Source: Candidatus Gastranaerophilales bacterium (lineage in GTDB: Bacteria; Cyanobacteriota; Vampirovibrionia; Gastranaerophilales; Gastranaerophilaceae). Taken from it: a DNA stretch of 64,000 nucleotides. The notes under the pieces are model-generated. The model was not told the DNA's origin. It ran no database searches and was given only the letters and a program-made list of their open reading frames with translations. Shown piece by piece: positions 1-64,000 of this stretch. The DNA lies in contig CALUUP010000005.1 in assembly GCA_944323985.1 (NCBI GenBank), positions 1 to 64,000 of the forward strand, given 5' to 3'. A program made the position numbers and the translations under genes. Numbering within the stretch: position 1 is the first letter of the stretch; each line of letters begins with the position of its first letter.

Positions 1-57
1 TGATGCACCAATAACAGCAACTGATTTCGGCTTCATAATTTTGTCTAAATTAGTCAT
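1..57 (-). CDS. Start of a CoA-binding (ADP-forming acyl-CoA synthetase-like) protein, partial
   Basis: Only the first 19 codons lie in the window; the gene continues past the left edge. The N-terminus ends in KPKSVAVIGAS, which is typical of the CoA-binding Rossmann domain that begins ADP-forming acetyl-CoA synthetases and related Pat-type acetyltransferases. Just upstream is a strong ribosome binding site, GGAAGAGG, which fixes the ATG at 57. Family assignment rests on this short motif only, so the enzyme subtype is unknown. The gene is divergent from the MTA phosphorylase gene; the 172 bp between them must hold both promoters. Confidence 0.6.
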   Translation of the reverse strand, partial: MTNLDKIMKPKSVAVIGAS

Positions 58-229
58 TATAGCCTCTTCCTTTCTTTTATAAATCTTATAAAATTACATG
101 AAAATTATAGTACAAACACATTTGTTAAGGGTAGTAAATATTTATTTTTGTTAAATAAATTATAAAAATTAACGTTTTTTATGATAAAATATTTAAAAAT
201 ATCATAAAATATGAAAGGATTTATTAAAC

Positions 230-1027
230 ATGGAAAAATTAGCAGATATTGGTGTATTTGGTGGATCTGGTTTTTACAAATTCTTAGATAATATCAAAGA
301 AGTAAAAGTAGAGACTCCTTATGGAATGCCATCAGATAGTTTATTTATAGGTGAAATTGGCTCTCATAAAGTAGCATTTATGCCTCGTCATGGCAGAAGT
401 CATACTATATTACCTCACCTAATAAATTATCGAGCTAATGTATGGGCTATGAAAGAAGTTGGTTGTAAACGAGTTATTTCACCTTGTGCAGCAGGTAGTT
501 TGCAAAAACATGTAGCACCTGGACATTTTGTTATCTGTGACCAATTTGTAGATTGGACAGATGGTAGAAAATCAACTTTCTTTGAAGGACCTATCGTTAC
601 TCACCCTTCACCTGCTGAAACTTATTGCCCTGAGTTAAGAAAAATCGCAATTGATACAGCTAAAGATTTAGGCATCACAGTGCATGAAACAGGTACTGTT
701 GTAGTAATTAATGGTCCTAGATTCTCTACAAAGGCTGAATCAAAATTCTTTACTAATCAAGGTTGGGAAGTAATTAATATGACAGCATTCCCTGAAGCAT
801 ATCTTGTAAAAGAAATGGACATGTGTCCACTCAACATTTCTTTAATAACAGATTATGATGCAGGACTTGTTGGTGATGTTCCTCCGGTTTCTCATCACGA
901 AGTTATTCAAGTGTTTAATAACAACTTAGATAATTTGAAAAAATTATTATTCACTATGATAGAGAAAATACCTGTTGACAATAATAACTGTGAATGTGCT
1001 AATACTAGAAAAAATTCACAATTATAA
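230..1027 (+). CDS. mtnP: S-methyl-5'-thioadenosine phosphorylase (MTAP family)
   Basis: A 265-residue purine nucleoside phosphorylase of the MTAP family, which cleaves methylthioadenosine (the by-product of polyamine and related synthesis) to adenine and methylthioribose-1-phosphate. Visible family motifs are GGSGFY near residue 12, the phosphate-binding PRHGRSH near 52, NMTAFPE near 183 and TDYD near 207. In known MTAPs the Asp of this last motif favours 6-aminopurines, so adenine-type substrates are likelier than guanine types. Length is normal. The AAGGA ribosome site lies about 12 nt before ATG, rather far. Agmatinase at 22066 would feed the same polyamine route. The last 15 or so residues are polar and Asn/Cys-rich and look like a lineage-specific tail. 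Confidence 0.88.
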   Translation: MEKLADIGVFGGSGFYKFLDNIKEVKVETPYGMPSDSLFIGEIGSHKVAFMPRHGRSHTILPHLINYRANVWAMKEVGCKRVISPCAAGSLQKHVAPGHFVICDQFVDWTDGRKSTFFEGPIVTHPSPAETYCPELRKIAIDTAKDLGITVHETGTVVVINGPRFSTKAESKFFTNQGWEVINMTAFPEAYLVKEMDMCPLNISLITDYDAGLVGDVPPVSHHEVIQVFNNNLDNLKKLLFTMIEKIPVDNNNCECANTRKNSQL

Positions 1028-1039
1028 TAAAATTAATCT

Positions 1040-1065
1040 TACCCTCTCCTCGTTTGGAGAGGGTA
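1040..1065 (+). promoter_or_regulatory. 10-bp hairpin upstream of yggT with anti-Shine-Dalgarno potential
   Basis: TACCCTCTCC (1040-1049) and GGAGAGGGTA (1056-1065) form a perfect 10-bp stem with a 6-nt loop between mtnP and yggT. No run of T follows, so it is not a typical intrinsic terminator. The left arm segment CCTCTCC (1043-1049) is also complementary to GGAGAGG (1073-1079), the ribosome binding site of yggT, so two mutually exclusive folds can be drawn. Confidence 0.55.
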
Positions 1066-1081
1066 TTTAAAGGGAGAGGTT

Positions 1082-1345
1082 ATGATTGCAAGAACTGTTA
1101 ATTCATTATTTTATTTCTATTATTTACTTATAATTTTAAGAATATTTTTGAGTTGGATTCCTAATATTGACTGGTATCAACAACCTTTTAAAGGAATGCA
1201 ATCAATAACAGATCCTTTTTTAAACATTTTTAGAGGAATAATTCCTCCAATTGGAATGCTCGATATATCACCAATTGTTGCAATAATTTTACTACAAATA
1301 TTACAAGGAATTATTGTAGGATTCCTTTCAGGACTAGGTTTGTAA
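1082..1345 (+). CDS. yggT: YggT/Ycf19 family membrane protein
   Basis: An 87-residue integral membrane protein with two hydrophobic segments (about residues 8-25 and 60-82) around a conserved middle, ILRIFLSWIP near 18-27 and TDPFLNIFRG near 42-51, diagnostic of the YggT/YlmG/Ycf19 family. Members act at the cytoplasmic membrane; in Gram-positives and cyanobacteria they are linked to cell division or nucleoid and thylakoid organisation, and ylmG commonly lies beside sepF and yggS. Here sepF and yggS lie about 52 kb away. The start is fixed by GGGAGAGG at 1072-1079. Its TAA overlaps the next ATG as TAATG, indicating translational coupling. Confidence 0.85.
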   Translation: MIARTVNSLFYFYYLLIILRIFLSWIPNIDWYQQPFKGMQSITDPFLNIFRGIIPPIGMLDISPIVAIILLQILQGIIVGFLSGLGL

Positions 1346-2925
1346 TGGATTACGAGAAAATTAAAACAGCTATTGCTTTAACACAACAAAAAAAATTTTC
1401 AGAGGCAGAAAAACTTTATAAAGAATTACTGCAAGAATATCCAAATAACGAAATTATTTTATCAGCATTTGGTCTTTTTTATGTAAGCATAAAAAAATAT
1501 GATAAAGCCTGTGAAATATTAAAACAAGCTTGCAACATAAAAGAAACCTTAGGAACTTTATCTGCATTAGGATTTGCAGAATTTGAACAAAACAATTTTG
1601 AACAAGCGGCTTTATATCTTGAAAAATCTCTTGACTATGGAGAAAATCCTGATATTTATAATAAATTAATATTGAGCTTATTTGAAACAAAAAACTACCA
1701 AAAAGCTATTGAATATTCAAACAAAATGTATGCTCTTTACCCTGAAGATAAACGTTCTTTTGCCAACAAAATAAAAGCTCTTACTCAGAATGGAGAATTA
1801 TTACAAGCCGAAAAAATTTGTGTAGAAGCATTAAAAAAAGATCCATCAGTAGCTTCTTTATGGTTTCATTTAGGTTTTCTAAAAGAATTAATTTATTCTG
1901 ATGATAAACAAGCAAAAGAATGCTATAAAATTGTTGCAGATTTAGGAAAACCTGAGGCGTTTTATAACATAGCTGTTAGTTGCCAAAAACTTCAAGAATA
2001 TTCTGAAGCTGAAAAATATTACAAAAAAATGTTAGAATATTTCCCAAATGATAATTCGACAATTACTTCATTAGGAATGTGCTACCTATCACAAAAAAAA
2101 TTCAAAGAAGGATATGAATTATTTTTTAAACGCGATAAATCAAAATTTGCTGAAATGTCAAATAATTTTTGGATGCCAAACCAAGAATTAGCCTCTGAAA
2201 TTGTAATAATATGCGATCAAGGCTTTGGAGACCATATTCAATTCATAAGATATTTACCGTTTTTAAAAAACAAAAAAGTAAGTGTAGCTTGTTCAAAATC
2301 GTTAAAAGAACTTTTTAAAAACAATTATCCAAACATAAATTTTATTGATTATGCAGAAATAAATCCAAATACACAAGCTTTATTTATAACAGATTTAGCA
2401 TACATTTTAAATATTGATTTTAACAATATACCTTTTTCAGAAGGTTATCTAAAATCAGATACATCTGAAATCATATCAGATAAAAAAAAGATAGGATTAT
2501 GTTGGGAAGCTGGAAGTGCCGGTATTAGAACAATGATTAATCGCACAATTAACATCAAATGTTTTGAGCCTCTGCTAAATATGAATAATATTCAAATATA
2601 TTCTTTCCAAGTAAATGATACTTTAGAAGGAAACAAAAAATATCCTCAAATGATTAATCTCGCAAAAGATTTTAAAGATTTTTCCGACACCGCAAAAGCA
2701 CTCAAAGCAATGGATACAGTTATTACAGTAGACACATCAGTTGCTCACTTATCTGGAGCATTAGGTGTTAAAACATTTTTACTTCTACCTTACACAACAG
2801 ACTGGAGATGGTTCCAAGATACTGAAAAAACTCCTTGGTACAAAAGCATTGAAATTTTTAAACAAACCGATTCTATTTCTTGGGAAAAACCTATAAACGA
2901 AATCATAGAAAAACTACAATCTTAA
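1345..2925 (+). CDS. TPR-repeat protein with glycosyltransferase-like C-terminal domain
   Basis: A 526-residue protein. Residues about 1-255 form tandem tetratricopeptide repeats (for example FSEAEKLYKELLQEYPNN and YSEAEKYYKKMLEYFPND). The rest resembles the GT-B domain of GT9/GT41-type TPR glycosyltransferases: a Gly-rich entry GFGDHIQFIRYLP near 290, GLCWEAGS near 386, and the DTSVAHLSGALG nucleotide-sugar-binding stretch near 460, followed by DWRWFQ...PWY. A role in protein or glycan glycosylation is inferred; donor and acceptor are unknown. It is coupled to yggT by a 1-nt overlap. Its stop codon lies inside the stop codon of the convergent acyltransferase gene. Confidence 0.72.
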   Translation: MDYEKIKTAIALTQQKKFSEAEKLYKELLQEYPNNEIILSAFGLFYVSIKKYDKACEILKQACNIKETLGTLSALGFAEFEQNNFEQAALYLEKSLDYGENPDIYNKLILSLFETKNYQKAIEYSNKMYALYPEDKRSFANKIKALTQNGELLQAEKICVEALKKDPSVASLWFHLGFLKELIYSDDKQAKECYKIVADLGKPEAFYNIAVSCQKLQEYSEAEKYYKKMLEYFPNDNSTITSLGMCYLSQKKFKEGYELFFKRDKSKFAEMSNNFWMPNQELASEIVIICDQGFGDHIQFIRYLPFLKNKKVSVACSKSLKELFKNNYPNINFIDYAEINPNTQALFITDLAYILNIDFNNIPFSEGYLKSDTSEIISDKKKIGLCWEAGSAGIRTMINRTINIKCFEPLLNMNNIQIYSFQVNDTLEGNKKYPQMINLAKDFKDFSDTAKALKAMDTVITVDTSVAHLSGALGVKTFLLLPYTTDWRWFQDTEKTPWYKSIEIFKQTDSISWEKPINEIIEKLQS

Positions 2926-3740
2926 ACTCCAGAACCTTTTAAACCAACACCTTTTAATTTTTGCTCAATTCTACGATACCATTTCAATTTCTTCTGGAAT
3001 AAAGTATCATACCCCTTAAAATTTGCCTGACTTATATCATGAAATTGCTTATCACAAAGAGCCTCAAGAGTTTTAGCAAGATAATCAGAAAATTCTTTTC
3101 TGTTAGGCTTATCATTATCAAGTTCTATTAATTCTCCCATCTCTACTAAAACTTCAGGGCGATTATCTCGTAAAAACATATAATTTACAGCTACAGGCAT
3201 CAAAGCTATCTTACCGTATTTCTTAGCAGCTTTTTCAGCTACATAAGCAAGCCCAGTTTGAAATTCTATTGGTCTATAATTAGGAGGTTTTATAATTCCT
3301 TGAGGGAAAAGATACAAAATATTATTAGTATCGCCCAAAACTTCTACAGAGTATTTTAAAGCTTCCATTGAAGCTTGAGGAGATTTTTTATTAACGTTAA
3401 AAGCACCACCCCTGCGAAGCAAAGGAAACCTATTTAATTCCTCTACCATTAAGCGAATTTCTTTTTTAAAAATTCTATTACAGATATTATATCCTACAAT
3501 ACCATCCCACCAATTACTATGAGGAGCAAATAAAATTATTGGAGTATCCGGAGATTTTTTATAAAAATTTTCAGCTCCCTTATAACGAAATGCATAGAAA
3601 CGATTTTCTAACATTCCGTAAAAAAATCTATCTGCCACCCACAACCAAAAAGGAGATGTTTTCGCCGGACGAAACTTTTCATCAATATTTCTCAACTTCG
3701 TCGGCGGAACCTCTGAATATAAATCCTCTAAATTAATCAT
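2922..3740 (-). CDS. PlsC-like lysophospholipid/glycerol-phosphate acyltransferase
   Basis: A 272-residue LPLAT-superfamily acyltransferase. The HX4D catalytic motif is present as PHSNWWDG near residue 74 and the block normally reading FPEGTR appears as FPQGIIKPP near 145. It probably acylates a lysophospholipid or related glycerolipid at the inner face of the membrane; the substrate cannot be read from sequence. The start is uncertain. I chose ATG at 3740 because no Shine-Dalgarno is present and a good promoter ends 6 nt before this ATG; an in-frame GTG at 3755 would add five residues but would put the promoter inside the gene. The 3' end overlaps the TPR gene's stop codon. Confidence 0.75.
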   Translation of the reverse strand: MINLEDLYSEVPPTKLRNIDEKFRPAKTSPFWLWVADRFFYGMLENRFYAFRYKGAENFYKKSPDTPIILFAPHSNWWDGIVGYNICNRIFKKEIRLMVEELNRFPLLRRGGAFNVNKKSPQASMEALKYSVEVLGDTNNILYLFPQGIIKPPNYRPIEFQTGLAYVAEKAAKKYGKIALMPVAVNYMFLRDNRPEVLVEMGELIELDNDKPNRKEFSDYLAKTLEALCDKQFHDISQANFKGYDTLFQKKLKWYRRIEQKLKGVGLKGSGV

Positions 3741-3746
3741 AGAACT

Positions 3747-3775
3747 ATCATACACATTTTTTACAACTTTGTGAA
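3747..3775 (-). promoter_or_regulatory. Promoter for the acyltransferase gene, predicted leaderless
   Basis: On the minus strand, TTCACA (3775-3770), a 17-bp spacer and TATGAT (3752-3747) form a near-consensus vegetative promoter. Only 6 nt (AGTTCT) separate the -10 hexamer from ATG at 3740, so transcription should begin at or next to the start codon. Confidence 0.6.
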
Positions 3776-3811
3776 CACTTTAATAAAGAATTTTAAATAA
3801 AATTTACAATC

Positions 3812-3843
3812 AAAAAAAGAGTCGGTGTTTAAATAACACCGAC
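3812..3843 (-). terminator. Intrinsic terminator downstream of the prepilin gene
   Basis: GTCGGTGTT (3821-3829) pairs with AACACCGAC (3835-3843), a 9-bp stem with a 5-nt loop. In the minus direction it is followed by TCTTTTTTTG. It ends the prepilin transcript and separates it from the acyltransferase promoter. Confidence 0.85.
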
Positions 3844-3865
3844 TTCATTTTTAAAAAATAAAATT

Positions 3866-4597
3866 TTACTGATAATTTATACTGTAATCATCTTCAATAA
3901 CTCTTGCTGCACAAGCAATACCATCGCCTGAAGGAGATTTCCCAGCACAACCATTTTCACTATTCCAAAGAACAGCTGATTCATCATAATCTGCAACTGC
4001 TTCACTACCATATGGATAAATATTACCATTCTCAGCAATATAAAAACGATAAATATCTTTACCATATACATTCGGTCCTTTATCAGCATTTACGTCCAAA
4101 AATAAATCAGCTACAGGATTACAAAAATCTTTTTTACAATTTGCTGTATATGAAGCAGGATAAAATACCAAATTTATAGCAGACGAATTTGCCAAATAAA
4201 ATCTTATATAATTATCCATTGTTGAATCACTAGCTAATCTTAAAGTATGAATTGAAACATCAGTAGGCATACCCAAACTAATTTTTTCTATCTTAAAATA
4301 CTTATCCATCTGTTCTTTAACACTATCAATTACTTCATCAGAAGATGATGCATTCACTTCTTTAGATACCACATCAGACCATAATACAGTATCTCTTAAA
4401 TCATCAACATCTTCTTTTGCCTTCATTTGTTCCATTGCAGATTTCATAATTGATAAATTTGCCTTAAGACTTTGAGACCATATATTTCTATCCAAATCTG
4501 CTTTCAATGCAGGTAAAGTCACAGAAGCTATTACACCTATTACTCCCAATGTTATTAATACTTCTGCAAGAGTAAAGCCTTTCTTAAACATTCTCAT
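3866..4597 (-). CDS. Prepilin-type (type IV pilin/pseudopilin-like) protein
   Basis: A 243-residue protein with a class III prepilin leader: a short basic head MRMFKKG, then FTLAEVLITLGVIGVIASV, with cleavage expected after Gly7 and the conserved Glu at +5. The rest is a globular domain with paired cysteines (CKKDFC near 154, and ENGCAG...IACAA near the end) that could form disulfides outside the membrane. Such proteins assemble into type IV pili or type II secretion pseudopili. No pilus assembly gene is adjacent, so it is an orphan minor pilin; a second orphan lies at 15869. AAGAAGAGGT precedes the ATG. It has its own terminator. Confidence 0.85.
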   Translation of the reverse strand: MRMFKKGFTLAEVLITLGVIGVIASVTLPALKADLDRNIWSQSLKANLSIMKSAMEQMKAKEDVDDLRDTVLWSDVVSKEVNASSSDEVIDSVKEQMDKYFKIEKISLGMPTDVSIHTLRLASDSTMDNYIRFYLANSSAINLVFYPASYTANCKKDFCNPVADLFLDVNADKGPNVYGKDIYRFYIAENGNIYPYGSEAVADYDESAVLWNSENGCAGKSPSGDGIACAARVIEDDYSINYQ

Positions 4598-4632
4598 AAA
4601 TACCTCTTCTTATCTTAACTAAAAAAATTATA

Positions 4633-6165
4633 TCAAATATTCTCAATACTATCAACTCTATATTGCAACGCTTGAGTTAAATGAGATAATTTGATATTCT
4701 CATCATTACTTAAATCTGCAATTGTCCTTGCTAATTTTAAAATTCTATTATATTTTCTTCCGGACAACAGATATTTTTGAGATGCTAACTTCATAAAATC
4801 CAAAGATTCTTTATCCAATACACAGAATTTTTTTATTTGACTTGGATTCAATTCTGAATTTGTATAAATATTTTCATCTTTATATCTATACATTTGAATC
4901 TTCCTAGCTTTTATAACTCTTTTTTTTATATCAAAAGAACATTCTGTTTTCTCTTTAGAATTTACTAACTCTTCTGCTGTCAACCTTGGAACATTAACAA
5001 ACAAATCGATTCTATCCAACAATGGACCTGAAATCTTTGCTCTATATTTTTGTATTTGATATTCAGAACAAGAACATTGTTTTTCCCTATCACCTAAAAA
5101 ACCACAAGGACAAGGATTCATAGCACCAACGAGAATAAATTTAGCCGGATATTTTATAGAACTCTTAGTTCTAGAAATAACAATTTCCCCATCTTCTAAA
5201 GGCTGCCTCAAAACCTCTAATATTTGTCTTGGAAACTCAGGCATCTCATCTAAAAATAAAACACCTCTATGAGCTAAAGTTATCTCTCCGGGCTTTGGAT
5301 TAACTCCTCCACCAATTATACCATTTTGTGAAGCTGTATGATGTATAACTCTAAAAGGTCTTTCTGTAACTAATGGTTTGTCATTGGTCAATAGTCCACA
5401 AATACTATAAATTTTAGTTAATTCTATTGCCTCTTCTTTTTCTAAAGATGGTAATATTGATGCAAAGCATCTTGCCATCAAAGTTTTTCCTGAGCCAGGA
5501 GAACCTGACATTAATATATTATGGCCACCAGCAGCTGCAATTTCTAAAGCTTTTTTTGCTTTTTGCTGACCCTTTACGTCCTTAAAATCATATTCAAAAA
5601 CTTCTTCTAAATTTTCTACAAAAAAATTAGAAATATCAACTTTTGTTTCTTTTAAAGGTTCTCCTGAAAAATGATTAACTACATCATTTAAATGCTTCAC
5701 ACCAAAAATATTTACACCTGATACCAAAGCTGCTTCTTCTGCGTTATCATAAGGTACAAAAATATTTTTCACACCAACATCTTTTAAGCCACTAACCAAT
5801 GGTAATGTACCATTTATTTTTCTTAAAGAACCATCGAGAGACAACTCCCCCAAATATGCAATCTCATCACTGTCAGGAATCTCAATACCTTGTTCTTTTA
5901 ATATCCCTACTGCTATCGGCAAATCAAAATTTGTACCTTCCTTTTTTATATCAGCTGGGGCTAAATTTATAATCACTTTACCTGTTGGAAAAGAATAACC
6001 TGAATTTTTTATTGCAGAACGAACCCTCTCTCTTGCTTCATTTATAGCACTATCAGGTAATCCAACTATACACAAACTTGGTAGTGAATTTATTACATCT
6101 ACCTCTACTTCTATCTTAAAAGAATTTATGCCAATTGCGGCAGAAGTTAAAGTTTTAGTTACCAT
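4633..6165 (-). CDS. comM: ComM/YifB family Mg-chelatase-like AAA+ ATPase
   Basis: A 510-residue member of the YifB/ComM family, hexameric AAA+ helicases that promote branch migration during integration of transformed DNA in naturally competent bacteria. Domains in order: an N-terminal Lon-protease-like fold (VGLPDSAINEARERVRSA near 32), Walker A GSPGSGKT near 223, Walker B LFLDEMPEF near 301, the zinc-like Cys cluster CPCGFLG...CSCS near 349, and a C-terminal Mg-chelatase lid. Start: an in-frame TTG at 6183 is possible, but ATG at 6165 matches the family N-terminus MVTKTLTSAAIG and follows a promoter-like hexamer with no Shine-Dalgarno. The DNA-uptake partner DprA is encoded at 11165. Confidence 0.88.
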   Translation of the reverse strand: MVTKTLTSAAIGINSFKIEVEVDVINSLPSLCIVGLPDSAINEARERVRSAIKNSGYSFPTGKVIINLAPADIKKEGTNFDLPIAVGILKEQGIEIPDSDEIAYLGELSLDGSLRKINGTLPLVSGLKDVGVKNIFVPYDNAEEAALVSGVNIFGVKHLNDVVNHFSGEPLKETKVDISNFFVENLEEVFEYDFKDVKGQQKAKKALEIAAAGGHNILMSGSPGSGKTLMARCFASILPSLEKEEAIELTKIYSICGLLTNDKPLVTERPFRVIHHTASQNGIIGGGVNPKPGEITLAHRGVLFLDEMPEFPRQILEVLRQPLEDGEIVISRTKSSIKYPAKFILVGAMNPCPCGFLGDREKQCSCSEYQIQKYRAKISGPLLDRIDLFVNVPRLTAEELVNSKEKTECSFDIKKRVIKARKIQMYRYKDENIYTNSELNPSQIKKFCVLDKESLDFMKLASQKYLLSGRKYNRILKLARTIADLSNDENIKLSHLTQALQYRVDSIENI

Positions 6166-6171
6166 AAAGCT

Positions 6172-6200
6172 ATTATAACACAAAACTATACATCAGGTAA
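6172..6200 (-). promoter_or_regulatory. Promoter-like element before comM, predicted leaderless
   Basis: TATAAT (6177-6172, minus strand) ends 6 nt before the comM ATG. A weak -35, TTACCT (6200-6195), lies 17 bp further up, inside the end of the upstream gene. No ribosome binding site is seen. Confidence 0.5.
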
Positions 6201-6437
6201 CATCGAAGATATTTCTGCAACAATCCTTGCCAAATCTGGACCGCCAAATATTGCTTCTAATATCAAACCTGCATTTATAATAGTTGTTTCTCTATACTCC
6301 ATTGTATCAACATCTATTATATTAAACTCAATATAATCATCCCCAACATAGACAACTTTTCCATACTCAGCTCCCGTTGCCCACCTCAAAAATACATATT
6401 TTTGTTCAAATACCTTTAATCTATTTATTAATTTCAT
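6186..6437 (-). CDS. Small conserved-looking protein of unknown function
   Basis: An 83-residue protein that I do not recognise. The first half is a basic stretch (MKLINRLKVFEQKYVFLRW) followed by short predicted beta strands (GKVVYVGDDYIEFNIID, YRETTIINAGLIL), a pattern that could fit a small SH3/Sm-like barrel, though this is only a guess. The C-terminus (IFGGPDLARIVAEISSMLP) is likely helical. The GAAGGT ribosome site supports the ATG at 6437. It lies just upstream of comM on the same strand, with its stop codon 20 nt before the comM ATG. Confidence 0.65.
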   Translation of the reverse strand: MKLINRLKVFEQKYVFLRWATGAEYGKVVYVGDDYIEFNIIDVDTMEYRETTIINAGLILEAIFGGPDLARIVAEISSMLPDV

Positions 6438-6495
6438 ATCGATACCTTCATGTATATATTATTAGTCTTTTTTTTTATAAAGTCAAACTTTATAA

Positions 6496-7146
6496 TTAAT
6501 TTAATTTCATCAAAAAATTCTTTAAAATCATTTGTTCATCACTATTTAAAGACAAAAATTTATACACATATAAAACTTCTCCATAGTGATTCTCTACATT
6601 CAACTTTTCCCTTACAAATTTTGTTTCAACAACAAGCCTACTATCAGGGAAATTAATTATTAAATCTTGAGGAAACTCCAATGTTAATATTCCGGAAATT
6701 TTTTTATAAATACTTGAAACATTTTGATTTGAAAAGAAAGAAATACCACCCAATGACAAATCTTCTGTTTGTGCAGTTATAATAAAATCATCCTTAAATT
6801 TTATAACTAATGGTAATTGCACCTTCTTTCTGGAACTATTCCTATATTGTATAAAATCCCACTTTTGTGGAATACTTACTGTATAAATAATATCTCTTAA
6901 TGACAGATTAGATTCTTTTATAACAACATTGGATTTATAAACCCCATCTTCTGTATAAACAATTAATTCTGCAGAAGTTTTTTTCTTAGGTTTTACAAAA
7001 TTTACAGGCATTACTCCTGCAAAATAACATTCCTTATTATCCATAAATCTTAACTTAACAGATTCTTTTCTTTTTACACTATTAGAATCTAAATAAACTA
7101 AATATATCTTCGTAACTTCTGTATCACGTAAAATATTATGTTGCAT
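6496..7146 (-). CDS. PilZ-domain protein, probable c-di-GMP receptor
   Basis: A 216-residue protein. The C-terminal half carries the two c-di-GMP-binding signatures of PilZ domains: RNSSR (RxxxR) near residue 105 and EDLSLGGIS (DxSxxG) near 131. The N-terminal half is a beta-rich YcgR-like extension. YcgR-type proteins bind c-di-GMP and act on the flagellar switch to slow motility. FliM, FliN and an HD-GYP protein, all encoded in this window, are plausible partners, but no direct evidence links them. The start at 7146 is preceded by AAGAAAGAG. The TTTACA-free intergenic region upstream contains no clear operator. Confidence 0.8.
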   Translation of the reverse strand: MQHNILRDTEVTKIYLVYLDSNSVKRKESVKLRFMDNKECYFAGVMPVNFVKPKKKTSAELIVYTEDGVYKSNVVIKESNLSLRDIIYTVSIPQKWDFIQYRNSSRKKVQLPLVIKFKDDFIITAQTEDLSLGGISFFSNQNVSSIYKKISGILTLEFPQDLIINFPDSRLVVETKFVREKLNVENHYGEVLYVYKFLSLNSDEQMILKNFLMKLN

Positions 7147-7216
7147 TGTAAAACTCTTTCTTATAATAATTAATCACATATACATAATAACACGTATTAT
7201 TTTATAAATTCAATAT

Positions 7217-7711
7217 TTAAAGAGCAATCCAATCATATAAATTTCTAATTTCTCCAAAATTAAAATCTCTTAAAACAAATTGTGTTGACAAATTTTGTCC
7301 AATTGGATTTATAAAAAATTCATTGTCTTTATATACACCAGTATAATTTTTACCTTCATTTACACAATATGGAACGACCACTTTCCCTTGATTATTTAAA
7401 TATGCCAACCCATGTACTCGACAAATTATTGGACGATAATCATAAACACTACATTCATTATTAACCAAAAAAGGACAAACACCACCTCTTTGAATAATAC
7501 TAAAATTTTTTTGTAAAATTTTCTTTATAGAATTATCTAATTTAGAATACCCCAACATCAAATATTCTAATTCTATTTGAGAAAGCGGATAATCACCTTT
7601 TTCACAACAAGCAGCACAACCCTTCTTACAAAAAATATATTTTTTATGTTCTTGTAGATATATACCTAATTGTTTATCAAATACTTCTAAAAACTCAGAA
7701 TATTTAATCAA
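7217..7711 (-). CDS. YkgJ-family cysteine-cluster protein
   Basis: A 164-residue protein of the YkgJ/UPF0153 family. The defining cysteines are present: CKKGCAACCEKGDYP near residue 28, CPFLVNNECSVYDYRPIICRVHG near 80 (split by a short linker), and VPYC near 114. These are thought to coordinate zinc or an Fe-S centre; function is unknown. The start is a TTG at 7711 overlapping the TGA of the upstream gene as TTGA, so translation is probably coupled; no in-frame ATG exists until residue 52, inside the conserved region. Confidence 0.8.
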   Translation of the reverse strand: MIKYSEFLEVFDKQLGIYLQEHKKYIFCKKGCAACCEKGDYPLSQIELEYLMLGYSKLDNSIKKILQKNFSIIQRGGVCPFLVNNECSVYDYRPIICRVHGLAYLNNQGKVVVPYCVNEGKNYTGVYKDNEFFINPIGQNLSTQFVLRDFNFGEIRNLYDWIAL

Positions 7712-8340
7712 CGTCTACCCCAAAATCTAGCCCAAAAACTTTTTGATTCATGACTTTCAAGCTGTTCTATCCTTTGAGAAAGTTCTTTATTATGTTCCAA
7801 CAATTCTTTTACTTGTTTTGCTAAAATCTCATTATCTCTTTTATATCCACCTGCTTCAATTAATTGAGATGTAAAATTAGAATTCTTAATATCATCACTA
7901 ATTTTCTTAGCAACAGCTTCCGCTAACATCTGTAAAGTCTGACTAGATACATCTAATGTAAAACTCTTACCTGAAGGTGTTGTTTCAACTGGCAAATCTT
8001 CTTTTGTAACAAGCTCAGTTGACTCATTTTCATTATTACTATTTTCATTAAGCAGATCGCTAACCATTATAGGTTGAATACTCTTTTCTTCAGTTTTTTC
8101 AATCTTTGCTTCCATCCTTGACAACTTTGTTATTATTTGCTCATCACTATAACCTTGAGCCTTTAAAGAAATACCTTTCTTTATCTTTTCTAAAGCCAAA
8201 TCATCATAAAATTCTAAACCATTTTCATCTTCATATATAGATTCTATCTTCCAATCTTCTAAAAATAAATCCAAGGAGTGTTGATCAATATAATAATTTT
8301 CAGCATTCAAACTTTTTAATATTGATTCTCTATTAAACAT
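7708..8340 (-). CDS. MerR-like HTH plus coiled-coil protein
   Basis: A 210-residue protein with three visible parts. Residues about 15-72 resemble a MerR-type winged helix (DQHSLDLFLEDW...LEKIKKGISLKAQGYSDEQI, split here). Residues 75-130 are an acidic, Asn/Ser-rich linker. Residues 135-200 form a coiled coil (LAKQVKELLEHNKELSQRI) ending in a Trp/Arg tail, FWARFWGRR, that could touch membrane or nucleic acid. The layout recalls RacA-type DNA-anchoring proteins of Firmicutes, but I cannot show homology. Ribosome site AAAGGGG precedes the ATG. The downstream YkgJ gene overlaps it by 4 nt. Confidence 0.6.
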   Translation of the reverse strand: MFNRESILKSLNAENYYIDQHSLDLFLEDWKIESIYEDENGLEFYDDLALEKIKKGISLKAQGYSDEQIITKLSRMEAKIEKTEEKSIQPIMVSDLLNENSNNENESTELVTKEDLPVETTPSGKSFTLDVSSQTLQMLAEAVAKKISDDIKNSNFTSQLIEAGGYKRDNEILAKQVKELLEHNKELSQRIEQLESHESKSFWARFWGRR

Positions 8341-8380
8341 CTTTAAACCCCTTTCCCAGACGAAATATTCCCTAATAATA

Positions 8381-8827
8381 TTATCTTCTAACTAACCTTG
8401 CCAGATCTCTTTCCTGTGATTTTTTAGTTAAAGCTTCTCTTTTGTCATAAAGCTTTTTACCTTTTGCAAGACCTATTTCAAGTTTAGCAAAACCATTCGA
8501 TAAAAACAATTCTAAAGGAATAATTGTTACACCATCTTTTTTCACTTTATCCAACATCTTTAAAATTTCTCTTTTTTGCAAAAGTAACTTTCTAACTCTA
8601 TCAGGTTTGTGATTAAATCTATTACCCTGCTCATAAGGAGAAATATGCATACCATATAAAAACACTTCATTATCTTCAATTTTTGCAAAAGAATCTTTCA
8701 AATTGACCATTCCTTTTCTGATAGACTTTATCTCAGTTCCTGTTAAAACAAGCCCTGCAACAAATTTATCAAAAATCAAAAAATCATGAAATGCTTTTCT
8801 ATTAACTGATATACTTTTCTTATTCAT
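8381..8827 (-). CDS. smpB: SsrA-binding protein SmpB
   Basis: A 148-residue SmpB, the tmRNA partner that carries SsrA RNA to stalled ribosomes for trans-translation. Conserved blocks: NRKAFHDFLI near residue 7, LTGTEIKSIRKG near 27, HISPYEQGN near 60, and the basic C-terminal tail KKLYDKREALTKKSQERDLAR (split: KKLYDKREAL then TKKSQERD), which enters the mRNA channel. Length is slightly under the usual 150-160. ATG at 8827 matches the family; an in-frame TTG at 8845 lies upstream of the promoter hexamer and is rejected. No tmRNA gene is seen in the window. Confidence 0.93.
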   Translation of the reverse strand: MNKKSISVNRKAFHDFLIFDKFVAGLVLTGTEIKSIRKGMVNLKDSFAKIEDNEVFLYGMHISPYEQGNRFNHKPDRVRKLLLQKREILKMLDKVKKDGVTIIPLELFLSNGFAKLEIGLAKGKKLYDKREALTKKSQERDLARLVRR

Positions 8828-8833
8828 AAGAGC

Positions 8834-8862
8834 ATTATAATGCAAATAAATAGGTTTGTATA
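8834..8862 (-). promoter_or_regulatory. Promoter for smpB, predicted leaderless
   Basis: Minus strand: TATACA (8862-8857), 17-bp spacer, TATAAT (8839-8834), then GCTCTT and the ATG of smpB. The 40-bp gap after topA holds this promoter and no ribosome binding site. Confidence 0.6.
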
Positions 8863-8867
8863 GTAAA

Positions 8868-11168
8868 TCACCCTTCAGAATTAGAATCTAAAGAAGGCAT
8901 TTCCTTTTTATAAGAACAAGTTTTATTCGAACAAACCTCAAAAAGTCCATTTTTAGTATTCTTTTTCAAAAGTAATTCACCACATTCTGGACAAACATTC
9001 CCAGTAGGTTCATCCCAAAGTGCATATGAACATTCCGGATATCTGTTACACCCATAAAAAACCTTACCATACTTAGATTTTTTCTCTATAATAACGCCCT
9101 CTCCACACTTAGGACACTTTACACCTGTAGAGCGAACATATTTTTTACGATTCCAACATTCCTTACACTCTAAATACTTACCATAAGGACCAACTTTCAT
9201 AACCATTTCACCGGAACACTTCTCACATTTTTCATCAACTGTTTGAGAGACTTTGTCTTCTCCTTCTACACTATCCAATTCCATACTACTATTTAAAGAA
9301 ATAATAGTCTTACATTCCGGATACCCTGAACATCCCAAAAACTGTGTTCCAAAACGACTTGTTTTAACAAGCATAACTTTCCCACAATTAGGACACTTTT
9401 TATCGCTTTCTATTACTACCTTTTGAGCGGTTTTCATAACGGAATTCACAACTTCCATAAAAGGAGAATAGAACTCTTTCAAAACAACATTCCACACTGC
9501 TTTCTTTTCAGCAATCAAATCAAGCTTTTCTTCCATGCCTGCAGTAAATTTATAATCCATAATATCAGCAAACTGACTAACGAGCTGCTTACATACCGTT
9601 CTGCCTAAAAGAGTCGGAACCAAAGCCTTATCCTTCTTTTCTACATATTTTCTTGTCTGAATAACAGTAATAATAGTAGCATATGTAGAAGGTCTACCAA
9701 TTCCATGTTCTTCCAAAGCCTTAACTAAAGAAGCTTCATTATATCTTGGAGGCGGCTGAGTAAAATGTTGTTTTGGCTGAATTTCCTTACACTTAACTTT
9801 ATCACCTTTTTCTAAATCAGGAATTTTTGCATCAGCTTCTTTTTCATCTTCTTCTGCATCATTATAAAGTTTCAAAAAACCATCAAATAAAATCTTACTT
9901 GTACCAGCCTTCAAATTATAATCTCCGGCTTTTATATCAATAGTTTTATTAGCAATTTCAGCAGGAGCCATCTGAGAAGACATAAATTTTTCCCAAATCA
10001 ATTTATATAATTTATACTGCTCTGCTGATAAATACTGTTTTATACTTTCAGGAGTTCTTTCAGGATAAGAAGGTCTAATTGCTTCGTGAGCATCCTGTAC
10101 GTTTTGTTTACCTTTAACATAAACATTTGTAGTTGAAGGATAATACTTTTCACCATAGTTTTGAATAATAAAATCTTTTGCCATCTGATGAGCATCATCT
10201 GAGATTCTGACACTATCAGTTCTCATATAAGTGATTAAACCAACAGGAGTCCCATCTATTTCTATACCTTCATACAATTTTTGAGCAACTTGCATCGTTT
10301 TTGAAACACCAAACCCCAACTTTGAACTTGCTGCTCTTTGTAATGTTGATGTTATAAATGGTGCCGTCGGTTTTCTCTTTGTTTCCTTTTTAGTAACTTT
10401 ATCAACTTCAAATTCTGTTTCAGGATTAAGAAGAAACTCTTTTACTTTATTAGCTTCTTCTTCATTATTAATCTCTAATTTTTTATTCTTATATTTATTA
10501 ACCTCTGCCTCAAAAAGCTTTCCATCCTTATCCATAATGGTATGAATAGACCAATACTCTTTTGGCACAAAAGCTTCTATTTCTTCTTCTCTCTCACAAA
10601 TCATTCTTAAAGCAACAGACTGAACTCTACCTGCTGACAAACGATAATTCCCTAATTGCTTCCATAGTACAGGAGATAATTTATAACCTACAAGCTTATC
10701 TAAAATTTGTCTTGTCTGTTGAGCTTTAACTTTATCCATATCAATTTGACGAGAATGTTCTACAGCGTATTTTACAGCCTTTGGAGTAATTTCATTAAAC
10801 TCAATTCTAAAAACTTTATCATCCGGCACTTCCAATAATTCTCTAACGTGCCAAGCTATAGCCTCTCCCTCTCTATCAGGGTCGGATGCTAAATATATTT
10901 TATCAGAACGCTTTGCTAATTCGTTTAATTTTGTTACAACTTTCTTTTTTTCAGGAATTATAACATACGTAGGTTTAAAATCATTATTAACATCAAAACC
11001 TAAAACATTTTCCGGCAAATTTCTAACATGACCAAAACTAGCTTCTATCTGATAGCTATCTCCTAAAATCTTTTTTATAGTCTTTGATTTTGCAGGAGAC
11101 TCAACTATTACTAAAGCTTTTTCCTTCTTTGATTTAGTTGATTTTTTCTCACTTACGGCTGCTGTCAT
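8868..11168 (-). CDS. topA: DNA topoisomerase I
   Basis: A 766-residue type IA topoisomerase that relaxes negative supercoils. The Toprim domain opens with ALVIVESPAKSKTI near residue 18 and carries the acidic triad SDPDREGEAIAWH near 95. The catalytic Tyr lies in GLITYMRTDS near 308. The C-terminus has four topoisomerase zinc ribbons, each with paired Cys (starting CPNCGKV, CEKCSGE, CPKCGEG and CPECGEL). Length and order are normal. It is the last gene of the lptC-lptA-TPR-dprA-topA operon: its ATG overlaps the dprA stop as ATGA. dprA-topA adjacency is widespread among bacteria. Confidence 0.95.
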   Translation of the reverse strand: MTAAVSEKKSTKSKKEKALVIVESPAKSKTIKKILGDSYQIEASFGHVRNLPENVLGFDVNNDFKPTYVIIPEKKKVVTKLNELAKRSDKIYLASDPDREGEAIAWHVRELLEVPDDKVFRIEFNEITPKAVKYAVEHSRQIDMDKVKAQQTRQILDKLVGYKLSPVLWKQLGNYRLSAGRVQSVALRMICEREEEIEAFVPKEYWSIHTIMDKDGKLFEAEVNKYKNKKLEINNEEEANKVKEFLLNPETEFEVDKVTKKETKRKPTAPFITSTLQRAASSKLGFGVSKTMQVAQKLYEGIEIDGTPVGLITYMRTDSVRISDDAHQMAKDFIIQNYGEKYYPSTTNVYVKGKQNVQDAHEAIRPSYPERTPESIKQYLSAEQYKLYKLIWEKFMSSQMAPAEIANKTIDIKAGDYNLKAGTSKILFDGFLKLYNDAEEDEKEADAKIPDLEKGDKVKCKEIQPKQHFTQPPPRYNEASLVKALEEHGIGRPSTYATIITVIQTRKYVEKKDKALVPTLLGRTVCKQLVSQFADIMDYKFTAGMEEKLDLIAEKKAVWNVVLKEFYSPFMEVVNSVMKTAQKVVIESDKKCPNCGKVMLVKTSRFGTQFLGCSGYPECKTIISLNSSMELDSVEGEDKVSQTVDEKCEKCSGEMVMKVGPYGKYLECKECWNRKKYVRSTGVKCPKCGEGVIIEKKSKYGKVFYGCNRYPECSYALWDEPTGNVCPECGELLLKKNTKNGLFEVCSNKTCSYKKEMPSLDSNSEG

Positions 11169-12241
11169 GCTTTTTTATACCTATCACCCTCTACTTGTAT
11201 AATTAAACCCTTTATTTCCATCATCGTTAAAAGAGTTAATAACTCTGATGTTTCCATTTTTACTACAGACTGTATTTCATCAAACCCCTTTGGTTCAATT
11301 TCTATTATATCAAAAACTATTTTTTCTATACTATTAAGTTCTATTTTTTCTTCAGACTTGTTTACAACTTCCCAACCTAAATAATTCAATATATCTTCAC
11401 CAGTTGTTACAATACTTGCTCCATCTTTAATTAACTTATAAATCCCCTCCGTATTTGAATTATTAATAGCTCCCGGAATACACATAAGCTCACGCCCTTG
11501 CTCTAAAGTTAGATTAGCAGAAATTAAAGCACCGCTTTTTAATGCCGCCTCACCAACTACAGTTCCATAACTTAATCCGGTAACAATCCTATTCCTTTCC
11601 GGAAAACGAAATTTCAAAGGCTCAAACGTTGGATAGTACTCAGTTATGACAGCCCCACAGCCTGACTCAATTTGCTCATAAAGAGCCTTATTTGTACTTG
11701 GGTATGTAAAATCTAAACCACTTGCAATAACACCTACTGTTTTCAAATTATTATCAATGGCACTTTTATGAGACACAGCATCAATACCTGCAGCAAGACC
11801 TGATACGATACAGACATCAGTGTTCGATAAATCCGAAATAACTTTATTTACCCCTTCTTTTCCATTAAAACTAGCTTTTCTTGAACCAACAAATGCAACT
11901 GTTTTTTCTAAATTACAAGAAAATAAATCACCTTTATAATACAAAGTCATTGGAGGATTAGAAATTTGAGAAAGCATATAAGGATAATTTTCATCCTCAT
12001 AAGTTAAAACATTTATTCCACGTTTTTGAACTTCTTCAAAAGCCTTATCAGGAACAATAACTTTTTTCTTTTCAATAAAATTTTCAGCCTTTCTTACACT
12101 CAACCCATCTATTTGTTTTAAATCTGAAAGTTTAGCATTAAAAGCGACTTCTATATCACCAAAATAATCATATAGAGATTTGATAAAAGTAGAGCTAAGT
12201 TGTTCTATTGCAGAAAAAGCTACCCAATATTTTGTTTTCAT
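11165..12241 (-). CDS. dprA: DNA-processing protein DprA
   Basis: A 358-residue DprA/Smf protein, which protects incoming single-stranded DNA and loads RecA during natural transformation. An N-terminal helical HhH/SAM-like region (KQIDGLSVRKAENFIE near 43) is followed by the Rossmann core: VAFVGSRKAS near 115, SGLAAGIDAVSHKSA near 145, FRFPERNRIVTGLS near 205 and GALISANLTLEQGRE near 229. The C-terminal 60 residues fit the winged-helix DML1-like domain. The start overlaps the upstream TPR stop by 4 nt (ATGA). With comM at 4633 it suggests a competence or recombination capacity. Confidence 0.93.
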   Translation of the reverse strand: MKTKYWVAFSAIEQLSSTFIKSLYDYFGDIEVAFNAKLSDLKQIDGLSVRKAENFIEKKKVIVPDKAFEEVQKRGINVLTYEDENYPYMLSQISNPPMTLYYKGDLFSCNLEKTVAFVGSRKASFNGKEGVNKVISDLSNTDVCIVSGLAAGIDAVSHKSAIDNNLKTVGVIASGLDFTYPSTNKALYEQIESGCGAVITEYYPTFEPLKFRFPERNRIVTGLSYGTVVGEAALKSGALISANLTLEQGRELMCIPGAINNSNTEGIYKLIKDGASIVTTGEDILNYLGWEVVNKSEEKIELNSIEKIVFDIIEIEPKGFDEIQSVVKMETSELLTLLTMMEIKGLIIQVEGDRYKKA

Positions 12242-13005
12242 CTTTTTGCTTTAATTCTCTCTATCAATTTAGAAACACTATCCTTTTCTTCTTTAGGAAT
12301 ATCAAAATTAATATAATCTTCAAAATATTCAATAGCATCGTCAAAATCTTCTCTTGCAAGAAATAAAATCCCAACTTTCTTATAAGCAAGAGTAAATTTA
12401 TCATTAACCGCAATTGCTTTTAAATAATTAGAAATTGCTTTATCTATTTCATTATTAGCTTCATAAGCTTGCGCTAAAGAATAATACAATAATTCATTAT
12501 TTTCTTTATACTCAATAACATTCTCAAAATTAGAAATAGCACTTTCATAATCACCCAACTCAAAAAACACATGACCTAAATCATAATAAGCATCATAATT
12601 TTCAGGTTCCCCATCTAAAACTCTTTCTAATTCAATAATAGCATCTTCCCATCTTTGATCTTCAATATAAACTCTTGCAAGCAAATGTGCAATGGTTAAA
12701 TTATCTTGTAATTCATAACTTCCTCTTTGCAAAGTACCAAGAGCAGAAGGTACATCACCTGCTTTATAATACAAATCAGATAAATTTATATAAGCTTGAG
12801 CTAATTCAGGATCCAATTCTATAGCTTTTGTATAAAAATTTTCAGCTTGTTCAAAATTACCTATACAAGAATAAGCCACTCCTAAATTATTGTAAACATC
12901 CGCATTATCAGGTTCAGTTTCTAAAACAGAACTAAACGCATCAATAGCTTCTTGATATTTTCTTTCTTTAAAAAGGCTCATAGCCTTATCTATTTTTTCA
13001 GACAT
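12238..13005 (-). CDS. TPR-repeat protein
   Basis: A 255-residue protein built almost entirely of tetratricopeptide repeats, about seven in tandem from residue 5 to 245; clear units include YNNLGVAYSCIGNFEQAENF and YYDLGHVFFELGDYESAI. No signal peptide or membrane segment, so probably cytoplasmic or inner-face scaffold. It sits between lptA and dprA with a 1-nt overlap at each side type (TAATG upstream, ATGA downstream), so it is made with the LPS-transport proteins; a scaffold role there is inference. Confidence 0.85.
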   Translation of the reverse strand: MSEKIDKAMSLFKERKYQEAIDAFSSVLETEPDNADVYNNLGVAYSCIGNFEQAENFYTKAIELDPELAQAYINLSDLYYKAGDVPSALGTLQRGSYELQDNLTIAHLLARVYIEDQRWEDAIIELERVLDGEPENYDAYYDLGHVFFELGDYESAISNFENVIEYKENNELLYYSLAQAYEANNEIDKAISNYLKAIAVNDKFTLAYKKVGILFLAREDFDDAIEYFEDYINFDIPKEEKDSVSKLIERIKAKR

Positions 13006-13961
13006 TACAAATCCTCTTCATCTTTTGTATCTATATTATGAATAATAGTTCTAACATTTCCTTCTGCAACAAAATCCTTAGGATCCATTGTCATCTTTAT
13101 CTTATCAGCGATAATATCTTTATCTTGTTGAACAATTTTTGAACGACCTACAAAATAAACTTCATTAGGCTTGCCTGTTTCTTCGTTAGGAAAAACAGAT
13201 ACTTTAGGACCTTGAGCATAATAATCATCATACCAAATTTTTACATGTCCGCTTCCAACATAAGAATTTTGTTTCTTATGATATTGTTGATAATCAGAAT
13301 GAATAATTAATTTCTTACCGTCATCCGAAATTGCAACTGTTTTAGTATTACCTGAAACACTCATTTCTTCGGTTATAGGATTATAAATAAAATGATGCCC
13401 TTCAGATTCATTTTGAGCCTGCTTAACTTTCGCATTACCGATCAAATCAATACGTTGCAAACCACCTTTTTGATCCGCTATTATAACAGCCTTATCAGAA
13501 AATGTATCAATATCTTTATATTTTATAGTAACAGCACCTGTAGCTACCATTACGCTGCTTTTTGTATCATATTCTTGTGCATCTGCATTAATTACAACTA
13601 TAGGAGTATTACCTTCCGTAATAATAGATTGAGACTCACCTTCGGCTCTCACAACTTTATTAATTAATGAAACCTTTAATATATTTGCCTTTACTTCTCT
13701 TTTCTTATTTTCATTAATTTCATAAGCATATGGTTTATCATAAAAAGTTGCAGTATCCAATTTATTATTTCTACGAATAGAAACATCCGCTTTTGGACTT
13801 TCCACAGTTAAATTATCCAACTTAACTTTTACACCACCATCGAGTTTAATTTTTCTTTCTTCATTAGAAAAAGTTTGAGTTTTAGATTCAATAATTAAAT
13901 CCGAAGAAAAAACCGCTAAACTTGATAATATTAATAACGCAAAAACTAGAAATCTTTTCAT
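13005..13961 (-). CDS. lptA: LptA/OstA-family LPS transport protein
   Basis: A 318-residue periplasmic protein with a Sec signal (MKRFLVFALLILSSLAVFSS) and repeated beta-strand OstA/LptA folds: one near residues 22-110 (KLDGGVKVKLDNLTVESPKAD) and further units to 310 (ATGAVTIKYKDIDTFSDKA and GSGHVKIWYDDYYAQGPK). LptA bridges inner and outer membrane as a beta-jellyroll filament carrying LPS. At 318 residues it is about twice the length of E. coli LptA, as in several cyanobacterium-like lineages, suggesting two fused or repeated OstA units. Good ribosome site GAGGATAAATA; the start overlaps the lptC stop (TAATG). Confidence 0.85.
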   Translation of the reverse strand: MKRFLVFALLILSSLAVFSSDLIIESKTQTFSNEERKIKLDGGVKVKLDNLTVESPKADVSIRRNNKLDTATFYDKPYAYEINENKKREVKANILKVSLINKVVRAEGESQSIITEGNTPIVVINADAQEYDTKSSVMVATGAVTIKYKDIDTFSDKAVIIADQKGGLQRIDLIGNAKVKQAQNESEGHHFIYNPITEEMSVSGNTKTVAISDDGKKLIIHSDYQQYHKKQNSYVGSGHVKIWYDDYYAQGPKVSVFPNEETGKPNEVYFVGRSKIVQQDKDIIADKIKMTMDPKDFVAEGNVRTIIHNIDTKDEEDL

Positions 13962-14563
13962 TATTTATCCTCATAAATTTTAGTTTTAGTATTTCCAACT
14001 ATTTTAAACTTTTCATATCCAACACCAATATAACCTTTATCTGCTGTTGCAATCATTTCATTATTTTTCTTAATCAAAACGTGTCCTTCCGCGACAGTTT
14101 CTTTATCAGACCCAGACCAAGTCAATTTATCGGTATTTAAAGAAGTATTATCCTTCAACACGATATAAGTATTATCATAAAGAGTTATTACACCCGTTTT
14201 TTCATCATAAGTTCCTTTAGAAGATTGAAAACTCATCGCAACCTCATTTTTTTGATAAAAATTCCCAATAACATTGTTTAAAGTTGCTACACTATGATCA
14301 TTACTATAATTACCGGTTTCTCCATATATTTCAAAATATTTATTACCATCTTTTGTTTCAGTAATAATGATACCTACAGCATCAACCTTCTGTTCATCCT
14401 CTTTTCCTTTAATTTGAGAACGATTAAAATTAGCTGTAATAACACCTGCTGAAATAAACGCCCAAGACATAACAAATACAACTAAAAAAATCGCAATCAC
14501 ATATGAACGTTTTTTCTTATCTATTTTATTAAATCTCTCATAAAATTTCTTTAAAAATTCCAT
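13961..14563 (-). CDS. lptC: LptC-like LPS export protein
   Basis: A 200-residue bitopic protein: cytoplasmic basic head, one membrane helix (VIAIFLVVFVMSWAFISAG near 23-41), then a periplasmic beta-rich domain with OstA-like strands (ATLNNVIGNFYQKNEVAMSF, then TVAEGHVLIKKNNEMIATAD). LptC passes LPS from the LptBFG extractor to LptA. It is directly followed by lptA, which supports the call. First gene of its operon, with a near-consensus promoter ending 6 nt before the ATG and no ribosome binding site. Confidence 0.82.
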   Translation of the reverse strand: MEFLKKFYERFNKIDKKKRSYVIAIFLVVFVMSWAFISAGVITANFNRSQIKGKEDEQKVDAVGIIITETKDGNKYFEIYGETGNYSNDHSVATLNNVIGNFYQKNEVAMSFQSSKGTYDEKTGVITLYDNTYIVLKDNTSLNTDKLTWSGSDKETVAEGHVLIKKNNEMIATADKGYIGVGYEKFKIVGNTKTKIYEDK

Positions 14564-14569
14564 AGAAAC

Positions 14570-14598
14570 ATTCTACCATAGTAAAAAAGGTATATCAA
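14570..14598 (-). promoter_or_regulatory. Promoter of the lptC-lptA-TPR-dprA-topA operon, predicted leaderless
   Basis: Minus strand: TTGATA (14598-14593), exactly 17 bp, TAGAAT (14575-14570), then GTTTCT and ATG at 14563. Both hexamers match the vegetative consensus at five of six bases. This is one of the clearest of the leaderless-type promoters in the window. Confidence 0.7.
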
Positions 14599-14612
14599 TT
14601 TAATTCAGGAAA

Positions 14613-15773
14613 TTACAAGATATAATCTTTTGTTTTCAATGCTAAAATTTTTTCAACTTCATCTTTATTTTGCGTTGAACCAAATATAACTGCAAACAAA
14701 GGATTATTTCTATAATCAATACGCCTTACTTCTAAAACATTTGAATAATTAGCCAAAAATCTTTCATATTCAAACCCTTTTATCTTAGATCTATCAATTC
14801 CAACAGGAACTTCTGCCATTGAAAAATAAAAAACTTCTTTTCCAGAGTTAGCTAAAATTTTATTCCAATCAGGTTTTTTCTGATTATAGAAACAATCATA
14901 AACATTAATTCCCCAAGCATATTTTGCAACATCAGTAGTACACCAGCCTGCAAATCTCATCGGATTAACTTCTATTGGAATAATTTTTCCATCCTCTCTA
15001 ACCCTCAATTCAATATGCATTGGGAAATTTTTAATTCCTTTAGCTTCACCAATTTCTCTCAACAATATTGAAAATTTCGCCATATACTTTATCATAATAC
15101 CTGCAGACATAAGATAAATTCTATCACTAACGTCTTTTGAATTTAAAAATGGATGTTGAAAAATATTTAAAATAACAGGTTCACCATCTCTATCATAATA
15201 AGCATCTACAGCAAACTCTTCACCCTCAATCAATTCTTCAATAATAAAATTTGAAGAATCAACAACATTTTTAGGGTACAAATTTCTAACAGATTTCATC
15301 TCAGAATCTATCTGAGCAATAGCCTCTCTCCATTCTTTATCATCTCTAACCGTATGAACACCAAAACTTAAAAAACCTACAGCTGGTTTCAATACTATCG
15401 GAAATTTTATACCATCTGAAGTCATTGTTTTCAAATCTTCATATTTAACGGACTGAAAATAAAAATCAGGATATATTTCTTTCAATAATTCTCTAAACTC
15501 AATCTTATCCTTAAAAATTCTTATATAATCCGCAAGATTGGAATTTGGTAAATTTTCTAAAACCCAAGATATAGAATTTTCAGAATTCGAATAAATCAAA
15601 GGATATTCCTGAGATAAATAATAATTTTTAGCTACCCCAGAAGATATAATATCAAAAGCACCGTCTTCAATATCAGCCTCCCTAACAGATTGATTATCTA
15701 AAACCGCCCAATCATTCTGTACAATCGTATCTATCAAAAATTCTGACACATAAGGTTTCTCTAAAATTATCAT
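14613..15773 (-). CDS. ATP-grasp enzyme of unknown substrate
   Basis: A 386-residue ATP-grasp protein, a family that forms amide, thioester or similar bonds through an acylphosphate. ATP-binding strands are visible at FPIVLKPAVGFLSFGV near 122 (glycine-rich loop and Lys) and FIIEELIEGEEFAVDAYYD near 175; the metal-binding end is MHIELRVREDGKIIPIEVNPMRF near 250 (shown in two parts: MHIELRVRED, IPIEVNPMRF). The first 100 residues form the pre-ATP-grasp domain. Substrate unknown; peptide or cofactor ligation are both possible. SD GGAAGGAATGG fixes the ATG. It has its own promoter and no functional neighbour. Confidence 0.75.
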   Translation of the reverse strand: MIILEKPYVSEFLIDTIVQNDWAVLDNQSVREADIEDGAFDIISSGVAKNYYLSQEYPLIYSNSENSISWVLENLPNSNLADYIRIFKDKIEFRELLKEIYPDFYFQSVKYEDLKTMTSDGIKFPIVLKPAVGFLSFGVHTVRDDKEWREAIAQIDSEMKSVRNLYPKNVVDSSNFIIEELIEGEEFAVDAYYDRDGEPVILNIFQHPFLNSKDVSDRIYLMSAGIMIKYMAKFSILLREIGEAKGIKNFPMHIELRVREDGKIIPIEVNPMRFAGWCTTDVAKYAWGINVYDCFYNQKKPDWNKILANSGKEVFYFSMAEVPVGIDRSKIKGFEYERFLANYSNVLEVRRIDYRNNPLFAVIFGSTQNKDEVEKILALKTKDYIL

Positions 15774-15812
15774 AAAACACCATTCCTTCCGATAGGCATA
15801 TTATAATACAAA

Positions 15813-15843
15813 AACGTTGAACCTGTACATAAAGTTCAACGTT
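15813..15843 (-). terminator. Intrinsic terminator downstream of the second prepilin gene
   Basis: AACGTTGAAC (15813-15822) and GTTCAACGTT (15834-15843) form a perfect 10-bp stem with an 11-nt loop. In the minus direction a T-rich tract (TTTTTGTATT) follows. The TATAAT of the next gene's promoter begins within the same tract. Confidence 0.8.
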
Positions 15844-15868
15844 CTCAGCAACAATATTTAAACCAAAA

Positions 15869-16612
15869 TTAATAAATAACTTTTTGGCTATTTTCTAAAA
15901 CAGAACCAGCACAAGTCCAACCGGAAGTCACCGCTTCTTCATTACATTTATCAGATGAACCACTGTACCAATTATATGCTGAATTCAATTCATCATCACT
16001 TGACCAACCATTTCCTCCAATTGGTTTTAAAGAACCATCAGCATACATTGCAAATACAAAAGCATCTCTGCCAATCTTATTTGGCTTAGCTAATCCATTT
16101 ATATCAATTACTACCAAACCTCTAAATCTTTGATATACAGAAAGTGTTACATCACCAGAATCCTCTACCGGATGAATTGCATACAAAAAGCCGTCCTTTG
16201 ACAAACCATAATGATCTAATGCGCCAGTTACATATTCAGAATATGAATCAGGAGCTCCTGTCGAAGGACTTTCATTATTGTAGTTTTTTAGCATATCCGA
16301 ATATACTTGCCCACCTTCTATTTCTTTATAATAAGACATTTTCATATATTTTGATAAATTATTTATGTAATTAACAACATCATCATCACTATCACCAACA
16401 AAAGCATTTGCGCCATCTAAAGTTTCAGCACCTGCTTCCATCATCATATTTTGATTTGCTATTTCAAAAGCTGAAACTGCTTTTGCTAACTTCGGACCAA
16501 CCTGTGCCGTACCAGTATTTTGTATAAGAACAGGAGTTGTTAAAGCTGATATAACACCTATTATACCTAATGTTATAAGAACTTCTGCCAATGTAAAGCC
16601 AAATTTTTTCAT
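15869..16612 (-). CDS. Prepilin-type protein, second orphan
   Basis: A 247-residue prepilin-like protein with leader MKKFG followed by FTLAEVLITLGIIGVISAL; cleavage is expected after Gly5 and Glu is at +5. The N-terminus is nearly identical to that of the gene at 3866, but the globular part differs: it has AVSAFEIANQNMMM (helix), DINGLAKPNKIGRDAFVFA near 185 (a motif shared by many such pilin-like proteins) and two Cys near the end (KCNEE...WTCAGS). Substrate or filament unknown. Ribosome site AGGAGAGAG; a TATAAT at 16650-16645 is a likely -10. Confidence 0.85.
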   Translation of the reverse strand: MKKFGFTLAEVLITLGIIGVISALTTPVLIQNTGTAQVGPKLAKAVSAFEIANQNMMMEAGAETLDGANAFVGDSDDDVVNYINNLSKYMKMSYYKEIEGGQVYSDMLKNYNNESPSTGAPDSYSEYVTGALDHYGLSKDGFLYAIHPVEDSGDVTLSVYQRFRGLVVIDINGLAKPNKIGRDAFVFAMYADGSLKPIGGNGWSSDDELNSAYNWYSGSSDKCNEEAVTSGWTCAGSVLENSQKVIY

Positions 16613-16675
16613 ATAAATCTCTCTCCTAATACTACTTCCTCATTATTATAACATAATTTTTACTTTTTGCATAAA

Positions 16676-16701
16676 AAAAAGGGACTTTTTTGTCCCTTTT
16701 T
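16676..16701 (-). terminator. Terminator downstream of the exoprotein gene
   Basis: AAAAAGGGAC (16676-16685), six T, GTCCCTTTTT (16692-16701): a 10-bp stem whose A and T tracts make it work in either direction. It follows the TPS exoprotein gene on the minus strand and lies just upstream of the promoter of the prepilin gene. Confidence 0.85.
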
Positions 16702-16718
16702 AAATTTTTTAATGTTTA

Positions 16719-18695
16719 TTATTTACCAACTGCAAAAGCTTTAACAACTGTTACTGAACCATCAACATTTTTTCTGACACCTCTATCAATTTGATCGTCG
16801 TCCAAATCTGCTGCATATGCAACCGGTGTATAAACTTGTGACATATCTACAGAATGTCTTTCATAACTTCTTAAAACTTTTGCATTTTCATTATCTTCAG
16901 GATCTATTGTTGGTTCTTCAGGATCTACCGGTTTTTCTGGGCCTACTAAATATGTTGTATCTTCTTGTCTGTTTTCACTTATATTATAACCATTTTCTCC
17001 ATTTGTTAATTCATAAGTAATCTCATCATTTCCATTTATTGTTACTTCTTTTGCATCACGAATATTTGTATATTTCAAAGTGTAATCTCTTGAAGCAAAA
17101 TCAACTTTTAATTTATCTGTTTCATTTCCTACTGTAATAGTATCAGCATGAACACCATTTCCTGTAATTTCAATAAATTTATCAGGTGCGGTCAAATACA
17201 ATTTATTTGCATTTGCACCTGTAACTTTTAAATCTCCATTTGAAGAAATATAAGCAAATGCTTCAGTTGCAACATTGGTTATTGTTCCTCCTGCAATATT
17301 CATATTTGTATGACTACTTGGATTATTCAATAGTTTATAAGTTTCCATTGTACAAATTATTTGCTCATCTACAGTTGAATTTTCAGTTGATTTTAGACCT
17401 CCAATATAACCCTTTGCACTAAAATCATATTTATTAGCAGTTATTAAAGCTTTTCCATCTGTTATTATATTTAAATTTTCAGATTTTAACTTAATTGAAT
17501 CTGCCACTGTATCTATAGTTACTGCTATAGTACCATTATTAGCATAAGCATCAATAGCCCCTCCAACTGTAAGACTTCCATCTTGCAATTTTCCAGCATC
17601 AATGTCATAACCTCCGATATGAATATTATTTTCTGAATTAATTATTAAATTTCCTCCAACATTATTATCTCCAATCACATGAACAAAATGTTTATAACCT
17701 TGAGGATTTTCTGATTCTTTTGTTGTTTTTAATTCCATATTTTTACCAACTTGAACATTACCAACTTCTAAAAATCCTCCACCATTTTCCATTTTTAAAT
17801 TTCCACCAACTTTAGTATTTCTTGCATACATCAAAACTCCATTACCTTTCACATTGGCATCCCCTGTAATTTCTAAAGCTTTGCCATTTGAAACATAGTT
17901 AAGAGCAACACTATCGTTTGATTTAATATCTAAATTACCGTTAATTTTACCACCACTTACTGTTTTAACAACGCCTTTATCCGCAATAATATATACATCA
18001 CCATCTATATTTACTGCTTCTAATCTAACAGCATCTTTTACATCAATATTTCCTGTTGATAAATAATCTTGACCATTAGCAGTTATTAATTTCAATCCGT
18101 TCTGTGTATTAATAGCTGATTGTACAACATTAATAGAAGGAGCTAAAATGTTAAATTCTCCTCCTACACTAAAATCAGAATCTTGAATATTAATAACACC
18201 AACAGGAAGACTCGTAGCAACTTTTGATACATCCATTTTACCATCTATAAAAGTTGCAGTCATTGGCTGAGTTGTTACCATAACATCTCCGGCTGTTGTA
18301 AATTTAGCTCCGTCAAATAAAACTCCGTTAGGATTTGAAATAATCAATTTCCCAATACCACTATTCGCATTTATTTGACCATATATTGTAGACATTCCAT
18401 TATTAACAGTATTTAAAATTGTTAAATTATTTGAACCGCCAACTGCATTAAAATTTAAACTTTCTCCTTTATTAACGTTTAAAGAACCCCAATTAACATG
18501 AGCATCTCCAGAAAAATTCAAATCAGCAGAACCATTTCCTTTGTTAATACCAGCAAAACCTCCATCAATTTTATCAATAACAGCTCCTCCTAAACCGTTA
18601 CCTAAACCGGTATCAATAGATGCCCAAGAAATTTGCATACTTGCAAACATTGTTGTTAAAACTAAGGCTGAAACTTTCTTTACAAAATTTTTCAT
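16719..18695 (-). CDS. Two-partner-secretion exoprotein (filamentous haemagglutinin-like)
   Basis: A 658-residue secreted protein. A Sec signal (MKNFVKKVSALVLTTMFASM...SWA) is followed by a TPS domain, residues about 27-150, with the hallmark ISNPNGVLFDGAKF near 118. Residues 150-560 are repeated short beta strands typical of a right-handed beta helix (such as VGGNLKMENGGGFLEVGNVQV). The C-terminus is an acidic Pro-rich linker and a conserved-looking tail ending VVKAFAVGK. Such proteins are exported across the outer membrane by a TpsB pore and act as adhesins, but no TpsB gene is in the window. It is short for an FHA-like adhesin. Ribosome site AGAGGAG. Confidence 0.82.
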   Translation of the reverse strand: MKNFVKKVSALVLTTMFASMQISWASIDTGLGNGLGGAVIDKIDGGFAGINKGNGSADLNFSGDAHVNWGSLNVNKGESLNFNAVGGSNNLTILNTVNNGMSTIYGQINANSGIGKLIISNPNGVLFDGAKFTTAGDVMVTTQPMTATFIDGKMDVSKVATSLPVGVINIQDSDFSVGGEFNILAPSINVVQSAINTQNGLKLITANGQDYLSTGNIDVKDAVRLEAVNIDGDVYIIADKGVVKTVSGGKINGNLDIKSNDSVALNYVSNGKALEITGDANVKGNGVLMYARNTKVGGNLKMENGGGFLEVGNVQVGKNMELKTTKESENPQGYKHFVHVIGDNNVGGNLIINSENNIHIGGYDIDAGKLQDGSLTVGGAIDAYANNGTIAVTIDTVADSIKLKSENLNIITDGKALITANKYDFSAKGYIGGLKSTENSTVDEQIICTMETYKLLNNPSSHTNMNIAGGTITNVATEAFAYISSNGDLKVTGANANKLYLTAPDKFIEITGNGVHADTITVGNETDKLKVDFASRDYTLKYTNIRDAKEVTINGNDEITYELTNGENGYNISENRQEDTTYLVGPEKPVDPEEPTIDPEDNENAKVLRSYERHSVDMSQVYTPVAYAADLDDDQIDRGVRKNVDGSVTVVKAFAVGK

Positions 18696-18763
18696 AATAT
18701 AATACTCCTCTAGTTATATTCTTTTATATATAAAGTATTTAATTAGAGAAAAATTGCCTTTTT

Positions 18764-18793
18764 GTTACAGTTTTTTACAATCTAATTACATTT
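18764..18793. promoter_or_regulatory. Triple TTACA direct repeat (HLR1-like) in divergent promoter region
   Basis: Reading plus: GTTACAGT, TT, TTTACAAT, then 3 nt and ATTACATT. TTACA cores start at 18765, 18775 and 18786, so they sit on one face of the helix. The first two units have the 8+2+8 spacing of the cyanobacterial HLR1 operator with one mismatch. The site lies upstream of both the exoprotein gene (minus) and the mannosidase gene (plus). Confidence 0.5.
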
Positions 18794-18815
18794 TTTCACC
18801 TTTTATAAGTTAAAT

Positions 18816-18844
18816 TTGATATAAAATATAAATTGATGTATCAT
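18816..18844 (+). promoter_or_regulatory. Promoter of the GH38 gene, predicted leaderless
   Basis: TTGATA (18816-18821), 17 bp, TATCAT (18839-18844), then TAACAT and ATG at 18851. No ribosome binding site is present, and both hexamers match consensus at five of six bases. Confidence 0.68.
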
Positions 18845-18850
18845 TAACAT

Positions 18851-20953
18851 ATGAAAAAAGAAGTGATTGCTTACATTCATTCCCATTGGGACAGAGAATG
18901 GTATCGAGAATTTGAAATTTTTAGAATGCGTTTATTACGAGTTTTTGATAACGTATTGGATTTATTACAAAAAAATAAAATACCTTGCTTTTATTTTGAT
19001 GGTCAAACAGCTGCTTTAGAAGATTATTTAGAATTAAGACCAGAAAATAAAGATTTAATATTATCACTTATCAAAAGAAAAAAACTTTTCATCGGACCTT
19101 TTTATTGCTTAATTGATGAATTTCTTACAGATAAGACTTGCTTCAGAAAAAACTTAGAAATCGGTTTAAAATACTCTCTAAAATTAGGATGCGAAGATTT
19201 TATAGGATATTTACCCGATACATTTGGACATAGTCAAAACGTAGTTGATATTCTTAGAGATTATGGCATTGACAAGGCTATCGTTTGGAGAGGATGCGGA
19301 GATTTCCCAAGTGAATTTTCTTGGTGCGGTATGGATACCGTTCAATTAATTAGAGGTTATTTTAATGACACTTTTTCATCAAATTTATCTATTGAAAAAA
19401 AAGCCCAAAATATCAAATATAATCTGGATTTAATTGCTGAAAAATCAAAAGATATAATTCTTTTACCAATAGGAGCAGATCACTTAGGAGTGCCTATAGA
19501 TATTAAAGAACAAATTGAGAGCATAAATGAAATTTTAAAAGATGAGTATCACATAAAATTAGGCTCTCCTTTTGAGTATTTCAAAAAAACAGAAAACAAT
19601 TTTAAAGAATTCTGCTGGAATAATGAATTACGAGATAATTCCAAAACATTTGTCCTACAAGGATGTTATTCCTCAAGACTGGATTTAAAAAAAGAAAATG
19701 TAGAATGCTCATATTTATTAGATTTAGCGACGCGTTTTATTAAACTTGAAAAAGAAAACAAATATAACACTCTAATAAAATATGCATATAAACTACTCTT
19801 AAAAAACCAAGCTCACGATAGTATTTGTGGTTGTTCTACCGATGATGTTCACGAAGAAAATTTAATTCGATATAAAAAAATTAAACAAATTGCTAATACA
19901 ATAATTGATGAGTTAAAATTTAAAAATAATTTTCAAGAAAAGAAAATAATAAATTTATCAGATAAAAGTTTTTCTGGAATATTAGAGTTTGAAACAACCC
20001 AAAACTTAGATGGATATGAAAAAATTTCTTACAAAAAAGGTTTTGATAAATACCTTTTAACAGACACTAACAAAATTCCTGTAACAGAAGATTATACTAA
20101 CATTTACAAATATCTGGCTAAAGTTGAAAACTTAAAACCAAAAGAAATAGAATATTTGATACCAACAGACACACAATCCGATTTAAAAATTTCTGAAAAT
20201 TATATAAAAAACAATTTTATCAATTTAAAAATAATAAATAATAAAATTTTAATCAACAAAATCCCATTTTCTTTGGTTGATTTCATTGATTTAGGAGATA
20301 GTTATAATAATGGACCAAAAATTAACGATAAAGGAAAAGATTTTAAAATTTCCGGAACAAAAATAATTTTAAACACACCCCTTAGAGTTTCTTTAAAAAT
20401 AAATTTCGAAAATAACTGGGACATTATACCTCTAACAATATCACTAGATTCAAATTCTACATTTTTAAAATTCGAATTTAACTGGATTAATTCACAAAAA
20501 AATCACCTTTTGGAAGCTAAATTTGAACTTCCTAGTCATATCAAAGAAGTTTTCTCAGAAGATATGAATATATTAATCAAAAGAAATTTTGACTCAAATT
20601 ACGACATTAGAAAAAATTTACCTGACCAAAAAGGCATTGAGGCAAAAACTAACACTGCACCAATGCAAAGAGGTTTGTTAATTGATGAAAAAGAAAACAA
20701 TATAGGTATAATTACAAAAGGACTAACCCAATACGAAATTTTTCAAAATAATCTATACATTCCAATTCTGAGAGCCACAGGCGTCATATCAAACCCTAAA
20801 AACCCAGCAAGGTCTACTCCTGCTGGACCTCCGATAGAAGTTAAATCTTTGCAAATGATTGGAGAAAATAAAGCTGAATTTTATGTATTTTTTGGAAACG
20901 AAAATGCTTTTAACGAAGTTCTAAACCAAGTATATAATTACATTATTCTTTAG
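18851..20953 (+). CDS. GH38 alpha-mannosidase
   Basis: A 700-residue glycoside hydrolase family 38 enzyme, which releases alpha-linked mannose from glycans. The N-terminal zinc-binding motif is HSHWDREWY near residue 10; the catalytic nucleophile Asp lies in GYLPDTFGHS near 116; a later conserved block is NQAHDSICGCSTDDVHEEN near 323 (typical GH38 HDxxxG site). The C-terminal half is beta-rich as in the family, and PARSTPAGPP lies near the end. No signal peptide, so it probably acts in the cytoplasm on imported oligosaccharides. Length is at the short end of the family. The 3' end overlaps the convergent gene by 11 nt. Confidence 0.88.
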   Translation: MKKEVIAYIHSHWDREWYREFEIFRMRLLRVFDNVLDLLQKNKIPCFYFDGQTAALEDYLELRPENKDLILSLIKRKKLFIGPFYCLIDEFLTDKTCFRKNLEIGLKYSLKLGCEDFIGYLPDTFGHSQNVVDILRDYGIDKAIVWRGCGDFPSEFSWCGMDTVQLIRGYFNDTFSSNLSIEKKAQNIKYNLDLIAEKSKDIILLPIGADHLGVPIDIKEQIESINEILKDEYHIKLGSPFEYFKKTENNFKEFCWNNELRDNSKTFVLQGCYSSRLDLKKENVECSYLLDLATRFIKLEKENKYNTLIKYAYKLLLKNQAHDSICGCSTDDVHEENLIRYKKIKQIANTIIDELKFKNNFQEKKIINLSDKSFSGILEFETTQNLDGYEKISYKKGFDKYLLTDTNKIPVTEDYTNIYKYLAKVENLKPKEIEYLIPTDTQSDLKISENYIKNNFINLKIINNKILINKIPFSLVDFIDLGDSYNNGPKINDKGKDFKISGTKIILNTPLRVSLKINFENNWDIIPLTISLDSNSTFLKFEFNWINSQKNHLLEAKFELPSHIKEVFSEDMNILIKRNFDSNYDIRKNLPDQKGIEAKTNTAPMQRGLLIDEKENNIGIITKGLTQYEIFQNNLYIPILRATGVISNPKNPARSTPAGPPIEVKSLQMIGENKAEFYVFFGNENAFNEVLNQVYNYIIL

Positions 20954-21929
20954 GTTTAATTAAATCCATACTACTAAAATCAAAGCCGCTTGTTCTTAAA
21001 GTATCAATGACTTCTGAAGCATAAGATTTAAAAACAGAATTATAATTTTTCAACGCAACTTCAATTGCTCTTTGATTTTCCACATCAGTTAATTTTATTT
21101 CACCTGATTTTAACTTATCAATAGTTACTGGAACATTTTTATAATTAGCCTTTCCATATTTAATTTCAGCAACAGCCTTCGCATATTTCATTTTTAAACA
21201 AATCAAACCAACTTTTATCCCCAATTCATCATCTTTTGTACAAGCTCTTCTCAAATCATCAGGAGAAGAATAAGCTAAAATAAAATTACCTTGAGAATCC
21301 TTTTCAAATTCTCCATTTTCATCCTTTTTATACAAAATATCATTTAATAAATTTTCATCCATTTTTTTATACACTTCATTCCAATTTCCCTTAGCATTTG
21401 GGAAAAAATCTTGTATTGTAGACTTATTAACTTGCATTGGCCCAGCACCGGTTGGAGAATTAATATTTCTCTTAAAAGTACCGTTAGTCTCTTTTGCAAT
21501 AACAGCCGTTAAAAGATTTGGTTGCAGTTTATATTTTTCAGACACAGATAAAATTCTATCTGCCCAATATTTAATATCATCACTTGAAAGTTTTGCATTT
21601 TTCTTTTTAGCTTCCTGTTGAATTTTTAAAGAAATCAAATTTAACTTTTCTTCTTTTAAATAATCTCTTGAAAGCTTAATATCAGTGACTTCTGGCTTTA
21701 AATCTAATATTTTAGGTTTATAATCTTTTACCTCATCATTTGCCCAAATTGATGCTTCCTTAAATTTATCTTTAACACCTTTTTCAAATGATTCACACAT
21801 TTTATTAAAAACACTTACTTCATCATAACTCTCAGTTTTTTCCAAAAAACCACTACCATCTTTATCTGCTAATTTAGCAAATAATAACTTCATTCCTGTT
21901 AATTTACTGTAATCAAAACCTTTTGACAT
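20943..21929 (-). CDS. EF-hand plus lytic-transglycosylase-like protein
   Basis: A 328-residue protein. Near the N-terminus, Asp22-Lys-Asp-Gly-Ser-Gly-Phe-Leu-Glu...Glu33 fits a canonical 12-residue EF-hand calcium loop. Residues about 130-260 resemble an SLT fold: AVIAKETNGTF (candidate catalytic Glu) followed by SPTGAGPMQVNKSTIQDFFP. A charged helical segment separates the two. There is no Sec signal or membrane helix, odd for a peptidoglycan-cleaving enzyme; export by the flagellar or another apparatus is possible (a rod-cap muramidase such as FlgJ goes that way), but this is speculation. TTGGAGAT precedes the ATG. Confidence 0.65.
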   Translation of the reverse strand: MSKGFDYSKLTGMKLLFAKLADKDGSGFLEKTESYDEVSVFNKMCESFEKGVKDKFKEASIWANDEVKDYKPKILDLKPEVTDIKLSRDYLKEEKLNLISLKIQQEAKKKNAKLSSDDIKYWADRILSVSEKYKLQPNLLTAVIAKETNGTFKRNINSPTGAGPMQVNKSTIQDFFPNAKGNWNEVYKKMDENLLNDILYKKDENGEFEKDSQGNFILAYSSPDDLRRACTKDDELGIKVGLICLKMKYAKAVAEIKYGKANYKNVPVTIDKLKSGEIKLTDVENQRAIEVALKNYNSVFKSYASEVIDTLRTSGFDFSSMDLIKPKE

Positions 21930-21981
21930 ACTATATCTCCAATTTAGTTTAACGACAAATTTAAATAAAACTTTAATATTT

Positions 21982-21999
21982 TTTACAAATATTTACAAA
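21982..21999 (+). promoter_or_regulatory. HLR1-type direct repeat upstream of agmatinase
   Basis: TTTACAAA (21982-21989), TA, TTTACAAA (21992-21999): two identical octamers separated by 2 nt, matching every position of the RpaB/HLR1 consensus KTTACAWW-NN-KTTACAWW known from cyanobacteria. A likely -10, TATAAT, lies at 22029-22034, so the site is at about -59 to -42 of the speB start point, where HLR1 activates in cyanobacteria. Confidence 0.6.
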
Positions 22000-22065
22000 G
22001 TAAATAAAATAACCCAATGTCTTTAGTCTATAATAAATGTTATTAAAACTTATAAGGAGAAAACT

Positions 22066-22902
22066 ATGTTAACAGGACCATTTTTAGACAGAAATTGGAT
22101 TGGTGAAAATAAAAACTATGAAAGTTCAAATATTATCATGTTAGGAATGCCTTTTGATGGAACAGTATCCTATCGTCCGGGCTCAAGATTTGCACCCGAA
22201 CAAATACGCCTTGCAAGTTGGGGACTGGAAGAATATTCTCCTTATTTTGATAAACACTTAGAAGATTGTAATTTCCATGACGCAGGAGATTTAGAATTTC
22301 CTCTTGGAAACACAAAAGCTTCTTTAGATTTAATACAAAAAAACGTTGAAGAAATATATAAAGACGGAAAACGTGTTTTTGGAATTGGTGGTGAACATTT
22401 GGTAACATTGCCTGAAATTAAAGCCATTTCAAAATATATTGATAACCTTGCAATAGTTCACTTTGACGCTCATACAGACTTGAGAGAAGAATATATGGGA
22501 GAAGCTCTTTCTCACTCTGCAGTAATACAACATTCAGGAAAAATTGTTGGTTTTGAAAATGTTAAACAAATTGGCATTCGTTCAGGAATGAAAGAAGAGT
22601 TCGAGCTTATGAAAAAATATAATACATTAATTCATAATTATTCAGAACTTGATTGCCTAAAAAATAAAAATATATTTATAACAGTAGACTTAGATGTTCT
22701 AGATACATCAATCATGCCTGGAACGGGAACACCTGAAGTTGGAGGACTTACCTTCAATGAACTTATTGGCTGGTTTAAATACTTAGCAGATTTTAATATA
22801 ATAGGAGCAGATGTTGTAGAATTAGCTCCGGATTATGATTCAAGTGGTGCTTCTACTGCAGTTGCGACAAAAGTTATCAGAGAACTTTTAATGACAATGT
22901 AA
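22066..22902 (+). CDS. speB: Agmatinase
   Basis: A 278-residue ureohydrolase that converts agmatine to putrescine and urea. Binuclear manganese ligands are visible in GGEHLVTLP near 107, AIVHFDAHTDLREEY near 127 (HFDAHTD) and VDLDVLDTSIMPGTGTPEVGG near 206 (VDLDVLD). GTPEVGGLTFNE is typical of agmatinase rather than arginase. N-terminal GMPFDGTVSYRPGSRFAPEQIR (in two parts: GMPFDGTVSYR, GSRFAPEQIR) matches the family. The SD AAGGAG is excellent. It would supply polyamines, whose by-product is recycled by MtnP at 230. Preceded by an HLR1-like operator. Confidence 0.92.
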   Translation: MLTGPFLDRNWIGENKNYESSNIIMLGMPFDGTVSYRPGSRFAPEQIRLASWGLEEYSPYFDKHLEDCNFHDAGDLEFPLGNTKASLDLIQKNVEEIYKDGKRVFGIGGEHLVTLPEIKAISKYIDNLAIVHFDAHTDLREEYMGEALSHSAVIQHSGKIVGFENVKQIGIRSGMKEEFELMKKYNTLIHNYSELDCLKNKNIFITVDLDVLDTSIMPGTGTPEVGGLTFNELIGWFKYLADFNIIGADVVELAPDYDSSGASTAVATKVIRELLMTM

Positions 22903-22922
22903 AAATTTAAAAATATTTAAAG

Positions 22923-22957
22923 AGTTCGTATAAAATAATAACTATTTTATACGAACT
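22923..22957. terminator. Long bidirectional terminator-like hairpin
   Basis: AGTTCGTATAAAAT (22923-22936) and its exact complement ATTTTATACGAACT (22944-22957) give a 14-bp stem with a 7-nt loop, placed between the convergent speB and 22964 genes. U-tracts on either side are weak. Confidence 0.7.
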
Positions 22958-22963
22958 TCTATA

Positions 22964-24076
22964 TTAATTGTAATCTCTTAAAGACGGTCGTGAATTATCA
23001 ACTTCACTATATAAATTATTCTTTTTACTTCTTTGAATATTTATAGGTTCATAAGTTGTCTCGACCTCATTATCTTTTTTATCAATAGATTTTTTATAAT
23101 TTATATTCTGAATATTACTTTCATTTATAGGATTAGAAACACTTGATTCTTGAACTTTTTCAATAACAGGCTCAGCTTTTACATCTAACTGTTTTTGCAA
23201 AGCTTTTTCTTCTGCTTTTTGTTTTCTTTCTTCTTTTATTTGATTATACTTCTCTTTCGCATCATTAATCTTTGCATCAACTCTTGTCTTAGCTGCATTA
23301 TAATTTTTCTGACCTTCCTTATTCCATCTTCTATATTTTTTTGTAAACACATTGTCAAAATTACCCATATCATAATAAATTTTATTTTGTTCTCTTTCAT
23401 ATTCTTCAGGTAAAAGAATGCTCTTTTGAACACTTTGAGCAATTTCAGGACAAATCATTCTTGAATAATCCCTAATTTTTTGTAACTGTTCAGTTTGCGG
23501 AGAAGGACCTCTCGTTATTATTCTATTTTCTACAACACTTATAGTTTTATAAAAAGTATTTGACCATAAAACAACATTTGTGTAAGTATCAACTAAAACA
23601 GCATAAGTTGAGATTTTATAAGCAGGATCAACAACCGTTGCTCCAGGTATATTAAGAAAATCCCAAACAGTTCGTCTTAAAATATAATTTTCAGAATCTA
23701 TTGCTGAAGTTATTAACAATACATATCTTGAATTCGACTTATTCGCAACTTTTCTTAATTGAGGATAATCAATATTATAACTGGTTCTAAATCTATTTGT
23801 AAGATTTCTTGCAGGAATCATACAAGATGCATCACTTTTTAAAATTTTCCTCTGGTCACTAACAGTTGGAGATTTTATATAAGTCGTGCCATTTAAAATA
23901 TTTACAACTTCATTTGCAAAAAATTCGGAAGTTGCATTATATATATAAGAATCTATTGCAATATTTTCAGTCACAATATTATCAGGAATAACTAAAACCC
24001 TATAAGGCTCTGCTTTAACAAACGGAGCTACAAAAAATACTATCCCAACTACCAATATTTTAAACAAATCTCTCAC
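22964..24076 (-). CDS. Exported protein of unknown function
   Basis: A 370-residue protein with a Sec signal (LFKILVVGIVFFVAPFVKA). Residues 24-205 have alternating strands and helices (YRVLVIPDNIV, RYVLLITSAID near 116, YAVLVDTYTNVVLWSNTF near 155), a pattern seen in CsgG/LpoB/TolB-N-type periplasmic domains, but I could not establish homology. Residues 245-300 form a charged coiled coil (AKEKYNQIKEERKQKAEEKA), and the tail is polar and Asn-rich. The start is GTG at 24076, following TATAAT by 6 nt; no ribosome site. No informative neighbour. Confidence 0.65.
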   Translation of the reverse strand: MRDLFKILVVGIVFFVAPFVKAEPYRVLVIPDNIVTENIAIDSYIYNATSEFFANEVVNILNGTTYIKSPTVSDQRKILKSDASCMIPARNLTNRFRTSYNIDYPQLRKVANKSNSRYVLLITSAIDSENYILRRTVWDFLNIPGATVVDPAYKISTYAVLVDTYTNVVLWSNTFYKTISVVENRIITRGPSPQTEQLQKIRDYSRMICPEIAQSVQKSILLPEEYEREQNKIYYDMGNFDNVFTKKYRRWNKEGQKNYNAAKTRVDAKINDAKEKYNQIKEERKQKAEEKALQKQLDVKAEPVIEKVQESSVSNPINESNIQNINYKKSIDKKDNEVETTYEPINIQRSKKNNLYSEVDNSRPSLRDYN

Positions 24077-24082
24077 AAAAAA

Positions 24083-24111
24083 ATTATAACATAACTTTAT
24101 CTAAACAACAA
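24083..24111 (-). promoter_or_regulatory. Promoter of the 22964 gene, predicted leaderless from GTG
   Basis: Minus strand: TTGTTG (24111-24106, weak -35), 17 bp, TATAAT (24088-24083), six T, then GTG at 24076. Confidence 0.5.
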
Positions 24112-24195
24112 AACTTTAAATAAAGCTATTAGACTATTTTTTTTCTAATCCACTTGTTAGTTAATACTTTTACTGATATCATATTAATAATTAAA

Positions 24196-27100
24196 ATGAA
24201 TAAAATTTTAAATAAATATATAATAATTTTAATATCTTTATACACGTTTTGGTTAATATGTTTACCATTTATATTTTCCAAGACGGTTCCTGTAGTTTGC
24301 GAAAATATATCAACTAATACAAATTACAATATCAAAGTAACAGAACCAAAATTAAGATTAAACATAATCCCTACGGCAAAAATCTCTGCCAATAAAATTG
24401 AAATCACAGAAAAAAAATCAAATGACAAAATCTTACTAAACAATTTTGAAATTACCACAAGAATTTTACCTCTTTTATCAGGTAAAATTCACATTAATAA
24501 TATTACAATTTCAAACTTACATATAAACGCAACCATAAAAAAAGAAATAGAACTTGATAAAAATTTTTTCAACAATTTATCTAAAACAAAAATTAAATGT
24601 GACAATTTTAACCTAAACGAATTTTCTGTTTCTTTATGGGAAAAAGATATAAAAACTCCAATCATATATACAGGAGAAAATGTACTTTTCGAAAATAAAA
24701 GCAGACACTTCAAACTCAATTTGGAAAGCAAAATTGATATAAATAATTCCGTTTCAAGTGCTAAAGCAAAATTATACCTTCCAAAAAATAATAATGTTCA
24801 TAAAAGTTCAATAGATGTACATTTAAAAAATTTCAATCTAAACCCGCTAGGTGAATATTTAAAACAATATTTACCACTAGAAATAAAAGAATTAAACGGA
24901 ATCGTTAATTTAGATATAAATAATTCTAATTTAAACGCAACAATAGAAAACTTTTCAGCAATTTCTAAAGACGATATAAAATCAATAAAATTTCCTAATA
25001 AACTTGAAATTAATTCACAATTTAATATAACAAGTAAAATCATAAATATTGAAAATATAGACATAAAATCAGCTAATATTCATACAATTTTAAAAGGAAA
25101 AATCTATAATTTTTTAGAAACAACCTTAACAACCTTAGATTTAAATGTACAAATTAACAAATCAAAAGTCGAAGATATAATCTCAATGCTTCCTGCATTA
25201 AACGTAGAAGAATTCAATTTATATAAATTAAAAAAATATAAATTCTACGGTAATGTTATCGGAAACTTTTCAATAATAGGAAATGTAAACGAACCAGAGA
25301 TACTTGGAGATGTTTATATTGATGATGGAATCTTAATAAAACCAATAAAAAACGCAAGCGGAGCTATTATAAAACTTAATTTCACAGGAAAATATCTAAA
25401 TTTTGACGTAACAGTTCCCGCAGGAGGTCTTGAAAGAGTTTGGGTAAAAGGCGGAGTAGAATTATACAATATAAAATATTCAGATATGCGAATTTGGAGT
25501 ACTAAAAATGTAGACTTACAACTTGCAGAAGAAAAAGTTGTCCCAATTCACGAAATCCTAAACTTTGTGATAGGTCCTGTACCTATAATGGATGTAAAAG
25601 GTAAAGGTAATATTGATATAACAGTAAAAGGAAATCGAGAAAACCCTCACGTCTGGGGATACTTAAACTTCTATAATGTAACAACATATTTTCTGGAAAT
25701 CCCCAATTTAATATTAAAAAATGCAGACGCAAAACTAACCTTTAATAACGAAATTGCAGTATTTAAAACTATAAAAGGTTTTGTTAATAACCAACCTTTC
25801 AATATTAACGGAAATTGCACACTTCAAGGTAAATTCGATTTTGATGTAAACTCTAACGGCCAAGACACCAATAAACTATATTCCGCTATAAAAACCTCAA
25901 CAATGATACCGGAAATTCAAAAAATCCTTCCAAAACTTGATATTTGCAAAGGTATTTCAAATATAAATTTAAAAGTATTCGGAGATGTTAAATACATAGA
26001 AGACTTGAAATTCAATAAAAACTTTTCAACTAAAGGAACTATAGAACTAATTAATAACACCTTCACTCAACAAGGTATTAGTATTCATAATACTAATGGA
26101 AAAATAAATTTAGACGGTTTAAATGCAAATGCCAATCTGACATCCTATATCGGAAATTCAAAACTAACAGCACAAGGAGAAATAAAAAATAATATCGCAA
26201 ACCTTAATATTAATATTCCAAACCTCAACTTATTTGATGTAATACCAAATTCACAAAATTACAAAAACGAAATAGGAAAAATAAATTTAAAAGTAGATTC
26301 TAAATATAACGGTAAAATAGATGAAATTGAATACGATAAAATAAACTTCATTGCAAAAATTATAAATACTCCAAATAATAAATTAAATTTATCGAACGGA
26401 GAAATAAAACTAAAAAATAACAAGCTTGAAATTAATAATTTAAAAGGTAATTATCTAGATGGAAAAAACTCATTCTATATAAACATTGAAGCTGATAATA
26501 TAATTTCAAACAACCCTCAAATTAACGGAAATCTTCAACTTAAAGAATTCAATTTAGAAAACATAAATACAATTTCAAATCTAGCAATACTTCCAAACGA
26601 AATAAAAAAACACTTAAAACAAATCACATTTGAGCGAGGAAAAATCAATTTAAATTGCCGTATAAATAACAATCGAATAAATGCATATACAGATTTAGGC
26701 GGAATTTGGTTTAAATATAATCCCCTAAACCTTCCAATAAAAATAGTGAACGGAAGTTTAATAATTAGAAGCAACAATTTACGATTAAACAAAATAAACA
26801 TACTGGCAGATGAAATGCCAATATTAATAGATGGAGAACTCTACGATATATTTAAATCACAAAAATTTGATTTATACTTCAATTCAAAACCAAAACAAGA
26901 ATTCATAGATAAATATATAAATAAAAACCAAATTTATCCTGTAAAAATAAAAGGAGATATTGTATATTCCGCAAATATTAAAGGCAGCAAAGACAACTTT
27001 AACCTAAAAGCAAACGCCCAATTAGCAAAAGATTCAAGCATATATCATCTCGGAGCAACAGTAGGAGATATAGAAAATTCAATAGTCTTAAATCTAGATA

Positions 27101-28542
27101 CAAGAATTATTAAACAAAATTTAATTCGAATAAAAGAATTTTCATATGATAAAATTATCACTTCTCAAAGTGGCAAACAGACTCATCTTAATATGCTAAA
27201 AGCAAAAGGTGGAATAGATGTTTATAAAGATGACTTAACATTCCACGATTTATATATAAAAACGAATACCCCAACCGATGCAAGAATATTTAACATAATT
27301 TTTAGAAAACCAAATATTAAACAAGGTCAATTTACATCAGATTTAAAATTTAATGGAACATTATCAAATCCAAAATTATTAGGAAGTTTTCATATTTTTG
27401 AAACAAATATTCCATTTTTAGATACAACAATGAAAAATATTACATTAGATTTTAAAGAAAAAAATATAGAAATATCAACACTTGGAGAGATTCTAGGTAA
27501 TGATATATCAATGAAAGGAACGATTAAAAACAAACTTACCCCACCATATTATGTAGAAAAAATTTATCTAACAACCAACCTATTAGACATAAATTACATT
27601 ATAAACAAATTAAAACTCTCTCAAGTTGATAATATCAAAACATTTGAAAGTTTTGAAGGATTTGATTTGGATACAATTATAATAAAAAATTTAGAACTTA
27701 ATGCAAATAGTGTACATTTAAAAAATATAATCGCCGAAAACTTTAAAGCTTATATATCACTAAATGAAAAACAAATTTTTAACGTAAATAACTTCAAATT
27801 TAATCTAGCCAAGGGAATTTTAAACGGAAAACTATCTTATAATTTAAAAAATTACAATACTACACTAAATCTTAAAGCAAAAGAAATAGATGCAAATGCC
27901 CTAAGTTATACCTTGTTTGAATTAAATAACCAAATTTATGGAGATTTAACCGGAGATATCAATTTAAATTGTAATGGTCTTAATTTCGAAAAATGTATGC
28001 AAACTTTAGATGGTAATTTAACCTTTGATGCAACAGATGGAAGAATGCCAAAACTAGGCTCTTTAGAATATTTATTAAGAGCAGGAAATCTAATAAAAAG
28101 TGGCATTACAGGCATATCAATAAACAATGTTATTGATATAATAACACCAATGAAAACCGGAGAATTCTCTAAAATTCACGGAGATATAAATATTAAAAAA
28201 GGTATTGCGGAAAATATCGAAATTACAACACAAGGAGAAAATTTAAATCTATTTATCAATGGAAGATATAATTTTTCAACATCAGATGCAAAAATGGAAG
28301 TTTTCGGATTATTATCCAAAAAAGTATCTACAATGTTTGGTCCAATTGGGAATTTATCATTAAATACACTATTTAATTCAATCCCTGGAGTTGATTTATC
28401 AAAGGATTCACAAATATTAGAAAACATAAATAAAATTCCAGGAATAGAATTATCAAGTAAAGCATATCGCAAATTTATTGCAGAAATTAGCGGTAATATA
28501 AACGGCGAAGATTATGTAACAAGCTTTAAATGGGTTAATTAA
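24196..28542 (+). CDS. Giant AsmA/TamB-like envelope protein
   Basis: A 1448-residue protein with one N-terminal membrane helix (YIIILISLYTFWLICLPFIF) and a very long run of beta-rich repeats, as in the AsmA-like superfamily (AsmA, TamB, YhdP). The AsmA N-terminal domain is visible near 35-110, and the C-terminal block (DGRMPKLGSLEYLLRAG near 1295, INGRYNFSTSDAKMEVFG near 1370) is typical of the AsmA_2/DUF3971-like end. Family members form groove-like bridges carrying lipids between inner and outer membrane. Here it fits lptA/lptC as envelope machinery. ATG at 24196 was chosen over an in-frame TTG at 24154, because it gives a correct membrane anchor. No ribosome site is evident; the region is AAT-codon rich. 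Confidence 0.78.
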   Translation: MNKILNKYIIILISLYTFWLICLPFIFSKTVPVVCENISTNTNYNIKVTEPKLRLNIIPTAKISANKIEITEKKSNDKILLNNFEITTRILPLLSGKIHINNITISNLHINATIKKEIELDKNFFNNLSKTKIKCDNFNLNEFSVSLWEKDIKTPIIYTGENVLFENKSRHFKLNLESKIDINNSVSSAKAKLYLPKNNNVHKSSIDVHLKNFNLNPLGEYLKQYLPLEIKELNGIVNLDINNSNLNATIENFSAISKDDIKSIKFPNKLEINSQFNITSKIINIENIDIKSANIHTILKGKIYNFLETTLTTLDLNVQINKSKVEDIISMLPALNVEEFNLYKLKKYKFYGNVIGNFSIIGNVNEPEILGDVYIDDGILIKPIKNASGAIIKLNFTGKYLNFDVTVPAGGLERVWVKGGVELYNIKYSDMRIWSTKNVDLQLAEEKVVPIHEILNFVIGPVPIMDVKGKGNIDITVKGNRENPHVWGYLNFYNVTTYFLEIPNLILKNADAKLTFNNEIAVFKTIKGFVNNQPFNINGNCTLQGKFDFDVNSNGQDTNKLYSAIKTSTMIPEIQKILPKLDICKGISNINLKVFGDVKYIEDLKFNKNFSTKGTIELINNTFTQQGISIHNTNGKINLDGLNANANLTSYIGNSKLTAQGEIKNNIANLNINIPNLNLFDVIPNSQNYKNEIGKINLKVDSKYNGKIDEIEYDKINFIAKIINTPNNKLNLSNGEIKLKNNKLEINNLKGNYLDGKNSFYINIEADNIISNNPQINGNLQLKEFNLENINTISNLAILPNEIKKHLKQITFERGKINLNCRINNNRINAYTDLGGIWFKYNPLNLPIKIVNGSLIIRSNNLRLNKINILADEMPILIDGELYDIFKSQKFDLYFNSKPKQEFIDKYINKNQIYPVKIKGDIVYSANIKGSKDNFNLKANAQLAKDSSIYHLGATVGDIENSIVLNLDTRIIKQNLIRIKEFSYDKIITSQSGKQTHLNMLKAKGGIDVYKDDLTFHDLYIKTNTPTDARIFNIIFRKPNIKQGQFTSDLKFNGTLSNPKLLGSFHIFETNIPFLDTTMKNITLDFKEKNIEISTLGEILGNDISMKGTIKNKLTPPYYVEKIYLTTNLLDINYIINKLKLSQVDNIKTFESFEGFDLDTIIIKNLELNANSVHLKNIIAENFKAYISLNEKQIFNVNNFKFNLAKGILNGKLSYNLKNYNTTLNLKAKEIDANALSYTLFELNNQIYGDLTGDINLNCNGLNFEKCMQTLDGNLTFDATDGRMPKLGSLEYLLRAGNLIKSGITGISINNVIDIITPMKTGEFSKIHGDINIKKGIAENIEITTQGENLNLFINGRYNFSTSDAKMEVFGLLSKKVSTMFGPIGNLSLNTLFNSIPGVDLSKDSQILENINKIPGIELSSKAYRKFIAEISGNINGEDYVTSFKWVN

Positions 28543-28575
28543 GTTTTACAAAAGTTAATAAAAGATAATATAAAT

Positions 28576-28604
28576 TTGCTAATCAAAAACTTTATGAGTA
28601 TAAT
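28576..28604 (+). promoter_or_regulatory. Promoter of glyQ
   Basis: TTGCTA (28576-28581), 17-bp spacer, TATAAT (28599-28604). Unlike the leaderless class, the ATG is 34 nt downstream and is preceded by a ribosome site (GAGGAAT). Confidence 0.6.
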
Positions 28605-28638
28605 AAGTGTACAAAATACAATAGAATGAGGAATATAG

Positions 28639-29517
28639 ATGGCTTTAAATTTTCAAGATTTAATATTGAACTTATCAAGATTTTGGTCCGACTATGGTTG
28701 TATAATTCAACAACCGTATGATATAGAAAAAGGTGCTTCAACAATGAACCCTGCGACATTTTTAAGAGCATTAGGTCCGGAGCCTTGGTCAACAGCAATG
28801 GTAGAACCTTGCAGACGTCCTACAGATGCCAGATACGGAGAAAACCCTAATCGTCTGGGACATTATTTTCAATATCAAGTAATTTTAAAACCATCACCAG
28901 ATAACGCTCAAGAATTGTATTTAAAAAGTCTTGAAGCAATGGGGATCGATTTATCTAAACACGACGTAAGATTTGTAGAAGATAACTGGGAATCTCCAAC
29001 CTTAGGCGCTGCAGGTGTAGGCTGGGAAGTATGGTTAGATGGAATGGAAATAACACAATTCACATATTTCCAACAAGTTGGAGGTTTAGAAGTTAAGCCT
29101 GTTGCTTTAGAAATTACATACGGACTTGAAAGAATTGCTATGTATATCCAAAACAAAGAATCTGTTTTTGATATTATGTGGAATAATGAATTAAAATACG
29201 GTGATATTTACCTTCAAAATGAAATCGAACAATCTAAATATAATTTTGAATATTCAGATGCGGACAGATTGTTCAGTTTATTTGACGCTTATCAAAAAGA
29301 AGTTGATAATTGTATAAATGCAGAACTTGTATTACCGGCTTATGATTATGTATTAAAATGCTCACATACTTTTAATCTTCTTGATGCAAGAGGAGTTATC
29401 AGTAAAGATGAAAGAATTAATTTCATAAATCGAGTTCGAACAATGGCATCTGCAGTTGCAAAACTATATGTTCAACAAAGAGAAAAACTAGGATTTCCTT
29501 TAATAAAAAACAAATAA
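28639..29517 (+). CDS. glyQ: Glycyl-tRNA synthetase alpha subunit
   Basis: A 292-residue catalytic alpha subunit of the alpha2-beta2 glycyl-tRNA synthetase. The class II motifs are clear: [17 protein letters not shown] near 11, [21 protein letters not shown] (split: [20 protein letters not shown]) near 56, and [21 protein letters not shown] (split: [20 protein letters not shown]) near 150. Length is normal. The beta subunit gene glyS does not follow; instead two permease genes lie downstream after 60 bp. Separate glyQ and glyS loci are usual in cyanobacteria. SD GAGGAAT. Confidence 0.95.
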
Positions 29518-29577
29518 AATACTTATCGACGAAAACTAGAACATTGATAAGAACAAGCAAAAGAAAGGTAAATTTAG

Positions 29578-31206
29578 ATGACAAAAATTAATTTCACCTC
29601 TCCGTTATCACAAGTGTTAAAAAAAATGATAACAAGAAAAAATCCAGATGATGCATTAGCAAAAGCTGAATCAGGTGGTTTAGAAAAAACACTTGGAGTT
29701 TGGGATTTAATAATACTTGGGGTAGGTGCAATTATAGGTTCTGGAATTTTTGCAGTTGTTGGAATTGCAGCAGCGGGAAGTCCTGACGGAACTAGCCCGG
29801 GCGCAGGTCCTGCATTAATTATATCAATGGTTATTGCAGCGATAGCTTGTGTATTTTCAGCTCTTTGTTACAGTGAATTTGCTACAATGATTCCTGTTGC
29901 GGGCGGAGCTTATACATATACATTTGCTACATTAGGAGAATTTGCAGCTTGGATTGTCGGTTGGATTTTAATGTTAGAATACGCAATAGGATTTATTGCT
30001 GTTGCTTGTGCTTGGACAAATCACTTTTTACAATTTATCAAAGGTTTTTCAAATATACTTCCAGCTTGGTTTATAAATCCGCCTTTATGGCTTGTTAACG
30101 ATTTTAGATCAGCTGTTAAAGCTTACACTGCTCAAGGAATTGATTACCATTCTGTTATTCCTTCTATCGCAGGAATCCCAATTTGTGTAAACTTACCGGC
30201 CATCATTATGATAGGAATTACAACCTTAATTTTAGTAAAAGGAACAAAGGATTCTGCTAAAATGGCAGGATTAATGGTCGCAGTAAAATTAGGTGTTATC
30301 GCTTTATTTGTTCTTGCCGGAATGTTTTATGTAAAACCTGAAAATTGGACTCCTTTTGCACCAAATGGTTTTGAAGGTGTATTTATGGGGGCATTTATAA
30401 TATTTTTTGCATATATAGGATTTGACGCTCTAGCTACCGCTGCAGAAGAATGCAAAAATCCTCAAAAAGATTTACCTATTGGTATTTTAGGTTCTTTAAT
30501 TGTTACAACAGTTGTATATGTTTTAGTAGCATTAGTATTAACAGGAATGCAACCTACAAGCGGAGTTACAATTCCGGAAGGAATTTTTAAAGCTCCTATG
30601 GCCTATGCAATGACTGCAGTTCATCAAAATTGGGTTGCTGGGTTAATTTCAATAGGCTCTCTTGCAGGATTAACTTCTGTATTAATTGTTATGCATATGG
30701 CTTCTACAAGAGTTTTATTTGCAATGAGTAGAGATAATTTTTTACCGAAAGTTTTCCAAAAAATTCACCCTAAATTTAATACTCCACATATCCTCACAAT
30801 AACAGTAGGTATCGTTGGAATATTAGGTACATTAATTTTAGATTTAAATGTTGCGGCATCATTATGTAACTTTGGAACATTTACTTCTTTTATCATTGTA
30901 TGTGTTGCAATATTAATATTAAGAAAAGTAGATCCGAATAGACCAAGACCTTTTAAAGTTCCATTCTGTCCATTCTTACCAATTATGGGAATTCTATGTT
31001 GCGGAGGATTAATGATATTTTCAATGGTTATTGCCAAAGGTGATTCTGCAATATTATCAACTGAAATGTTCATAATATGGGTAATTATGGGTGCATTAAT
31101 TTATGGAACATACGGATATCAAAGTAACAGAAAAGCCGAAATTCTAGTTGAAAAAAACGAAAAAATAGCAGGAAAAGATGAACAAATTGAAGCAAGTATT
31201 AAATAA
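29578..31206 (+). CDS. APC-family amino acid permease, copy 1
   Basis: A 542-residue integral membrane transporter of the APC superfamily, closest in pattern to the YfnA/CAT cationic-type permeases. The first transmembrane helix carries LGVGAIIGSGIFAVVG near 47, the helix-break motif for substrate and ion binding; the sequence then shows about twelve helices, with WTPFAPNGFEGVFMGAFIIFFAYIGFDALATAAEE (shown in parts: WTPFAPNGFEG, FAYIGFDALATAAEE) near 258. The N-terminal 30 residues and the C-terminal 40 are charged and cytoplasmic. Substrate is probably a neutral or basic amino acid. Strongly similar to the next gene. Confidence 0.88.
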   Translation: MTKINFTSPLSQVLKKMITRKNPDDALAKAESGGLEKTLGVWDLIILGVGAIIGSGIFAVVGIAAAGSPDGTSPGAGPALIISMVIAAIACVFSALCYSEFATMIPVAGGAYTYTFATLGEFAAWIVGWILMLEYAIGFIAVACAWTNHFLQFIKGFSNILPAWFINPPLWLVNDFRSAVKAYTAQGIDYHSVIPSIAGIPICVNLPAIIMIGITTLILVKGTKDSAKMAGLMVAVKLGVIALFVLAGMFYVKPENWTPFAPNGFEGVFMGAFIIFFAYIGFDALATAAEECKNPQKDLPIGILGSLIVTTVVYVLVALVLTGMQPTSGVTIPEGIFKAPMAYAMTAVHQNWVAGLISIGSLAGLTSVLIVMHMASTRVLFAMSRDNFLPKVFQKIHPKFNTPHILTITVGIVGILGTLILDLNVAASLCNFGTFTSFIIVCVAILILRKVDPNRPRPFKVPFCPFLPIMGILCCGGLMIFSMVIAKGDSAILSTEMFIIWVIMGALIYGTYGYQSNRKAEILVEKNEKIAGKDEQIEASIK

Positions 31207-32707
31207 TTTATTAGAATGTAAAAGTCCTCAAGAATTAATTGATGAAGGTTCTAATTCAGAATTAAAGAAAACTTTAAATGTATTTGACTTAATTGTACTG
31301 GGAATAGGTGCAGTTGTTGGAACAGGCATTTTTACCATTATAGGAAGTGCTATAGTTGGAAGTTCTGACGGAGCAGGTGCAGGATCTGCCGTTGTAATTT
31401 CGATGATATTAGCAGCCATAGCAAGTGTTTTTTCAGCACTTTCTTATTCTGAAATAGCTTCTATGATTCCTGTTGCAGGAAGTGCATATACTTACACTTA
31501 CGCAACTATGGGAGAACTAATGGCTTGGATGGTTGGTTGGATTCTAATGCTTGAATATGCTATTGGAAATATTACTGTAGCTAGTGCGTGGACTGGATAT
31601 TTTGTACAATTCTTAAAAGGATTTAAACATATTTTACCAGCTTTTGTTGTAAATTGTCCGCTTTGGCTTAGAAATGATTATAGAACAATGTATGAAATAT
31701 GTAATAAATATGGTTGGGACGTTCACGATAAAATGCCATTTTTACATTTACCTTTCGGGTTTGAAATCCCTATAGCTATTAATTTCCCTGCAATAGCAAT
31801 TGTTCTATTTTTAACTATATTATTAATACGCGGAGTGAAAGAATCTACTAAAGTTGCAACAATAATGGTTGGAGTTAATATGTCCATAATATTATCCTTT
31901 ATTGTTGTAGGAGCTTTTTACATAAAACCTGAAAACTGGACACCTTTTGCTCCAAATGGATTAGAAGGAATTTTTACAGGTGCTTTCGTTATTTTCTTTG
32001 CTTATATCGGTTTTGATGCAATTTCAACCGCAGCTGAAGAAACAAAAAATCCTCAAAGAGATTTACCTATTGCAATTATGGGTACATTGATTTTATGTAC
32101 TATTTTGTATATACTAGTAGCTTTAGTTCTTACAGGAATTGTTCCTTTTAATGCTATTGACACTCAAGCACCATTAGCTCACGCTATGAGATTTATTAAT
32201 ATTAATTGGTATGCGGGATTAATTTCTATGGGAGCTTTATGTGCACTGACTTCTGTTCTACTTATTTATCAATTAGGTACAACTAGAATTCTTTTTGCAA
32301 TGAGTAGAGACAATTTTTTACCAAAATCTTTAACAACAATTCATAAAAAATTTAAAACTCCTCATGTTTTAACTTGGATTTCAGGACTTATTGTCATTAT
32401 TTGTGCTTTATTTATGGACTTAAATATTTCTGCTGAATTATGTAACTTTGGAACATTTACTTCATTTATTATAATCTGCATTGCGGTTTTAATTTTAAGA
32501 AAAACCGAACCTAATAGACCTAGACCTTTTAAAGTTCCATTCTGTCCTTGGTTTCCTATTATTGGCATTATAACTTGTCTTGGTTTAATGTATTGTAAAT
32601 TTAGTGCAAAAGCTACCTCTGCAATATATTTTATAATTTGGTTAATTATAGGAATTATTATATATGCCAGCTACAGCTATAAATCAAAAAGAAATAATGA
32701 TTTATAG
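31178..32707 (+). CDS. APC-family amino acid permease, copy 2
   Basis: A 509-residue paralogue of the preceding permease, with the same motifs (LGIGAVVGTGIFTIIG near 46 and FAYIGFDAISTAAEETKNPQRD near 267, shown as FAYIGFDAISTAAEE and TKNPQRD). Its ATG lies within the last 29 nt of copy 1, in another frame, after AGGAAAAG, so the two are coupled. Copy 2 is shorter at the C-terminus. The pair probably arose by tandem duplication and may differ in substrate: the external loop between helices 4 and 5 differs most (EICNKYGWDVHDKM here). Confidence 0.88.
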   Translation: MNKLKQVLNNLLECKSPQELIDEGSNSELKKTLNVFDLIVLGIGAVVGTGIFTIIGSAIVGSSDGAGAGSAVVISMILAAIASVFSALSYSEIASMIPVAGSAYTYTYATMGELMAWMVGWILMLEYAIGNITVASAWTGYFVQFLKGFKHILPAFVVNCPLWLRNDYRTMYEICNKYGWDVHDKMPFLHLPFGFEIPIAINFPAIAIVLFLTILLIRGVKESTKVATIMVGVNMSIILSFIVVGAFYIKPENWTPFAPNGLEGIFTGAFVIFFAYIGFDAISTAAEETKNPQRDLPIAIMGTLILCTILYILVALVLTGIVPFNAIDTQAPLAHAMRFININWYAGLISMGALCALTSVLLIYQLGTTRILFAMSRDNFLPKSLTTIHKKFKTPHVLTWISGLIVIICALFMDLNISAELCNFGTFTSFIIICIAVLILRKTEPNRPRPFKVPFCPWFPIIGIITCLGLMYCKFSAKATSAIYFIIWLIIGIIIYASYSYKSKRNNDL

Positions 32708-32748
32708 AAAATAAAACAAATACAGTATGATTTTTTCTAATAAAATGT

Positions 32749-32754
32749 TATAAT
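32749..32754 (+). promoter_or_regulatory. -10-like hexamer before the HD-GYP gene, predicted leaderless
   Basis: TATAAT (32749-32754) ends 7 nt before ATG at 32762. No convincing -35 and no ribosome binding site are seen. Confidence 0.5.
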
Positions 32755-32761
32755 TCCTATT

Positions 32762-33763
32762 ATGAGAATTGTAACTAATAAAGAATTAAGCAGTTATAAG
32801 GTTTTGCCTTTTGATTTATACACTGAAAACAAAGGAAAAATTTTACAAGCAGGAGAAGTCTTAACTCCAGGAAAGCTTATAATGCTAAAAAACTACATTA
32901 AAATTTACACTGAAGATTTTAATGAAGTTGAAAACTCAAATGATATTTTGGATAGCGATAGCAGTAATAGTGACAAAGGTTCAAAAATTATGAATTTTTC
33001 GTATGAAAACCTTGATGCCACTAATTTTGAAACTGTTATTAATAAAGATGCCTATGTAAAAATGGAAACTCAAGTTCGAATAAAATACTTTTATAAAAAA
33101 ACATTAGAACTATTAATGCAAGAATATTATGAAGAAGGTCTACTCAAATTAAATTCATTAGTTAGCATTATTAAAACTGAAATTTACAAACAATTAAACC
33201 GTTCAAGTAAAGGTTCAAAAATAAGATTTCTTGGTGAATACGAAATATGTCATCCGCTTAATGTTGCAATAATTTCAGGATTGATCGCACAAAAACTTGA
33301 ATTTTCAGCAATGAATATAGATCAAGTTATTTTAGCAGGTATACTTCACGATATTGGAAAGCTAAAAATCAAATTAAATGGTTCAGAAGCTTTACTAACA
33401 ATGGATGAAGAAGAAGTAAAGGAACATCCGATTATAGGATACAAATTAATAAAAGAAAAGTTTGAACTACCTGAAGAAATTGCAAAAGTAGCATTAGAAC
33501 ATCACGAAAACAATGATGGTTCTGGATATCCACAAGGACTTTCCAGTGACTATATATCCGAATACAGTCAAATAATCAATGTTGCCAATTACTATGACAA
33601 TCTGGCATTCAATAGAACACATACTCAAATACTAAATAACAAGGAAGCACTTAGAACAATGCTGGAAGTCGGCACTAAAAGATTTTCAGCAAAGATGCTA
33701 TACACCTTTATTCATATGTTTAATTATGATGACATAAAAGATTTCAACGATATGGTTGTATAA
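32762..33763 (+). CDS. HD-GYP domain protein, probable c-di-GMP phosphodiesterase
   Basis: A 333-residue protein. Residues about 155-320 carry the HD-GYP fold: metal ligand HPLNVAI near 162, LHDIGKLKIK near 195, KEHPIIGYKLI near 223, and HHENNDGSGYP near 250, with ADYYD-like NVANYYDNLAF near 279. These fit active enzymes that cleave c-di-GMP. The N-terminal 150 residues lack an obvious receiver domain. It would oppose c-di-GMP signalling through the PilZ protein at 6496. The stop codon is only 5 bp from the convergent fliN stop, leaving no room for a terminator. Confidence 0.85.
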   Translation: MRIVTNKELSSYKVLPFDLYTENKGKILQAGEVLTPGKLIMLKNYIKIYTEDFNEVENSNDILDSDSSNSDKGSKIMNFSYENLDATNFETVINKDAYVKMETQVRIKYFYKKTLELLMQEYYEEGLLKLNSLVSIIKTEIYKQLNRSSKGSKIRFLGEYEICHPLNVAIISGLIAQKLEFSAMNIDQVILAGILHDIGKLKIKLNGSEALLTMDEEEVKEHPIIGYKLIKEKFELPEEIAKVALEHHENNDGSGYPQGLSSDYISEYSQIINVANYYDNLAFNRTHTQILNNKEALRTMLEVGTKRFSAKMLYTFIHMFNYDDIKDFNDMVV

Positions 33764-33768
33764 AAAAT

Positions 33769-34272
33769 CTATTCATTCACATCTTTTGAATTTGAAGAAT
33801 TTGCGCCCAATGAATTTAATCTTCTTGCAGGATCTGTAATATGAGTAATTCTTAAACCAAAATTATCCTCTATTACTACAACTTCTCCATATGCAATTAA
33901 TTTTCCATTTGCATATAATTCTACAGGCTCTCCAGCTGCTTTATTAAGTGTAACAATAGAACCTTTTGTTAATTCTAAAACTTTTTTAATCGGTAACTCA
34001 GTTTTTCCAAGTTCTACTGTAAGCTGTAATTTTACATCCAATAAAATATTCAAATTTTGATTAGCAGGTCCCTTAACTTGATCTAAATCTTCAAAAGAAG
34101 CAAACTGAACCGGCTGAACAGTCACGGTTTTATCAAGTGATTCAGAAGTCATATTACCAACATCTTCCATATTTTCATCATTGTGAAGAAAATTTTCTTC
34201 CATTTCTGAAATATCATTTGATGTATTATCTTCCTCCGGATTATTACCTATTAAATCTTCATCATCAAACAT
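33769..34272 (-). CDS. fliN: Flagellar motor switch protein FliN
   Basis: A 167-residue FliN. The C-terminal SpoA domain (about 80-160) shows NLNILLDVKLQLTVELGKTE (20 residues) then VLELTKGSIVTLNK and LYANGKLIAYGEVVVIEDNFG, matching the family closely; the final segment is RITHITDPARRLNSL. The first 75 residues are an acidic, Asn-rich extension with no visible domain. FliN forms the base of the C-ring with FliM and sets motor switching. It ends a run fliL-fliM-fliN on the minus strand; SD AAAGGG. Confidence 0.93.
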   Translation of the reverse strand: MFDDEDLIGNNPEEDNTSNDISEMEENFLHNDENMEDVGNMTSESLDKTVTVQPVQFASFEDLDQVKGPANQNLNILLDVKLQLTVELGKTELPIKKVLELTKGSIVTLNKAAGEPVELYANGKLIAYGEVVVIEDNFGLRITHITDPARRLNSLGANSSNSKDVNE

Positions 34273-34286
34273 TTATAAAACCCTTT

Positions 34287-35258
34287 CTAAAAATAATTCC
34301 TTAATAATTCATGCATTTCATCATACACATCTGTTATTTTAACACAAATTTTATCCTTTAGAGTTCCCGGACGAGCAAAAAATTTCTTCTCACCATTAAC
34401 TTTAACAATCAAATCATCTTGAACTTTATTATCTAATTTTATAATATCACCCTCTGCTAATTGCAAAAAATCATCTAAAGTAATACTACATTGTCCGAAT
34501 TGAACTCTTAAATCAACATTAGAAGTATTAATTTTTGAAATCATTTTCATTTTTTCATCATTAGAAGCAACCAAACCTTTTGTCTGGAAAATATGTTGAG
34601 TACTTAAATGTCCCAAAACTGTTTCTAAAACTGGATAAGGGAAGCACAAACTAAACAAACCAAAATGTTTTCCAGAAATTTGAACTTCAAATGTTAGTAA
34701 AGCAACAATTTCACCTGCAGTAGCAACTTGTATTGACTGATAATTATCATCCAAGCTGATAAACTTACCGGAAACAGGAATAATAGTATTCCAAGCATCT
34801 TCTAAAGATTTTATTATAATATTGATTACTTTTTTAGCTAAAGCTTTCTCAATATCAGTTAATTCTCTTGACTGAGTATCAATAGAACCAACCCCACCTA
34901 ACATTCTGTTAACTATACAAGAAATCACTTCAAAACTAACACCTAAAAGAATTTGACCTGATAACGGTTCAAATTCGAATACCCCAACACTTATAGGAGA
35001 AGGCATAGAGCGCACAAACTCTTCATATGTAAGTTGATCGACAGAAACAATCTCAATCTCAACACGCATTCTCAAATAACCACTTAAGACAAGAGAAATA
35101 GCTTTAGAGAATTCTCTGTGAATATCTCTCAAAGCTCGCAAATTATCTTTTGAGAATTTGTCCGGACGTCTAAAGTTATATAATTTATAACTCTTATGTC
35201 CGGAATCTTCAAAAGCTTCTTCTATTTCATCTGTTAAAATATTCTTTTCTTCTGCCAT
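34287..35258 (-). CDS. fliM: Flagellar motor switch protein FliM
   Basis: A 323-residue FliM. The extreme N-terminus ILTDEIEEAFEDSG resembles the CheY-P-binding LSQDEIDALL peptide. The CheC-like middle domain (about 45-230) has the LGGVG motif near 115 and the conserved ALTDIEKALAKKVI-type block (ELTDIEKALAKKVI) near 135. The C-terminal SpoA domain (about 250-320) includes VDLRVQFGQCSITLDDFLQL. Presence of the N-terminal peptide suggests chemotactic control of rotation, although no che gene is in the window. Starts 7 nt after the fliL stop; SD AGGGTG. Confidence 0.93.
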   Translation of the reverse strand: MAEEKNILTDEIEEAFEDSGHKSYKLYNFRRPDKFSKDNLRALRDIHREFSKAISLVLSGYLRMRVEIEIVSVDQLTYEEFVRSMPSPISVGVFEFEPLSGQILLGVSFEVISCIVNRMLGGVGSIDTQSRELTDIEKALAKKVINIIIKSLEDAWNTIIPVSGKFISLDDNYQSIQVATAGEIVALLTFEVQISGKHFGLFSLCFPYPVLETVLGHLSTQHIFQTKGLVASNDEKMKMISKINTSNVDLRVQFGQCSITLDDFLQLAEGDIIKLDNKVQDDLIVKVNGEKKFFARPGTLKDKICVKITDVYDEMHELLRNYF

Positions 35259-35265
35259 CTACACC

Positions 35266-35868
35266 CTATTGAATAATAAATTGACCAAAACTTACTCTTA
35301 AAACTTCTCTTTCTCCTGCAAGTATAGCATTTATATCATTAGAAATTTGCTCTTTTGCAAGTTCTTTTCCTGCAGTAGTAGCTAATTCTGCAGAAGTTTT
35401 ACTAGAAAGATTTGTTATTACAGCATCCCTTATAGCAGGTTTGTATTGATTCATTTCTTTTTGAATAGCTTCCATCGGATCAACAGGAGCAGGAGCACTA
35501 CCGTGACCACCATGACCACTGCTCTTAGTTTCTTCTTCAGTTGGAAAATCTGTATCTTTTTGAGAAACTTCTATTGCAACATTTACTTTTAAATATTTCT
35601 TTTGAGCTTCATCACAAAGATTCAAAATAAAATCGCCCAAATCAACTATAATACCCTTTTGAATTTCTTCGCCATCACCTTCACTATCTCCTAATTCTTC
35701 TTGAGATAAAGAAAGTGTATTAATTTTTTGCGTTATAAGATTTTCCATTATAACATAATTAACGCCTGCAAAAACTATAAACATTATTACAATCGAAGCC
35801 AATGTTAATATCAAAATCTTAGTAAAATCTTGTTGTTTTCCATCACCAATTTTATCTTTTTCAACCAT
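35266..35868 (-). CDS. fliL: Flagellar basal body-associated protein FliL
   Basis: A 200-residue FliL: one membrane helix near residues 20-42 (ILILTLASIVIMFIVFAGVNY, 21 at most when written in full, here ILILTLASIVIMFIVFAGVN) and a periplasmic domain with DLGDFILNLCDEAQKKYLKVN (given as DLGDFILNLCD and KKYLKVN), ending in VLRVSFGQFIIQ as typical for the family. A His/Gly-rich insertion (GHGGHGSAP) sits mid-domain. FliL helps stabilise stators around the rotor. ATG 35868 is preferred over an in-frame TTG at 35880, because GGAGAGAAAA precedes it directly. Confidence 0.85.
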   Translation of the reverse strand: MVEKDKIGDGKQQDFTKILILTLASIVIMFIVFAGVNYVIMENLITQKINTLSLSQEELGDSEGDGEEIQKGIIVDLGDFILNLCDEAQKKYLKVNVAIEVSQKDTDFPTEEETKSSGHGGHGSAPAPVDPMEAIQKEMNQYKPAIRDAVITNLSSKTSAELATTAGKELAKEQISNDINAILAGEREVLRVSFGQFIIQ

Positions 35869-36010
35869 TTTTCTCTCCAATTAAATACAACTCAATTATA
35901 ACAATGTTTATATCTATATTTCTACCATTATTTAATGTATTCTTACTATATACTATTATATCAGGATTTTTTATTTTTGCCAAAACTAATTTCTTAAAAA
36001 GACAATAAAA

Positions 36011-36031
36011 AGCAGGTGTTTTAAACCTGCT
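36011..36031 (-). terminator. Intrinsic terminator of the 36048 gene
   Basis: AGCAGGT (36011-36017) pairs with ACCTGCT (36025-36031); in the minus direction it is followed by TTTTTATTG. Confidence 0.75.
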
Positions 36032-36047
36032 CACTATTAAATCAGAA

Positions 36048-36353
36048 TTATTTCTTTAAAATATTCTCTTTATCACTTTCCATAGCACCTGCAACCGCAC
36101 CTACAGCACCGACAATTCCTCCAAGAGTTGCAGCTCCCGCTAAAATACCTAATGCCGGCATTGCGATAGCTCCTACTACAGCTCCGCCAATTGCATATAA
36201 AAGTCCCATTCTTGCTGCATTTTTTACACCTTTAAATGTAACAACATCTCCCTGTTTCTGCTCAGACGGAACTTCATTCCTTATTGATTGTGTTACTTTA
36301 TTATTTTTTAATACCCCGCGAGAAGAAACAAAATTAATTGCACTTACTTTCAT
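36048..36353 (-). CDS. Small glycine-zipper membrane protein, unknown
   Basis: A 101-residue protein of unknown function. Residues 48-90 are hydrophobic and Gly/Ala-rich with glycine-zipper spacing (YAIGGAVVGAIAMPALGILA, then GAATLGGIVGAVGAVAGAM), suggesting membrane insertion or a helical hairpin. The first 45 residues are polar and contain VTFKG at 38-42, a short motif shared with other unrelated proteins in this window. SD AAAGGAG gives the ATG. It has its own terminator but shares the intergenic region only with pheT upstream. Confidence 0.6.
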   Translation of the reverse strand: MKVSAINFVSSRGVLKNNKVTQSIRNEVPSEQKQGDVVTFKGVKNAARMGLLYAIGGAVVGAIAMPALGILAGAATLGGIVGAVGAVAGAMESDKENILKK

Positions 36354-36376
36354 AAAAACTCCTTTCTTGAACTCTT

Positions 36377-38851
36377 TTATTCTCTAAAAGATAAATCTAA
36401 TATAGATTTCTTTAATACAGCCCTTACATTCGCCATTTGAGTTTCAATAATTTCATCTGTCATTGTTGAATTTGCATCTTGCATTTTTATTCTAAACGCT
36501 ACAGATTTAAATCCTTCTTGAACATGTTCACCTTCATATACATCAAAAACTTCACAACCATTAAAGATATTATTTGCAACACCTTTTTTAACAACTTTTT
36601 CTAATTCATCCCAAGTTGTTTTTTGTGGAACAATAACTGCTAAATCTCTTTGCACTTCAGGGAATTGAGGTAATTTTTTATATCTAACGACACTTTCATT
36701 AACTCCTGAAATTAACATATCTAAATCAAGTTTAAATACAAATGCATTTTGATTTAATTTTAGTTTTGATTTCAATTCCGGATGAATTTCACCATAATAA
36801 CCTATAATTTCAGGCTTTTTACCAAGCATTGTAAGTACCGCAGCACGGTATGGATGCATACATTTATGTGAATCTGCAAGTGGAGAATCAGCTAACAAAG
36901 CAAATTTTATTCTTCTTGCGAGACCAAATTCTTCCAAAATCTTATCCACAACACCTTTTACTGTATAAAAATCAACTTCTCCAGTATTCTGCCATAAAGA
37001 ATTTTGAATATTTCCTGTTAAAATACCCGCAAGAACTTGAGTTTCTTTAACTCCGGAATTCTTTTCTTCAGATTCTGCAATTTTTACATAACTTCTTCCA
37101 ATCTCATATCCCCAAAAATCTTTTTGACCATTGTCATAATTATATTTCATACAACTCAAAAGACTTGGAATCAATGATTGTCTTAACATTGCATAATCTT
37201 CGGATGCAGGATTTTCAACATAAATCGCATTTTCTTTATCATAAGGAATATTGAATTGTTTTAATAAAGGCTCGCCAATCAATGAAGAAGTTTGCATTTC
37301 ATTCAAACCTAACCCCATCATTAAAGTCCTAATTCTATTAATAACTCTTTCTGCAAGAGAAACTTCTGCAACACCTGAACGATTAGGAAGAGTTGGAGTA
37401 ATCTTATCATAACCGTTAATTCTTGCAATTTCCTCTATCAAATCAGATTCTCTTGTAACATCATCAGCTCTAAATGATGGGACTTTAACTTTACAAGCTA
37501 TTTCATTTTTACCCAAAATTTCAAAACCTAATTTTTCTAATATTGAAAGACATTTTTGAGCTTCTATTTCACATCCTAAAATTCTTTTAATTTGAGGATA
37601 TCTTAAAGTAATTTCTACTGGTTCTAATTTGTTATTTCCAGTCTCTACCATTCCTTCAAACTTAGCATCTGCATATTTTTCTAAAAGCTCAACAGCTCTT
37701 AATAGACCTGGTTTTACTGCTTCAATATCAATACCTCTTTCAAATCTTGCACAAGCATCAGATTTATAACCAACACTTCTTGAGCTTTTTCTATTAGCTT
37801 TTGGTGTAAAATAAGCGGCTTCTAATGCAATATTTTTAGTATTATCATCGATTTCAGAATTAGCACCGCCAAATACACCGCCTAAACATACAGGCTCTTT
37901 TTCTGTTGCAATAACTACTGAATCATTTGTTAATTCTCTTTCAATTTCATCTAAAGTAACTAATTTTTCTCCCCCATTTGCACGTCTTACGCATAAATAT
38001 CCGTTTAATTTATCAAAATCAAAAGCATGAAGAGGTGTACCATATTCTAGCATTACATAATTAGTAATATCAACGACGTTATTAATAGCTCTCACACCTG
38101 ATGCAACAAGTCTTTTTTGCATCCATTCAGGAGAAGGCTTGATTACAACATCTTTTAAAATACCAATTGAATAATATTTACAAACATCATTATCTTTAAT
38201 TTCAACTCTAAAATCAGCCTCTTTAGTTTCTCTTTTTGCATATTCAAACTTCAATGGTCTATCGAATAATGCAGATAATTCTCTTGCAATACCAATAACA
38301 GATACTTGGTCACCACGGTTGGCGGTAGGTGCAGTATGTAAGATGAAATCTTTTTCAAAACCTAATACATTCTCTACATCCAAGCCTAAACCCACATTTG
38401 GGAAAATTCTATTTAAAATAAGAATTCCATCTTCTTCTTGATAATTTCTATCACTTACACCCAATTCATCAGCTGAACATAACATACCTTGAGATTCAAC
38501 TCCTCTTATTGTAGCAGGTGTAAGTTCAAATTGTTCTCCGGTCTTTCTATCCAAAACCTTAGAACCAACAGAGGCATAAGGAATTACTTGACCTACTTCA
38601 ATATTTTGAGCTCCGCAAACTACAGTTTTAATTCCACTACCCGTATTTACAGTAACTAAATGAAGTCTGTCAGAATTAGGATGGTTATCTATTTTTTCGA
38701 TTTTTGCAGTTATAATATTCGTAAATTGAGGTCTAACTTCTTCAACCTCTTCTACTTCTAATCCGCTCATAGTAAGTTCGTGAGCAATTTGATTAACATC
38801 TATATCTTTTAAATCTACTAATTCATTTAACCATTTTAATGAAACTTGCAT
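36377..38851 (-). CDS. pheT: Phenylalanyl-tRNA synthetase beta subunit
   Basis: An 824-residue PheRS beta chain. The domains appear in order: N-terminal B1, tRNA-binding OB fold (NIITAKIEKIDNHPNSDRLH near 44), B3/B4 editing domain with VDITNYVMLEYGTPLHAFD (near 243), B5 domain near 420, core catalytic-like domain with VAEVSLAERVINRIRTLMMG (near 500), and the C-terminal FDX-ACB domain starting KKLPQFPEVQRDLAVIVPQK near 725. Length is typical. pheS is not adjacent, so the alpha gene must be elsewhere, as in cyanobacteria. SD GAGGAAGGA. Confidence 0.96.
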   Translation of the reverse strand: MQVSLKWLNELVDLKDIDVNQIAHELTMSGLEVEEVEEVRPQFTNIITAKIEKIDNHPNSDRLHLVTVNTGSGIKTVVCGAQNIEVGQVIPYASVGSKVLDRKTGEQFELTPATIRGVESQGMLCSADELGVSDRNYQEEDGILILNRIFPNVGLGLDVENVLGFEKDFILHTAPTANRGDQVSVIGIARELSALFDRPLKFEYAKRETKEADFRVEIKDNDVCKYYSIGILKDVVIKPSPEWMQKRLVASGVRAINNVVDITNYVMLEYGTPLHAFDFDKLNGYLCVRRANGGEKLVTLDEIERELTNDSVVIATEKEPVCLGGVFGGANSEIDDNTKNIALEAAYFTPKANRKSSRSVGYKSDACARFERGIDIEAVKPGLLRAVELLEKYADAKFEGMVETGNNKLEPVEITLRYPQIKRILGCEIEAQKCLSILEKLGFEILGKNEIACKVKVPSFRADDVTRESDLIEEIARINGYDKITPTLPNRSGVAEVSLAERVINRIRTLMMGLGLNEMQTSSLIGEPLLKQFNIPYDKENAIYVENPASEDYAMLRQSLIPSLLSCMKYNYDNGQKDFWGYEIGRSYVKIAESEEKNSGVKETQVLAGILTGNIQNSLWQNTGEVDFYTVKGVVDKILEEFGLARRIKFALLADSPLADSHKCMHPYRAAVLTMLGKKPEIIGYYGEIHPELKSKLKLNQNAFVFKLDLDMLISGVNESVVRYKKLPQFPEVQRDLAVIVPQKTTWDELEKVVKKGVANNIFNGCEVFDVYEGEHVQEGFKSVAFRIKMQDANSTMTDEIIETQMANVRAVLKKSILDLSFRE

Positions 38852-38932
38852 ACATTCCTTCCTCTCTATTTTTCTATATTATACAACATAAAAAAATAGA
38901 GAAAATATATACAAATTTTCCTCTTTAAAAAT

Positions 38933-39700
38933 TTATTTATCAAACTTTTCCGCATATTTAACCAGAGCATTATATACCTCTGGTAAAATTTTACCTTCTC
39001 GTACTTCTCTATACAAAATAAGTAACGCTTCTACCCTGCTAAGTTTTCTTCTATAAACCCGTGCTTCTCTTAAGGCACTATATTTATCCGCAATAGATAC
39101 TATCTGTACCCCAATTGCAGAAGGTAAATTATTTTCATCCAAATCAGGATAACCCGAATGCTTCATATTCTGATGATGATATTTTATAAGCTCAAGAGTC
39201 TTCTCAGAAATCTTTTGAGTCTTTAAAAGTTCATATCCTAAAACCGAATGAATATTCATAATCTCACGTTCTTTAACATTCAATTTAGCCGGCTTATTCA
39301 AAATTTTAGACGGAATTAAAACCTTACCTAAATCGTGTAACATCGAAGCTTCTTTAATAACAGACATTTCAAGTCCATCTTTCACGGATTCTGATAAAAT
39401 CGAATAAACTCCAAGAGCAATCTTACAGGTTTCATTCATATGCCCACCAGTTAACTCCTGTAAAGTCTTTGTATCAACACTCGGTTTTATTTTATAACGA
39501 CCTAATAAACTTGAAATCTCAGGATTTAATTTAACCATTCGTTTCAAAACGTATTTATGAGATTTTTTATCTTTAGGAGCTCTCAAAAAAGTTTTACCGG
39601 TTTCATCTTCCCTATAGACAAAAAAACTGTTACAACTTATCTGAACAGCACCTTTTAAACTAACTTTTTTCTTCTCTCTTCTCGGGTAAATTAAAAACAT
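38933..39700 (-). CDS. HD-domain protein with GYP-like motif, copy A
   Basis: A 255-residue protein. The core (about 90-245) is an HD domain with GGHMNETCKIALGVY near 84, MLHDLGKVLIPSKILNK near 122, HSVLGYELLKTQ near 153, HHQNMKHSGYP near 175 and ADKYSALREARVYR near 206. It resembles HD-GYP domains but is shorter and lacks the second loop residues of classical ones. It is clearly paralogous to the protein at 59872. The N-terminus contains VSLKG at 13-17. Function is unknown; c-di-GMP or (p)ppGpp-type substrates are possible. AAGAAG precedes the ATG. Confidence 0.75.
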   Translation of the reverse strand: MFLIYPRREKKKVSLKGAVQISCNSFFVYREDETGKTFLRAPKDKKSHKYVLKRMVKLNPEISSLLGRYKIKPSVDTKTLQELTGGHMNETCKIALGVYSILSESVKDGLEMSVIKEASMLHDLGKVLIPSKILNKPAKLNVKEREIMNIHSVLGYELLKTQKISEKTLELIKYHHQNMKHSGYPDLDENNLPSAIGVQIVSIADKYSALREARVYRRKLSRVEALLILYREVREGKILPEVYNALVKYAEKFDK

Positions 39701-39831
39701 TTTTCTTCTTTTTATTATAACTTAATATAAGTTTACAATAATTTCTAAAATATATCAATAGCTTTTAACCACTTGAGGGATAATTTTTTTTTAAAACATA
39801 CATATGATTAAACTTGAAAAGGAGAAGTCTT

Positions 39832-40365
39832 ATGAGTGAAAAACGTTTTTTAAATTTTATACTTACAGAAGGAATATTACTTTCAATTTTAGGCATAACA
39901 ATGCTGATTTTACCCAAAATAACATCATTAACACTAGGAATAATGTTATGTATAACTTTAATGATTTATGGAGGTTATAAAGCAATAAATGCATTTTTAA
40001 CAAGAAATTATTTAAGACACTATATCCTTAATATACTTTTAGGAGTATTAATATTTGTTCTAGGTTTAATACTATTTATGTCCCCAATGTTTAACCTAAT
40101 AATTTTAACAAGTCTAATAGGTATATATTTCTTAATAGAAAGTGTTTCATCAACAGCATTTGGAGTCCAAAACAGAAAAACACTTTATTTTTGGTGGGCA
40201 GATATATTTGTAGGAATAATTCAATTTTTACTTGGACTAATAATCATACTAGGACTTCCATCAACCTCCATTTGGGTAATAGGAACTCTTGTAGGAATAA
40301 ACTTTTTAATCTCAGGAATGATAATGATTAGTATGTTTATTTCAACTAAATACATATATAACTAA
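39832..40365 (+). CDS. HdeD/DUF308-like membrane protein
   Basis: A 177-residue polytopic membrane protein with about six hydrophobic helices and the short polar turns of HdeD/DUF308 proteins (ILTEGILLSILGITMLILP near 9; WADIFVGIIQFLLGLIIILG near 115, 20 residues). Homologues act in acid stress or as poorly known membrane proteins. ATG 39832 follows AAGGAG; an upstream in-frame ATG at 39814 has no ribosome site. It is 12 nt before the rhodanese gene and likely co-transcribed. Confidence 0.75.
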   Translation: MSEKRFLNFILTEGILLSILGITMLILPKITSLTLGIMLCITLMIYGGYKAINAFLTRNYLRHYILNILLGVLIFVLGLILFMSPMFNLIILTSLIGIYFLIESVSSTAFGVQNRKTLYFWWADIFVGIIQFLLGLIIILGLPSTSIWVIGTLVGINFLISGMIMISMFISTKYIYN

Positions 40366-40377
40366 GGAGAAATTACA

Positions 40378-40764
40378 ATGACAGATGAAAAAATTTTAAA
40401 TATCAGAAACAATTCTGAAGAAGCAAGTAATTATTTTTCAAAAAAATTAGCTTTTACACTTGGACCAGTTGAACTTAAAGAACTTAGCGAAGAAAAAAAC
40501 ATTAAAATTATAGACGTAAGATTGGAATCAGACTACCAAGTCGGACATATACCTGGTGCAATTTCTATTCCATATGAAAAAATTACAGATAAAATGAAAG
40601 AACTCAATAAAGATGATTTACATGTAGTATATTGTTATAATAATTTCTGCCATTTAGGTTCAAAAGCTGCATATATGCTTGCTAAAAATACCTTCCCCGT
40701 AATGTTACTTGAAGGAGGTTTCAAAACTTGGGCAGAAGACTTTAGATTTGCAATTGTTCAATAA
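40378..40764 (+). CDS. Rhodanese-like domain protein
   Basis: A 128-residue single rhodanese domain (about 25-125): KIIDVRLESDYQVGHIPGAIS near 42 (in two parts: IIDVRLESDYQ, GHIPGAIS) and the active-site Cys in VVYCYNNFCHLGSKAA near 82. Such proteins move sulfane sulfur or sense it. The active-site loop has a second Cys four residues on (CYNNFC), allowing a disulfide. The N-terminus (about 1-25) is a short helical extension. SD AAGGAG; pair with the preceding membrane protein suggests a membrane-linked sulfur or stress role, which is inference. Confidence 0.85.
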   Translation: MTDEKILNIRNNSEEASNYFSKKLAFTLGPVELKELSEEKNIKIIDVRLESDYQVGHIPGAISIPYEKITDKMKELNKDDLHVVYCYNNFCHLGSKAAYMLAKNTFPVMLLEGGFKTWAEDFRFAIVQ

Positions 40765-40770
40765 TAAATT

Positions 40771-40796
40771 AAAAGCTCTAGATTACTAGAGCTTTT
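40771..40796. terminator. Bidirectional terminator between rhodanese and GH13 genes
   Basis: AAAAGCTCTAG (40771-40781), loop ATTA, CTAGAGCTTTT (40786-40796): an 11-bp stem with T tracts on both strands, placed between convergent genes. Confidence 0.88.
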
Positions 40797-40799
40797 TAA

Positions 40800-42827
40800 T
40801 TATAACTTCAACCAAACTACTCCATAAGGTTGTATTCTCAAATGCATTGTTCGATTTTTAAGCGAAATATCAACACTTACATCATCATCGTTTACAAGAT
40901 TTTTTAAATGATCAATATGCCCATCAGATTTTAAAACAACATCCATTGGAATTGTAATTTCTGCAATTAATTTTTCATCAGATAAGTTATTAATTACTAA
41001 TATCTTTTCATCCTTATAACTTCTTATATAAGCAAAATTGTGAGGAGAAGATGTTTTTAACAAAGTAAAATCACCTCTTGACATTGATGGTAAACTTTTT
41101 CTTAATGCAATAAGATTTTTTACTTTCTTATAAACTTTACTGTTAAATTCATAATAATCTTTAGACGCTCCATAGAACAGTTTTGCAGGAACAGCACCTC
41201 TATTAATATCTCTGCTGTCAAAATAACTTAAAAGCTTAAATTTACTTTTCTTGTGCTTAATAATTCTTTCTTTTTCATTTTTTCTTGCATTCGCAAAATT
41301 ATTTCTAACCCCAACTTCATCACCATAATAAATAATAGGAATCCCCGGCATTGACATCAAAATAGAAAACGCCATCTCAATTCTATCAGGGTCATTATCT
41401 AAAAAGTTAGCAAGTCTACCACTTACTCCAAGTCCCTTTCTAAATTCAGCCCCCTTAGAAACCAAAGCATTATATATAATTTCTCTTGTCTGAACATCAA
41501 TCATCTCAAGGGTAAGTTCATCATGTACTCTTAAAAATACCCCCCAAGCCGCAGTTGAAGGAATTTGCGGAGTATCCTTATAAGCATTTATAAAATGTTG
41601 TTTATCCCCAGTAATTAAAGCCGCCCAAATAGCAGGCATGTAAGGGAAATGGTATGCTATTTGGAATTCATCAGTTCTTTTTATTTCTTTTTCTTGACCA
41701 TTTATAGTAGTTTTGAATTTTCTTTCTTTTCCAAAATAAGGCAAAATATCCTTCGGATACTGACAAGCTTCTGCCTGAATTACTGTTCTAGGCGAAGTCA
41801 TTTGAATATAGTTACTCAATAATTTAACAATCGCATGTGTTTTAGGTAAATTTTCAGCATTTGTTCCATCCTCTTTTGATAAATAAGGAATGGCATCCAT
41901 TCTGAAAATATCAATACCAATATTTGTCCAATAATTGATAGTGTCCAACCAATAATAAAGAACTTCAGGATTTTCCCAATTTATATCTAACTGAAACGGA
42001 TAAAATGTATGATAAAAATAATAATCTTCACCATTCAAAACAACTTTTCTATAATGATTTTCCGTAATTTCAGGAAAAATCAAACGCCTTTTAGAAATCT
42101 TACCATGCCCGTCATTATATTCAACAACCGTTCCGATTTTTTCATCAACGTATTTTTTATATTCAGGCATTTTATCCTTAACTACAAAATAATCTTTTTT
42201 AGAAACGTCACCTTTTAAAAAACTCTGAAACCATTCATGCTCATCAGAAACGTGATTTAAAACTAAATCAGATTTTATTTTAAACCCATTTTTTTTAGCT
42301 TCTACAACAAATTCTTTAAACTGAGTTTTCCCGCCTAAATCAGCACGAATATTTTGCGGATTTTTAACATCAAACCCTGCATCAGACATAGGAGAATCAG
42401 CAAAAGGAAGCAAATAAAGTGTTGTAACACCTAAATCCTTCAAATAATCAAACATCGCAGAAGTATCTCTAAAAGTATTAGGCTTTTCCGGAGTAACTAC
42501 CCCAAATTGATCAACATAAAACATATAAATAATTTCATCTTTATACCAATCATCAGCCCTTGTTAAATCTTCATTTTTTAGAGTTTCAGAACGCTTATCT
42601 ATAGATTCTTTAGCTATCTGCATAACTCTTTCATAAATTTCTTTTGCTCTCTTTTCACCATAAACTTGAACAATAGAAGCATATATTTCATTTTCAATTT
42701 TTTTAGGAACAACTATCTCTTCTGTAACATTAGCTTGCACTTCAGCAAAAACTAAATTTTGAGTTAATAATATATTTGACCCTAATAAACTTGCTAGCAA
42801 TAAGGTTGATAATACTTTTTTATTCAT
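40800..42827 (-). CDS. Exported GH13 enzyme, trehalose-synthase-like
   Basis: A 675-residue glycoside hydrolase family 13 protein with a Sec signal (VLSTLLLASLLGSNILLTQN...FAE). The (beta/alpha)8 barrel shows all four conserved regions: DLVLNHVS near 188, GIDIFRMDAIPYL near 300 (nucleophile Asp), VIQAEACQYP near 347 (acid/base Glu) and FLRVHDELTLEMID near 423 (HDE). The HDELTLEM pattern and following GRLANFLDNDPDRIEMAFS are typical of trehalose synthase (GH13_16) rather than alpha-amylase; those enzymes are normally cytoplasmic, so export is unusual. Substrate unproven. SD GAGGAG. Confidence 0.85.
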   Translation of the reverse strand: MNKKVLSTLLLASLLGSNILLTQNLVFAEVQANVTEEIVVPKKIENEIYASIVQVYGEKRAKEIYERVMQIAKESIDKRSETLKNEDLTRADDWYKDEIIYMFYVDQFGVVTPEKPNTFRDTSAMFDYLKDLGVTTLYLLPFADSPMSDAGFDVKNPQNIRADLGGKTQFKEFVVEAKKNGFKIKSDLVLNHVSDEHEWFQSFLKGDVSKKDYFVVKDKMPEYKKYVDEKIGTVVEYNDGHGKISKRRLIFPEITENHYRKVVLNGEDYYFYHTFYPFQLDINWENPEVLYYWLDTINYWTNIGIDIFRMDAIPYLSKEDGTNAENLPKTHAIVKLLSNYIQMTSPRTVIQAEACQYPKDILPYFGKERKFKTTINGQEKEIKRTDEFQIAYHFPYMPAIWAALITGDKQHFINAYKDTPQIPSTAAWGVFLRVHDELTLEMIDVQTREIIYNALVSKGAEFRKGLGVSGRLANFLDNDPDRIEMAFSILMSMPGIPIIYYGDEVGVRNNFANARKNEKERIIKHKKSKFKLLSYFDSRDINRGAVPAKLFYGASKDYYEFNSKVYKKVKNLIALRKSLPSMSRGDFTLLKTSSPHNFAYIRSYKDEKILVINNLSDEKLIAEITIPMDVVLKSDGHIDHLKNLVNDDDVSVDISLKNRTMHLRIQPYGVVWLKL

Positions 42828-42876
42828 AAAATACTCCTCAAGCCCATTTTATCATAAAATCCAAATAAAAACTAAA

Positions 42877-42901
42877 AAGCTGTACAAATTGTGTACAGCT
42901 T
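42877..42901 (-). terminator. Intrinsic terminator of the NPF-motif gene
   Basis: AAGCTGTACA (42877-42886) and TGTACAGCTT (42892-42901) form a 10-bp stem with a 5-nt loop; in the minus direction a TTTAGTTTTTATT tract follows. Confidence 0.82.
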
Positions 42902-42932
42902 ATTTTGGGGTAATCAGGTATATTTTTTGAGT

Positions 42933-43187
42933 CTATACCTCAATAAAAAGTCTTCTTCCGACAATATTAGGTTGATTATTATAATATCCAGCAAAATAAC
43001 CGCCGGCTACAGGTCTATTCTGCCCGTAAGTTGCAAAAGGATTAGAATTTTTTGGAGTCACAAAAGGATTTCCGCTTGTGGACTGTGCAAAAGGATTTGA
43101 TCCGCTAGTTCTTGTAATTCCGCCCATTTGAGCAACATTTGGATTTGCTGTTAATACTCTTGATAATAAATTTACTATTTCTGCCAT
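42933..43187 (-). CDS. Small NPF-motif repeat protein
   Basis: An 84-residue protein of unknown function. The middle contains three Asn-Pro-Phe motifs at near-regular spacing: SNPFAQ, GNPFVT and SNPFAT, within a Ser/Gly/Asn-rich, probably disordered stretch. The C-terminus is Tyr/Gly-rich (GGYFAGYYNN). The start is supported by GAGAGGT, and the gene has its own terminator. There is no signal peptide. NPF tripeptides bind EH domains in eukaryotes; whether this matters here is unknown. Confidence 0.62.
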   Translation of the reverse strand: MAEIVNLLSRVLTANPNVAQMGGITRTSGSNPFAQSTSGNPFVTPKNSNPFATYGQNRPVAGGYFAGYYNNQPNIVGRRLFIEV

Positions 43188-43364
43188 ATTAGTTAAACCT
43201 CTCGATATGGTTTTAATGATTTATTCTCTTAAGTCAATTATTCCTTCGACATTCTAAAAAAAAACTTTATATAAAACTCCAAAACATCAACTAAAAGTAT
43301 TAAATTTTGTAAAAAATAAGCAATTTTTATTATAATATATACTTTTTATATACAAGGAGAGAAA

Positions 43365-44093
43365 ATGCCAAGTCCATTAAATACATTTCTAGATATAGCA
43401 AAAGAAAATAATGCAGATGATATAATTATGGAATCTACATTTACTCAAACCACACTTCATAAACTTGAAACGCTTGGTAAAAATTTAGGTGAAAAAGTAG
43501 AAAATTTTATAAAAAAAGAACCTATAAAACCAAACGGTCCAACCCCTACACTAGAAGAATCCGCTTTTATACCAAAACCTAAAAATGAAACTACTTTATA
43601 CAAGGTAACGAACAGAGAAAATGAACTCCCTTTTGTAGAAAAGACTTCTGAATTTTTCAAAAATTTAAATTATAAAATTCATGGTTTTAGCGTTAAAACA
43701 TCTTTAAAAAATAACAACAATGAATATTCTGTTTTAACAGGAGAAAAATTTGGATTTGGAATAGAATCAAAAAATGGCACATATAAACATAGTTTAAGCG
43801 GACATTTTAACGTTGGAAATGAAAAGTTAACACTTGAATATAATTCAGAAACCGCTGCAAATTCTTACAACATATCAATCTATCATCAAAATAAAAATAC
43901 CGGATTATATGCAGGATATTCAAACAAAAAAGGGCTAAATTCAGCTTTCGCAGTAGACGAAAATAGTGCATCAATAAGTTGCAGTTATGATAAAAACTAT
44001 AAAAATTGCAAAATGAATGTCGGAGGTTATGCCACTACAGGAGATAATTATTCTAATCCGTTCTTTGGAGTAAATGGCAGAATTACTTTTTAA
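43365..44093 (+). CDS. Beta-rich protein of unknown function
   Basis: A 242-residue protein. Residues 1-95 are helical/charged then polar Pro-rich (KPNGPTPTLEESAFIPKPKN). Residues 96-242 alternate short amphipathic strands with Gly and Asn turns (KFGFGIESKNGTYKHSLSGH, then GLYAGYSNKKGLNSAFA), and the last residue is Phe after GRITF. That pattern resembles an outer-membrane beta barrel end, but no signal peptide is visible, so I cannot say how it would reach the membrane. SD AAGGAG with a TATAAT at 43331. Function unknown. Confidence 0.62.
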   Translation: MPSPLNTFLDIAKENNADDIIMESTFTQTTLHKLETLGKNLGEKVENFIKKEPIKPNGPTPTLEESAFIPKPKNETTLYKVTNRENELPFVEKTSEFFKNLNYKIHGFSVKTSLKNNNNEYSVLTGEKFGFGIESKNGTYKHSLSGHFNVGNEKLTLEYNSETAANSYNISIYHQNKNTGLYAGYSNKKGLNSAFAVDENSASISCSYDKNYKNCKMNVGGYATTGDNYSNPFFGVNGRITF

Positions 44094-44099
44094 AAATAA

Positions 44100-44125
44100 A
44101 AAGGAATTAAAACTTTAATTCCTTT
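44100..44125. terminator. Terminator downstream of the 43365 gene
   Basis: AAAGGAATTAA and its complement TTAATTCCTTT face each other across a short loop (44100-44125). A and T tracts on both sides allow function on both strands; on the minus strand it could also end any transcript coming through the tandem repeat. Confidence 0.75.
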
Positions 44126-44207
44126 ATAAAACGGAGTTTAACTAATTCTTTTAATTGTCTTATTAACTTAATATAATACCTTCAGAAGATTTTTATATAT
44201 TTACCCC

Positions 44208-44487
44208 TGACTTGGAGTTTGTATTTTTACTTGTAGTCTTAACTTATGTCACCCGACCATTTGTCTACGTGCGGGGGTGGGGTAAACATAAATTCAGGAG
44301 TTTGATTTTGAGGGTGACTTGGAGTTTATATTTTCGCTTGTAGTCTTAACTCATGTCACCCGACCATTTGTCTACGTGCGGGGGTGGGGTAAACATAAAT
44401 TCAGGAGTTTGATTTTGAGGGTGACTTGGAATTTACATTTTCGCTTGTAGTCTTAACTTATGTCACCCGACAATTTGTCTACGTGCG
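44208..44487. repeat. 107-bp tandem repeat, about 2.6 copies
   Basis: Three copies starting at 44208, 44315 and 44422 (each TGACTTGGA) repeat with a period of 107 bp; the third stops after ACGTGCG at 44487. Copies 1 and 2 differ by only a few substitutions. Each contains GTCACCCGACCATTTGTCTA, a G-rich run GCGGGGGTGGGG and, across the unit boundary, the inverted pair GGGTGAC and GTCACCC. It is richer in G+C than the surroundings. No ORF of note runs through it. It fills the 403-bp space between the 43365 gene's end and the flagellar gene's end, which otherwise holds only the terminator. Confidence 0.93.
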
Positions 44488-44496
44488 TAGCACCAA

Positions 44497-45333
44497 CTAT
44501 TGAGTTGCCATTTCCATTGCAGATTGTAGCAAATCTTTGTTTGACTTAATCAAAGCATTAACAAGTTCCATTTGAACCTTAGCCTGTTGATAATCAGACA
44601 TATTCGCTTTGAAATCGGTATTTGCCTGTTCTAATAGCCCAGAACGAATTTCTCCGCGTCCAACGACAGGTTTTCCAGATTCAGGAGTTTCAACAAAAAC
44701 CCCTTCTTTAACTTCATACAACCCATTAGGGTTATGAAAGTTTGCTGTTGCTATTTTATATAAAGGTACAGAACGATTACCTCCATCGGCTTTACCATAG
44801 ATAGTACCGTCATTTTTTATCTCATATTCATCATATTTGCCTAAAAACTTACCATTATTAGGATCAATCCAAAGTTTAATATTTGTAGTAGGCACACTCA
44901 AAGCCCCACCTTTTAGAGCAGTCTCTTCGTATAAATCAGCACTAATAGATTTAGTCCCGGACATTATTTCACCTTTATCATTCAAAATATATCCTTGAAC
45001 AGTCGCACCACTTTTAGCTCTATAAACACCTTCAGAATCAAATGTAAACTCACCTAAGCGAGTATAAGACACATTTCCTTCAGGAGTTCTTAATACAAAA
45101 TAGCCGGTACCTTCAAAAAACAAATTCTCATTAGAAGTTCCTGGAATAGATTTACCCTGTCCAAGATTTTTCACATTATTATCAATAACAGCACCACCAA
45201 GAAATGTTTTGAATGTAACTTTATTTTCTCTATACCCTGGAGTATAAACATTAGTTAAGTTTTCTGCTAATACATCCATCCATTGAACGGTTGCTTTTTG
45301 AGTATTAATTGCCGTTGTGTATAAATCATTCAT
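44497..45333 (-). CDS. Flagellar rod/hook protein (FlgE/F/G family)
   Basis: A 278-residue axial flagellar protein. The N-terminal signature LAENLTNVYTPGYRENKVTF near 23 is the flagellar rod/hook motif, but with NVYTPGYR where NVNTPGYK is usual. EGTGYFVLRTPEGNVSYTRLG near 74 (in parts: EGTGYFVL, GNVSYTRLGEF) and the C-terminal coiled segment MELVNALIKSNKDLLQSAM match FlgF/FlgG. Size fits FlgF or FlgG better than FlgE. Its ATG overlaps the fliK-like gene's end by 8 nt. Confidence 0.78.
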   Translation of the reverse strand: MNDLYTTAINTQKATVQWMDVLAENLTNVYTPGYRENKVTFKTFLGGAVIDNNVKNLGQGKSIPGTSNENLFFEGTGYFVLRTPEGNVSYTRLGEFTFDSEGVYRAKSGATVQGYILNDKGEIMSGTKSISADLYEETALKGGALSVPTTNIKLWIDPNNGKFLGKYDEYEIKNDGTIYGKADGGNRSVPLYKIATANFHNPNGLYEVKEGVFVETPESGKPVVGRGEIRSGLLEQANTDFKANMSDYQQAKVQMELVNALIKSNKDLLQSAMEMATQ

Positions 45334-46465
45334 CTTTGCGGCCCTTCTTTCTATTATCTTTGTCTTCTTGTCTTTGCTTTCTTTGATTTAATTCATCATA
45401 CTGAATATTATTTTCATCAAATCGTTGTTTTAAAAGAGGTAAATTTTCTTTTAAATAAGCTTCTGCAATTTGTGAACTTGGAAGAAAATCTGCAGATATC
45501 TTTCCTTCCTTACTTACTTTTATAATGACAGAAATATTATTGTCAAAATCTATTCTTATAGGCTGATTATCCTTCATAGATTTAGCTAACATATCTGCTA
45601 AAGTTTTAGAAACCTGAACTGACTTTTGAGCTTGTTTAACATTTTCAGGCATATCTACAGAACCATTTTCAACCAACTTAGAAAACAAGTCTACATCAGC
45701 TTCATTCATTATTAAACTATCATATTTTACAACTGTTTCTACTGTCACATTAGATTTTTTATCAACTTTTTTTATACCTTCACTATCAGATACTGTTTTT
45801 ACCTTTGAAGCAAAAGGATTTTTGTTTTCATTAATATTATCATTTTCTTTAACAGAATTTTCATTCAAAATCTTATTTCTATTTGCAATAGCAATATTTT
45901 CACTCATAGTAGAAAGAATAGCTTGTTCTTCCAATAAATCTTTCTCATTTAACAATAACTGCCCGTTTTCATTTGCAGAATTCATAAATTCATTAAAAGG
46001 TTTGCCATCACTATTAAAATTCATATTCATATTCAAATTCATCTGAACATCTTGTTTATCTTGAATATTAAAATCATTATTTATCAAACTGTTATCCTCT
46101 TTCTTGTTAAAGATATCGGAATTCAATTCATCTTCCTTTAAGCTAGTTTCCTTATTTTCATCTTTCTGGTTTAGATTATTAATTTCTTCCACCGTTTCTT
46201 CTAATCCGGAAATAACCTCATCAATAGGCTGTTCTTCCTCCTCTTGAGAAACATTTTCTTCTTTATCTATTTCTTTTTCATCAACCTTATTTTTTTTATC
46301 TTCTTCTACCTTCTTAGACTCTTCATCTCTTTTGTTAACATCTCTTCCAGAATTCAACTCTTCTGCAAAAGAATTACCACTTATATTATCCTTTCTATAA
46401 TTAGAACGAATATTAGAAGAATTATTTACCTTATTCATATCTATAGATTTATTTTCAATATTCAT
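45326..46465 (-). CDS. FliK-like hook-length control protein, divergent
   Basis: A 379-residue protein with a polar, Asn/Glu/Lys-rich N-terminus (about 1-250; for example SQEEEEQPIDEVISGLEETV) and a C-terminal domain resembling FliK: QPIRIDFDNNISVIIKVSKE near 300, then SSQIAEAYLKENLPLLKQRF near 329. The tail is a charged RKQRQEDKDNRKK stretch. FliK measures hook length and switches export specificity. The match is weaker than that of the copy at 49720. It overlaps the FliJ-like gene by 11 nt and the rod/hook gene by 8 nt, one transcriptional unit. Confidence 0.65.
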   Translation of the reverse strand: MNIENKSIDMNKVNNSSNIRSNYRKDNISGNSFAEELNSGRDVNKRDEESKKVEEDKKNKVDEKEIDKEENVSQEEEEQPIDEVISGLEETVEEINNLNQKDENKETSLKEDELNSDIFNKKEDNSLINNDFNIQDKQDVQMNLNMNMNFNSDGKPFNEFMNSANENGQLLLNEKDLLEEQAILSTMSENIAIANRNKILNENSVKENDNINENKNPFASKVKTVSDSEGIKKVDKKSNVTVETVVKYDSLIMNEADVDLFSKLVENGSVDMPENVKQAQKSVQVSKTLADMLAKSMKDNQPIRIDFDNNISVIIKVSKEGKISADFLPSSQIAEAYLKENLPLLKQRFDENNIQYDELNQRKQRQEDKDNRKKGRKDE

Positions 46466-46946
46466 TTTGATTTTCCATTTCTATACTTTTCAACTGTTCT
46501 TCTAACTCTTCAGCTTGTTCTCTTGATTGAATAAAAAACCTTTGAACACCAATTTCAGAAAATTGCTTTAATTCAATCGCCTTTTGTTCTTCTAAATAAG
46601 CTTCCTTTTGTTTTTCCTTATGTTTTTCAACTACTTTCACTGCTTGTTCCAACTTAACTAACTTCTCTTTTTCTTCTTCAAGAACATTAAGTAGCCTCTG
46701 TAGTTCTTGATTAAGAATATCAGCCTTATCCCAGAGATGATGCAAATATTTATCATAATACTCCATCATTCTAAAATCAGCTGTTTTTTTATTCAAAATT
46801 GTCTGTTGGATTTCTGCTTCATTTTGTCTAATTTTTTCCTCTTGTATATATACCTCTTGTTGAGCCTTCTGAACAACCAATAACTGTTCTTCTTTTTTTC
46901 TTATTCTAAAATCTAAAACTTTCTGCAATCTATAAACAAAGGGCAT
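46455..46946 (-). CDS. FliJ-like flagellar export coiled-coil protein, copy B
   Basis: A 163-residue, almost wholly helical coiled-coil protein. The N-terminus MPFVYRLQKVLDFRIRKKEE (20 residues) fits FliJ, which sits in the flagellar export ATPase as the central stalk. The start is placed at ATG 46946 because FliJ begins here; an upstream TTG-type extension to 47000 (18 residues) has no similarity to the family. GAGAG lies 11-15 nt before the start. Second FliJ-like gene in the window (the other is at 49275). Confidence 0.7.
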   Translation of the reverse strand: MPFVYRLQKVLDFRIRKKEEQLLVVQKAQQEVYIQEEKIRQNEAEIQQTILNKKTADFRMMEYYDKYLHHLWDKADILNQELQRLLNVLEEEKEKLVKLEQAVKVVEKHKEKQKEAYLEEQKAIELKQFSEIGVQRFFIQSREQAEELEEQLKSIEMENQNEY

Positions 46947-47129
46947 GATATATATTCTCTCAATGTGTATTTTGACAGATTTCAACCAAATATAACACAT
47001 CTATTTAGATGATTAATTATAAATTTTAAAAAGTCAAAATGAATAAATTATACCTAAGAAGTATTTACTTAAACAAAAACATGAGTTAAAATATGTAAGT
47101 AGATATTAAAAGAAAGTGTGTGTGAGAAG

Positions 47130-47564
47130 ATGATTCAACCTGTTAGTGCCTTATCCCCTAAGGTAACATATAGGGGAAGTAATTATGCCAATGGTAATCC
47201 AATTAATCGAAGAATGGAACGCAGACTAGCCATCCTAAATGCCGGCGGAATTTCTACAGTCGTAGGAGCTTTAACAACAGCAATTGCAAGAAGTTATACC
47301 GCATCTTGGAAAAGTGCTGGACTATTTGGTTTAGGAGCAGGAGCTATTACAATGCTCTTTATATGCCCTAGATTCTTGTATAAATCAGGGGTAAAAGCTT
47401 ACAAAAAAGAAAAAGAGCTTGATGTTTTCACAAAAGAAAAAGAAATTCAAACAAGACTCCTTAAAGATGTACAAGAAGCTATCGATAACAATCCTGAAAA
47501 TTTAAATACAAAACTGGATAATTACTCAAAAACACAACATACGGAGATAAAATTTAATCCATAG
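47130..47564 (+). CDS. Unknown membrane-associated protein between flagellar clusters
   Basis: A 144-residue protein of unknown function. After a polar head containing VTYRG at 12-16, residues about 36-75 are hydrophobic (ILNAGGISTVVGALTTAIA, then SAGLFGLGAGAITMLFICP), two likely helices; the rest is Lys/Glu-rich and helical. An in-frame GTG at 47118 would add 4 residues; neither start has a good ribosome site. It overlaps the end of the convergent gene 47554 by 11 nt. No annotation is suggested by sequence. Confidence 0.55.
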   Translation: MIQPVSALSPKVTYRGSNYANGNPINRRMERRLAILNAGGISTVVGALTTAIARSYTASWKSAGLFGLGAGAITMLFICPRFLYKSGVKAYKKEKELDVFTKEKEIQTRLLKDVQEAIDNNPENLNTKLDNYSKTQHTEIKFNP

Positions 47565-47991
47565 GAGTATTTTTTCCAAGTCCAAAACCTTCTCTTGCAA
47601 CAGTTAACAAACCATATGCAGCTAAACCACAAGCTCCAACTTTAGCAAGAGCACCTTTTGTTGCAAGAGCCAATGAAGCTAAAGAAACAGGGACAATATT
47701 ATCCCCCAAAGAACTTATAAAACCAGAAACAAAACCTTTTACAGATCCATATACAGGTACAATTGAATTGTCTGTTCTAAAACTTGCAACTTTATTTTGA
47801 ATAGCATTATTAACCTGACTTTCTGTATTTAAAGTTCTTGTCCCTGCATGCACTCTTTGCAAATAATTAGCAGTAACCATCTGTGACTGGCGTTTTGAAT
47901 TAGCTTTAGCAAGAGAATAAGCATCATACACAGCTAAACTCATACCGGCAATTCCAGTTGTCTTACATACTATGTTTGCAAAAGTTCCCAT
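47554..47991 (-). CDS. Unknown Ala-rich helical protein
   Basis: A 145-residue protein of unknown function. It is moderately hydrophobic with Ala/Gly-rich segments near 5-25 (IVCKTTGIAGMSLAVYDAYS) and 105-135 (LASLALATKGALAKVGACG, AAYGLL), so membrane association is possible. It is coupled to the preceding HEAT-like gene by a TAATG overlap with AAGGA upstream, so the two probably act together. Confidence 0.55.
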   Translation of the reverse strand: MGTFANIVCKTTGIAGMSLAVYDAYSLAKANSKRQSQMVTANYLQRVHAGTRTLNTESQVNNAIQNKVASFRTDNSIVPVYGSVKGFVSGFISSLGDNIVPVSLASLALATKGALAKVGACGLAAYGLLTVAREGFGLGKNTPMD

Positions 47992-49013
47992 TATTTTTGT
48001 TCCTTAGAATTATCTTCCTTTACAGCAGGATTCGGGATATTTTTTATCTCACTTCCCGCTGACATTTTTAACAAAATATCCGCAGCCTGTAAAACATCTT
48101 CTTTATCAGCACTTGGATTAGTTTGTATTGTTTGTAATAATTTAATCGTATAATCATTTCCACTAGCTAATCCAGAATTAAAGGCACTCAAAGAAGCGAT
48201 TCTTATAACTTTAGACGGATCTTGCATCATTTTATTTAATAACGCATTTAACGCAGCATCATCATAACGACTCTTATCTTCATCCAATCTTGTTAAAATT
48301 TCTTTTGAAGCCATTAGTCTAATTTCGTCATTTGGATTATTCAAATAATTTTCTAATGATTTTATATATTCATCAGTTAAAGCAACAACTCTTTGCTCTT
48401 TAGAATTTTCTTTTTCTGCATTTATTGCGGCATTTCTAGCATCCAAATCACTAATAATATTTTGTGATTTTGTCATATCTTCTTCTTGAGGAGCTTTTAT
48501 CGGATATTCTTTTTGAATATAATCATTTTCTTTAACATTTCCTTCCACAGGTAAACTATTCAATTTATCTGCTAAATTCTTATCCTCAGCAACTCCATCT
48601 TTATTTACTGAAACTCCTTGAGAAGAATTATCTTTTGGTATTGAATTATTTAATTTTTCTAAATCTTTAGCTATTTTATCAATATTTTCATTATTACCAT
48701 TTGCTTGTACATTATAATTATTCAAATAATATTGCGGAGGATAAACCGGTAATTGTTTTTGAGTTTGATTATTCTGAGCTCCATTTTCAGAAGTATTATT
48801 ATAGTTACTATTTTGAGAATTCAAATTTGGAACTTGCAAATAATCAGCATAAGGTACCGCATTAAAAGCTTGAGCTTGAGGATTTGTTGCATATGGATTA
48901 TACATACAAAACCCTTCAGCATTTCTATTTTGTCCAACATTAACTGCTGGATTAGAAATTTGTATCGTAACACCTGAATAATTCGGTTGGGGATTAAACA
49001 TCGGATTTGTCAT
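47991..49013 (-). CDS. Asn/Gln-rich protein with HEAT-like repeats
   Basis: A 340-residue protein. Residues 1-140 are Asn/Gln/Pro-rich and probably disordered (NNTSENGAQNNQTQKQLPVY, 20 residues). Residues 215-325 are helical with repeated DEIRLMASKEILTRL and SKVIRIASLSAFNSGLASGN units, consistent with HEAT or armadillo-type repeats, a protein-binding scaffold. The ATG has a GAAGGT site but 14 nt away. It is divergent from the fliJ-fliK-flgD-flgE operon across a 261-bp region, suggesting a link to the flagellum, but no known flagellar protein looks like this. Confidence 0.6.
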   Translation of the reverse strand: MTNPMFNPQPNYSGVTIQISNPAVNVGQNRNAEGFCMYNPYATNPQAQAFNAVPYADYLQVPNLNSQNSNYNNTSENGAQNNQTQKQLPVYPPQYYLNNYNVQANGNNENIDKIAKDLEKLNNSIPKDNSSQGVSVNKDGVAEDKNLADKLNSLPVEGNVKENDYIQKEYPIKAPQEEDMTKSQNIISDLDARNAAINAEKENSKEQRVVALTDEYIKSLENYLNNPNDEIRLMASKEILTRLDEDKSRYDDAALNALLNKMMQDPSKVIRIASLSAFNSGLASGNDYTIKLLQTIQTNPSADKEDVLQAADILLKMSAGSEIKNIPNPAVKEDNSKEQK

Positions 49014-49095
49014 AATAAAAATCTACCTTCATTACACCATTACTTAATAATATAAAGTTAACAACAAAGAAAAAATTGCTTTTAATCAAAAAAAT

Positions 49096-49114
49096 ATTAC
49101 AAAATATTTACAAA
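49096..49114 (+). promoter_or_regulatory. Paired TTACA repeats, HLR1-like
   Basis: ATTACAAA (49096-49103) and TTTACAAA (49107-49114), TTACA to TTACA 11 bp apart, in the divergent region between the HEAT-like gene and fliJ. Spacing is one base longer than the HLR1 consensus. Confidence 0.42.
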
Positions 49115-49213
49115 ACAAATTAACTCTATAATTTCATTTTTCATATACTCCAATAACAAAATATAAACTTTAATAAATTTTATATAAATCCACTAAATAA
49201 ATGATGGGAGTCA

Positions 49214-49231
49214 TGTAAAAATCGTGTAAAG
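49214..49231 (-). promoter_or_regulatory. Paired TTACA repeats on the minus strand, HLR1-like
   Basis: Reading minus: TTTACACG then TTTACATG with TTACA cores 11 bp apart (plus TGTAA at 49214 and 49225). It lies 45-60 bp before the fliJ start, just upstream of a TATAAG (49232-49237). Confidence 0.38.
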
Positions 49232-49274
49232 TATAAGAGGTACAAATCGTACCATCTTGGTGAGGTAGGTAAAA

Positions 49275-49718
49275 TTGAAGAAATTCAAGTTTCGATTGCA
49301 AGTAATGTTAGACTTGCGTGAAAAAGAACTTGAGCAAAGACAAATGGAAATGGCAAAAATAGTTGCAGCCTTAAATGAGCAACAAGCAAAACTTCAAAAT
49401 ATCTTTCTTGCTCAAGAAAACAATACTAAACAATTAGAGGCTCTTTACACTTCAGAAGAACTCAATATAATGCAAATTGAAAATCACAGAAGTTATTCCA
49501 TAAAATTAGTAACAGATGCTAAAAACCAAGAAAGAATAATTAACAACACAAAATCAATTCTTGCATACAAACAAAAAGAAGTAAAAGAAGCTTATCAAAA
49601 AGTTGAAGTATTAAAAAAATTAAAAGAAAAACAAGAAAAAGAATATTATAAAAATTTTCTAGCTCTTGAAACAAAAGAAATTGATGATATAACATCAGCG
49701 AGGTTCAAAATAAACTAA
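49275..49718 (+). CDS. fliJ: FliJ-like flagellar export protein, copy A
   Basis: A 147-residue helical coiled-coil protein beginning MKKFKFRLQVMLDLREKELE (20 residues), which closely fits FliJ: aromatic-Arg-Leu-Gln start, then a leucine-spaced coil (QEKEYYKNFLALETKEIDD near the end). FliJ couples the FliI ATPase ring to the export gate. The start is a TTG at 49275 with AGGTAGGT upstream; no in-frame ATG matches the family as well. First gene of fliJ-fliK-flgD-flgE, one nucleotide from fliK. Confidence 0.78.
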   Translation: MKKFKFRLQVMLDLREKELEQRQMEMAKIVAALNEQQAKLQNIFLAQENNTKQLEALYTSEELNIMQIENHRSYSIKLVTDAKNQERIINNTKSILAYKQKEVKEAYQKVEVLKKLKEKQEKEYYKNFLALETKEIDDITSARFKIN

Positions 49719-49719
49719 A

Positions 49720-51078
49720 ATGACACAAGCTTTATCAAATACAATTAACAATTCCCAATTTTTATCAGAACCAAAAGTAAATAAAAATTTTTGCTCTGAT
49801 AATATAAATAATTTTGAAACCCTATTTGAAAAAACAAAAAATAACTTATCAGAAAAAAGAACAGAGAATAATATCACAAACAAAAACAATACCGAGCCAA
49901 ATAATAAAACAGATAAAAAAAACAATATTAAAAAAGAAAAGTCTACTAAAGAAAACCCTGAAACAACAGAAGAAAATATAATGTCTGAAAAAGAAAATAC
50001 AACATCAAATTCAGAAAATAATCTTGTTGAAGAAATTCAAAATACAATAGAAGAAATAATCCCCGATGACAACAATGACACAAAAAACGAAAATCTAACA
50101 ACGGAAGAAAATACAGATATGAATATCACAAATACAGAAGAAAACACTACCCTTATTAATAATATTATCAATACCACACAAACAATGATAAATGGTATAA
50201 ACATCAATATTAACGAAACTACTAGCGATACCCAAGAAACAAGTACAGAAATTTCCACAGAAGAAGATAGTGATTTAAATGTAACGTTAAACGGAAAAAG
50301 CTTAAGTAGTTTATTTGAAAACATTGACTCAAAAGGAACTACAGAAGAAACAACTTCAAACAACATAGTAAATTTAAACAAAAAAGAAACAAATACGATA
50401 GAAGAAACTGATTCAAAAAATATCGAAGAAATAATCGATGAAGAAGTTTTAAAAGATTTAAAAATTGAAAATATTGAAACAGAAACATCAAGTGATACAT
50501 CATCCGAGAATCCAGATTTAATGCAAAATCAAAGTGCAGAAGAACAGGGAATAAAAGCAATGTTTCAAACAGAAGGGGATTTTGCAGATATTAAAGTTGA
50601 TACTACATTAAAAACAACACAAAATATTCAAACAAATAAAGCAAATACACCAACTGATATTGGCCCTAGTAAGATAGTAGAACAAATTTCAAAACAACTG
50701 GAAGGATTACATAACAATTCAAAAGTAAATATTGTCTTAAATCCTGAATCATTAGGAAAAGTTTCAGTTCAATTGATTAATACAAAAGAAGGTTTATCTG
50801 CACAATTTACAGTAGCAACACAAGAAGCAAGAAATCTAATAATGAAAGGCCTGGATGGACTTAAAGATACATTAATGGCTCACGGAGTAAGTGTAGATAA
50901 TGTAACTGTAAAAATGAATGAAACTCAAGAAAGTAACTATCAAGCAGACTGGACAGAACAAGAAGGTTCGCGAGGTGGAAATAAAGAACAAAATTCAAAA
51001 CGTGAAGAAGATGCAAACAAACAAAAATTTGCAGAAACAATGTTTACAATAGAAAATCAAGAAAATGGTAAAGTATAG
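49720..51078 (+). CDS. fliK: Flagellar hook-length control protein FliK
   Basis: A 452-residue FliK. The first 300 residues are a long Asn/Thr/Glu-rich, repetitive, probably disordered ruler (for example TTEENTDMNITNTEENTT). The C-terminal Flg_hook domain (about 315-420) carries KVNIVLNPESLGKVSVQLIN near 342 (20 residues) and LDGLKDTLMAHGVSVDNVTV near 383, typical of FliK. The disordered part would be stretched while measuring the hook. It starts 1 nt after fliJ ends, without a clear ribosome site, so translation is probably coupled. Confidence 0.86.
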   Translation: MTQALSNTINNSQFLSEPKVNKNFCSDNINNFETLFEKTKNNLSEKRTENNITNKNNTEPNNKTDKKNNIKKEKSTKENPETTEENIMSEKENTTSNSENNLVEEIQNTIEEIIPDDNNDTKNENLTTEENTDMNITNTEENTTLINNIINTTQTMINGINININETTSDTQETSTEISTEEDSDLNVTLNGKSLSSLFENIDSKGTTEETTSNNIVNLNKKETNTIEETDSKNIEEIIDEEVLKDLKIENIETETSSDTSSENPDLMQNQSAEEQGIKAMFQTEGDFADIKVDTTLKTTQNIQTNKANTPTDIGPSKIVEQISKQLEGLHNNSKVNIVLNPESLGKVSVQLINTKEGLSAQFTVATQEARNLIMKGLDGLKDTLMAHGVSVDNVTVKMNETQESNYQADWTEQEGSRGGNKEQNSKREEDANKQKFAETMFTIENQENGKV

Positions 51079-51092
51079 AATTGGAGAAAATT

Positions 51093-51620
51093 ATGAGTGT
51101 AATATCAAATGAAATCGCAAGTTTACAAAACATGACAGCATATAATAAAACAACTACTGACACCACACAAAAAACAACAGAAAATGACAGTAATATGTTC
51201 TTAACTCTTATGCTAGAACAATTAAAAAGCCAAGATCCAACGCAACCAACCGATAATACAGAATGGCTGTCACAATTAGCACAATATTCATCTTTAGAAC
51301 AAATGACACAAATGAATGAAGGCTTAGAAGGTTGTATGAACTATATTGCAACACTATATAGTGATATGGTAGCAAATGCAGAAGTTACTCAAACACTTTC
51401 AATGATAGGAAAAGAAGTTACTCTATCAATAGAAGATCCTGAAAACAAAGATAAAACAATAGAAATAACCGGAACCGTAACAGAAGCAAGTTTTGAAGAT
51501 GGAACAGGAAAAGTCAAAGTTAACGGAGAATACTACTCAATAGCAAATATCATCTCCATAAGAGAAAAAGGAGAGAGTAGTTCTACAGAAGAAAATACAA
51601 CAACAGCACAAAATAAATAA
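51093..51620 (+). CDS. flgD: Flagellar hook capping protein FlgD
   Basis: A 175-residue FlgD, the cap on which FlgE subunits assemble. The N-terminal capping motif is MFLTLMLEQLKSQDPTQPTD near 33 (20 residues) and SQLAQYSSLEQMTQMNEGLE near 61 (20 residues), both typical. The FlgD Ig-like and tudor-like C-terminal domains seem reduced, since the protein is short: the usual length is 200-230. ATG 51093 follows TTGGAG; a TTG at 51081 would overlap that site. Confidence 0.9.
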   Translation: MSVISNEIASLQNMTAYNKTTTDTTQKTTENDSNMFLTLMLEQLKSQDPTQPTDNTEWLSQLAQYSSLEQMTQMNEGLEGCMNYIATLYSDMVANAEVTQTLSMIGKEVTLSIEDPENKDKTIEITGTVTEASFEDGTGKVKVNGEYYSIANIISIREKGESSSTEENTTTAQNK

Positions 51621-51638
51621 ATATATTGGGAGGAAATA

Positions 51639-52949
51639 ATGTCACAAGCACTTTACACATCAAGCACCGGAATAAATGCCGGCCAACAGCAAATCAATGT
51701 AGTAGCAAACAATGTTGCTAACATCAATACAACAGCATATAAAGCTGCAAATATGACTTTTGAAACACTTTATTCAAATACAATCTCATACGGTAGTGCA
51801 GCAACAAAAGACGGAGGCGGGACAAATCCTAAACAAATCGGTCTTGGTGTAAAAATAGGTGGAATTACAAGAGATTTTTCTTCAGGAAGCTTTATAAATA
51901 CAGGTAGAGATATGGATTTAATGATCTCGGGTAACGGATACTTTGTAGTACAAGATGCGGAAGGTAAATTATATTACACAAGAGATGGAATATTTACAAC
52001 AGATTCAGATGGAAATATCGTTAACCAATCAGGAATGAAAGTTGTAGCAGCAAATACACCATATTCAAATGCAAGTTCAGGAGAAACCGTTAAAGTTCCA
52101 AAAAATTTAAGTGCAACAATTAGTGGTGACCCTAATATAGGAAACAAAAAAATCAGTGAACTAAACAATGCCAGTATAACAACCGGAAATGTTTCAGCAA
52201 CTATTAACGGACAAGAAGTAACATTGACTGTTCCAGAAGGCGATCCTACTATTAATGAAATTATAGCTTCATTCAATCAAACACTTCAGGACGAAGGAAT
52301 TGTTGACGTCGAATTCTCAGTTGCTAATGGTTGTATATCATACACAGAAGATGCAGACATAACTTTTAATCCTTCTGAAAGTAATTTTATTGGTCAAACA
52401 GGTCTAAGTAACGGAAATACATCTAAACAATTAAACCAAACAGTTCTATTACAAGAAATGGTCAACTACAATGACCAAAACGGCATAACACTAAAATCTA
52501 CCACCGTAGATGAAAACGGCATAATTGCGGCGACATACAGTGACGGTTCTATTCTAACACAGTATGTTGACGGAAATCACGCTGTGCAATGGAAATACAT
52601 AACTCCAGAAGGAGTTACTGTAACAGGTGCTGACGTACAAGCAGAAGGTTCTTCAATCGAAAATTCTAATTTTGTAATCGAACTCGCAACAATGGTAAAC
52701 GAAGAAGGACTTGTATCTATTAACAACAACCTTTGGGAATGGGCTGCAGACGTTGGAGAAGTTTATTATGGTATGGCTGGTGAAGTTTCCTTTGGTGCTA
52801 TTGAATCTGGAGGTTATGAAGGTTCTAATGTTGACGTTGCAGCTGAACTTACAAACATGATATCGGCTCAAAGAATGATTCAAATGAACTCAAGAGTATT
52901 CTCTACTGCAAGTAGTATTATGGAAACACTAAGCTATCTTGGACAGTAA
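51639..52949 (+). CDS. flgE: Flagellar hook protein FlgE
   Basis: A 436-residue FlgE, the structural subunit of the hook. N-terminal NNVANINTTAYKAANMTFET (20 residues) near 28 and GNGYFVVQDAEGKLYYTRDG (20 residues) near 101 match the family; the C-terminal helical segment ends AQRMIQMNSRVFSTASSIM. The middle is a variable domain with Thr/Asn/Gly-rich strands. A strong GGGAGG site is present. It ends the fliJ-fliK-flgD-flgE operon. Length agrees with hook proteins of around 400-450. Confidence 0.94.
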   Translation: MSQALYTSSTGINAGQQQINVVANNVANINTTAYKAANMTFETLYSNTISYGSAATKDGGGTNPKQIGLGVKIGGITRDFSSGSFINTGRDMDLMISGNGYFVVQDAEGKLYYTRDGIFTTDSDGNIVNQSGMKVVAANTPYSNASSGETVKVPKNLSATISGDPNIGNKKISELNNASITTGNVSATINGQEVTLTVPEGDPTINEIIASFNQTLQDEGIVDVEFSVANGCISYTEDADITFNPSESNFIGQTGLSNGNTSKQLNQTVLLQEMVNYNDQNGITLKSTTVDENGIIAATYSDGSILTQYVDGNHAVQWKYITPEGVTVTGADVQAEGSSIENSNFVIELATMVNEEGLVSINNNLWEWAADVGEVYYGMAGEVSFGAIESGGYEGSNVDVAAELTNMISAQRMIQMNSRVFSTASSIMETLSYLGQ

Positions 52950-53107
52950 GACAATAATGTTTAGAAGTTAATAAGTTGATAAATAAAGTTTTCTAAACTT
53001 ATGAGCTCATTAACTAATCCACTTCTAAGGCATGCCTTTTTAAGAAAAAAATGTAAAAATTTTGTCAAATTCTTAACAAAACATTGACAACTTAACAAAA
53101 CTTAATA

Positions 53108-53160
53108 TTTTAGACATGGTCGAAATCCATGCAAATCATGGGTTTCGGCATGTTCTAAAA
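53108..53160 (+). ncRNA. Long structured leader hairpin upstream of yggS-sepF
   Basis: About 22 paired bases: TTTTAGA (53108-53114) with TCTAAAA (53154-53160), CATG with CATG inside, CGAAA with TTTCG and CCATG with CATGG, closed by a 5-nt loop (CAAAT). Small bulges and one wobble pair interrupt it. TTGACA at 53084-53089 and TATTTT at 53106-53111 are a candidate promoter placing its start near the hairpin's 5' arm. A second, weaker structure (53161-53212) follows. No terminator tract is attached. The remaining 52950-53240 space shows direct TTAACAAAAC repeats at 53073 and 53092 but no gene. Confidence 0.4.
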
Positions 53161-53240
53161 AACAGGAAAAGTTGTTACAAATACACTCTTGTACAAGGCA
53201 TGTTTTCTGTTATATAATAAAATAGAGGTTGAGAGAGGAA

Positions 53241-53945
53241 ATGTTGATACCAACTAAAGACTGGGGAGAGGATTTAAAAATAAATGCTCAAGCGGTTAAA
53301 GCAAATCTTCAAGAAATTCAACAAACAATCGCACATTCAAAAGTAAAAATAATCGCAGTTACGAAATATTTCGGACGAGATGGCATTATAAAGGGATATG
53401 AAGCAGGAATTAGGGATTTTGGCGAATCAAGAGCAAATGATGCTATAGAAAAAATAGAGTCTTTGCCTAGAGAAATAAAAGAAAATTCTACTTTCCACTT
53501 TATAGGACATTTGCAGTCAAACAAAGTTTCAAAAGTTGTACAACATTTTGATGTTATACATTCTGTTGATTCATTAAAATTAGCAAAAACAATTTCCCAA
53601 GTTGCTTGTAATTTAAATAAAAGAGAGAGAATTTTATTACAAGTAAACAATGCAGGTGAAACTCAAAAGTTTGGATATTCAAAAGAAAATTTGTTAAATG
53701 AATTTCAAGAAATTTTAAAGCTAGAAAATCTTGATATTATAGGATTAATGAATATCGCACCACTAGAGGCGGAGCCAAAAGAACTGGGACACTTATTTCA
53801 AGACATTAGAACATTCAGAGATTTATTAGAAGAGAGATTTGAAACAAAATTACCTGAATTATCAATGGGAATGAGTAATGATTATACAATTGCGATTAAA
53901 GAAGGTGCAACAATAATTAGAATAGGTAGAAAATTATTTAAGTAA
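53241..53945 (+). CDS. yggS: YggS-family PLP-homeostasis protein
   Basis: A 234-residue YggS/PLPBP, a single-domain alanine-racemase-fold protein that binds pyridoxal phosphate and maintains vitamin B6 homeostasis. IIAVTKYFGRDGI near 38 carries the PLP-binding Lys (VTKYF), FGESRANDA near 63, FHFIGHLQSNKV near 85, SVDSLKLAKTIS near 107, and LSMGMSNDYTIAIKEGATIIRIGR (parts: LSMGMSNDYTIAI, IIRIGR) near 210. ATG 53241 follows GAGAGGAA; an upstream TTG at 53229 is less likely. Directly before sepF, the ylmE-ylmF order known from Gram-positives and cyanobacteria. Confidence 0.93.
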   Translation: MLIPTKDWGEDLKINAQAVKANLQEIQQTIAHSKVKIIAVTKYFGRDGIIKGYEAGIRDFGESRANDAIEKIESLPREIKENSTFHFIGHLQSNKVSKVVQHFDVIHSVDSLKLAKTISQVACNLNKRERILLQVNNAGETQKFGYSKENLLNEFQEILKLENLDIIGLMNIAPLEAEPKELGHLFQDIRTFRDLLEERFETKLPELSMGMSNDYTIAIKEGATIIRIGRKLFK

Positions 53946-53963
53946 AAGTATATTGGAGGAGAA

Positions 53964-54476
53964 ATGGCATTATCAGAAGGATTAAAAGGGTTTGTAAACT
54001 TTTTCACAAAAAGTTTTAATGATGAAAGTGATGAAGGAGCTTTCATGGATTTAGTAGATCGTGAAGACGATTACGCAACAGATGGACAATTAGCATTGGA
54101 CACTATGTATGGAACTAGAGTAAGTAGCAGACCTGAACGTTCTTTTGAAAGAGAATCAAAAGTTGTTTCTCACCCTAATTCATACAAATCAGGTGAAGTT
54201 ACAGTTATTGAACCACGTTCTTTCTCAGAAGCAGCTCAAATTGTTAAAAAATTAATTGACAAAAAGACTGTAATTTTACATCTTGATTTATTAGACAAAG
54301 AGCAATCTCAAAGAACAATTGACTTTGTATGCGGTGCAGCTCACGCATTAAATGGTACTGCTCAAAAAATTAGTGATATGGTATTCATTTTCACACCAAG
54401 CAATGTTTCTTTATCTGTTGAAAATGGTACTGTTCAAAACAAATTTGCAGAATCTTTATGGAATAAACCTCTATAA
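53964..54476 (+). CDS. sepF: Cell-division protein SepF
   Basis: A 170-residue SepF: an N-terminal amphipathic membrane-binding helix (MALSEGLKGFVNFFTKSF), an acidic linker, and the C-terminal domain (about 70-160) with VIEPRSFSEAAQIVKKLIDK (20 residues), KTVILHLDLLDKEQSQRTID (20 residues) and FVCGAAHALNGTAQKISDMV, typical of SepF/Cdv2. It tethers FtsZ to the membrane and curves the ring in cyanobacteria and Gram-positives. GGAGGAG is a strong ribosome site. It follows yggS by 18 nt and is followed by a terminator. Confidence 0.95.
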   Translation: MALSEGLKGFVNFFTKSFNDESDEGAFMDLVDREDDYATDGQLALDTMYGTRVSSRPERSFERESKVVSHPNSYKSGEVTVIEPRSFSEAAQIVKKLIDKKTVILHLDLLDKEQSQRTIDFVCGAAHALNGTAQKISDMVFIFTPSNVSLSVENGTVQNKFAESLWNKPL

Positions 54477-54576
54477 GATTCAACAAAAGACTTGATAATT
54501 AAAGGTTTATAAAAACCTTGTTTATGAAGTATGAAAAACTTAAAATAATATATTGATTTGTGATAGTTGGATTTTC

Positions 54577-54598
54577 AGGGTGCATTTGCACCCTTTTT
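54577..54598 (+). terminator. Intrinsic terminator after sepF
   Basis: GGGTGC and GCACCC around a 4-nt loop, followed by CTTTTTAT. About 100 bp after the sepF stop, in line with the yggS-sepF transcript. Confidence 0.85.
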
Positions 54599-54614
54599 AT
54601 TATCAAAAAAAAAT

Positions 54615-55604
54615 TTAAATATTTATCTGAGTCATATCTTGCTTAATAAGATTATCAAATTGCTCTGAAAAATCATAATCTGTCAATTCTATTAAAGGTA
54701 AATTAAACTCTTCTGCTATTTTTTTAACTTTTATATCATAATTAATAGCTAAGGTTTTGACGCCTGCCTTAATCCCAACAACATTAGCATGAAATCTCAT
54801 TGCTACTAAATATTCCAACATTGAAATCTTATCAAAAACATCATTAATTGAAAGATTGGCAAAAACCTCTACATTAACCAAACCTTTTTTATTTAAAAGT
54901 CTTTTGAAATCTTCACAAACACTTAAATCAATACTATCTTGAAAAGAATAAATTTCGATTCTTTTATCAGAAAATCTCTTAACAATTTCATCTGCTAAAC
55001 TATTTAAAAATTTGTCAGAAACAGTGGGAAATCTTCTTAATTGAATACCTACAACTCCTTTTTGATGCTTATTAGGTAAATCAATTTCCAGAATAGGATC
55101 TTTTACTAAACGAGCATTAATCCCCCAACCATTCAATAATCTCAAAGATTTCTCATCTCTTACAGAAATCTTGTAACAATTTTTCAATGCCAATTTAGTT
55201 AAAAATTTTCCAAGTTTTGAATTTACAGGACCAATTCCTTGAGAAAAAATTATAACTTTTTTTCTTAAAATAATTCCTAAATAAATAATTCCTAAATAAT
55301 AAAATAAACTTTTTTTACTTGTTACATCTTGTAAAAGGCTTCCTCCTCCAGAAATTAAAACATCAGAATTAATAAGTGATTTAAAAAATTTCAACATTTC
55401 ACAAGAATCAACACCATATAAAGAAGCAGTTTTCTGAGGATTAGAAGATATTAAAGTAATAGACCTTTTTTCATCATTTTTTGAAACGAGTTCGTATTCA
55501 CTATCAAAATTACCAGAGGAAATTTTATCAACCAAAGCTTTAGCAATCGCTTCATCACCAAAATTATCAAAACCAATATAACCGGATACTACATATTTTG
55601 TCAC
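54615..55604 (-). CDS. csaB: Polysaccharide pyruvyl transferase CsaB
   Basis: A 329-residue pyruvyl transferase that adds ketal-linked pyruvate to cell-wall or surface polysaccharides, a modification recognised by S-layer homology domains. Opening GYIGFDNFGDEAIAKALVD near 8 is diagnostic; also LISGGGSLLQDVTSKKSLFY (20 residues) near 85, IFSQGIGPVNSKLGKFLTK near 112, ISVRDEKSLRLLNGWG near 141 and AMRFHANVVGIKAGVKTLAI (20 residues) near 265. The start is GTG 55604 overlapping the kdgK-like TAG (TAGTG), after GGAG. Coupled to a sugar-acid kinase/aldolase pair. Confidence 0.88.
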   Translation of the reverse strand: MTKYVVSGYIGFDNFGDEAIAKALVDKISSGNFDSEYELVSKNDEKRSITLISSNPQKTASLYGVDSCEMLKFFKSLINSDVLISGGGSLLQDVTSKKSLFYYLGIIYLGIILRKKVIIFSQGIGPVNSKLGKFLTKLALKNCYKISVRDEKSLRLLNGWGINARLVKDPILEIDLPNKHQKGVVGIQLRRFPTVSDKFLNSLADEIVKRFSDKRIEIYSFQDSIDLSVCEDFKRLLNKKGLVNVEVFANLSINDVFDKISMLEYLVAMRFHANVVGIKAGVKTLAINYDIKVKKIAEEFNLPLIELTDYDFSEQFDNLIKQDMTQINI

Positions 55605-56533
55605 TAAACATTCTCCATTACAGCATTGAGATACGGTATCGCTTGAATTGCACCATAATTTTGAGTTTGAAGGCCTGAAACGACAGATGCAAATTTCGTA
55701 GCTTCAAAAGGAGTATACCCTTTAGAAAGAGCAGTTAAAAAACCTCCATTGAAAACATCACCGGAAGCAGTTGTATCAATAGCTTTTTGAGTATTATAAA
55801 ATTCTCTAAAATTAATTTCTCCACGATATCCTGTATAATACCCATTATCAATGTGAGATTTTATAACAATGATTTTAACACCTCTATCCCACATATAATT
55901 CATAATCTTATCTATTGAATCAATTTCATACAATCTCTGAGCATCATTTTTCAAACTAACAAATATAATATCAGTATATCCTATAATTTCTTCAAAATAT
56001 TCTTTAGTATCAGTAGAATTCATAAAACAAGAAGTATAATTTGGATCATATGCCGTTAAAACATCATTTTCTCTTGCCAATTTAAAACTTTCTCTAACAA
56101 GTTCTCTAGCACTTGCACTAATAGACTGAACAACGCCTGTTGAATAAATCAATTTTATATTTTTAATAAAATCCTCTGATAAATCTTGAACAGACAATTT
56201 TGTAGCAGCTGTCTTTCGTTTATAATAAAGAACTTCTTTATTTCCCTGACAATTAGAAACAATATACATTCCATTTTGTTCATCATTTATTTTAATCAAA
56301 GATGTATCAATATTTTCTTTATTCAAACTCGATAAAATAAACTGACTAAAGCCATCGTTTCCCACCTGAGTAAGATAAGCAACTTTTCCATCCATCCTTG
56401 CAATTGTAACTGCAGTTGTAACAGTATCACCACCAAAATATTTATTAAGAGTAGACGTATCCGCCAAAGTGCCGTTAGCACAAAGTTCAATAAGGCACTC
56501 TCCAATTATAGCAATATCTATTTTTTGCTCCAT
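55604..56533 (-). CDS. kdgK: PfkB-family sugar kinase, probable KDG kinase
   Basis: A 309-residue PfkB/ribokinase-fold kinase. The C-terminal signature DTTASGDVFNGGFLTALSKG (20 residues) near 252 contains the catalytic Asp; the N-terminal glycine pair is FGGDTVTTAVTIARMDGKV near 32. ATP site residues IIVIKSH lie near 218. Such kinases phosphorylate 2-keto-3-deoxygluconate before aldolase cleavage, and an Eda-like aldolase precedes it. The ORF overlaps the aldolase by 16 nt with AAGGA. The substrate is inferred from this context only; other ketoses remain possible. Confidence 0.78.
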   Translation of the reverse strand: MEQKIDIAIIGECLIELCANGTLADTSTLNKYFGGDTVTTAVTIARMDGKVAYLTQVGNDGFSQFILSSLNKENIDTSLIKINDEQNGMYIVSNCQGNKEVLYYKRKTAATKLSVQDLSEDFIKNIKLIYSTGVVQSISASARELVRESFKLARENDVLTAYDPNYTSCFMNSTDTKEYFEEIIGYTDIIFVSLKNDAQRLYEIDSIDKIMNYMWDRGVKIIVIKSHIDNGYYTGYRGEINFREFYNTQKAIDTTASGDVFNGGFLTALSKGYTPFEATKFASVVSGLQTQNYGAIQAIPYLNAVMENV

Positions 56534-57147
56534 TCAGTATAATCCTTTATCTCCGCCAAAATTTCTTTAGTTCTTTCAGTAATTTCTTTTGGCGTAAAGC
56601 CTTGAAAGAAATCTCTACCGACTCCAACAGCAGTAGCACCTGCTTTTATATAAGTAGTTGCTTCACTTAATTTAATATTACCCATTGGCATTAAATTAAG
56701 AAAAGGCATTTGTCTTAAAATATCTTCTATATACTGAACCCCGCCCATTGCTTCGGTTGGAAACAATTTTATAAGAGGGATTCTTGATTTCCAAGCATTA
56801 TAAGCTTCATTAGCAGTAGAAGCTCCGGCAATAAAAGGAACTCTCTTATTTTTAGAAATTTTTACCATATTCATCTGAAAAATCGGAGAAGAAAATAATT
56901 TAGCTCCACTTTCAAAAGCTGCGTCAGCTTGTAAAGATGTTATAATACCTCCTGCACAAACATTCGCAAATTTTGAAACTTCAGATATTGCACCGTATAT
57001 TGAAGGATTTTCCACATTTATCTCAAGAACCCTTATTCCACCATCAACTAAAGCTTTTGCAATTTCTACAGTTTGTGCTGCATCGTTACATCTTACAATC
57101 GGATATATTTTATCCTCACCTATCATTTGAATATAATTTTCGCTCAT
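56518..57147 (-). CDS. KDPG/KHG-aldolase family protein, atypical active site
   Basis: A 209-residue class I aldolase of the Eda family. YPIVRCNDAAQTVEIAKALV (20 residues) near 16 and GGIRVLEINVENP near 38 carry the conserved Arg and Glu, and the Schiff-base Lys lies in IKLFPTEAMGGVQYIE near 125. The phosphate-binding segment that reads P-T-G-G-I in characterised KDPG aldolases reads LMPMGNI here, and the TVL segment is AGGIITS. It should cleave a keto-deoxy sugar phosphate to pyruvate, perhaps with altered phosphate contact. Pyruvate is not directly tied to CsaB (which uses PEP). AAAGGAT precedes the ATG. Confidence 0.75.
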   Translation of the reverse strand: MSENYIQMIGEDKIYPIVRCNDAAQTVEIAKALVDGGIRVLEINVENPSIYGAISEVSKFANVCAGGIITSLQADAAFESGAKLFSSPIFQMNMVKISKNKRVPFIAGASTANEAYNAWKSRIPLIKLFPTEAMGGVQYIEDILRQMPFLNLMPMGNIKLSEATTYIKAGATAVGVGRDFFQGFTPKEITERTKEILAEIKDYTEWSKK

Positions 57148-57189
57148 TTATATCTATCCTTTTTCCATAATTTATAATATTATAATAAT

Positions 57190-59169
57190 ATGAACAAAAT
57201 TAAATTTGCACTCTCTAGTATTATTGTCCTACTTGTATACATTTTTGTCTACTTTGTAACATATAATTTTGTAGAACCTAGAGCTTATGATTTTATGGTT
57301 AAAAATGTTTTAACCGAAAAGTTACCATTTGATAATAAAAAACAAATATACGGTAGCGGAGACATAATTTTAGTAGTAATTGATGCAAAAACTATAGAAA
57401 AATATCGTTGGCCGTGGAAACGAGAACTTAATTGTAAAATTTTTGATTACTTCAACCAATATACCAAAGCAAAAGTTGTAGTACACGACTCATTAATATC
57501 ATCAATGGATAAAGAAGATATTAACTCCGATAAAAAATATTTTGACACACTAAATAAATTTAATAATTTAGTTGTAGGCTTTATGCCAAACATAAAACCT
57601 TGGGAAAACTCTGAACAAGGAGAGGTTTATGACAAAAGATTTAGTGAAAAATTTTCTATTAATGTAAAAAATGAGTACAAAAAAATTCCATATTTATACT
57701 CTAGTGTCCTTACTTTTCCTGTAATGTACTTTGATTCCATTAAAAAAGTCGGTTCTGTTTCTATATTACCAGGATTTATTAACGGGAAATTAACAAAATA
57801 TTCTATAGATGAAGTATACAGAAATCAAGAATATATTATTCCTTATAAAGGTAATTTTTATCCATCACTCGCATTAGGAGCATTTTTAGTTTATCAAAAT
57901 AATCCTAAAATAATTGTTTCTGAAAATTATATAAAAATACCAGAACTAAACTATAAGATTAAACAAAAAACTTCTAAGTACCAATCTATTGTACCAATAA
58001 AATATTATAAACTTTGGAATGGCTATTCTCATCCAATGATTTCAGCAGTCGACATAATGGATTCTTATGATAACCTTAAAAATGGTAAAAAATCTATCAT
58101 AAATCCTGAAATATTCAAAGATAAGATTATTGTTATTGGAGCAAATGTTCCTGCTGGTGCAGGATTAAACGATAATAAAAATACTCCTATTACAACAAAC
58201 CACCCTGGAGTTGATATACAAGCAACTGCGATTGATAACATTATACACAATGATTTTCTAAAAATTGTTCCTGATTTTATTAACTACTTTTTGATAATAC
58301 TTGGGATAAGTCTTACCTATCTTTTTATTAGACTTTATGATTTAGCAAAATCAACATTTTTGACAGCGACCCTTTTAATCTCTTATTTAGCCCTTGCTAC
58401 AATATGCTTCTACTTTAGTATAGTAATTAATGTCATAACACCAATAACAATATTCCTATTAACAACTATTTTAGGCTATACTCATAAATTTATACTGGAA
58501 AATAGAAGCAAAGAAAAAGTAAAATCTGCCATGGGAAAATACATGTCAGAAGATGTAATGAAAAGAGTTATCTCCAATATAGACAATCTTGGGCTTGGAG
58601 GTAAAAAAGCAAATGTAACAGTTCTATTTTCTGATATTCGAGGTTTTACAGCTATGTCAGAGACAATGTCTGCACAACAAGTTTCTGAAATCTTGAATGA
58701 ATATTTTACCGAAATGGAACCTATAATAACTAAATACAATGGTATCATTAATAAATTCATCGGTGATGCCGTAATGGCAATATTTGGCGAACCTATTCAA
58801 GATAAAAATCACGCACAAAACGCCGTAAAGTGTGGATATGAGATGCTTTTAAAAGTAAAAGAATTACAACAGAAATGGGTACAAGAAGGAAAACCTAAAA
58901 TAGAAATTGGAATCGGTATAAATACGGGAGATGTTTTTGTTGGAAATATCGGTTCTGTAAACAGAATGGAATACACTGTTATTGGTGATACTGTAAATCT
59001 TGCAAGTAGGTTGGAAAGTTATAATAAAATTTACAAAACAAAAATGCTAATAAGTTCTTCAACATACGAAGAAGTCAAAGGTTTTGTTGATACCATTAAA
59101 ATTTCTGATGTTGAAATTCGAGGAAAATCTCATAAGATGGATATTTATGAAATCTTAAAAGTAGACTAA
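57190..59169 (+). CDS. CHASE2-domain class III adenylate cyclase
   Basis: A 659-residue receptor cyclase. N-terminal membrane helix (near 6-27); extracytoplasmic CHASE2 domain about 30-345, with DIILVVIDAKTIEKYRWPWK (20 residues) near 56; three membrane helices about 355-430; class III catalytic domain about 455-640. The two metal Asp are in LFSDIRGFTAM (near 479) and FIGDAVMA (near 528). Lys in NKFIGD and Asp in YTVIGDTVNLASRLE (near 600) select ATP, so cAMP is the likely product. The trigger is unknown. No Shine-Dalgarno; two TATAAT copies (57173 and 57181) lie directly before the ATG. Confidence 0.9.
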   Translation: MNKIKFALSSIIVLLVYIFVYFVTYNFVEPRAYDFMVKNVLTEKLPFDNKKQIYGSGDIILVVIDAKTIEKYRWPWKRELNCKIFDYFNQYTKAKVVVHDSLISSMDKEDINSDKKYFDTLNKFNNLVVGFMPNIKPWENSEQGEVYDKRFSEKFSINVKNEYKKIPYLYSSVLTFPVMYFDSIKKVGSVSILPGFINGKLTKYSIDEVYRNQEYIIPYKGNFYPSLALGAFLVYQNNPKIIVSENYIKIPELNYKIKQKTSKYQSIVPIKYYKLWNGYSHPMISAVDIMDSYDNLKNGKKSIINPEIFKDKIIVIGANVPAGAGLNDNKNTPITTNHPGVDIQATAIDNIIHNDFLKIVPDFINYFLIILGISLTYLFIRLYDLAKSTFLTATLLISYLALATICFYFSIVINVITPITIFLLTTILGYTHKFILENRSKEKVKSAMGKYMSEDVMKRVISNIDNLGLGGKKANVTVLFSDIRGFTAMSETMSAQQVSEILNEYFTEMEPIITKYNGIINKFIGDAVMAIFGEPIQDKNHAQNAVKCGYEMLLKVKELQQKWVQEGKPKIEIGIGINTGDVFVGNIGSVNRMEYTVIGDTVNLASRLESYNKIYKTKMLISSSTYEEVKGFVDTIKISDVEIRGKSHKMDIYEILKVD

Positions 59170-59191
59170 CAAATTATTTTTTTACAAGCAT

Positions 59192-59197
59192 TAAAAT
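59192..59197 (+). promoter_or_regulatory. -10-like hexamer of the GNAT-like gene, predicted leaderless
   Basis: TAAAAT (59192-59197) ends 7 nt before the ATG at 59205. There is no ribosome site and no clear -35. Confidence 0.42.
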
Positions 59198-59204
59198 ACT
59201 TGTT

Positions 59205-59771
59205 ATGAATATAAATTTCAAAGCCAAGTTTATCAACGAAACATCTATAAAAAAATATAATTATTTAAAAAACTCCTATGAACCAACTAAAGTTTCTTTT
59301 ATAGAAATAGATCCTGAAAATTTTTCAGACTATTTTGCAATAAACGAAATCAATCAAGATTGGTACAACAGTCTTTATGCTTCAAATATAACATTTGCAC
59401 TAAATTTAATAAAAAATCAATGTTTAAGAGGAGACATTCACAAAATTTATGCAATTACAAAACAAAAAAATAATTTTGGAATATTAAACTCAAATGAAAT
59501 CCTTGCATTAGGAGAAATTGAACGTAAAACGCCTGAAGATATTGAAATAAACTACCTGCAAGTAGACCCAGAATTAGTTTATTCACTTGAAAAACGAAGA
59601 TTTATTGATGTTGGAAGAGCTTTTTTAAATTGTTTAAAAAATTTCAATTATTTAAAATCTATAACGTTAAATTCCAACAGTTCTGCTGCTAAATTTTACG
59701 AAAAAAACAACTTTAAATTAATAGATCCTGAAATCAGAAAATTTATATGGAAAAAAGAAATACAAAAATAA
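59205..59771 (+). CDS. GNAT-like protein, unknown substrate
   Basis: A 188-residue protein whose C-terminal half (about 95-185) has the GNAT layout: strand INYLQVDPEL near 119, an Arg/Gly-containing loop (EKRRFIDVGRAFLN) near 130 with an unusual CoA-loop, then ITLNSNSSAAKFYEKNNFKL near 153 (20 residues), the FYEKxGF motif. The N-terminus has INFKA at 3-7, a motif shared by others here. Acetyl-CoA-dependent acetylation is likely but the acceptor is unknown. The pyrophosphate loop is poorly conserved, so activity is uncertain. Confidence 0.6.
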   Translation: MNINFKAKFINETSIKKYNYLKNSYEPTKVSFIEIDPENFSDYFAINEINQDWYNSLYASNITFALNLIKNQCLRGDIHKIYAITKQKNNFGILNSNEILALGEIERKTPEDIEINYLQVDPELVYSLEKRRFIDVGRAFLNCLKNFNYLKSITLNSNSSAAKFYEKNNFKLIDPEIRKFIWKKEIQK

Positions 59772-59871
59772 TATTGTAAACTTTTGTTAACAAAATTAGC
59801 CAGTTGGTCAAATTGTCATTAAAAAAATACTTTACATAACTATAAGTGTTAAAAATGTGTGAAGAAAAATA

Positions 59872-60624
59872 ATGACGTTTGTGTTTAATACCCCAATAAT
59901 AAATAGTATTAACGTACCTAAAATTAATTTTAGGTCAAATGTTGCCAAAACATATATTGAAAACGATTTTCGCAAAGATTCGTTTAGCGCAAATCCTTTA
60001 TACAATAGTTTTACAGACAAAACAAAATTATTACAAATAGCAAAGTCTAACCCTGAAATTATTAAAATTTTAAAAGAAAATAAAATTCCATTAACAATAA
60101 ATATTAACGAGTTAGAAAAATTAAAAAAAGAACATCTTTTAGAAACAAGAATTACTGCCGCAAAAATATATTCAGCTTTGCCAGAAGAATTAAAAAAAGA
60201 GGTTAATTTAATAGATTTACAAGAAGCTGCAATGTTACATGATTACGGAAAAGTTTTAATTCCTGAAAAAATATTAAACAAAACAGGTAAATTAACAGAG
60301 AACGAGAAAAAAATTATGAACTTGCATTCTGAATTAGGCTATGAATTGCTAAAAAAACAAGGTGTAAATGAGAATGTTTTAAATTTAGTAAAATACCATC
60401 ATCAAACCCCCACAGGAGATGGTTATCCTAAAATCAATAATAATTTTGAATACACAACAACATCTCAAATATTAAGTACAGCTGATAAATATACAGCTCT
60501 TAGAGAACAGCGCAGCTATAAAGATGCTATGAATAAGGATGAAGCTCTCAATATTATCGAAAAGGATGTCGATAACGGATTAATTTCTAAAGATATATTC
60601 CTTGCGTTGAAAAAAACTGCATAA
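59872..60624 (+). CDS. HD-domain protein with GYP-like motif, copy B
   Basis: A 250-residue paralogue of the 38933 protein. Motifs: MLHDYGKVLIPEKILNKTGK near 119 (20 residues), LHSELGYELLKKQG near 149, HHQTPTGDGYPKI near 173 and ADKYTALREQRSYKDAMNKD near 202 (20 residues). The N-terminal 70 residues are polar with INFRS at 18-22 and no similarity to copy A, apart from the shared position of the motif. It may hydrolyse c-di-GMP or another nucleotide. Ribosome site is weak (AAGAAA). The stop is 1 bp from the convergent ABC gene's stop. Confidence 0.72.
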   Translation: MTFVFNTPIINSINVPKINFRSNVAKTYIENDFRKDSFSANPLYNSFTDKTKLLQIAKSNPEIIKILKENKIPLTININELEKLKKEHLLETRITAAKIYSALPEELKKEVNLIDLQEAAMLHDYGKVLIPEKILNKTGKLTENEKKIMNLHSELGYELLKKQGVNENVLNLVKYHHQTPTGDGYPKINNNFEYTTTSQILSTADKYTALREQRSYKDAMNKDEALNIIEKDVDNGLISKDIFLALKKTA

Positions 60625-60625
60625 A

Positions 60626-61573
60626 TTATCTTTCAAAACAAGATACAAAATGATAAATCTCTTTTTCTACAAGCTCTGGAACTTTCATCTCACATAATCC
60701 TGATTTAAAATAATCACAACGAGGATGAAATTTACAACCAAAAATTTCTTCTTGAATACTAGGATGAGCACCTTCAATAGTTTTTAACCTTAAATTCGGA
60801 TTTAATGAAGGTAATGAATTCAATAATGCTTCTGAATAAGGATGAATTGGCTTTTTAAAAAATATATCTGCAGGAGCTTTTTCTACAATATAACCGGAAT
60901 ACATTACAGAAATATTATCCGCATAATTACTCACTAATGCTAAATCGTGAGAGATTAATAAAATCGCAGTTTTAAATTCTTTTTTAATTTCATTCAACAA
61001 ATCCATAATCTGCTTCTGAATCGTAACATCCAAAGCCGTTGTTGGTTCATCTGCAATAATTAATTCAGCCTTACAAGCTAATGCCATCGCTATTATAATT
61101 CTTTGTTTCATCCCTCCGGAAAGCTCATGAGGATAATAATTTAATTTATTTTCAATATCAGGAATGCTAACTAAATCTAAAACCTCTTTTGCCTTCCTCA
61201 AAGCCTGTCTTTCAGTTACTTTAGAATGAGCTTTAATAGCTTCAATCAATTGATTTTTAACTGTATATAAAGGGTTCAAAGAAGTCATAGGATCCTGAGG
61301 AATCAATGCGATTCTATTTCCTCTTAAACCCCTCATATCTTTTTCTCTTAACTTTAATAAATCTTGTTTATCAAACAAAATTTGACCATTTTTAATAACA
61401 GCAGTCTTTGGAACAAGTCGCAAAATCGACATTGCAGTCATAGACTTTCCACACCCTGATTCACCAACCAAAGCATGTAATTCTCCATATTTTAAATTCA
61501 AATTTATATCATGTAAAACCTGAAACTCACCAATAAACAAATCTAAATTTTTAATTTCTAAAAGATTTTCCAT
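60626..61573 (-). CDS. OppD-type ABC transporter ATPase, orphan
   Basis: A 315-residue ATPase of the oligopeptide/dipeptide type. Walker A GESGCGKS near 36, Q-loop LIPQDPMTSLNPLY near 85, signature HELSGGMKQR near 148, Walker B LIIADEPTTALD near 172 and H-loop SHDLALV near 204. The C-terminal OppD/F extension (about 235-315) contains HPYSEALLNSLP and the CKFHPRCDYFKSGLCEMKVP (20 residues) Cys cluster typical of the family, probably Fe-S or Zn. No permease, binding-protein or OppF gene is adjacent. The gene has its own leaderless-type promoter. Confidence 0.9.
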   Translation of the reverse strand: MENLLEIKNLDLFIGEFQVLHDINLNLKYGELHALVGESGCGKSMTAMSILRLVPKTAVIKNGQILFDKQDLLKLREKDMRGLRGNRIALIPQDPMTSLNPLYTVKNQLIEAIKAHSKVTERQALRKAKEVLDLVSIPDIENKLNYYPHELSGGMKQRIIIAMALACKAELIIADEPTTALDVTIQKQIMDLLNEIKKEFKTAILLISHDLALVSNYADNISVMYSGYIVEKAPADIFFKKPIHPYSEALLNSLPSLNPNLRLKTIEGAHPSIQEEIFGCKFHPRCDYFKSGLCEMKVPELVEKEIYHFVSCFER

Positions 61574-61579
61574 AAAAGT

Positions 61580-61608
61580 ATTCTACAATATTTTAACTAT
61601 TTTGAAAA
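61580..61608 (-). promoter_or_regulatory. Promoter of the OppD-like gene, predicted leaderless
   Basis: Minus strand: TTTTCA (61608-61603), 17 bp, TAGAAT (61585-61580), then ACTTTT and ATG at 61573; no ribosome binding site. Confidence 0.55.
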
Positions 61609-61621
61609 TCAGATAACAAGA

Positions 61622-62269
61622 CTAATATAAACTCTCAATAGCTTTTTTATAATCCTCAGAACCGTAGATATAACTACCTGCAACTAAAGAATTTGCCCCT
61701 AAAGAAATACAAATTTTAGCAGTAAGATTATTAATGCCACCATCAACTTGTATAATCAAATTATTTTTAGCTTTTTCTTTAATAGAAGGAATTTTCATAG
61801 CACAGTCATGCATAAAAATTTGTCCTCCAAACCCTGGTTCCACAGTCATAACTAAAACCAAATCTAAACAATCTAAAAATTCAAAAATATTTTCCGGTGA
61901 AGTTTTAGGCTTTATTGATAAACCAACTTTTACATTAAAACTTTTAATTAAATTGATAACTTCCCAAACGTGTTTTGAATCCCTACAAGCCTCATAATGA
62001 AACGTCAAAATATCAGCACCTGCTTTAGCAAAAGGTTCTATATACCTTTCAGGATTTTCAATCATTAAATGAGTGTCCAAAACCAAATCTGTAACTTTCC
62101 TTAAAGATTTAACAACAGGTACCCCGATAGAAATATTAGGCACAAAATGTCCATCCATAACATCAACATGAATCCACTCAACTCCAGCTGATTTTACTGC
62201 ATTTATTTCTTGCTCTAAATTTGCAAAATCAGCCGATAAAATAGAAGGTGATATAATTATTTTTCCCAT
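61622..62269 (-). CDS. rpe: Ribulose-phosphate 3-epimerase
   Basis: A 215-residue Rpe of the pentose phosphate pathway: ISPSILSADFANLEQEINAV (20 residues) at the N-terminus, VEWIHVDVMDGHFVPNISIG (20 residues) near 29, THLMIENPERY near 66, LVLVMTVEPGFGGQIFM near 129 and IQVDGGINNLTA near 166, with the metal His/Asp pairs. An upstream TTG extension to 62311 is rejected because the conserved N-terminus begins at ATG 62269. No ribosome site; AT-rich DNA with TATATT 5 nt before the ATG. Confidence 0.94.
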   Translation of the reverse strand: MGKIIISPSILSADFANLEQEINAVKSAGVEWIHVDVMDGHFVPNISIGVPVVKSLRKVTDLVLDTHLMIENPERYIEPFAKAGADILTFHYEACRDSKHVWEVINLIKSFNVKVGLSIKPKTSPENIFEFLDCLDLVLVMTVEPGFGGQIFMHDCAMKIPSIKEKAKNNLIIQVDGGINNLTAKICISLGANSLVAGSYIYGSEDYKKAIESLY

Positions 62270-62349
62270 AACAAAATATATTTTATCATACTTATATTGT
62301 TTTAAAAACATTAATAATATATAATGAAGTAAACATAGTAGGAGAAATT

Positions 62350-62706
62350 ATGATTGATATTAATCTTATTGTTAAATATTTTGAAAAACTACAAAAAATT
62401 ATTTTACACGAATCTGATTTTACACTTGGAAATAAAAGATTCATAAAAAAAACTAAAATTGATGATATCTTGTGTTGTATAATTGGGACCTTACCTGATG
62501 AATATAAATCAAATAAGAGCAGTAAGTTTTCATCAATAAGAACATTTAAAAATTTATATAACCAACTTCATCAAAAATTTCCGCTTGCACCGAACTATTA
62601 TATGATAAATTTTGATCAAGTTAACTTAACACTTGTACAAATAAGAAAAACATTAATCAACGATATTGAAACAATGGAAAGACTAAATTCAAACGTTGAC
62701 TTTTAA
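62350..62706 (+). CDS. Small DivIVA-N-like protein, unknown
   Basis: A 118-residue protein I cannot assign. It contains IDDILCCIIGTLPDEY near 38, which parallels ILDKLYAALPDEIKEA in the DivIVA-like gene directly downstream, so the two may share an N-terminal helical fold. It lacks the coiled coil of that neighbour. The remainder is basic and polar with LHQKFPLAPNYYMINFDQVN (20 residues). AGGAGA precedes the ATG. It is 51 nt from the next gene and may be co-transcribed. Confidence 0.55.
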   Translation: MIDINLIVKYFEKLQKIILHESDFTLGNKRFIKKTKIDDILCCIIGTLPDEYKSNKSSKFSSIRTFKNLYNQLHQKFPLAPNYYMINFDQVNLTLVQIRKTLINDIETMERLNSNVDF

Positions 62707-62757
62707 ACCTTATTTATTGTACAATTCTATTAACTATCATAAGAAACGGAGTACAAA

Positions 62758-63318
62758 ATGAATTCACAACAAGATGTTATATATGGTTTAATGAATGAAC
62801 TTGAAGATACTTTAGATCGAGGTTTTTCACTACTAGCTTGCGGATTTACAGTAGTAAAGAAAGAAAACGTTACGAACATCTTGGATAAACTCTATGCAGC
62901 ATTACCTGATGAAATAAAAGAAGCTCGTTCTTTGTTACGCAGAAAAGACGAATTACAGTATGAAGCTCAACAAAGAGCTGAAAAAATAATCTCAGATGCT
63001 CAAGCTGAAGCTAATAGACTTTTAAGCGAATCTGATTTATTAAGAGCTGTTCAAAGAGAAGCAGAAAAAATCAAAGAACAAGTCATAACAGATTGTGAAG
63101 AGATAAAAAGAAAAGCTTTGGATGAAGCTGAAGCAATCAGAGCTCAAGCAAATGATGAAGCTACAAGAACAAAAGATGGTGCTACAGTATATGCTGAGCA
63201 AGTTCTTGTTAATATTGAACAAAATTTATGTCAGCTACAAGAAGTTGTAAAAAATGGTCAACTTCAACTTGAAAGAAGACGAGCTGAAGCTGATGAGCAA
63301 GTTCCTGCAAGATATTAA
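62758..63318 (+). CDS. Cdv3/DivIVA-like coiled-coil protein
   Basis: A 186-residue, mostly helical protein: an N-terminal domain about 1-60 (YGLMNELEDTLDRGFSLLAC, then ILDKLYAALPDEIKEARSLL) and a charged coiled coil to about 175 (AEKIISDAQAEANRLLSESD). The pattern matches cyanobacterial Cdv3/DivIVA-like proteins, often misannotated as ATP-synthase subunit B-like, that act in division-site placement. It fits SepF and YggT in this window. It ends in RRRAEADEQVPARY. Ribosome site CGGAG; followed by a strong terminator. Confidence 0.75.
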   Translation: MNSQQDVIYGLMNELEDTLDRGFSLLACGFTVVKKENVTNILDKLYAALPDEIKEARSLLRRKDELQYEAQQRAEKIISDAQAEANRLLSESDLLRAVQREAEKIKEQVITDCEEIKRKALDEAEAIRAQANDEATRTKDGATVYAEQVLVNIEQNLCQLQEVVKNGQLQLERRRAEADEQVPARY

Positions 63319-63333
63319 TCAATAATTTTTAAT

Positions 63334-63368
63334 AAAAAAAGCCTTAGTTTTCAACTAAGGCTTTTTTA
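63334..63368. terminator. Bidirectional terminator after the DivIVA-like gene
   Basis: AGCCTTAGTT (63340-63349) and AACTAAGGCT (63353-63362) with A and T runs on each side; the stem can extend by six further A-T pairs. It separates convergent genes and can serve both. Confidence 0.9.
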
Positions 63369-63380
63369 CAAATAAACTAA

Positions 63381-63578
63381 TTAACCTCTTTTAACAACGT
63401 GAGCTATTAATTCTCCATAACTATTAACAGTACCATTAGTTTCTTTTATTTCATAAGAAATTTCATCATCAGAAGCTTTTTCTTTTTTAGCAAATGCTTC
63501 TGCAGCTTCTAAATCTTTGAATTCCCCTGCCATATCAGGTTCAAAATATGATGGTTTGTCAATATAAACTTGATACAT
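63381..63578 (-). CDS. Small unknown protein
   Basis: A 65-residue acidic and basic mixed protein. YQVYIDKPSYFEPDMAGEFK (20 residues), then EAAEAFAKKEKASDDEISYE (20 residues): strand, helix and strand, probably one small alpha/beta domain. AGGAGG before the ATG is a strong signal, supporting a real gene. It follows the T2SSE-like gene by 11 nt, and the terminator at 63334 serves it. Function unknown. Confidence 0.6.
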   Translation of the reverse strand: MYQVYIDKPSYFEPDMAGEFKDLEAAEAFAKKEKASDDEISYEIKETNGTVNSYGELIAHVVKRG

Positions 63579-63589
63579 AAAAAACCTCC

Positions 63590-64000
63590 TTATGCCAAAT
63601 ATTTTTGCAATGTTTCCTTATCAAAAACTTCTATACTCTCTTTTGAATGAATAAATATTAAACACGAAATCAACGTCTTAAAAGATTGAAAATCATCAAA
63701 TGCTAATTTTTGTCTTAAATCCGTCATATTATTAGCCATAAATTCTGTAATAACAGTTTTATCGTTATAAAATAATTCAGACAAAAATTCAAAAGCATCA
63801 CGAGTTTTAACACCTTCAAGATAAATTAAATCAGGAGATTGAAACTCTACATAACGAAGAGCTTTATCCATATTAAAGCCGATATTTTCATTCAACTCAC
63901 ACTGATTAACACCTTTCAACTCATACTTAGCAATTGATTCAATTGTCATAATGTTTTTATTAGTCTTAGCAGCTTCCATTAACAACGAATAAATTATATG
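63590..64000 (-). CDS. C-terminal part of a degenerate T2SS/T4P-type ATPase, partial
   Basis: The reading frame is open to the right edge, so this is the 3' part (at least 136 residues). It aligns in pattern with the C-terminal ATPase domain of GspE/PilB: IYSLLMEAAKTNKNIMTIES near the edge (TIEDPVE box, here TIES), KGVNQCELNENIGFNMDKAL (20 residues), then SPDLIYLEGVKTRDAFEFLS (20 residues). Canonical Walker B (PDVIMVGEIRD) and the His box (TGHLVLSTLHTN) are both altered, and the zinc tetracysteine segment is absent. It may be an inactive paralogue or regulator of the pilus/secretion ATPase. The Walker A region is outside the window. Confidence 0.6.
   Translation of the reverse strand, partial: HIIYSLLMEAAKTNKNIMTIESIAKYELKGVNQCELNENIGFNMDKALRYVEFQSPDLIYLEGVKTRDAFEFLSELFYNDKTVITEFMANNMTDLRQKLAFDDFQSFKTLISCLIFIHSKESIEVFDKETLQKYLA

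Follow-up and report, generated by a model that had tools for sequence, protein, structure and literature searches.

In photosynthetic cyanobacteria, RpaB and NblS are signature regulators of light acclimation; the HLR1 operator of this system has the published consensus KTTACAWW-N2-KTTACAWW, with RpaB activating from a zone between -66 and -45 (PMC13421787). The accessible text of the genomic reports on their dark-living relatives describes Gastranaerophilales as a lineage without photosynthesis (PMC3787301) and records homologues of rpaA, rpaB and nblS in Melainabacteria, for which the authors proposed a function other than light (PMC3787301; PMC4040986); such homologues have been on record since 2013, with no known targets. 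A literature search returned no report of HLR1 in Gastranaerophilales or of a link between RpaB and sigma-28; the RpaB/NblS homologues of the lineage are known, and the operators and the sigma-28 link were not found reported.

The window analyzed here, a stretch of 64,000 nucleotides from a Gastranaerophilales bacterium, contains one site whose plus-strand letters, TTTACAAATATTTACAAA, show no mismatch to KTTACAWWNNKTTACAWW and agree with the HLR1 consensus at all positions, which bears out the full match claimed in the earlier note. The site (hereafter the focal operator) is located in a 136-bp divergent intergenic region between speB, on the plus strand, and a gene for an EF-hand/SLT-like protein, on the minus strand (Table 1). 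It reads along the plus strand, and with respect to the minus-strand gene this is the 'reverse' orientation adopted by the majority of the sites.

Table 1. Features of the focal intergenic region and of the other HLR1-like sites in the window.
Feature	Position	Strand	Basis or score
Perfect HLR1-type operator, TTTACAAA-TA-TTTACAAA	21982..21999	+	Sequence; 0 mismatches; predicted
Sigma-28 (FliA)-type promoter, TAAAGTTTTATTTAAATTTGTCGTTAA	21949..21975	-	2 mismatches of 16; predicted
EF-hand/lytic-transglycosylase-like (SLT-like) protein, 328 aa, best-supported target	20943..21929	-	ORF
TATAAT, plausible -10 of speB	22029..22034	+	Sequence; putative start position
speB-like agmatinase/arginase-family gene, 278 aa, divergent neighbour	22066..22902	+	ORF
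Second HLR1-like site, TTAACAAAAGTTTACAAT, one mismatch	59773..59790	-	17.9 bits
HDIG-domain protein, 250 aa	59872..60624	+	HDIG 29.8 bits against a cut-off of 27.6
HLR1-like site, GTTACAGTTTTTTACAAT	18764..18781	+	15.6 bits
HLR1-like site, TTTACAAAATTTTTCATA	18679..18696	+	15.4 bits

Across the whole genome (1.86 Mb in 68 contigs), 43 perfect HLR1 sites were counted against 3 matches to the chance control, the HLR1 pattern read backwards (Poisson P ~3e-34), which excludes the objection, foreseen in the earlier note, that the motif might be as frequent as in shuffled sequence. The two ends of contig C1 (G000:C1:41-58 and C1:160572-160589) share one HLR1 in inverted arrangement, probably as a repeat or assembly effect, so the 43 sites may represent 42 loci; in addition, the sites are not all independent, since some targets are paralogues. 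When the gap between the half-sites was left free from 0 to 24, N2 accounted for 43 of the 84 matches and N3 for 4. Of the ~161 sites counted over three genomes, only 1 falls within a clear gene, and sites with a single target adopt one orientation towards the gene in a ratio of 60:19 (P=4e-6). Among 291 genomes drawn from the phylum, the nine that belong to the genus total 431 HLR1 sites against 28 in the control, with 40-69 per genome. Counts are mostly 10-30 in the remaining genera of the family (range 4-71), 3-27 in many genomes elsewhere in the phylum, and approximately zero in five genomes from a different family of the class.

Inside the window, a matrix trained on two other genomes returned four sites of at least 15 bits (starting at 21982, 59773, 18764 and 18679), all of them intergenic or overlapping a gene start, against 0.4 expected under a second-order Markov null. 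The earlier estimate of four seen and about 0.1-0.2 expected was, therefore, close, with the correction that only the focal operator is a perfect HLR1. The site at 59773 has the majority orientation and lies 81 bp upstream of the HDIG-domain gene, which is its likely target. The site at 18764 is found 68 bp before a minus-strand gene of 658 aa (16719-18695) whose product has a signal-peptide-like N-terminus, and the remaining one overlaps the start of this same gene and could be a chance match.

Three OmpR-type regulators are encoded in the genome. One of them (L031:964-1749), made up of an OmpR-type receiver and a winged-helix DNA-binding domain, passes the NCBIfam equivalog model for RpaB (NF045944) with 354.1 bits against a cut-off of 330, the paralogues scoring 200 and 206, and the absence of any RpaB/OmpR-family regulator, which the earlier note had considered fatal to its proposal, is thus excluded. 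The recognition helix of this RpaB orthologue, DTRVVDVHISRLR, is that of the RpaB of cyanobacterial-type genomes and differs in the paralogues, and the protein is predicted to act at HLR1. RpaB is above the cut-off in 43 of the 47 genomes tested across the phylum; in some lineages (f3, f4, f6 and f13) it is present with almost no HLR1. The single Cys found in all cyanobacterial-type RpaB proteins is a Thr in all the Gastranaerophilales RpaB aligned; since redox control was not lost when this Cys was mutated (PMC13421787), the residue does not define RpaB. Regarding the rpaB/nblS pair looked for, the second partner falls short: the kinase L115 has NblS as its best family with 315 bits against a cut-off of 1000 (NF045911), followed by WalK with 310, and from these scores it may be described as NblS/WalK-like only.

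A coincidental match in AT-rich intergenic DNA would suit the base composition of the genome and the modest excess in the window when up to three mismatches are allowed (23 matches against 14.2 in shuffles), but it is made vanishingly improbable by exact matches 14-fold above the control genome-wide, by the exact spacing, and by the conservation of the operator before orthologues; the match at the focal operator is not due to chance. The identity of the protein that binds it deserves more attention, since cyanobacterial RpaA and RpaB have some promoters in common (PMC13421787), and the RpaA orthologue (L033, the closest to RpaA in the PDB with 267 bits) or the RpaA-like L032 (next, with 210 bits) might bind HLR1, alone or in competition with RpaB. 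In agreement with this, a genome of the same order that is 99% complete (G210) carries 11 HLR1 sites against 1 in the control, and no recognisable RpaB orthologue was found in it. Nevertheless, L033 and L032 share only 29-32% identity with RpaB over the DNA-binding domain and have other recognition helices, whereas the RpaB of the genome matches the cyanobacterial one exactly, and binding by either paralogue is regarded as rather unlikely. The sites could also be WalR/PhoB-type boxes belonging to a cell-wall regulatory system like WalRK of Firmicutes, given that their complement, TGTAA...TGTAA, resembles the WalR box TGTWAH-N5-TGTWAH (PMC4168254), that the kinase scores almost equally as WalK and NblS, and that wall-hydrolase-like proteins occur among the targets. 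This interpretation appears very unlikely, as the half-sites repeat every 10 bp (43 sites at N2 and 4 at N3) and not with the 11-bp period of the WalR box, and the regulator, which is above the RpaB cut-off, reaches 219 against 340 as YycF/WalR; taken only as an analogy for how the system operates, the comparison with WalRK may still hold.

With RpaB retained as the predicted regulator, the divergent arrangement leaves two genes to be weighed as the target. The earlier note placed the operator upstream of agmatinase, which is correct by position and incomplete, the divergent gene being the better-supported target. The -10 that it proposed for speB is confirmed as TATAAT and, with the start that it predicts, would put HLR1 at about -59 to -42, within the activation zone described for RpaB (PMC13421787); furthermore, a divergent operator can serve both genes, so that activation of agmatinase from this position, with speB as the real target, has arguments in its favor. 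Against this, HLR1 precedes speB in just one of the 26 relatives that have the gene (G162, whose SpeB is 97% identical), and this exception carries the same divergent EF-hand/SLT-like gene; in G271, where speB and the SLT-like gene are separated, a one-mismatch HLR1 precedes the latter and none is found before speB. Among the SLT-like orthologues of the genus, 13 of 16 have an HLR1 that is perfect (8 cases) or carries a single mismatch, in identical orientation and 51-99 bp upstream of the start, and, among the orthologues with a readable upstream neighbour, speB sits beside the SLT-like gene only in the focal genome and G162. HLR1 stays with the SLT-like gene where speB is absent, and, therefore, the operator follows the SLT-like gene. 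The comparison of the 26 relatives rules out speB as a conserved target, and the conservation before orthologous speB genes that was expected to support the earlier assignment is confined to a single relative; as judged from these sequences, that assignment was probably wrong, speB as the real target is improbable, and the gene is possibly, or secondarily, a target of the focal operator. The product of the favored SLT-like gene has no evident Sec signal, and its SLT domain is weak (E=0.0022, with 18.0 bits, below the Pfam gathering score of 21.3); KE[ST] and GPM motifs are retained in the orthologues, and the protein is, on this basis, designated as SLT-like only.

The flanks of the sites were aligned in the focal genome, in G204 (same genus) and in G146 (another genus), where an element first seen by eye was recognized as a sigma-28 promoter, with the published consensus TAAAGTTT-N11-GCCGATAA (PMC2859248). 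At the focal locus, its octamer starts 6 bp from the operator and the element runs from 21975 down to 21949, with transcription predicted to start near 21943 on the minus strand; this promoter, between the operator and the minus-strand gene, had escaped the earlier note, whose identification of an HLR1-type operator stands. With up to 4 mismatches of 16, the element is present on the majority flank of 53 of the 143 sites in the three genomes (10 of 40 in the focal genome, 28 of 63 in G204 and 15 of 40 in G146), many HLR1 sites having no assigned promoter, gene starts being mechanically called and the genomes being drafts; as controls, the opposite flank gave 12 scattered matches and shuffled sequence 4.7. 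The -35 octamer starts 16-17 bp from the operator in 40 cases and 27-28 bp in 9. The SLT-like genes bear the element in 13 of 16 cases, at 6-7 bp in six and at 17 bp in seven, these spacings in orthologues being one helical turn apart, and the helical phasing argues for direct contact between RpaB and the polymerase. In the three more distant SLT-like genes, a different element is present, in which GGCAATT or TGAAATT precedes CTTTATATAT. This second promoter-like element, with TGAAATT or GGCAATTT 16-18 bp from HLR1 and then ATACTTTATATATAT (as at L012, L017 and L021), recurs at 29 sites in the three genomes. When 717 kb of the focal genome were scanned for sigma-28 promoters with no more than 2 mismatches, only two were intergenic, and each of them lies just downstream of a perfect HLR1.

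A BLAST search starting from an RpoD-like sigma factor located a FliA-family sigma factor at L371:3260-4099, which exceeds both family cut-offs (TIGR02479, 233.4 against 189.6; NF005413, 210.9 against 201), and the sigma-28-type promoters are predicted from their sequence to depend on FliA. A second, diverged FliA-like sigma factor (L373:16009-16707) remains below the cut-off (85.5 against 189.6), and the window ORF at 43365-44093 was discarded as FliA on finding no family match. A constant spacing between HLR1 and a sigma-70 TATAAT was likewise rejected, since its 45-nt peak (17 of 156) was not reproduced by a -10 matrix; what the aligned flanks showed instead was the sigma-28 motif, together with a second, TATATAT-rich class of promoter.

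Taken together, these data make it likely, on sequence grounds, that the focal operator is an RpaB operator activating the FliA promoter of the SLT-like gene, within a lineage-specific and partly FliA-dependent regulon. RpaB would bind HLR1 as a tandem dimer, placed at about -67 to -50 in the main sigma-28 class and at about -56 to -39 in the focal case relative to the predicted starts, to be compared with the cyanobacterial zone of -66 to -45, and, once bound, would contact FliA-carrying RNA polymerase and thereby activate the promoter. The focal operator would serve the minus-strand EF-hand/SLT-like gene, any effect on the divergent speB being secondary. Activation is here preferred over repression, as suggested by position alone. 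The regulon would consist of lineage-specific and mostly uncharacterised proteins, in part FliA-dependent and in part expressed through the second promoter type. An OmpR-family activator repeatedly paired with helically phased sigma-28 promoters would be unusual, given that the activator CRP of E. coli acts directly on just two promoters of this class (PMC2859248).

Most of the 30 target-side proteins scanned have no Pfam family, the exceptions bearing SLT-like, lysozyme, EF-hand, HEAT, AAA or 5'-nucleotidase domains, and no photosynthesis gene was found among the target proteins scanned or read. Targets that recur across genera include the MGM-ASQARLL family and rpoB, among others. The family with an MGM/L-x-(A/S)SQARLL N-terminus (L004, L026, L129, and loci of G204 and G146) is the largest HLR1 target group, present in three genomes and with no Pfam or NCBIfam match. 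HLR1 is also found before rpoB in three genomes of two genera (L136, L221, L222) and before the S10 operon in two genomes (L010, L278), and in G146 two tandem flagellin genes (L265, G146:C42:61600-66800) each have a perfect HLR1 upstream and no sigma-28 element. The genes ftsZ, uvrB and gpsA were dismissed as targets, the operator beside each facing the divergent gene in the majority orientation and, for ftsZ, the sigma-28 promoter being also directed away.

Sec-like N-termini are rare among the targets (4 of 86, against 159 of 547 background ORFs), as judged by a rough test of hydrophobicity on ORFs that were called mechanically. In 14 of the 86 targets and 37 of the 547 background ORFs, the N-terminal region contains an F-K-(G/A) motif, perhaps a signal for export or localisation. 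The genome has two full-length FlhA-type export-gate genes (L344, G000:C10:1-16000; L343, G000:C11:1-18000), one with flagellar-type fliP/fliR/flhB neighbours and the other with fliF/fliE/fliH-like ones, and the lower-scoring type is the sole one in the other genera of the family tested; a flagellar hook/rod gene of the FlgEFG subfamily lies on the minus strand of the window at 44497-45333. Export of the targets via a type III-like apparatus is a possibility. As a tentative and rather speculative extension, RpaB of Gastranaerophilales might gate a FliA-linked regulon whose products lack Sec signals and leave the cell by the flagellar or the second type III-like apparatus, thereby linking secretion to an envelope or redox signal; if so, the light control of cyanobacteria would have arisen later, by co-option of an older envelope/motility regulator. 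With these conserved operators and genes listed, the role of RpaB without photosynthesis becomes directly testable.

Compared with known systems, the operators share the 18-bp consensus and N2 spacing with the HLR1/NblS-RpaB system of photosynthetic cyanobacteria (PCC 6803, PCC 7942), the recognition helix of RpaB is the same, and in the main promoter class the operator is predicted to lie near -66 to -45. They differ from the cyanobacterial system in the pairing with sigma-28 promoters, in targets among which no photosynthesis function was identified, in the Thr that replaces the conserved Cys of RpaB, and in abundance, the HLR1 counts of the genus exceeding those of most photosynthetic genomes sampled. 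The Melainabacteria reports (PMC3787301; PMC4040986) describe the same regulator genes and, in their accessible text, name no operators, targets or sigma-28 link. The WalR (YycF) boxes of Firmicutes are also built of TGTWA half-sites in tandem, the regulator and the kinase come from related families, and some targets are wall-hydrolase-like; the period is different, however, and the regulator falls in YycF and not, as here, in RpaB. At the CRP-activated sigma-28 promoters of E. coli, aer and trg (PMC2859248), the activator is likewise bound just upstream, there centred at -49.5; however, that activator belongs to another family and acts at two promoters, whereas here the arrangement recurs at dozens of sites per genome and at several helically phased distances.
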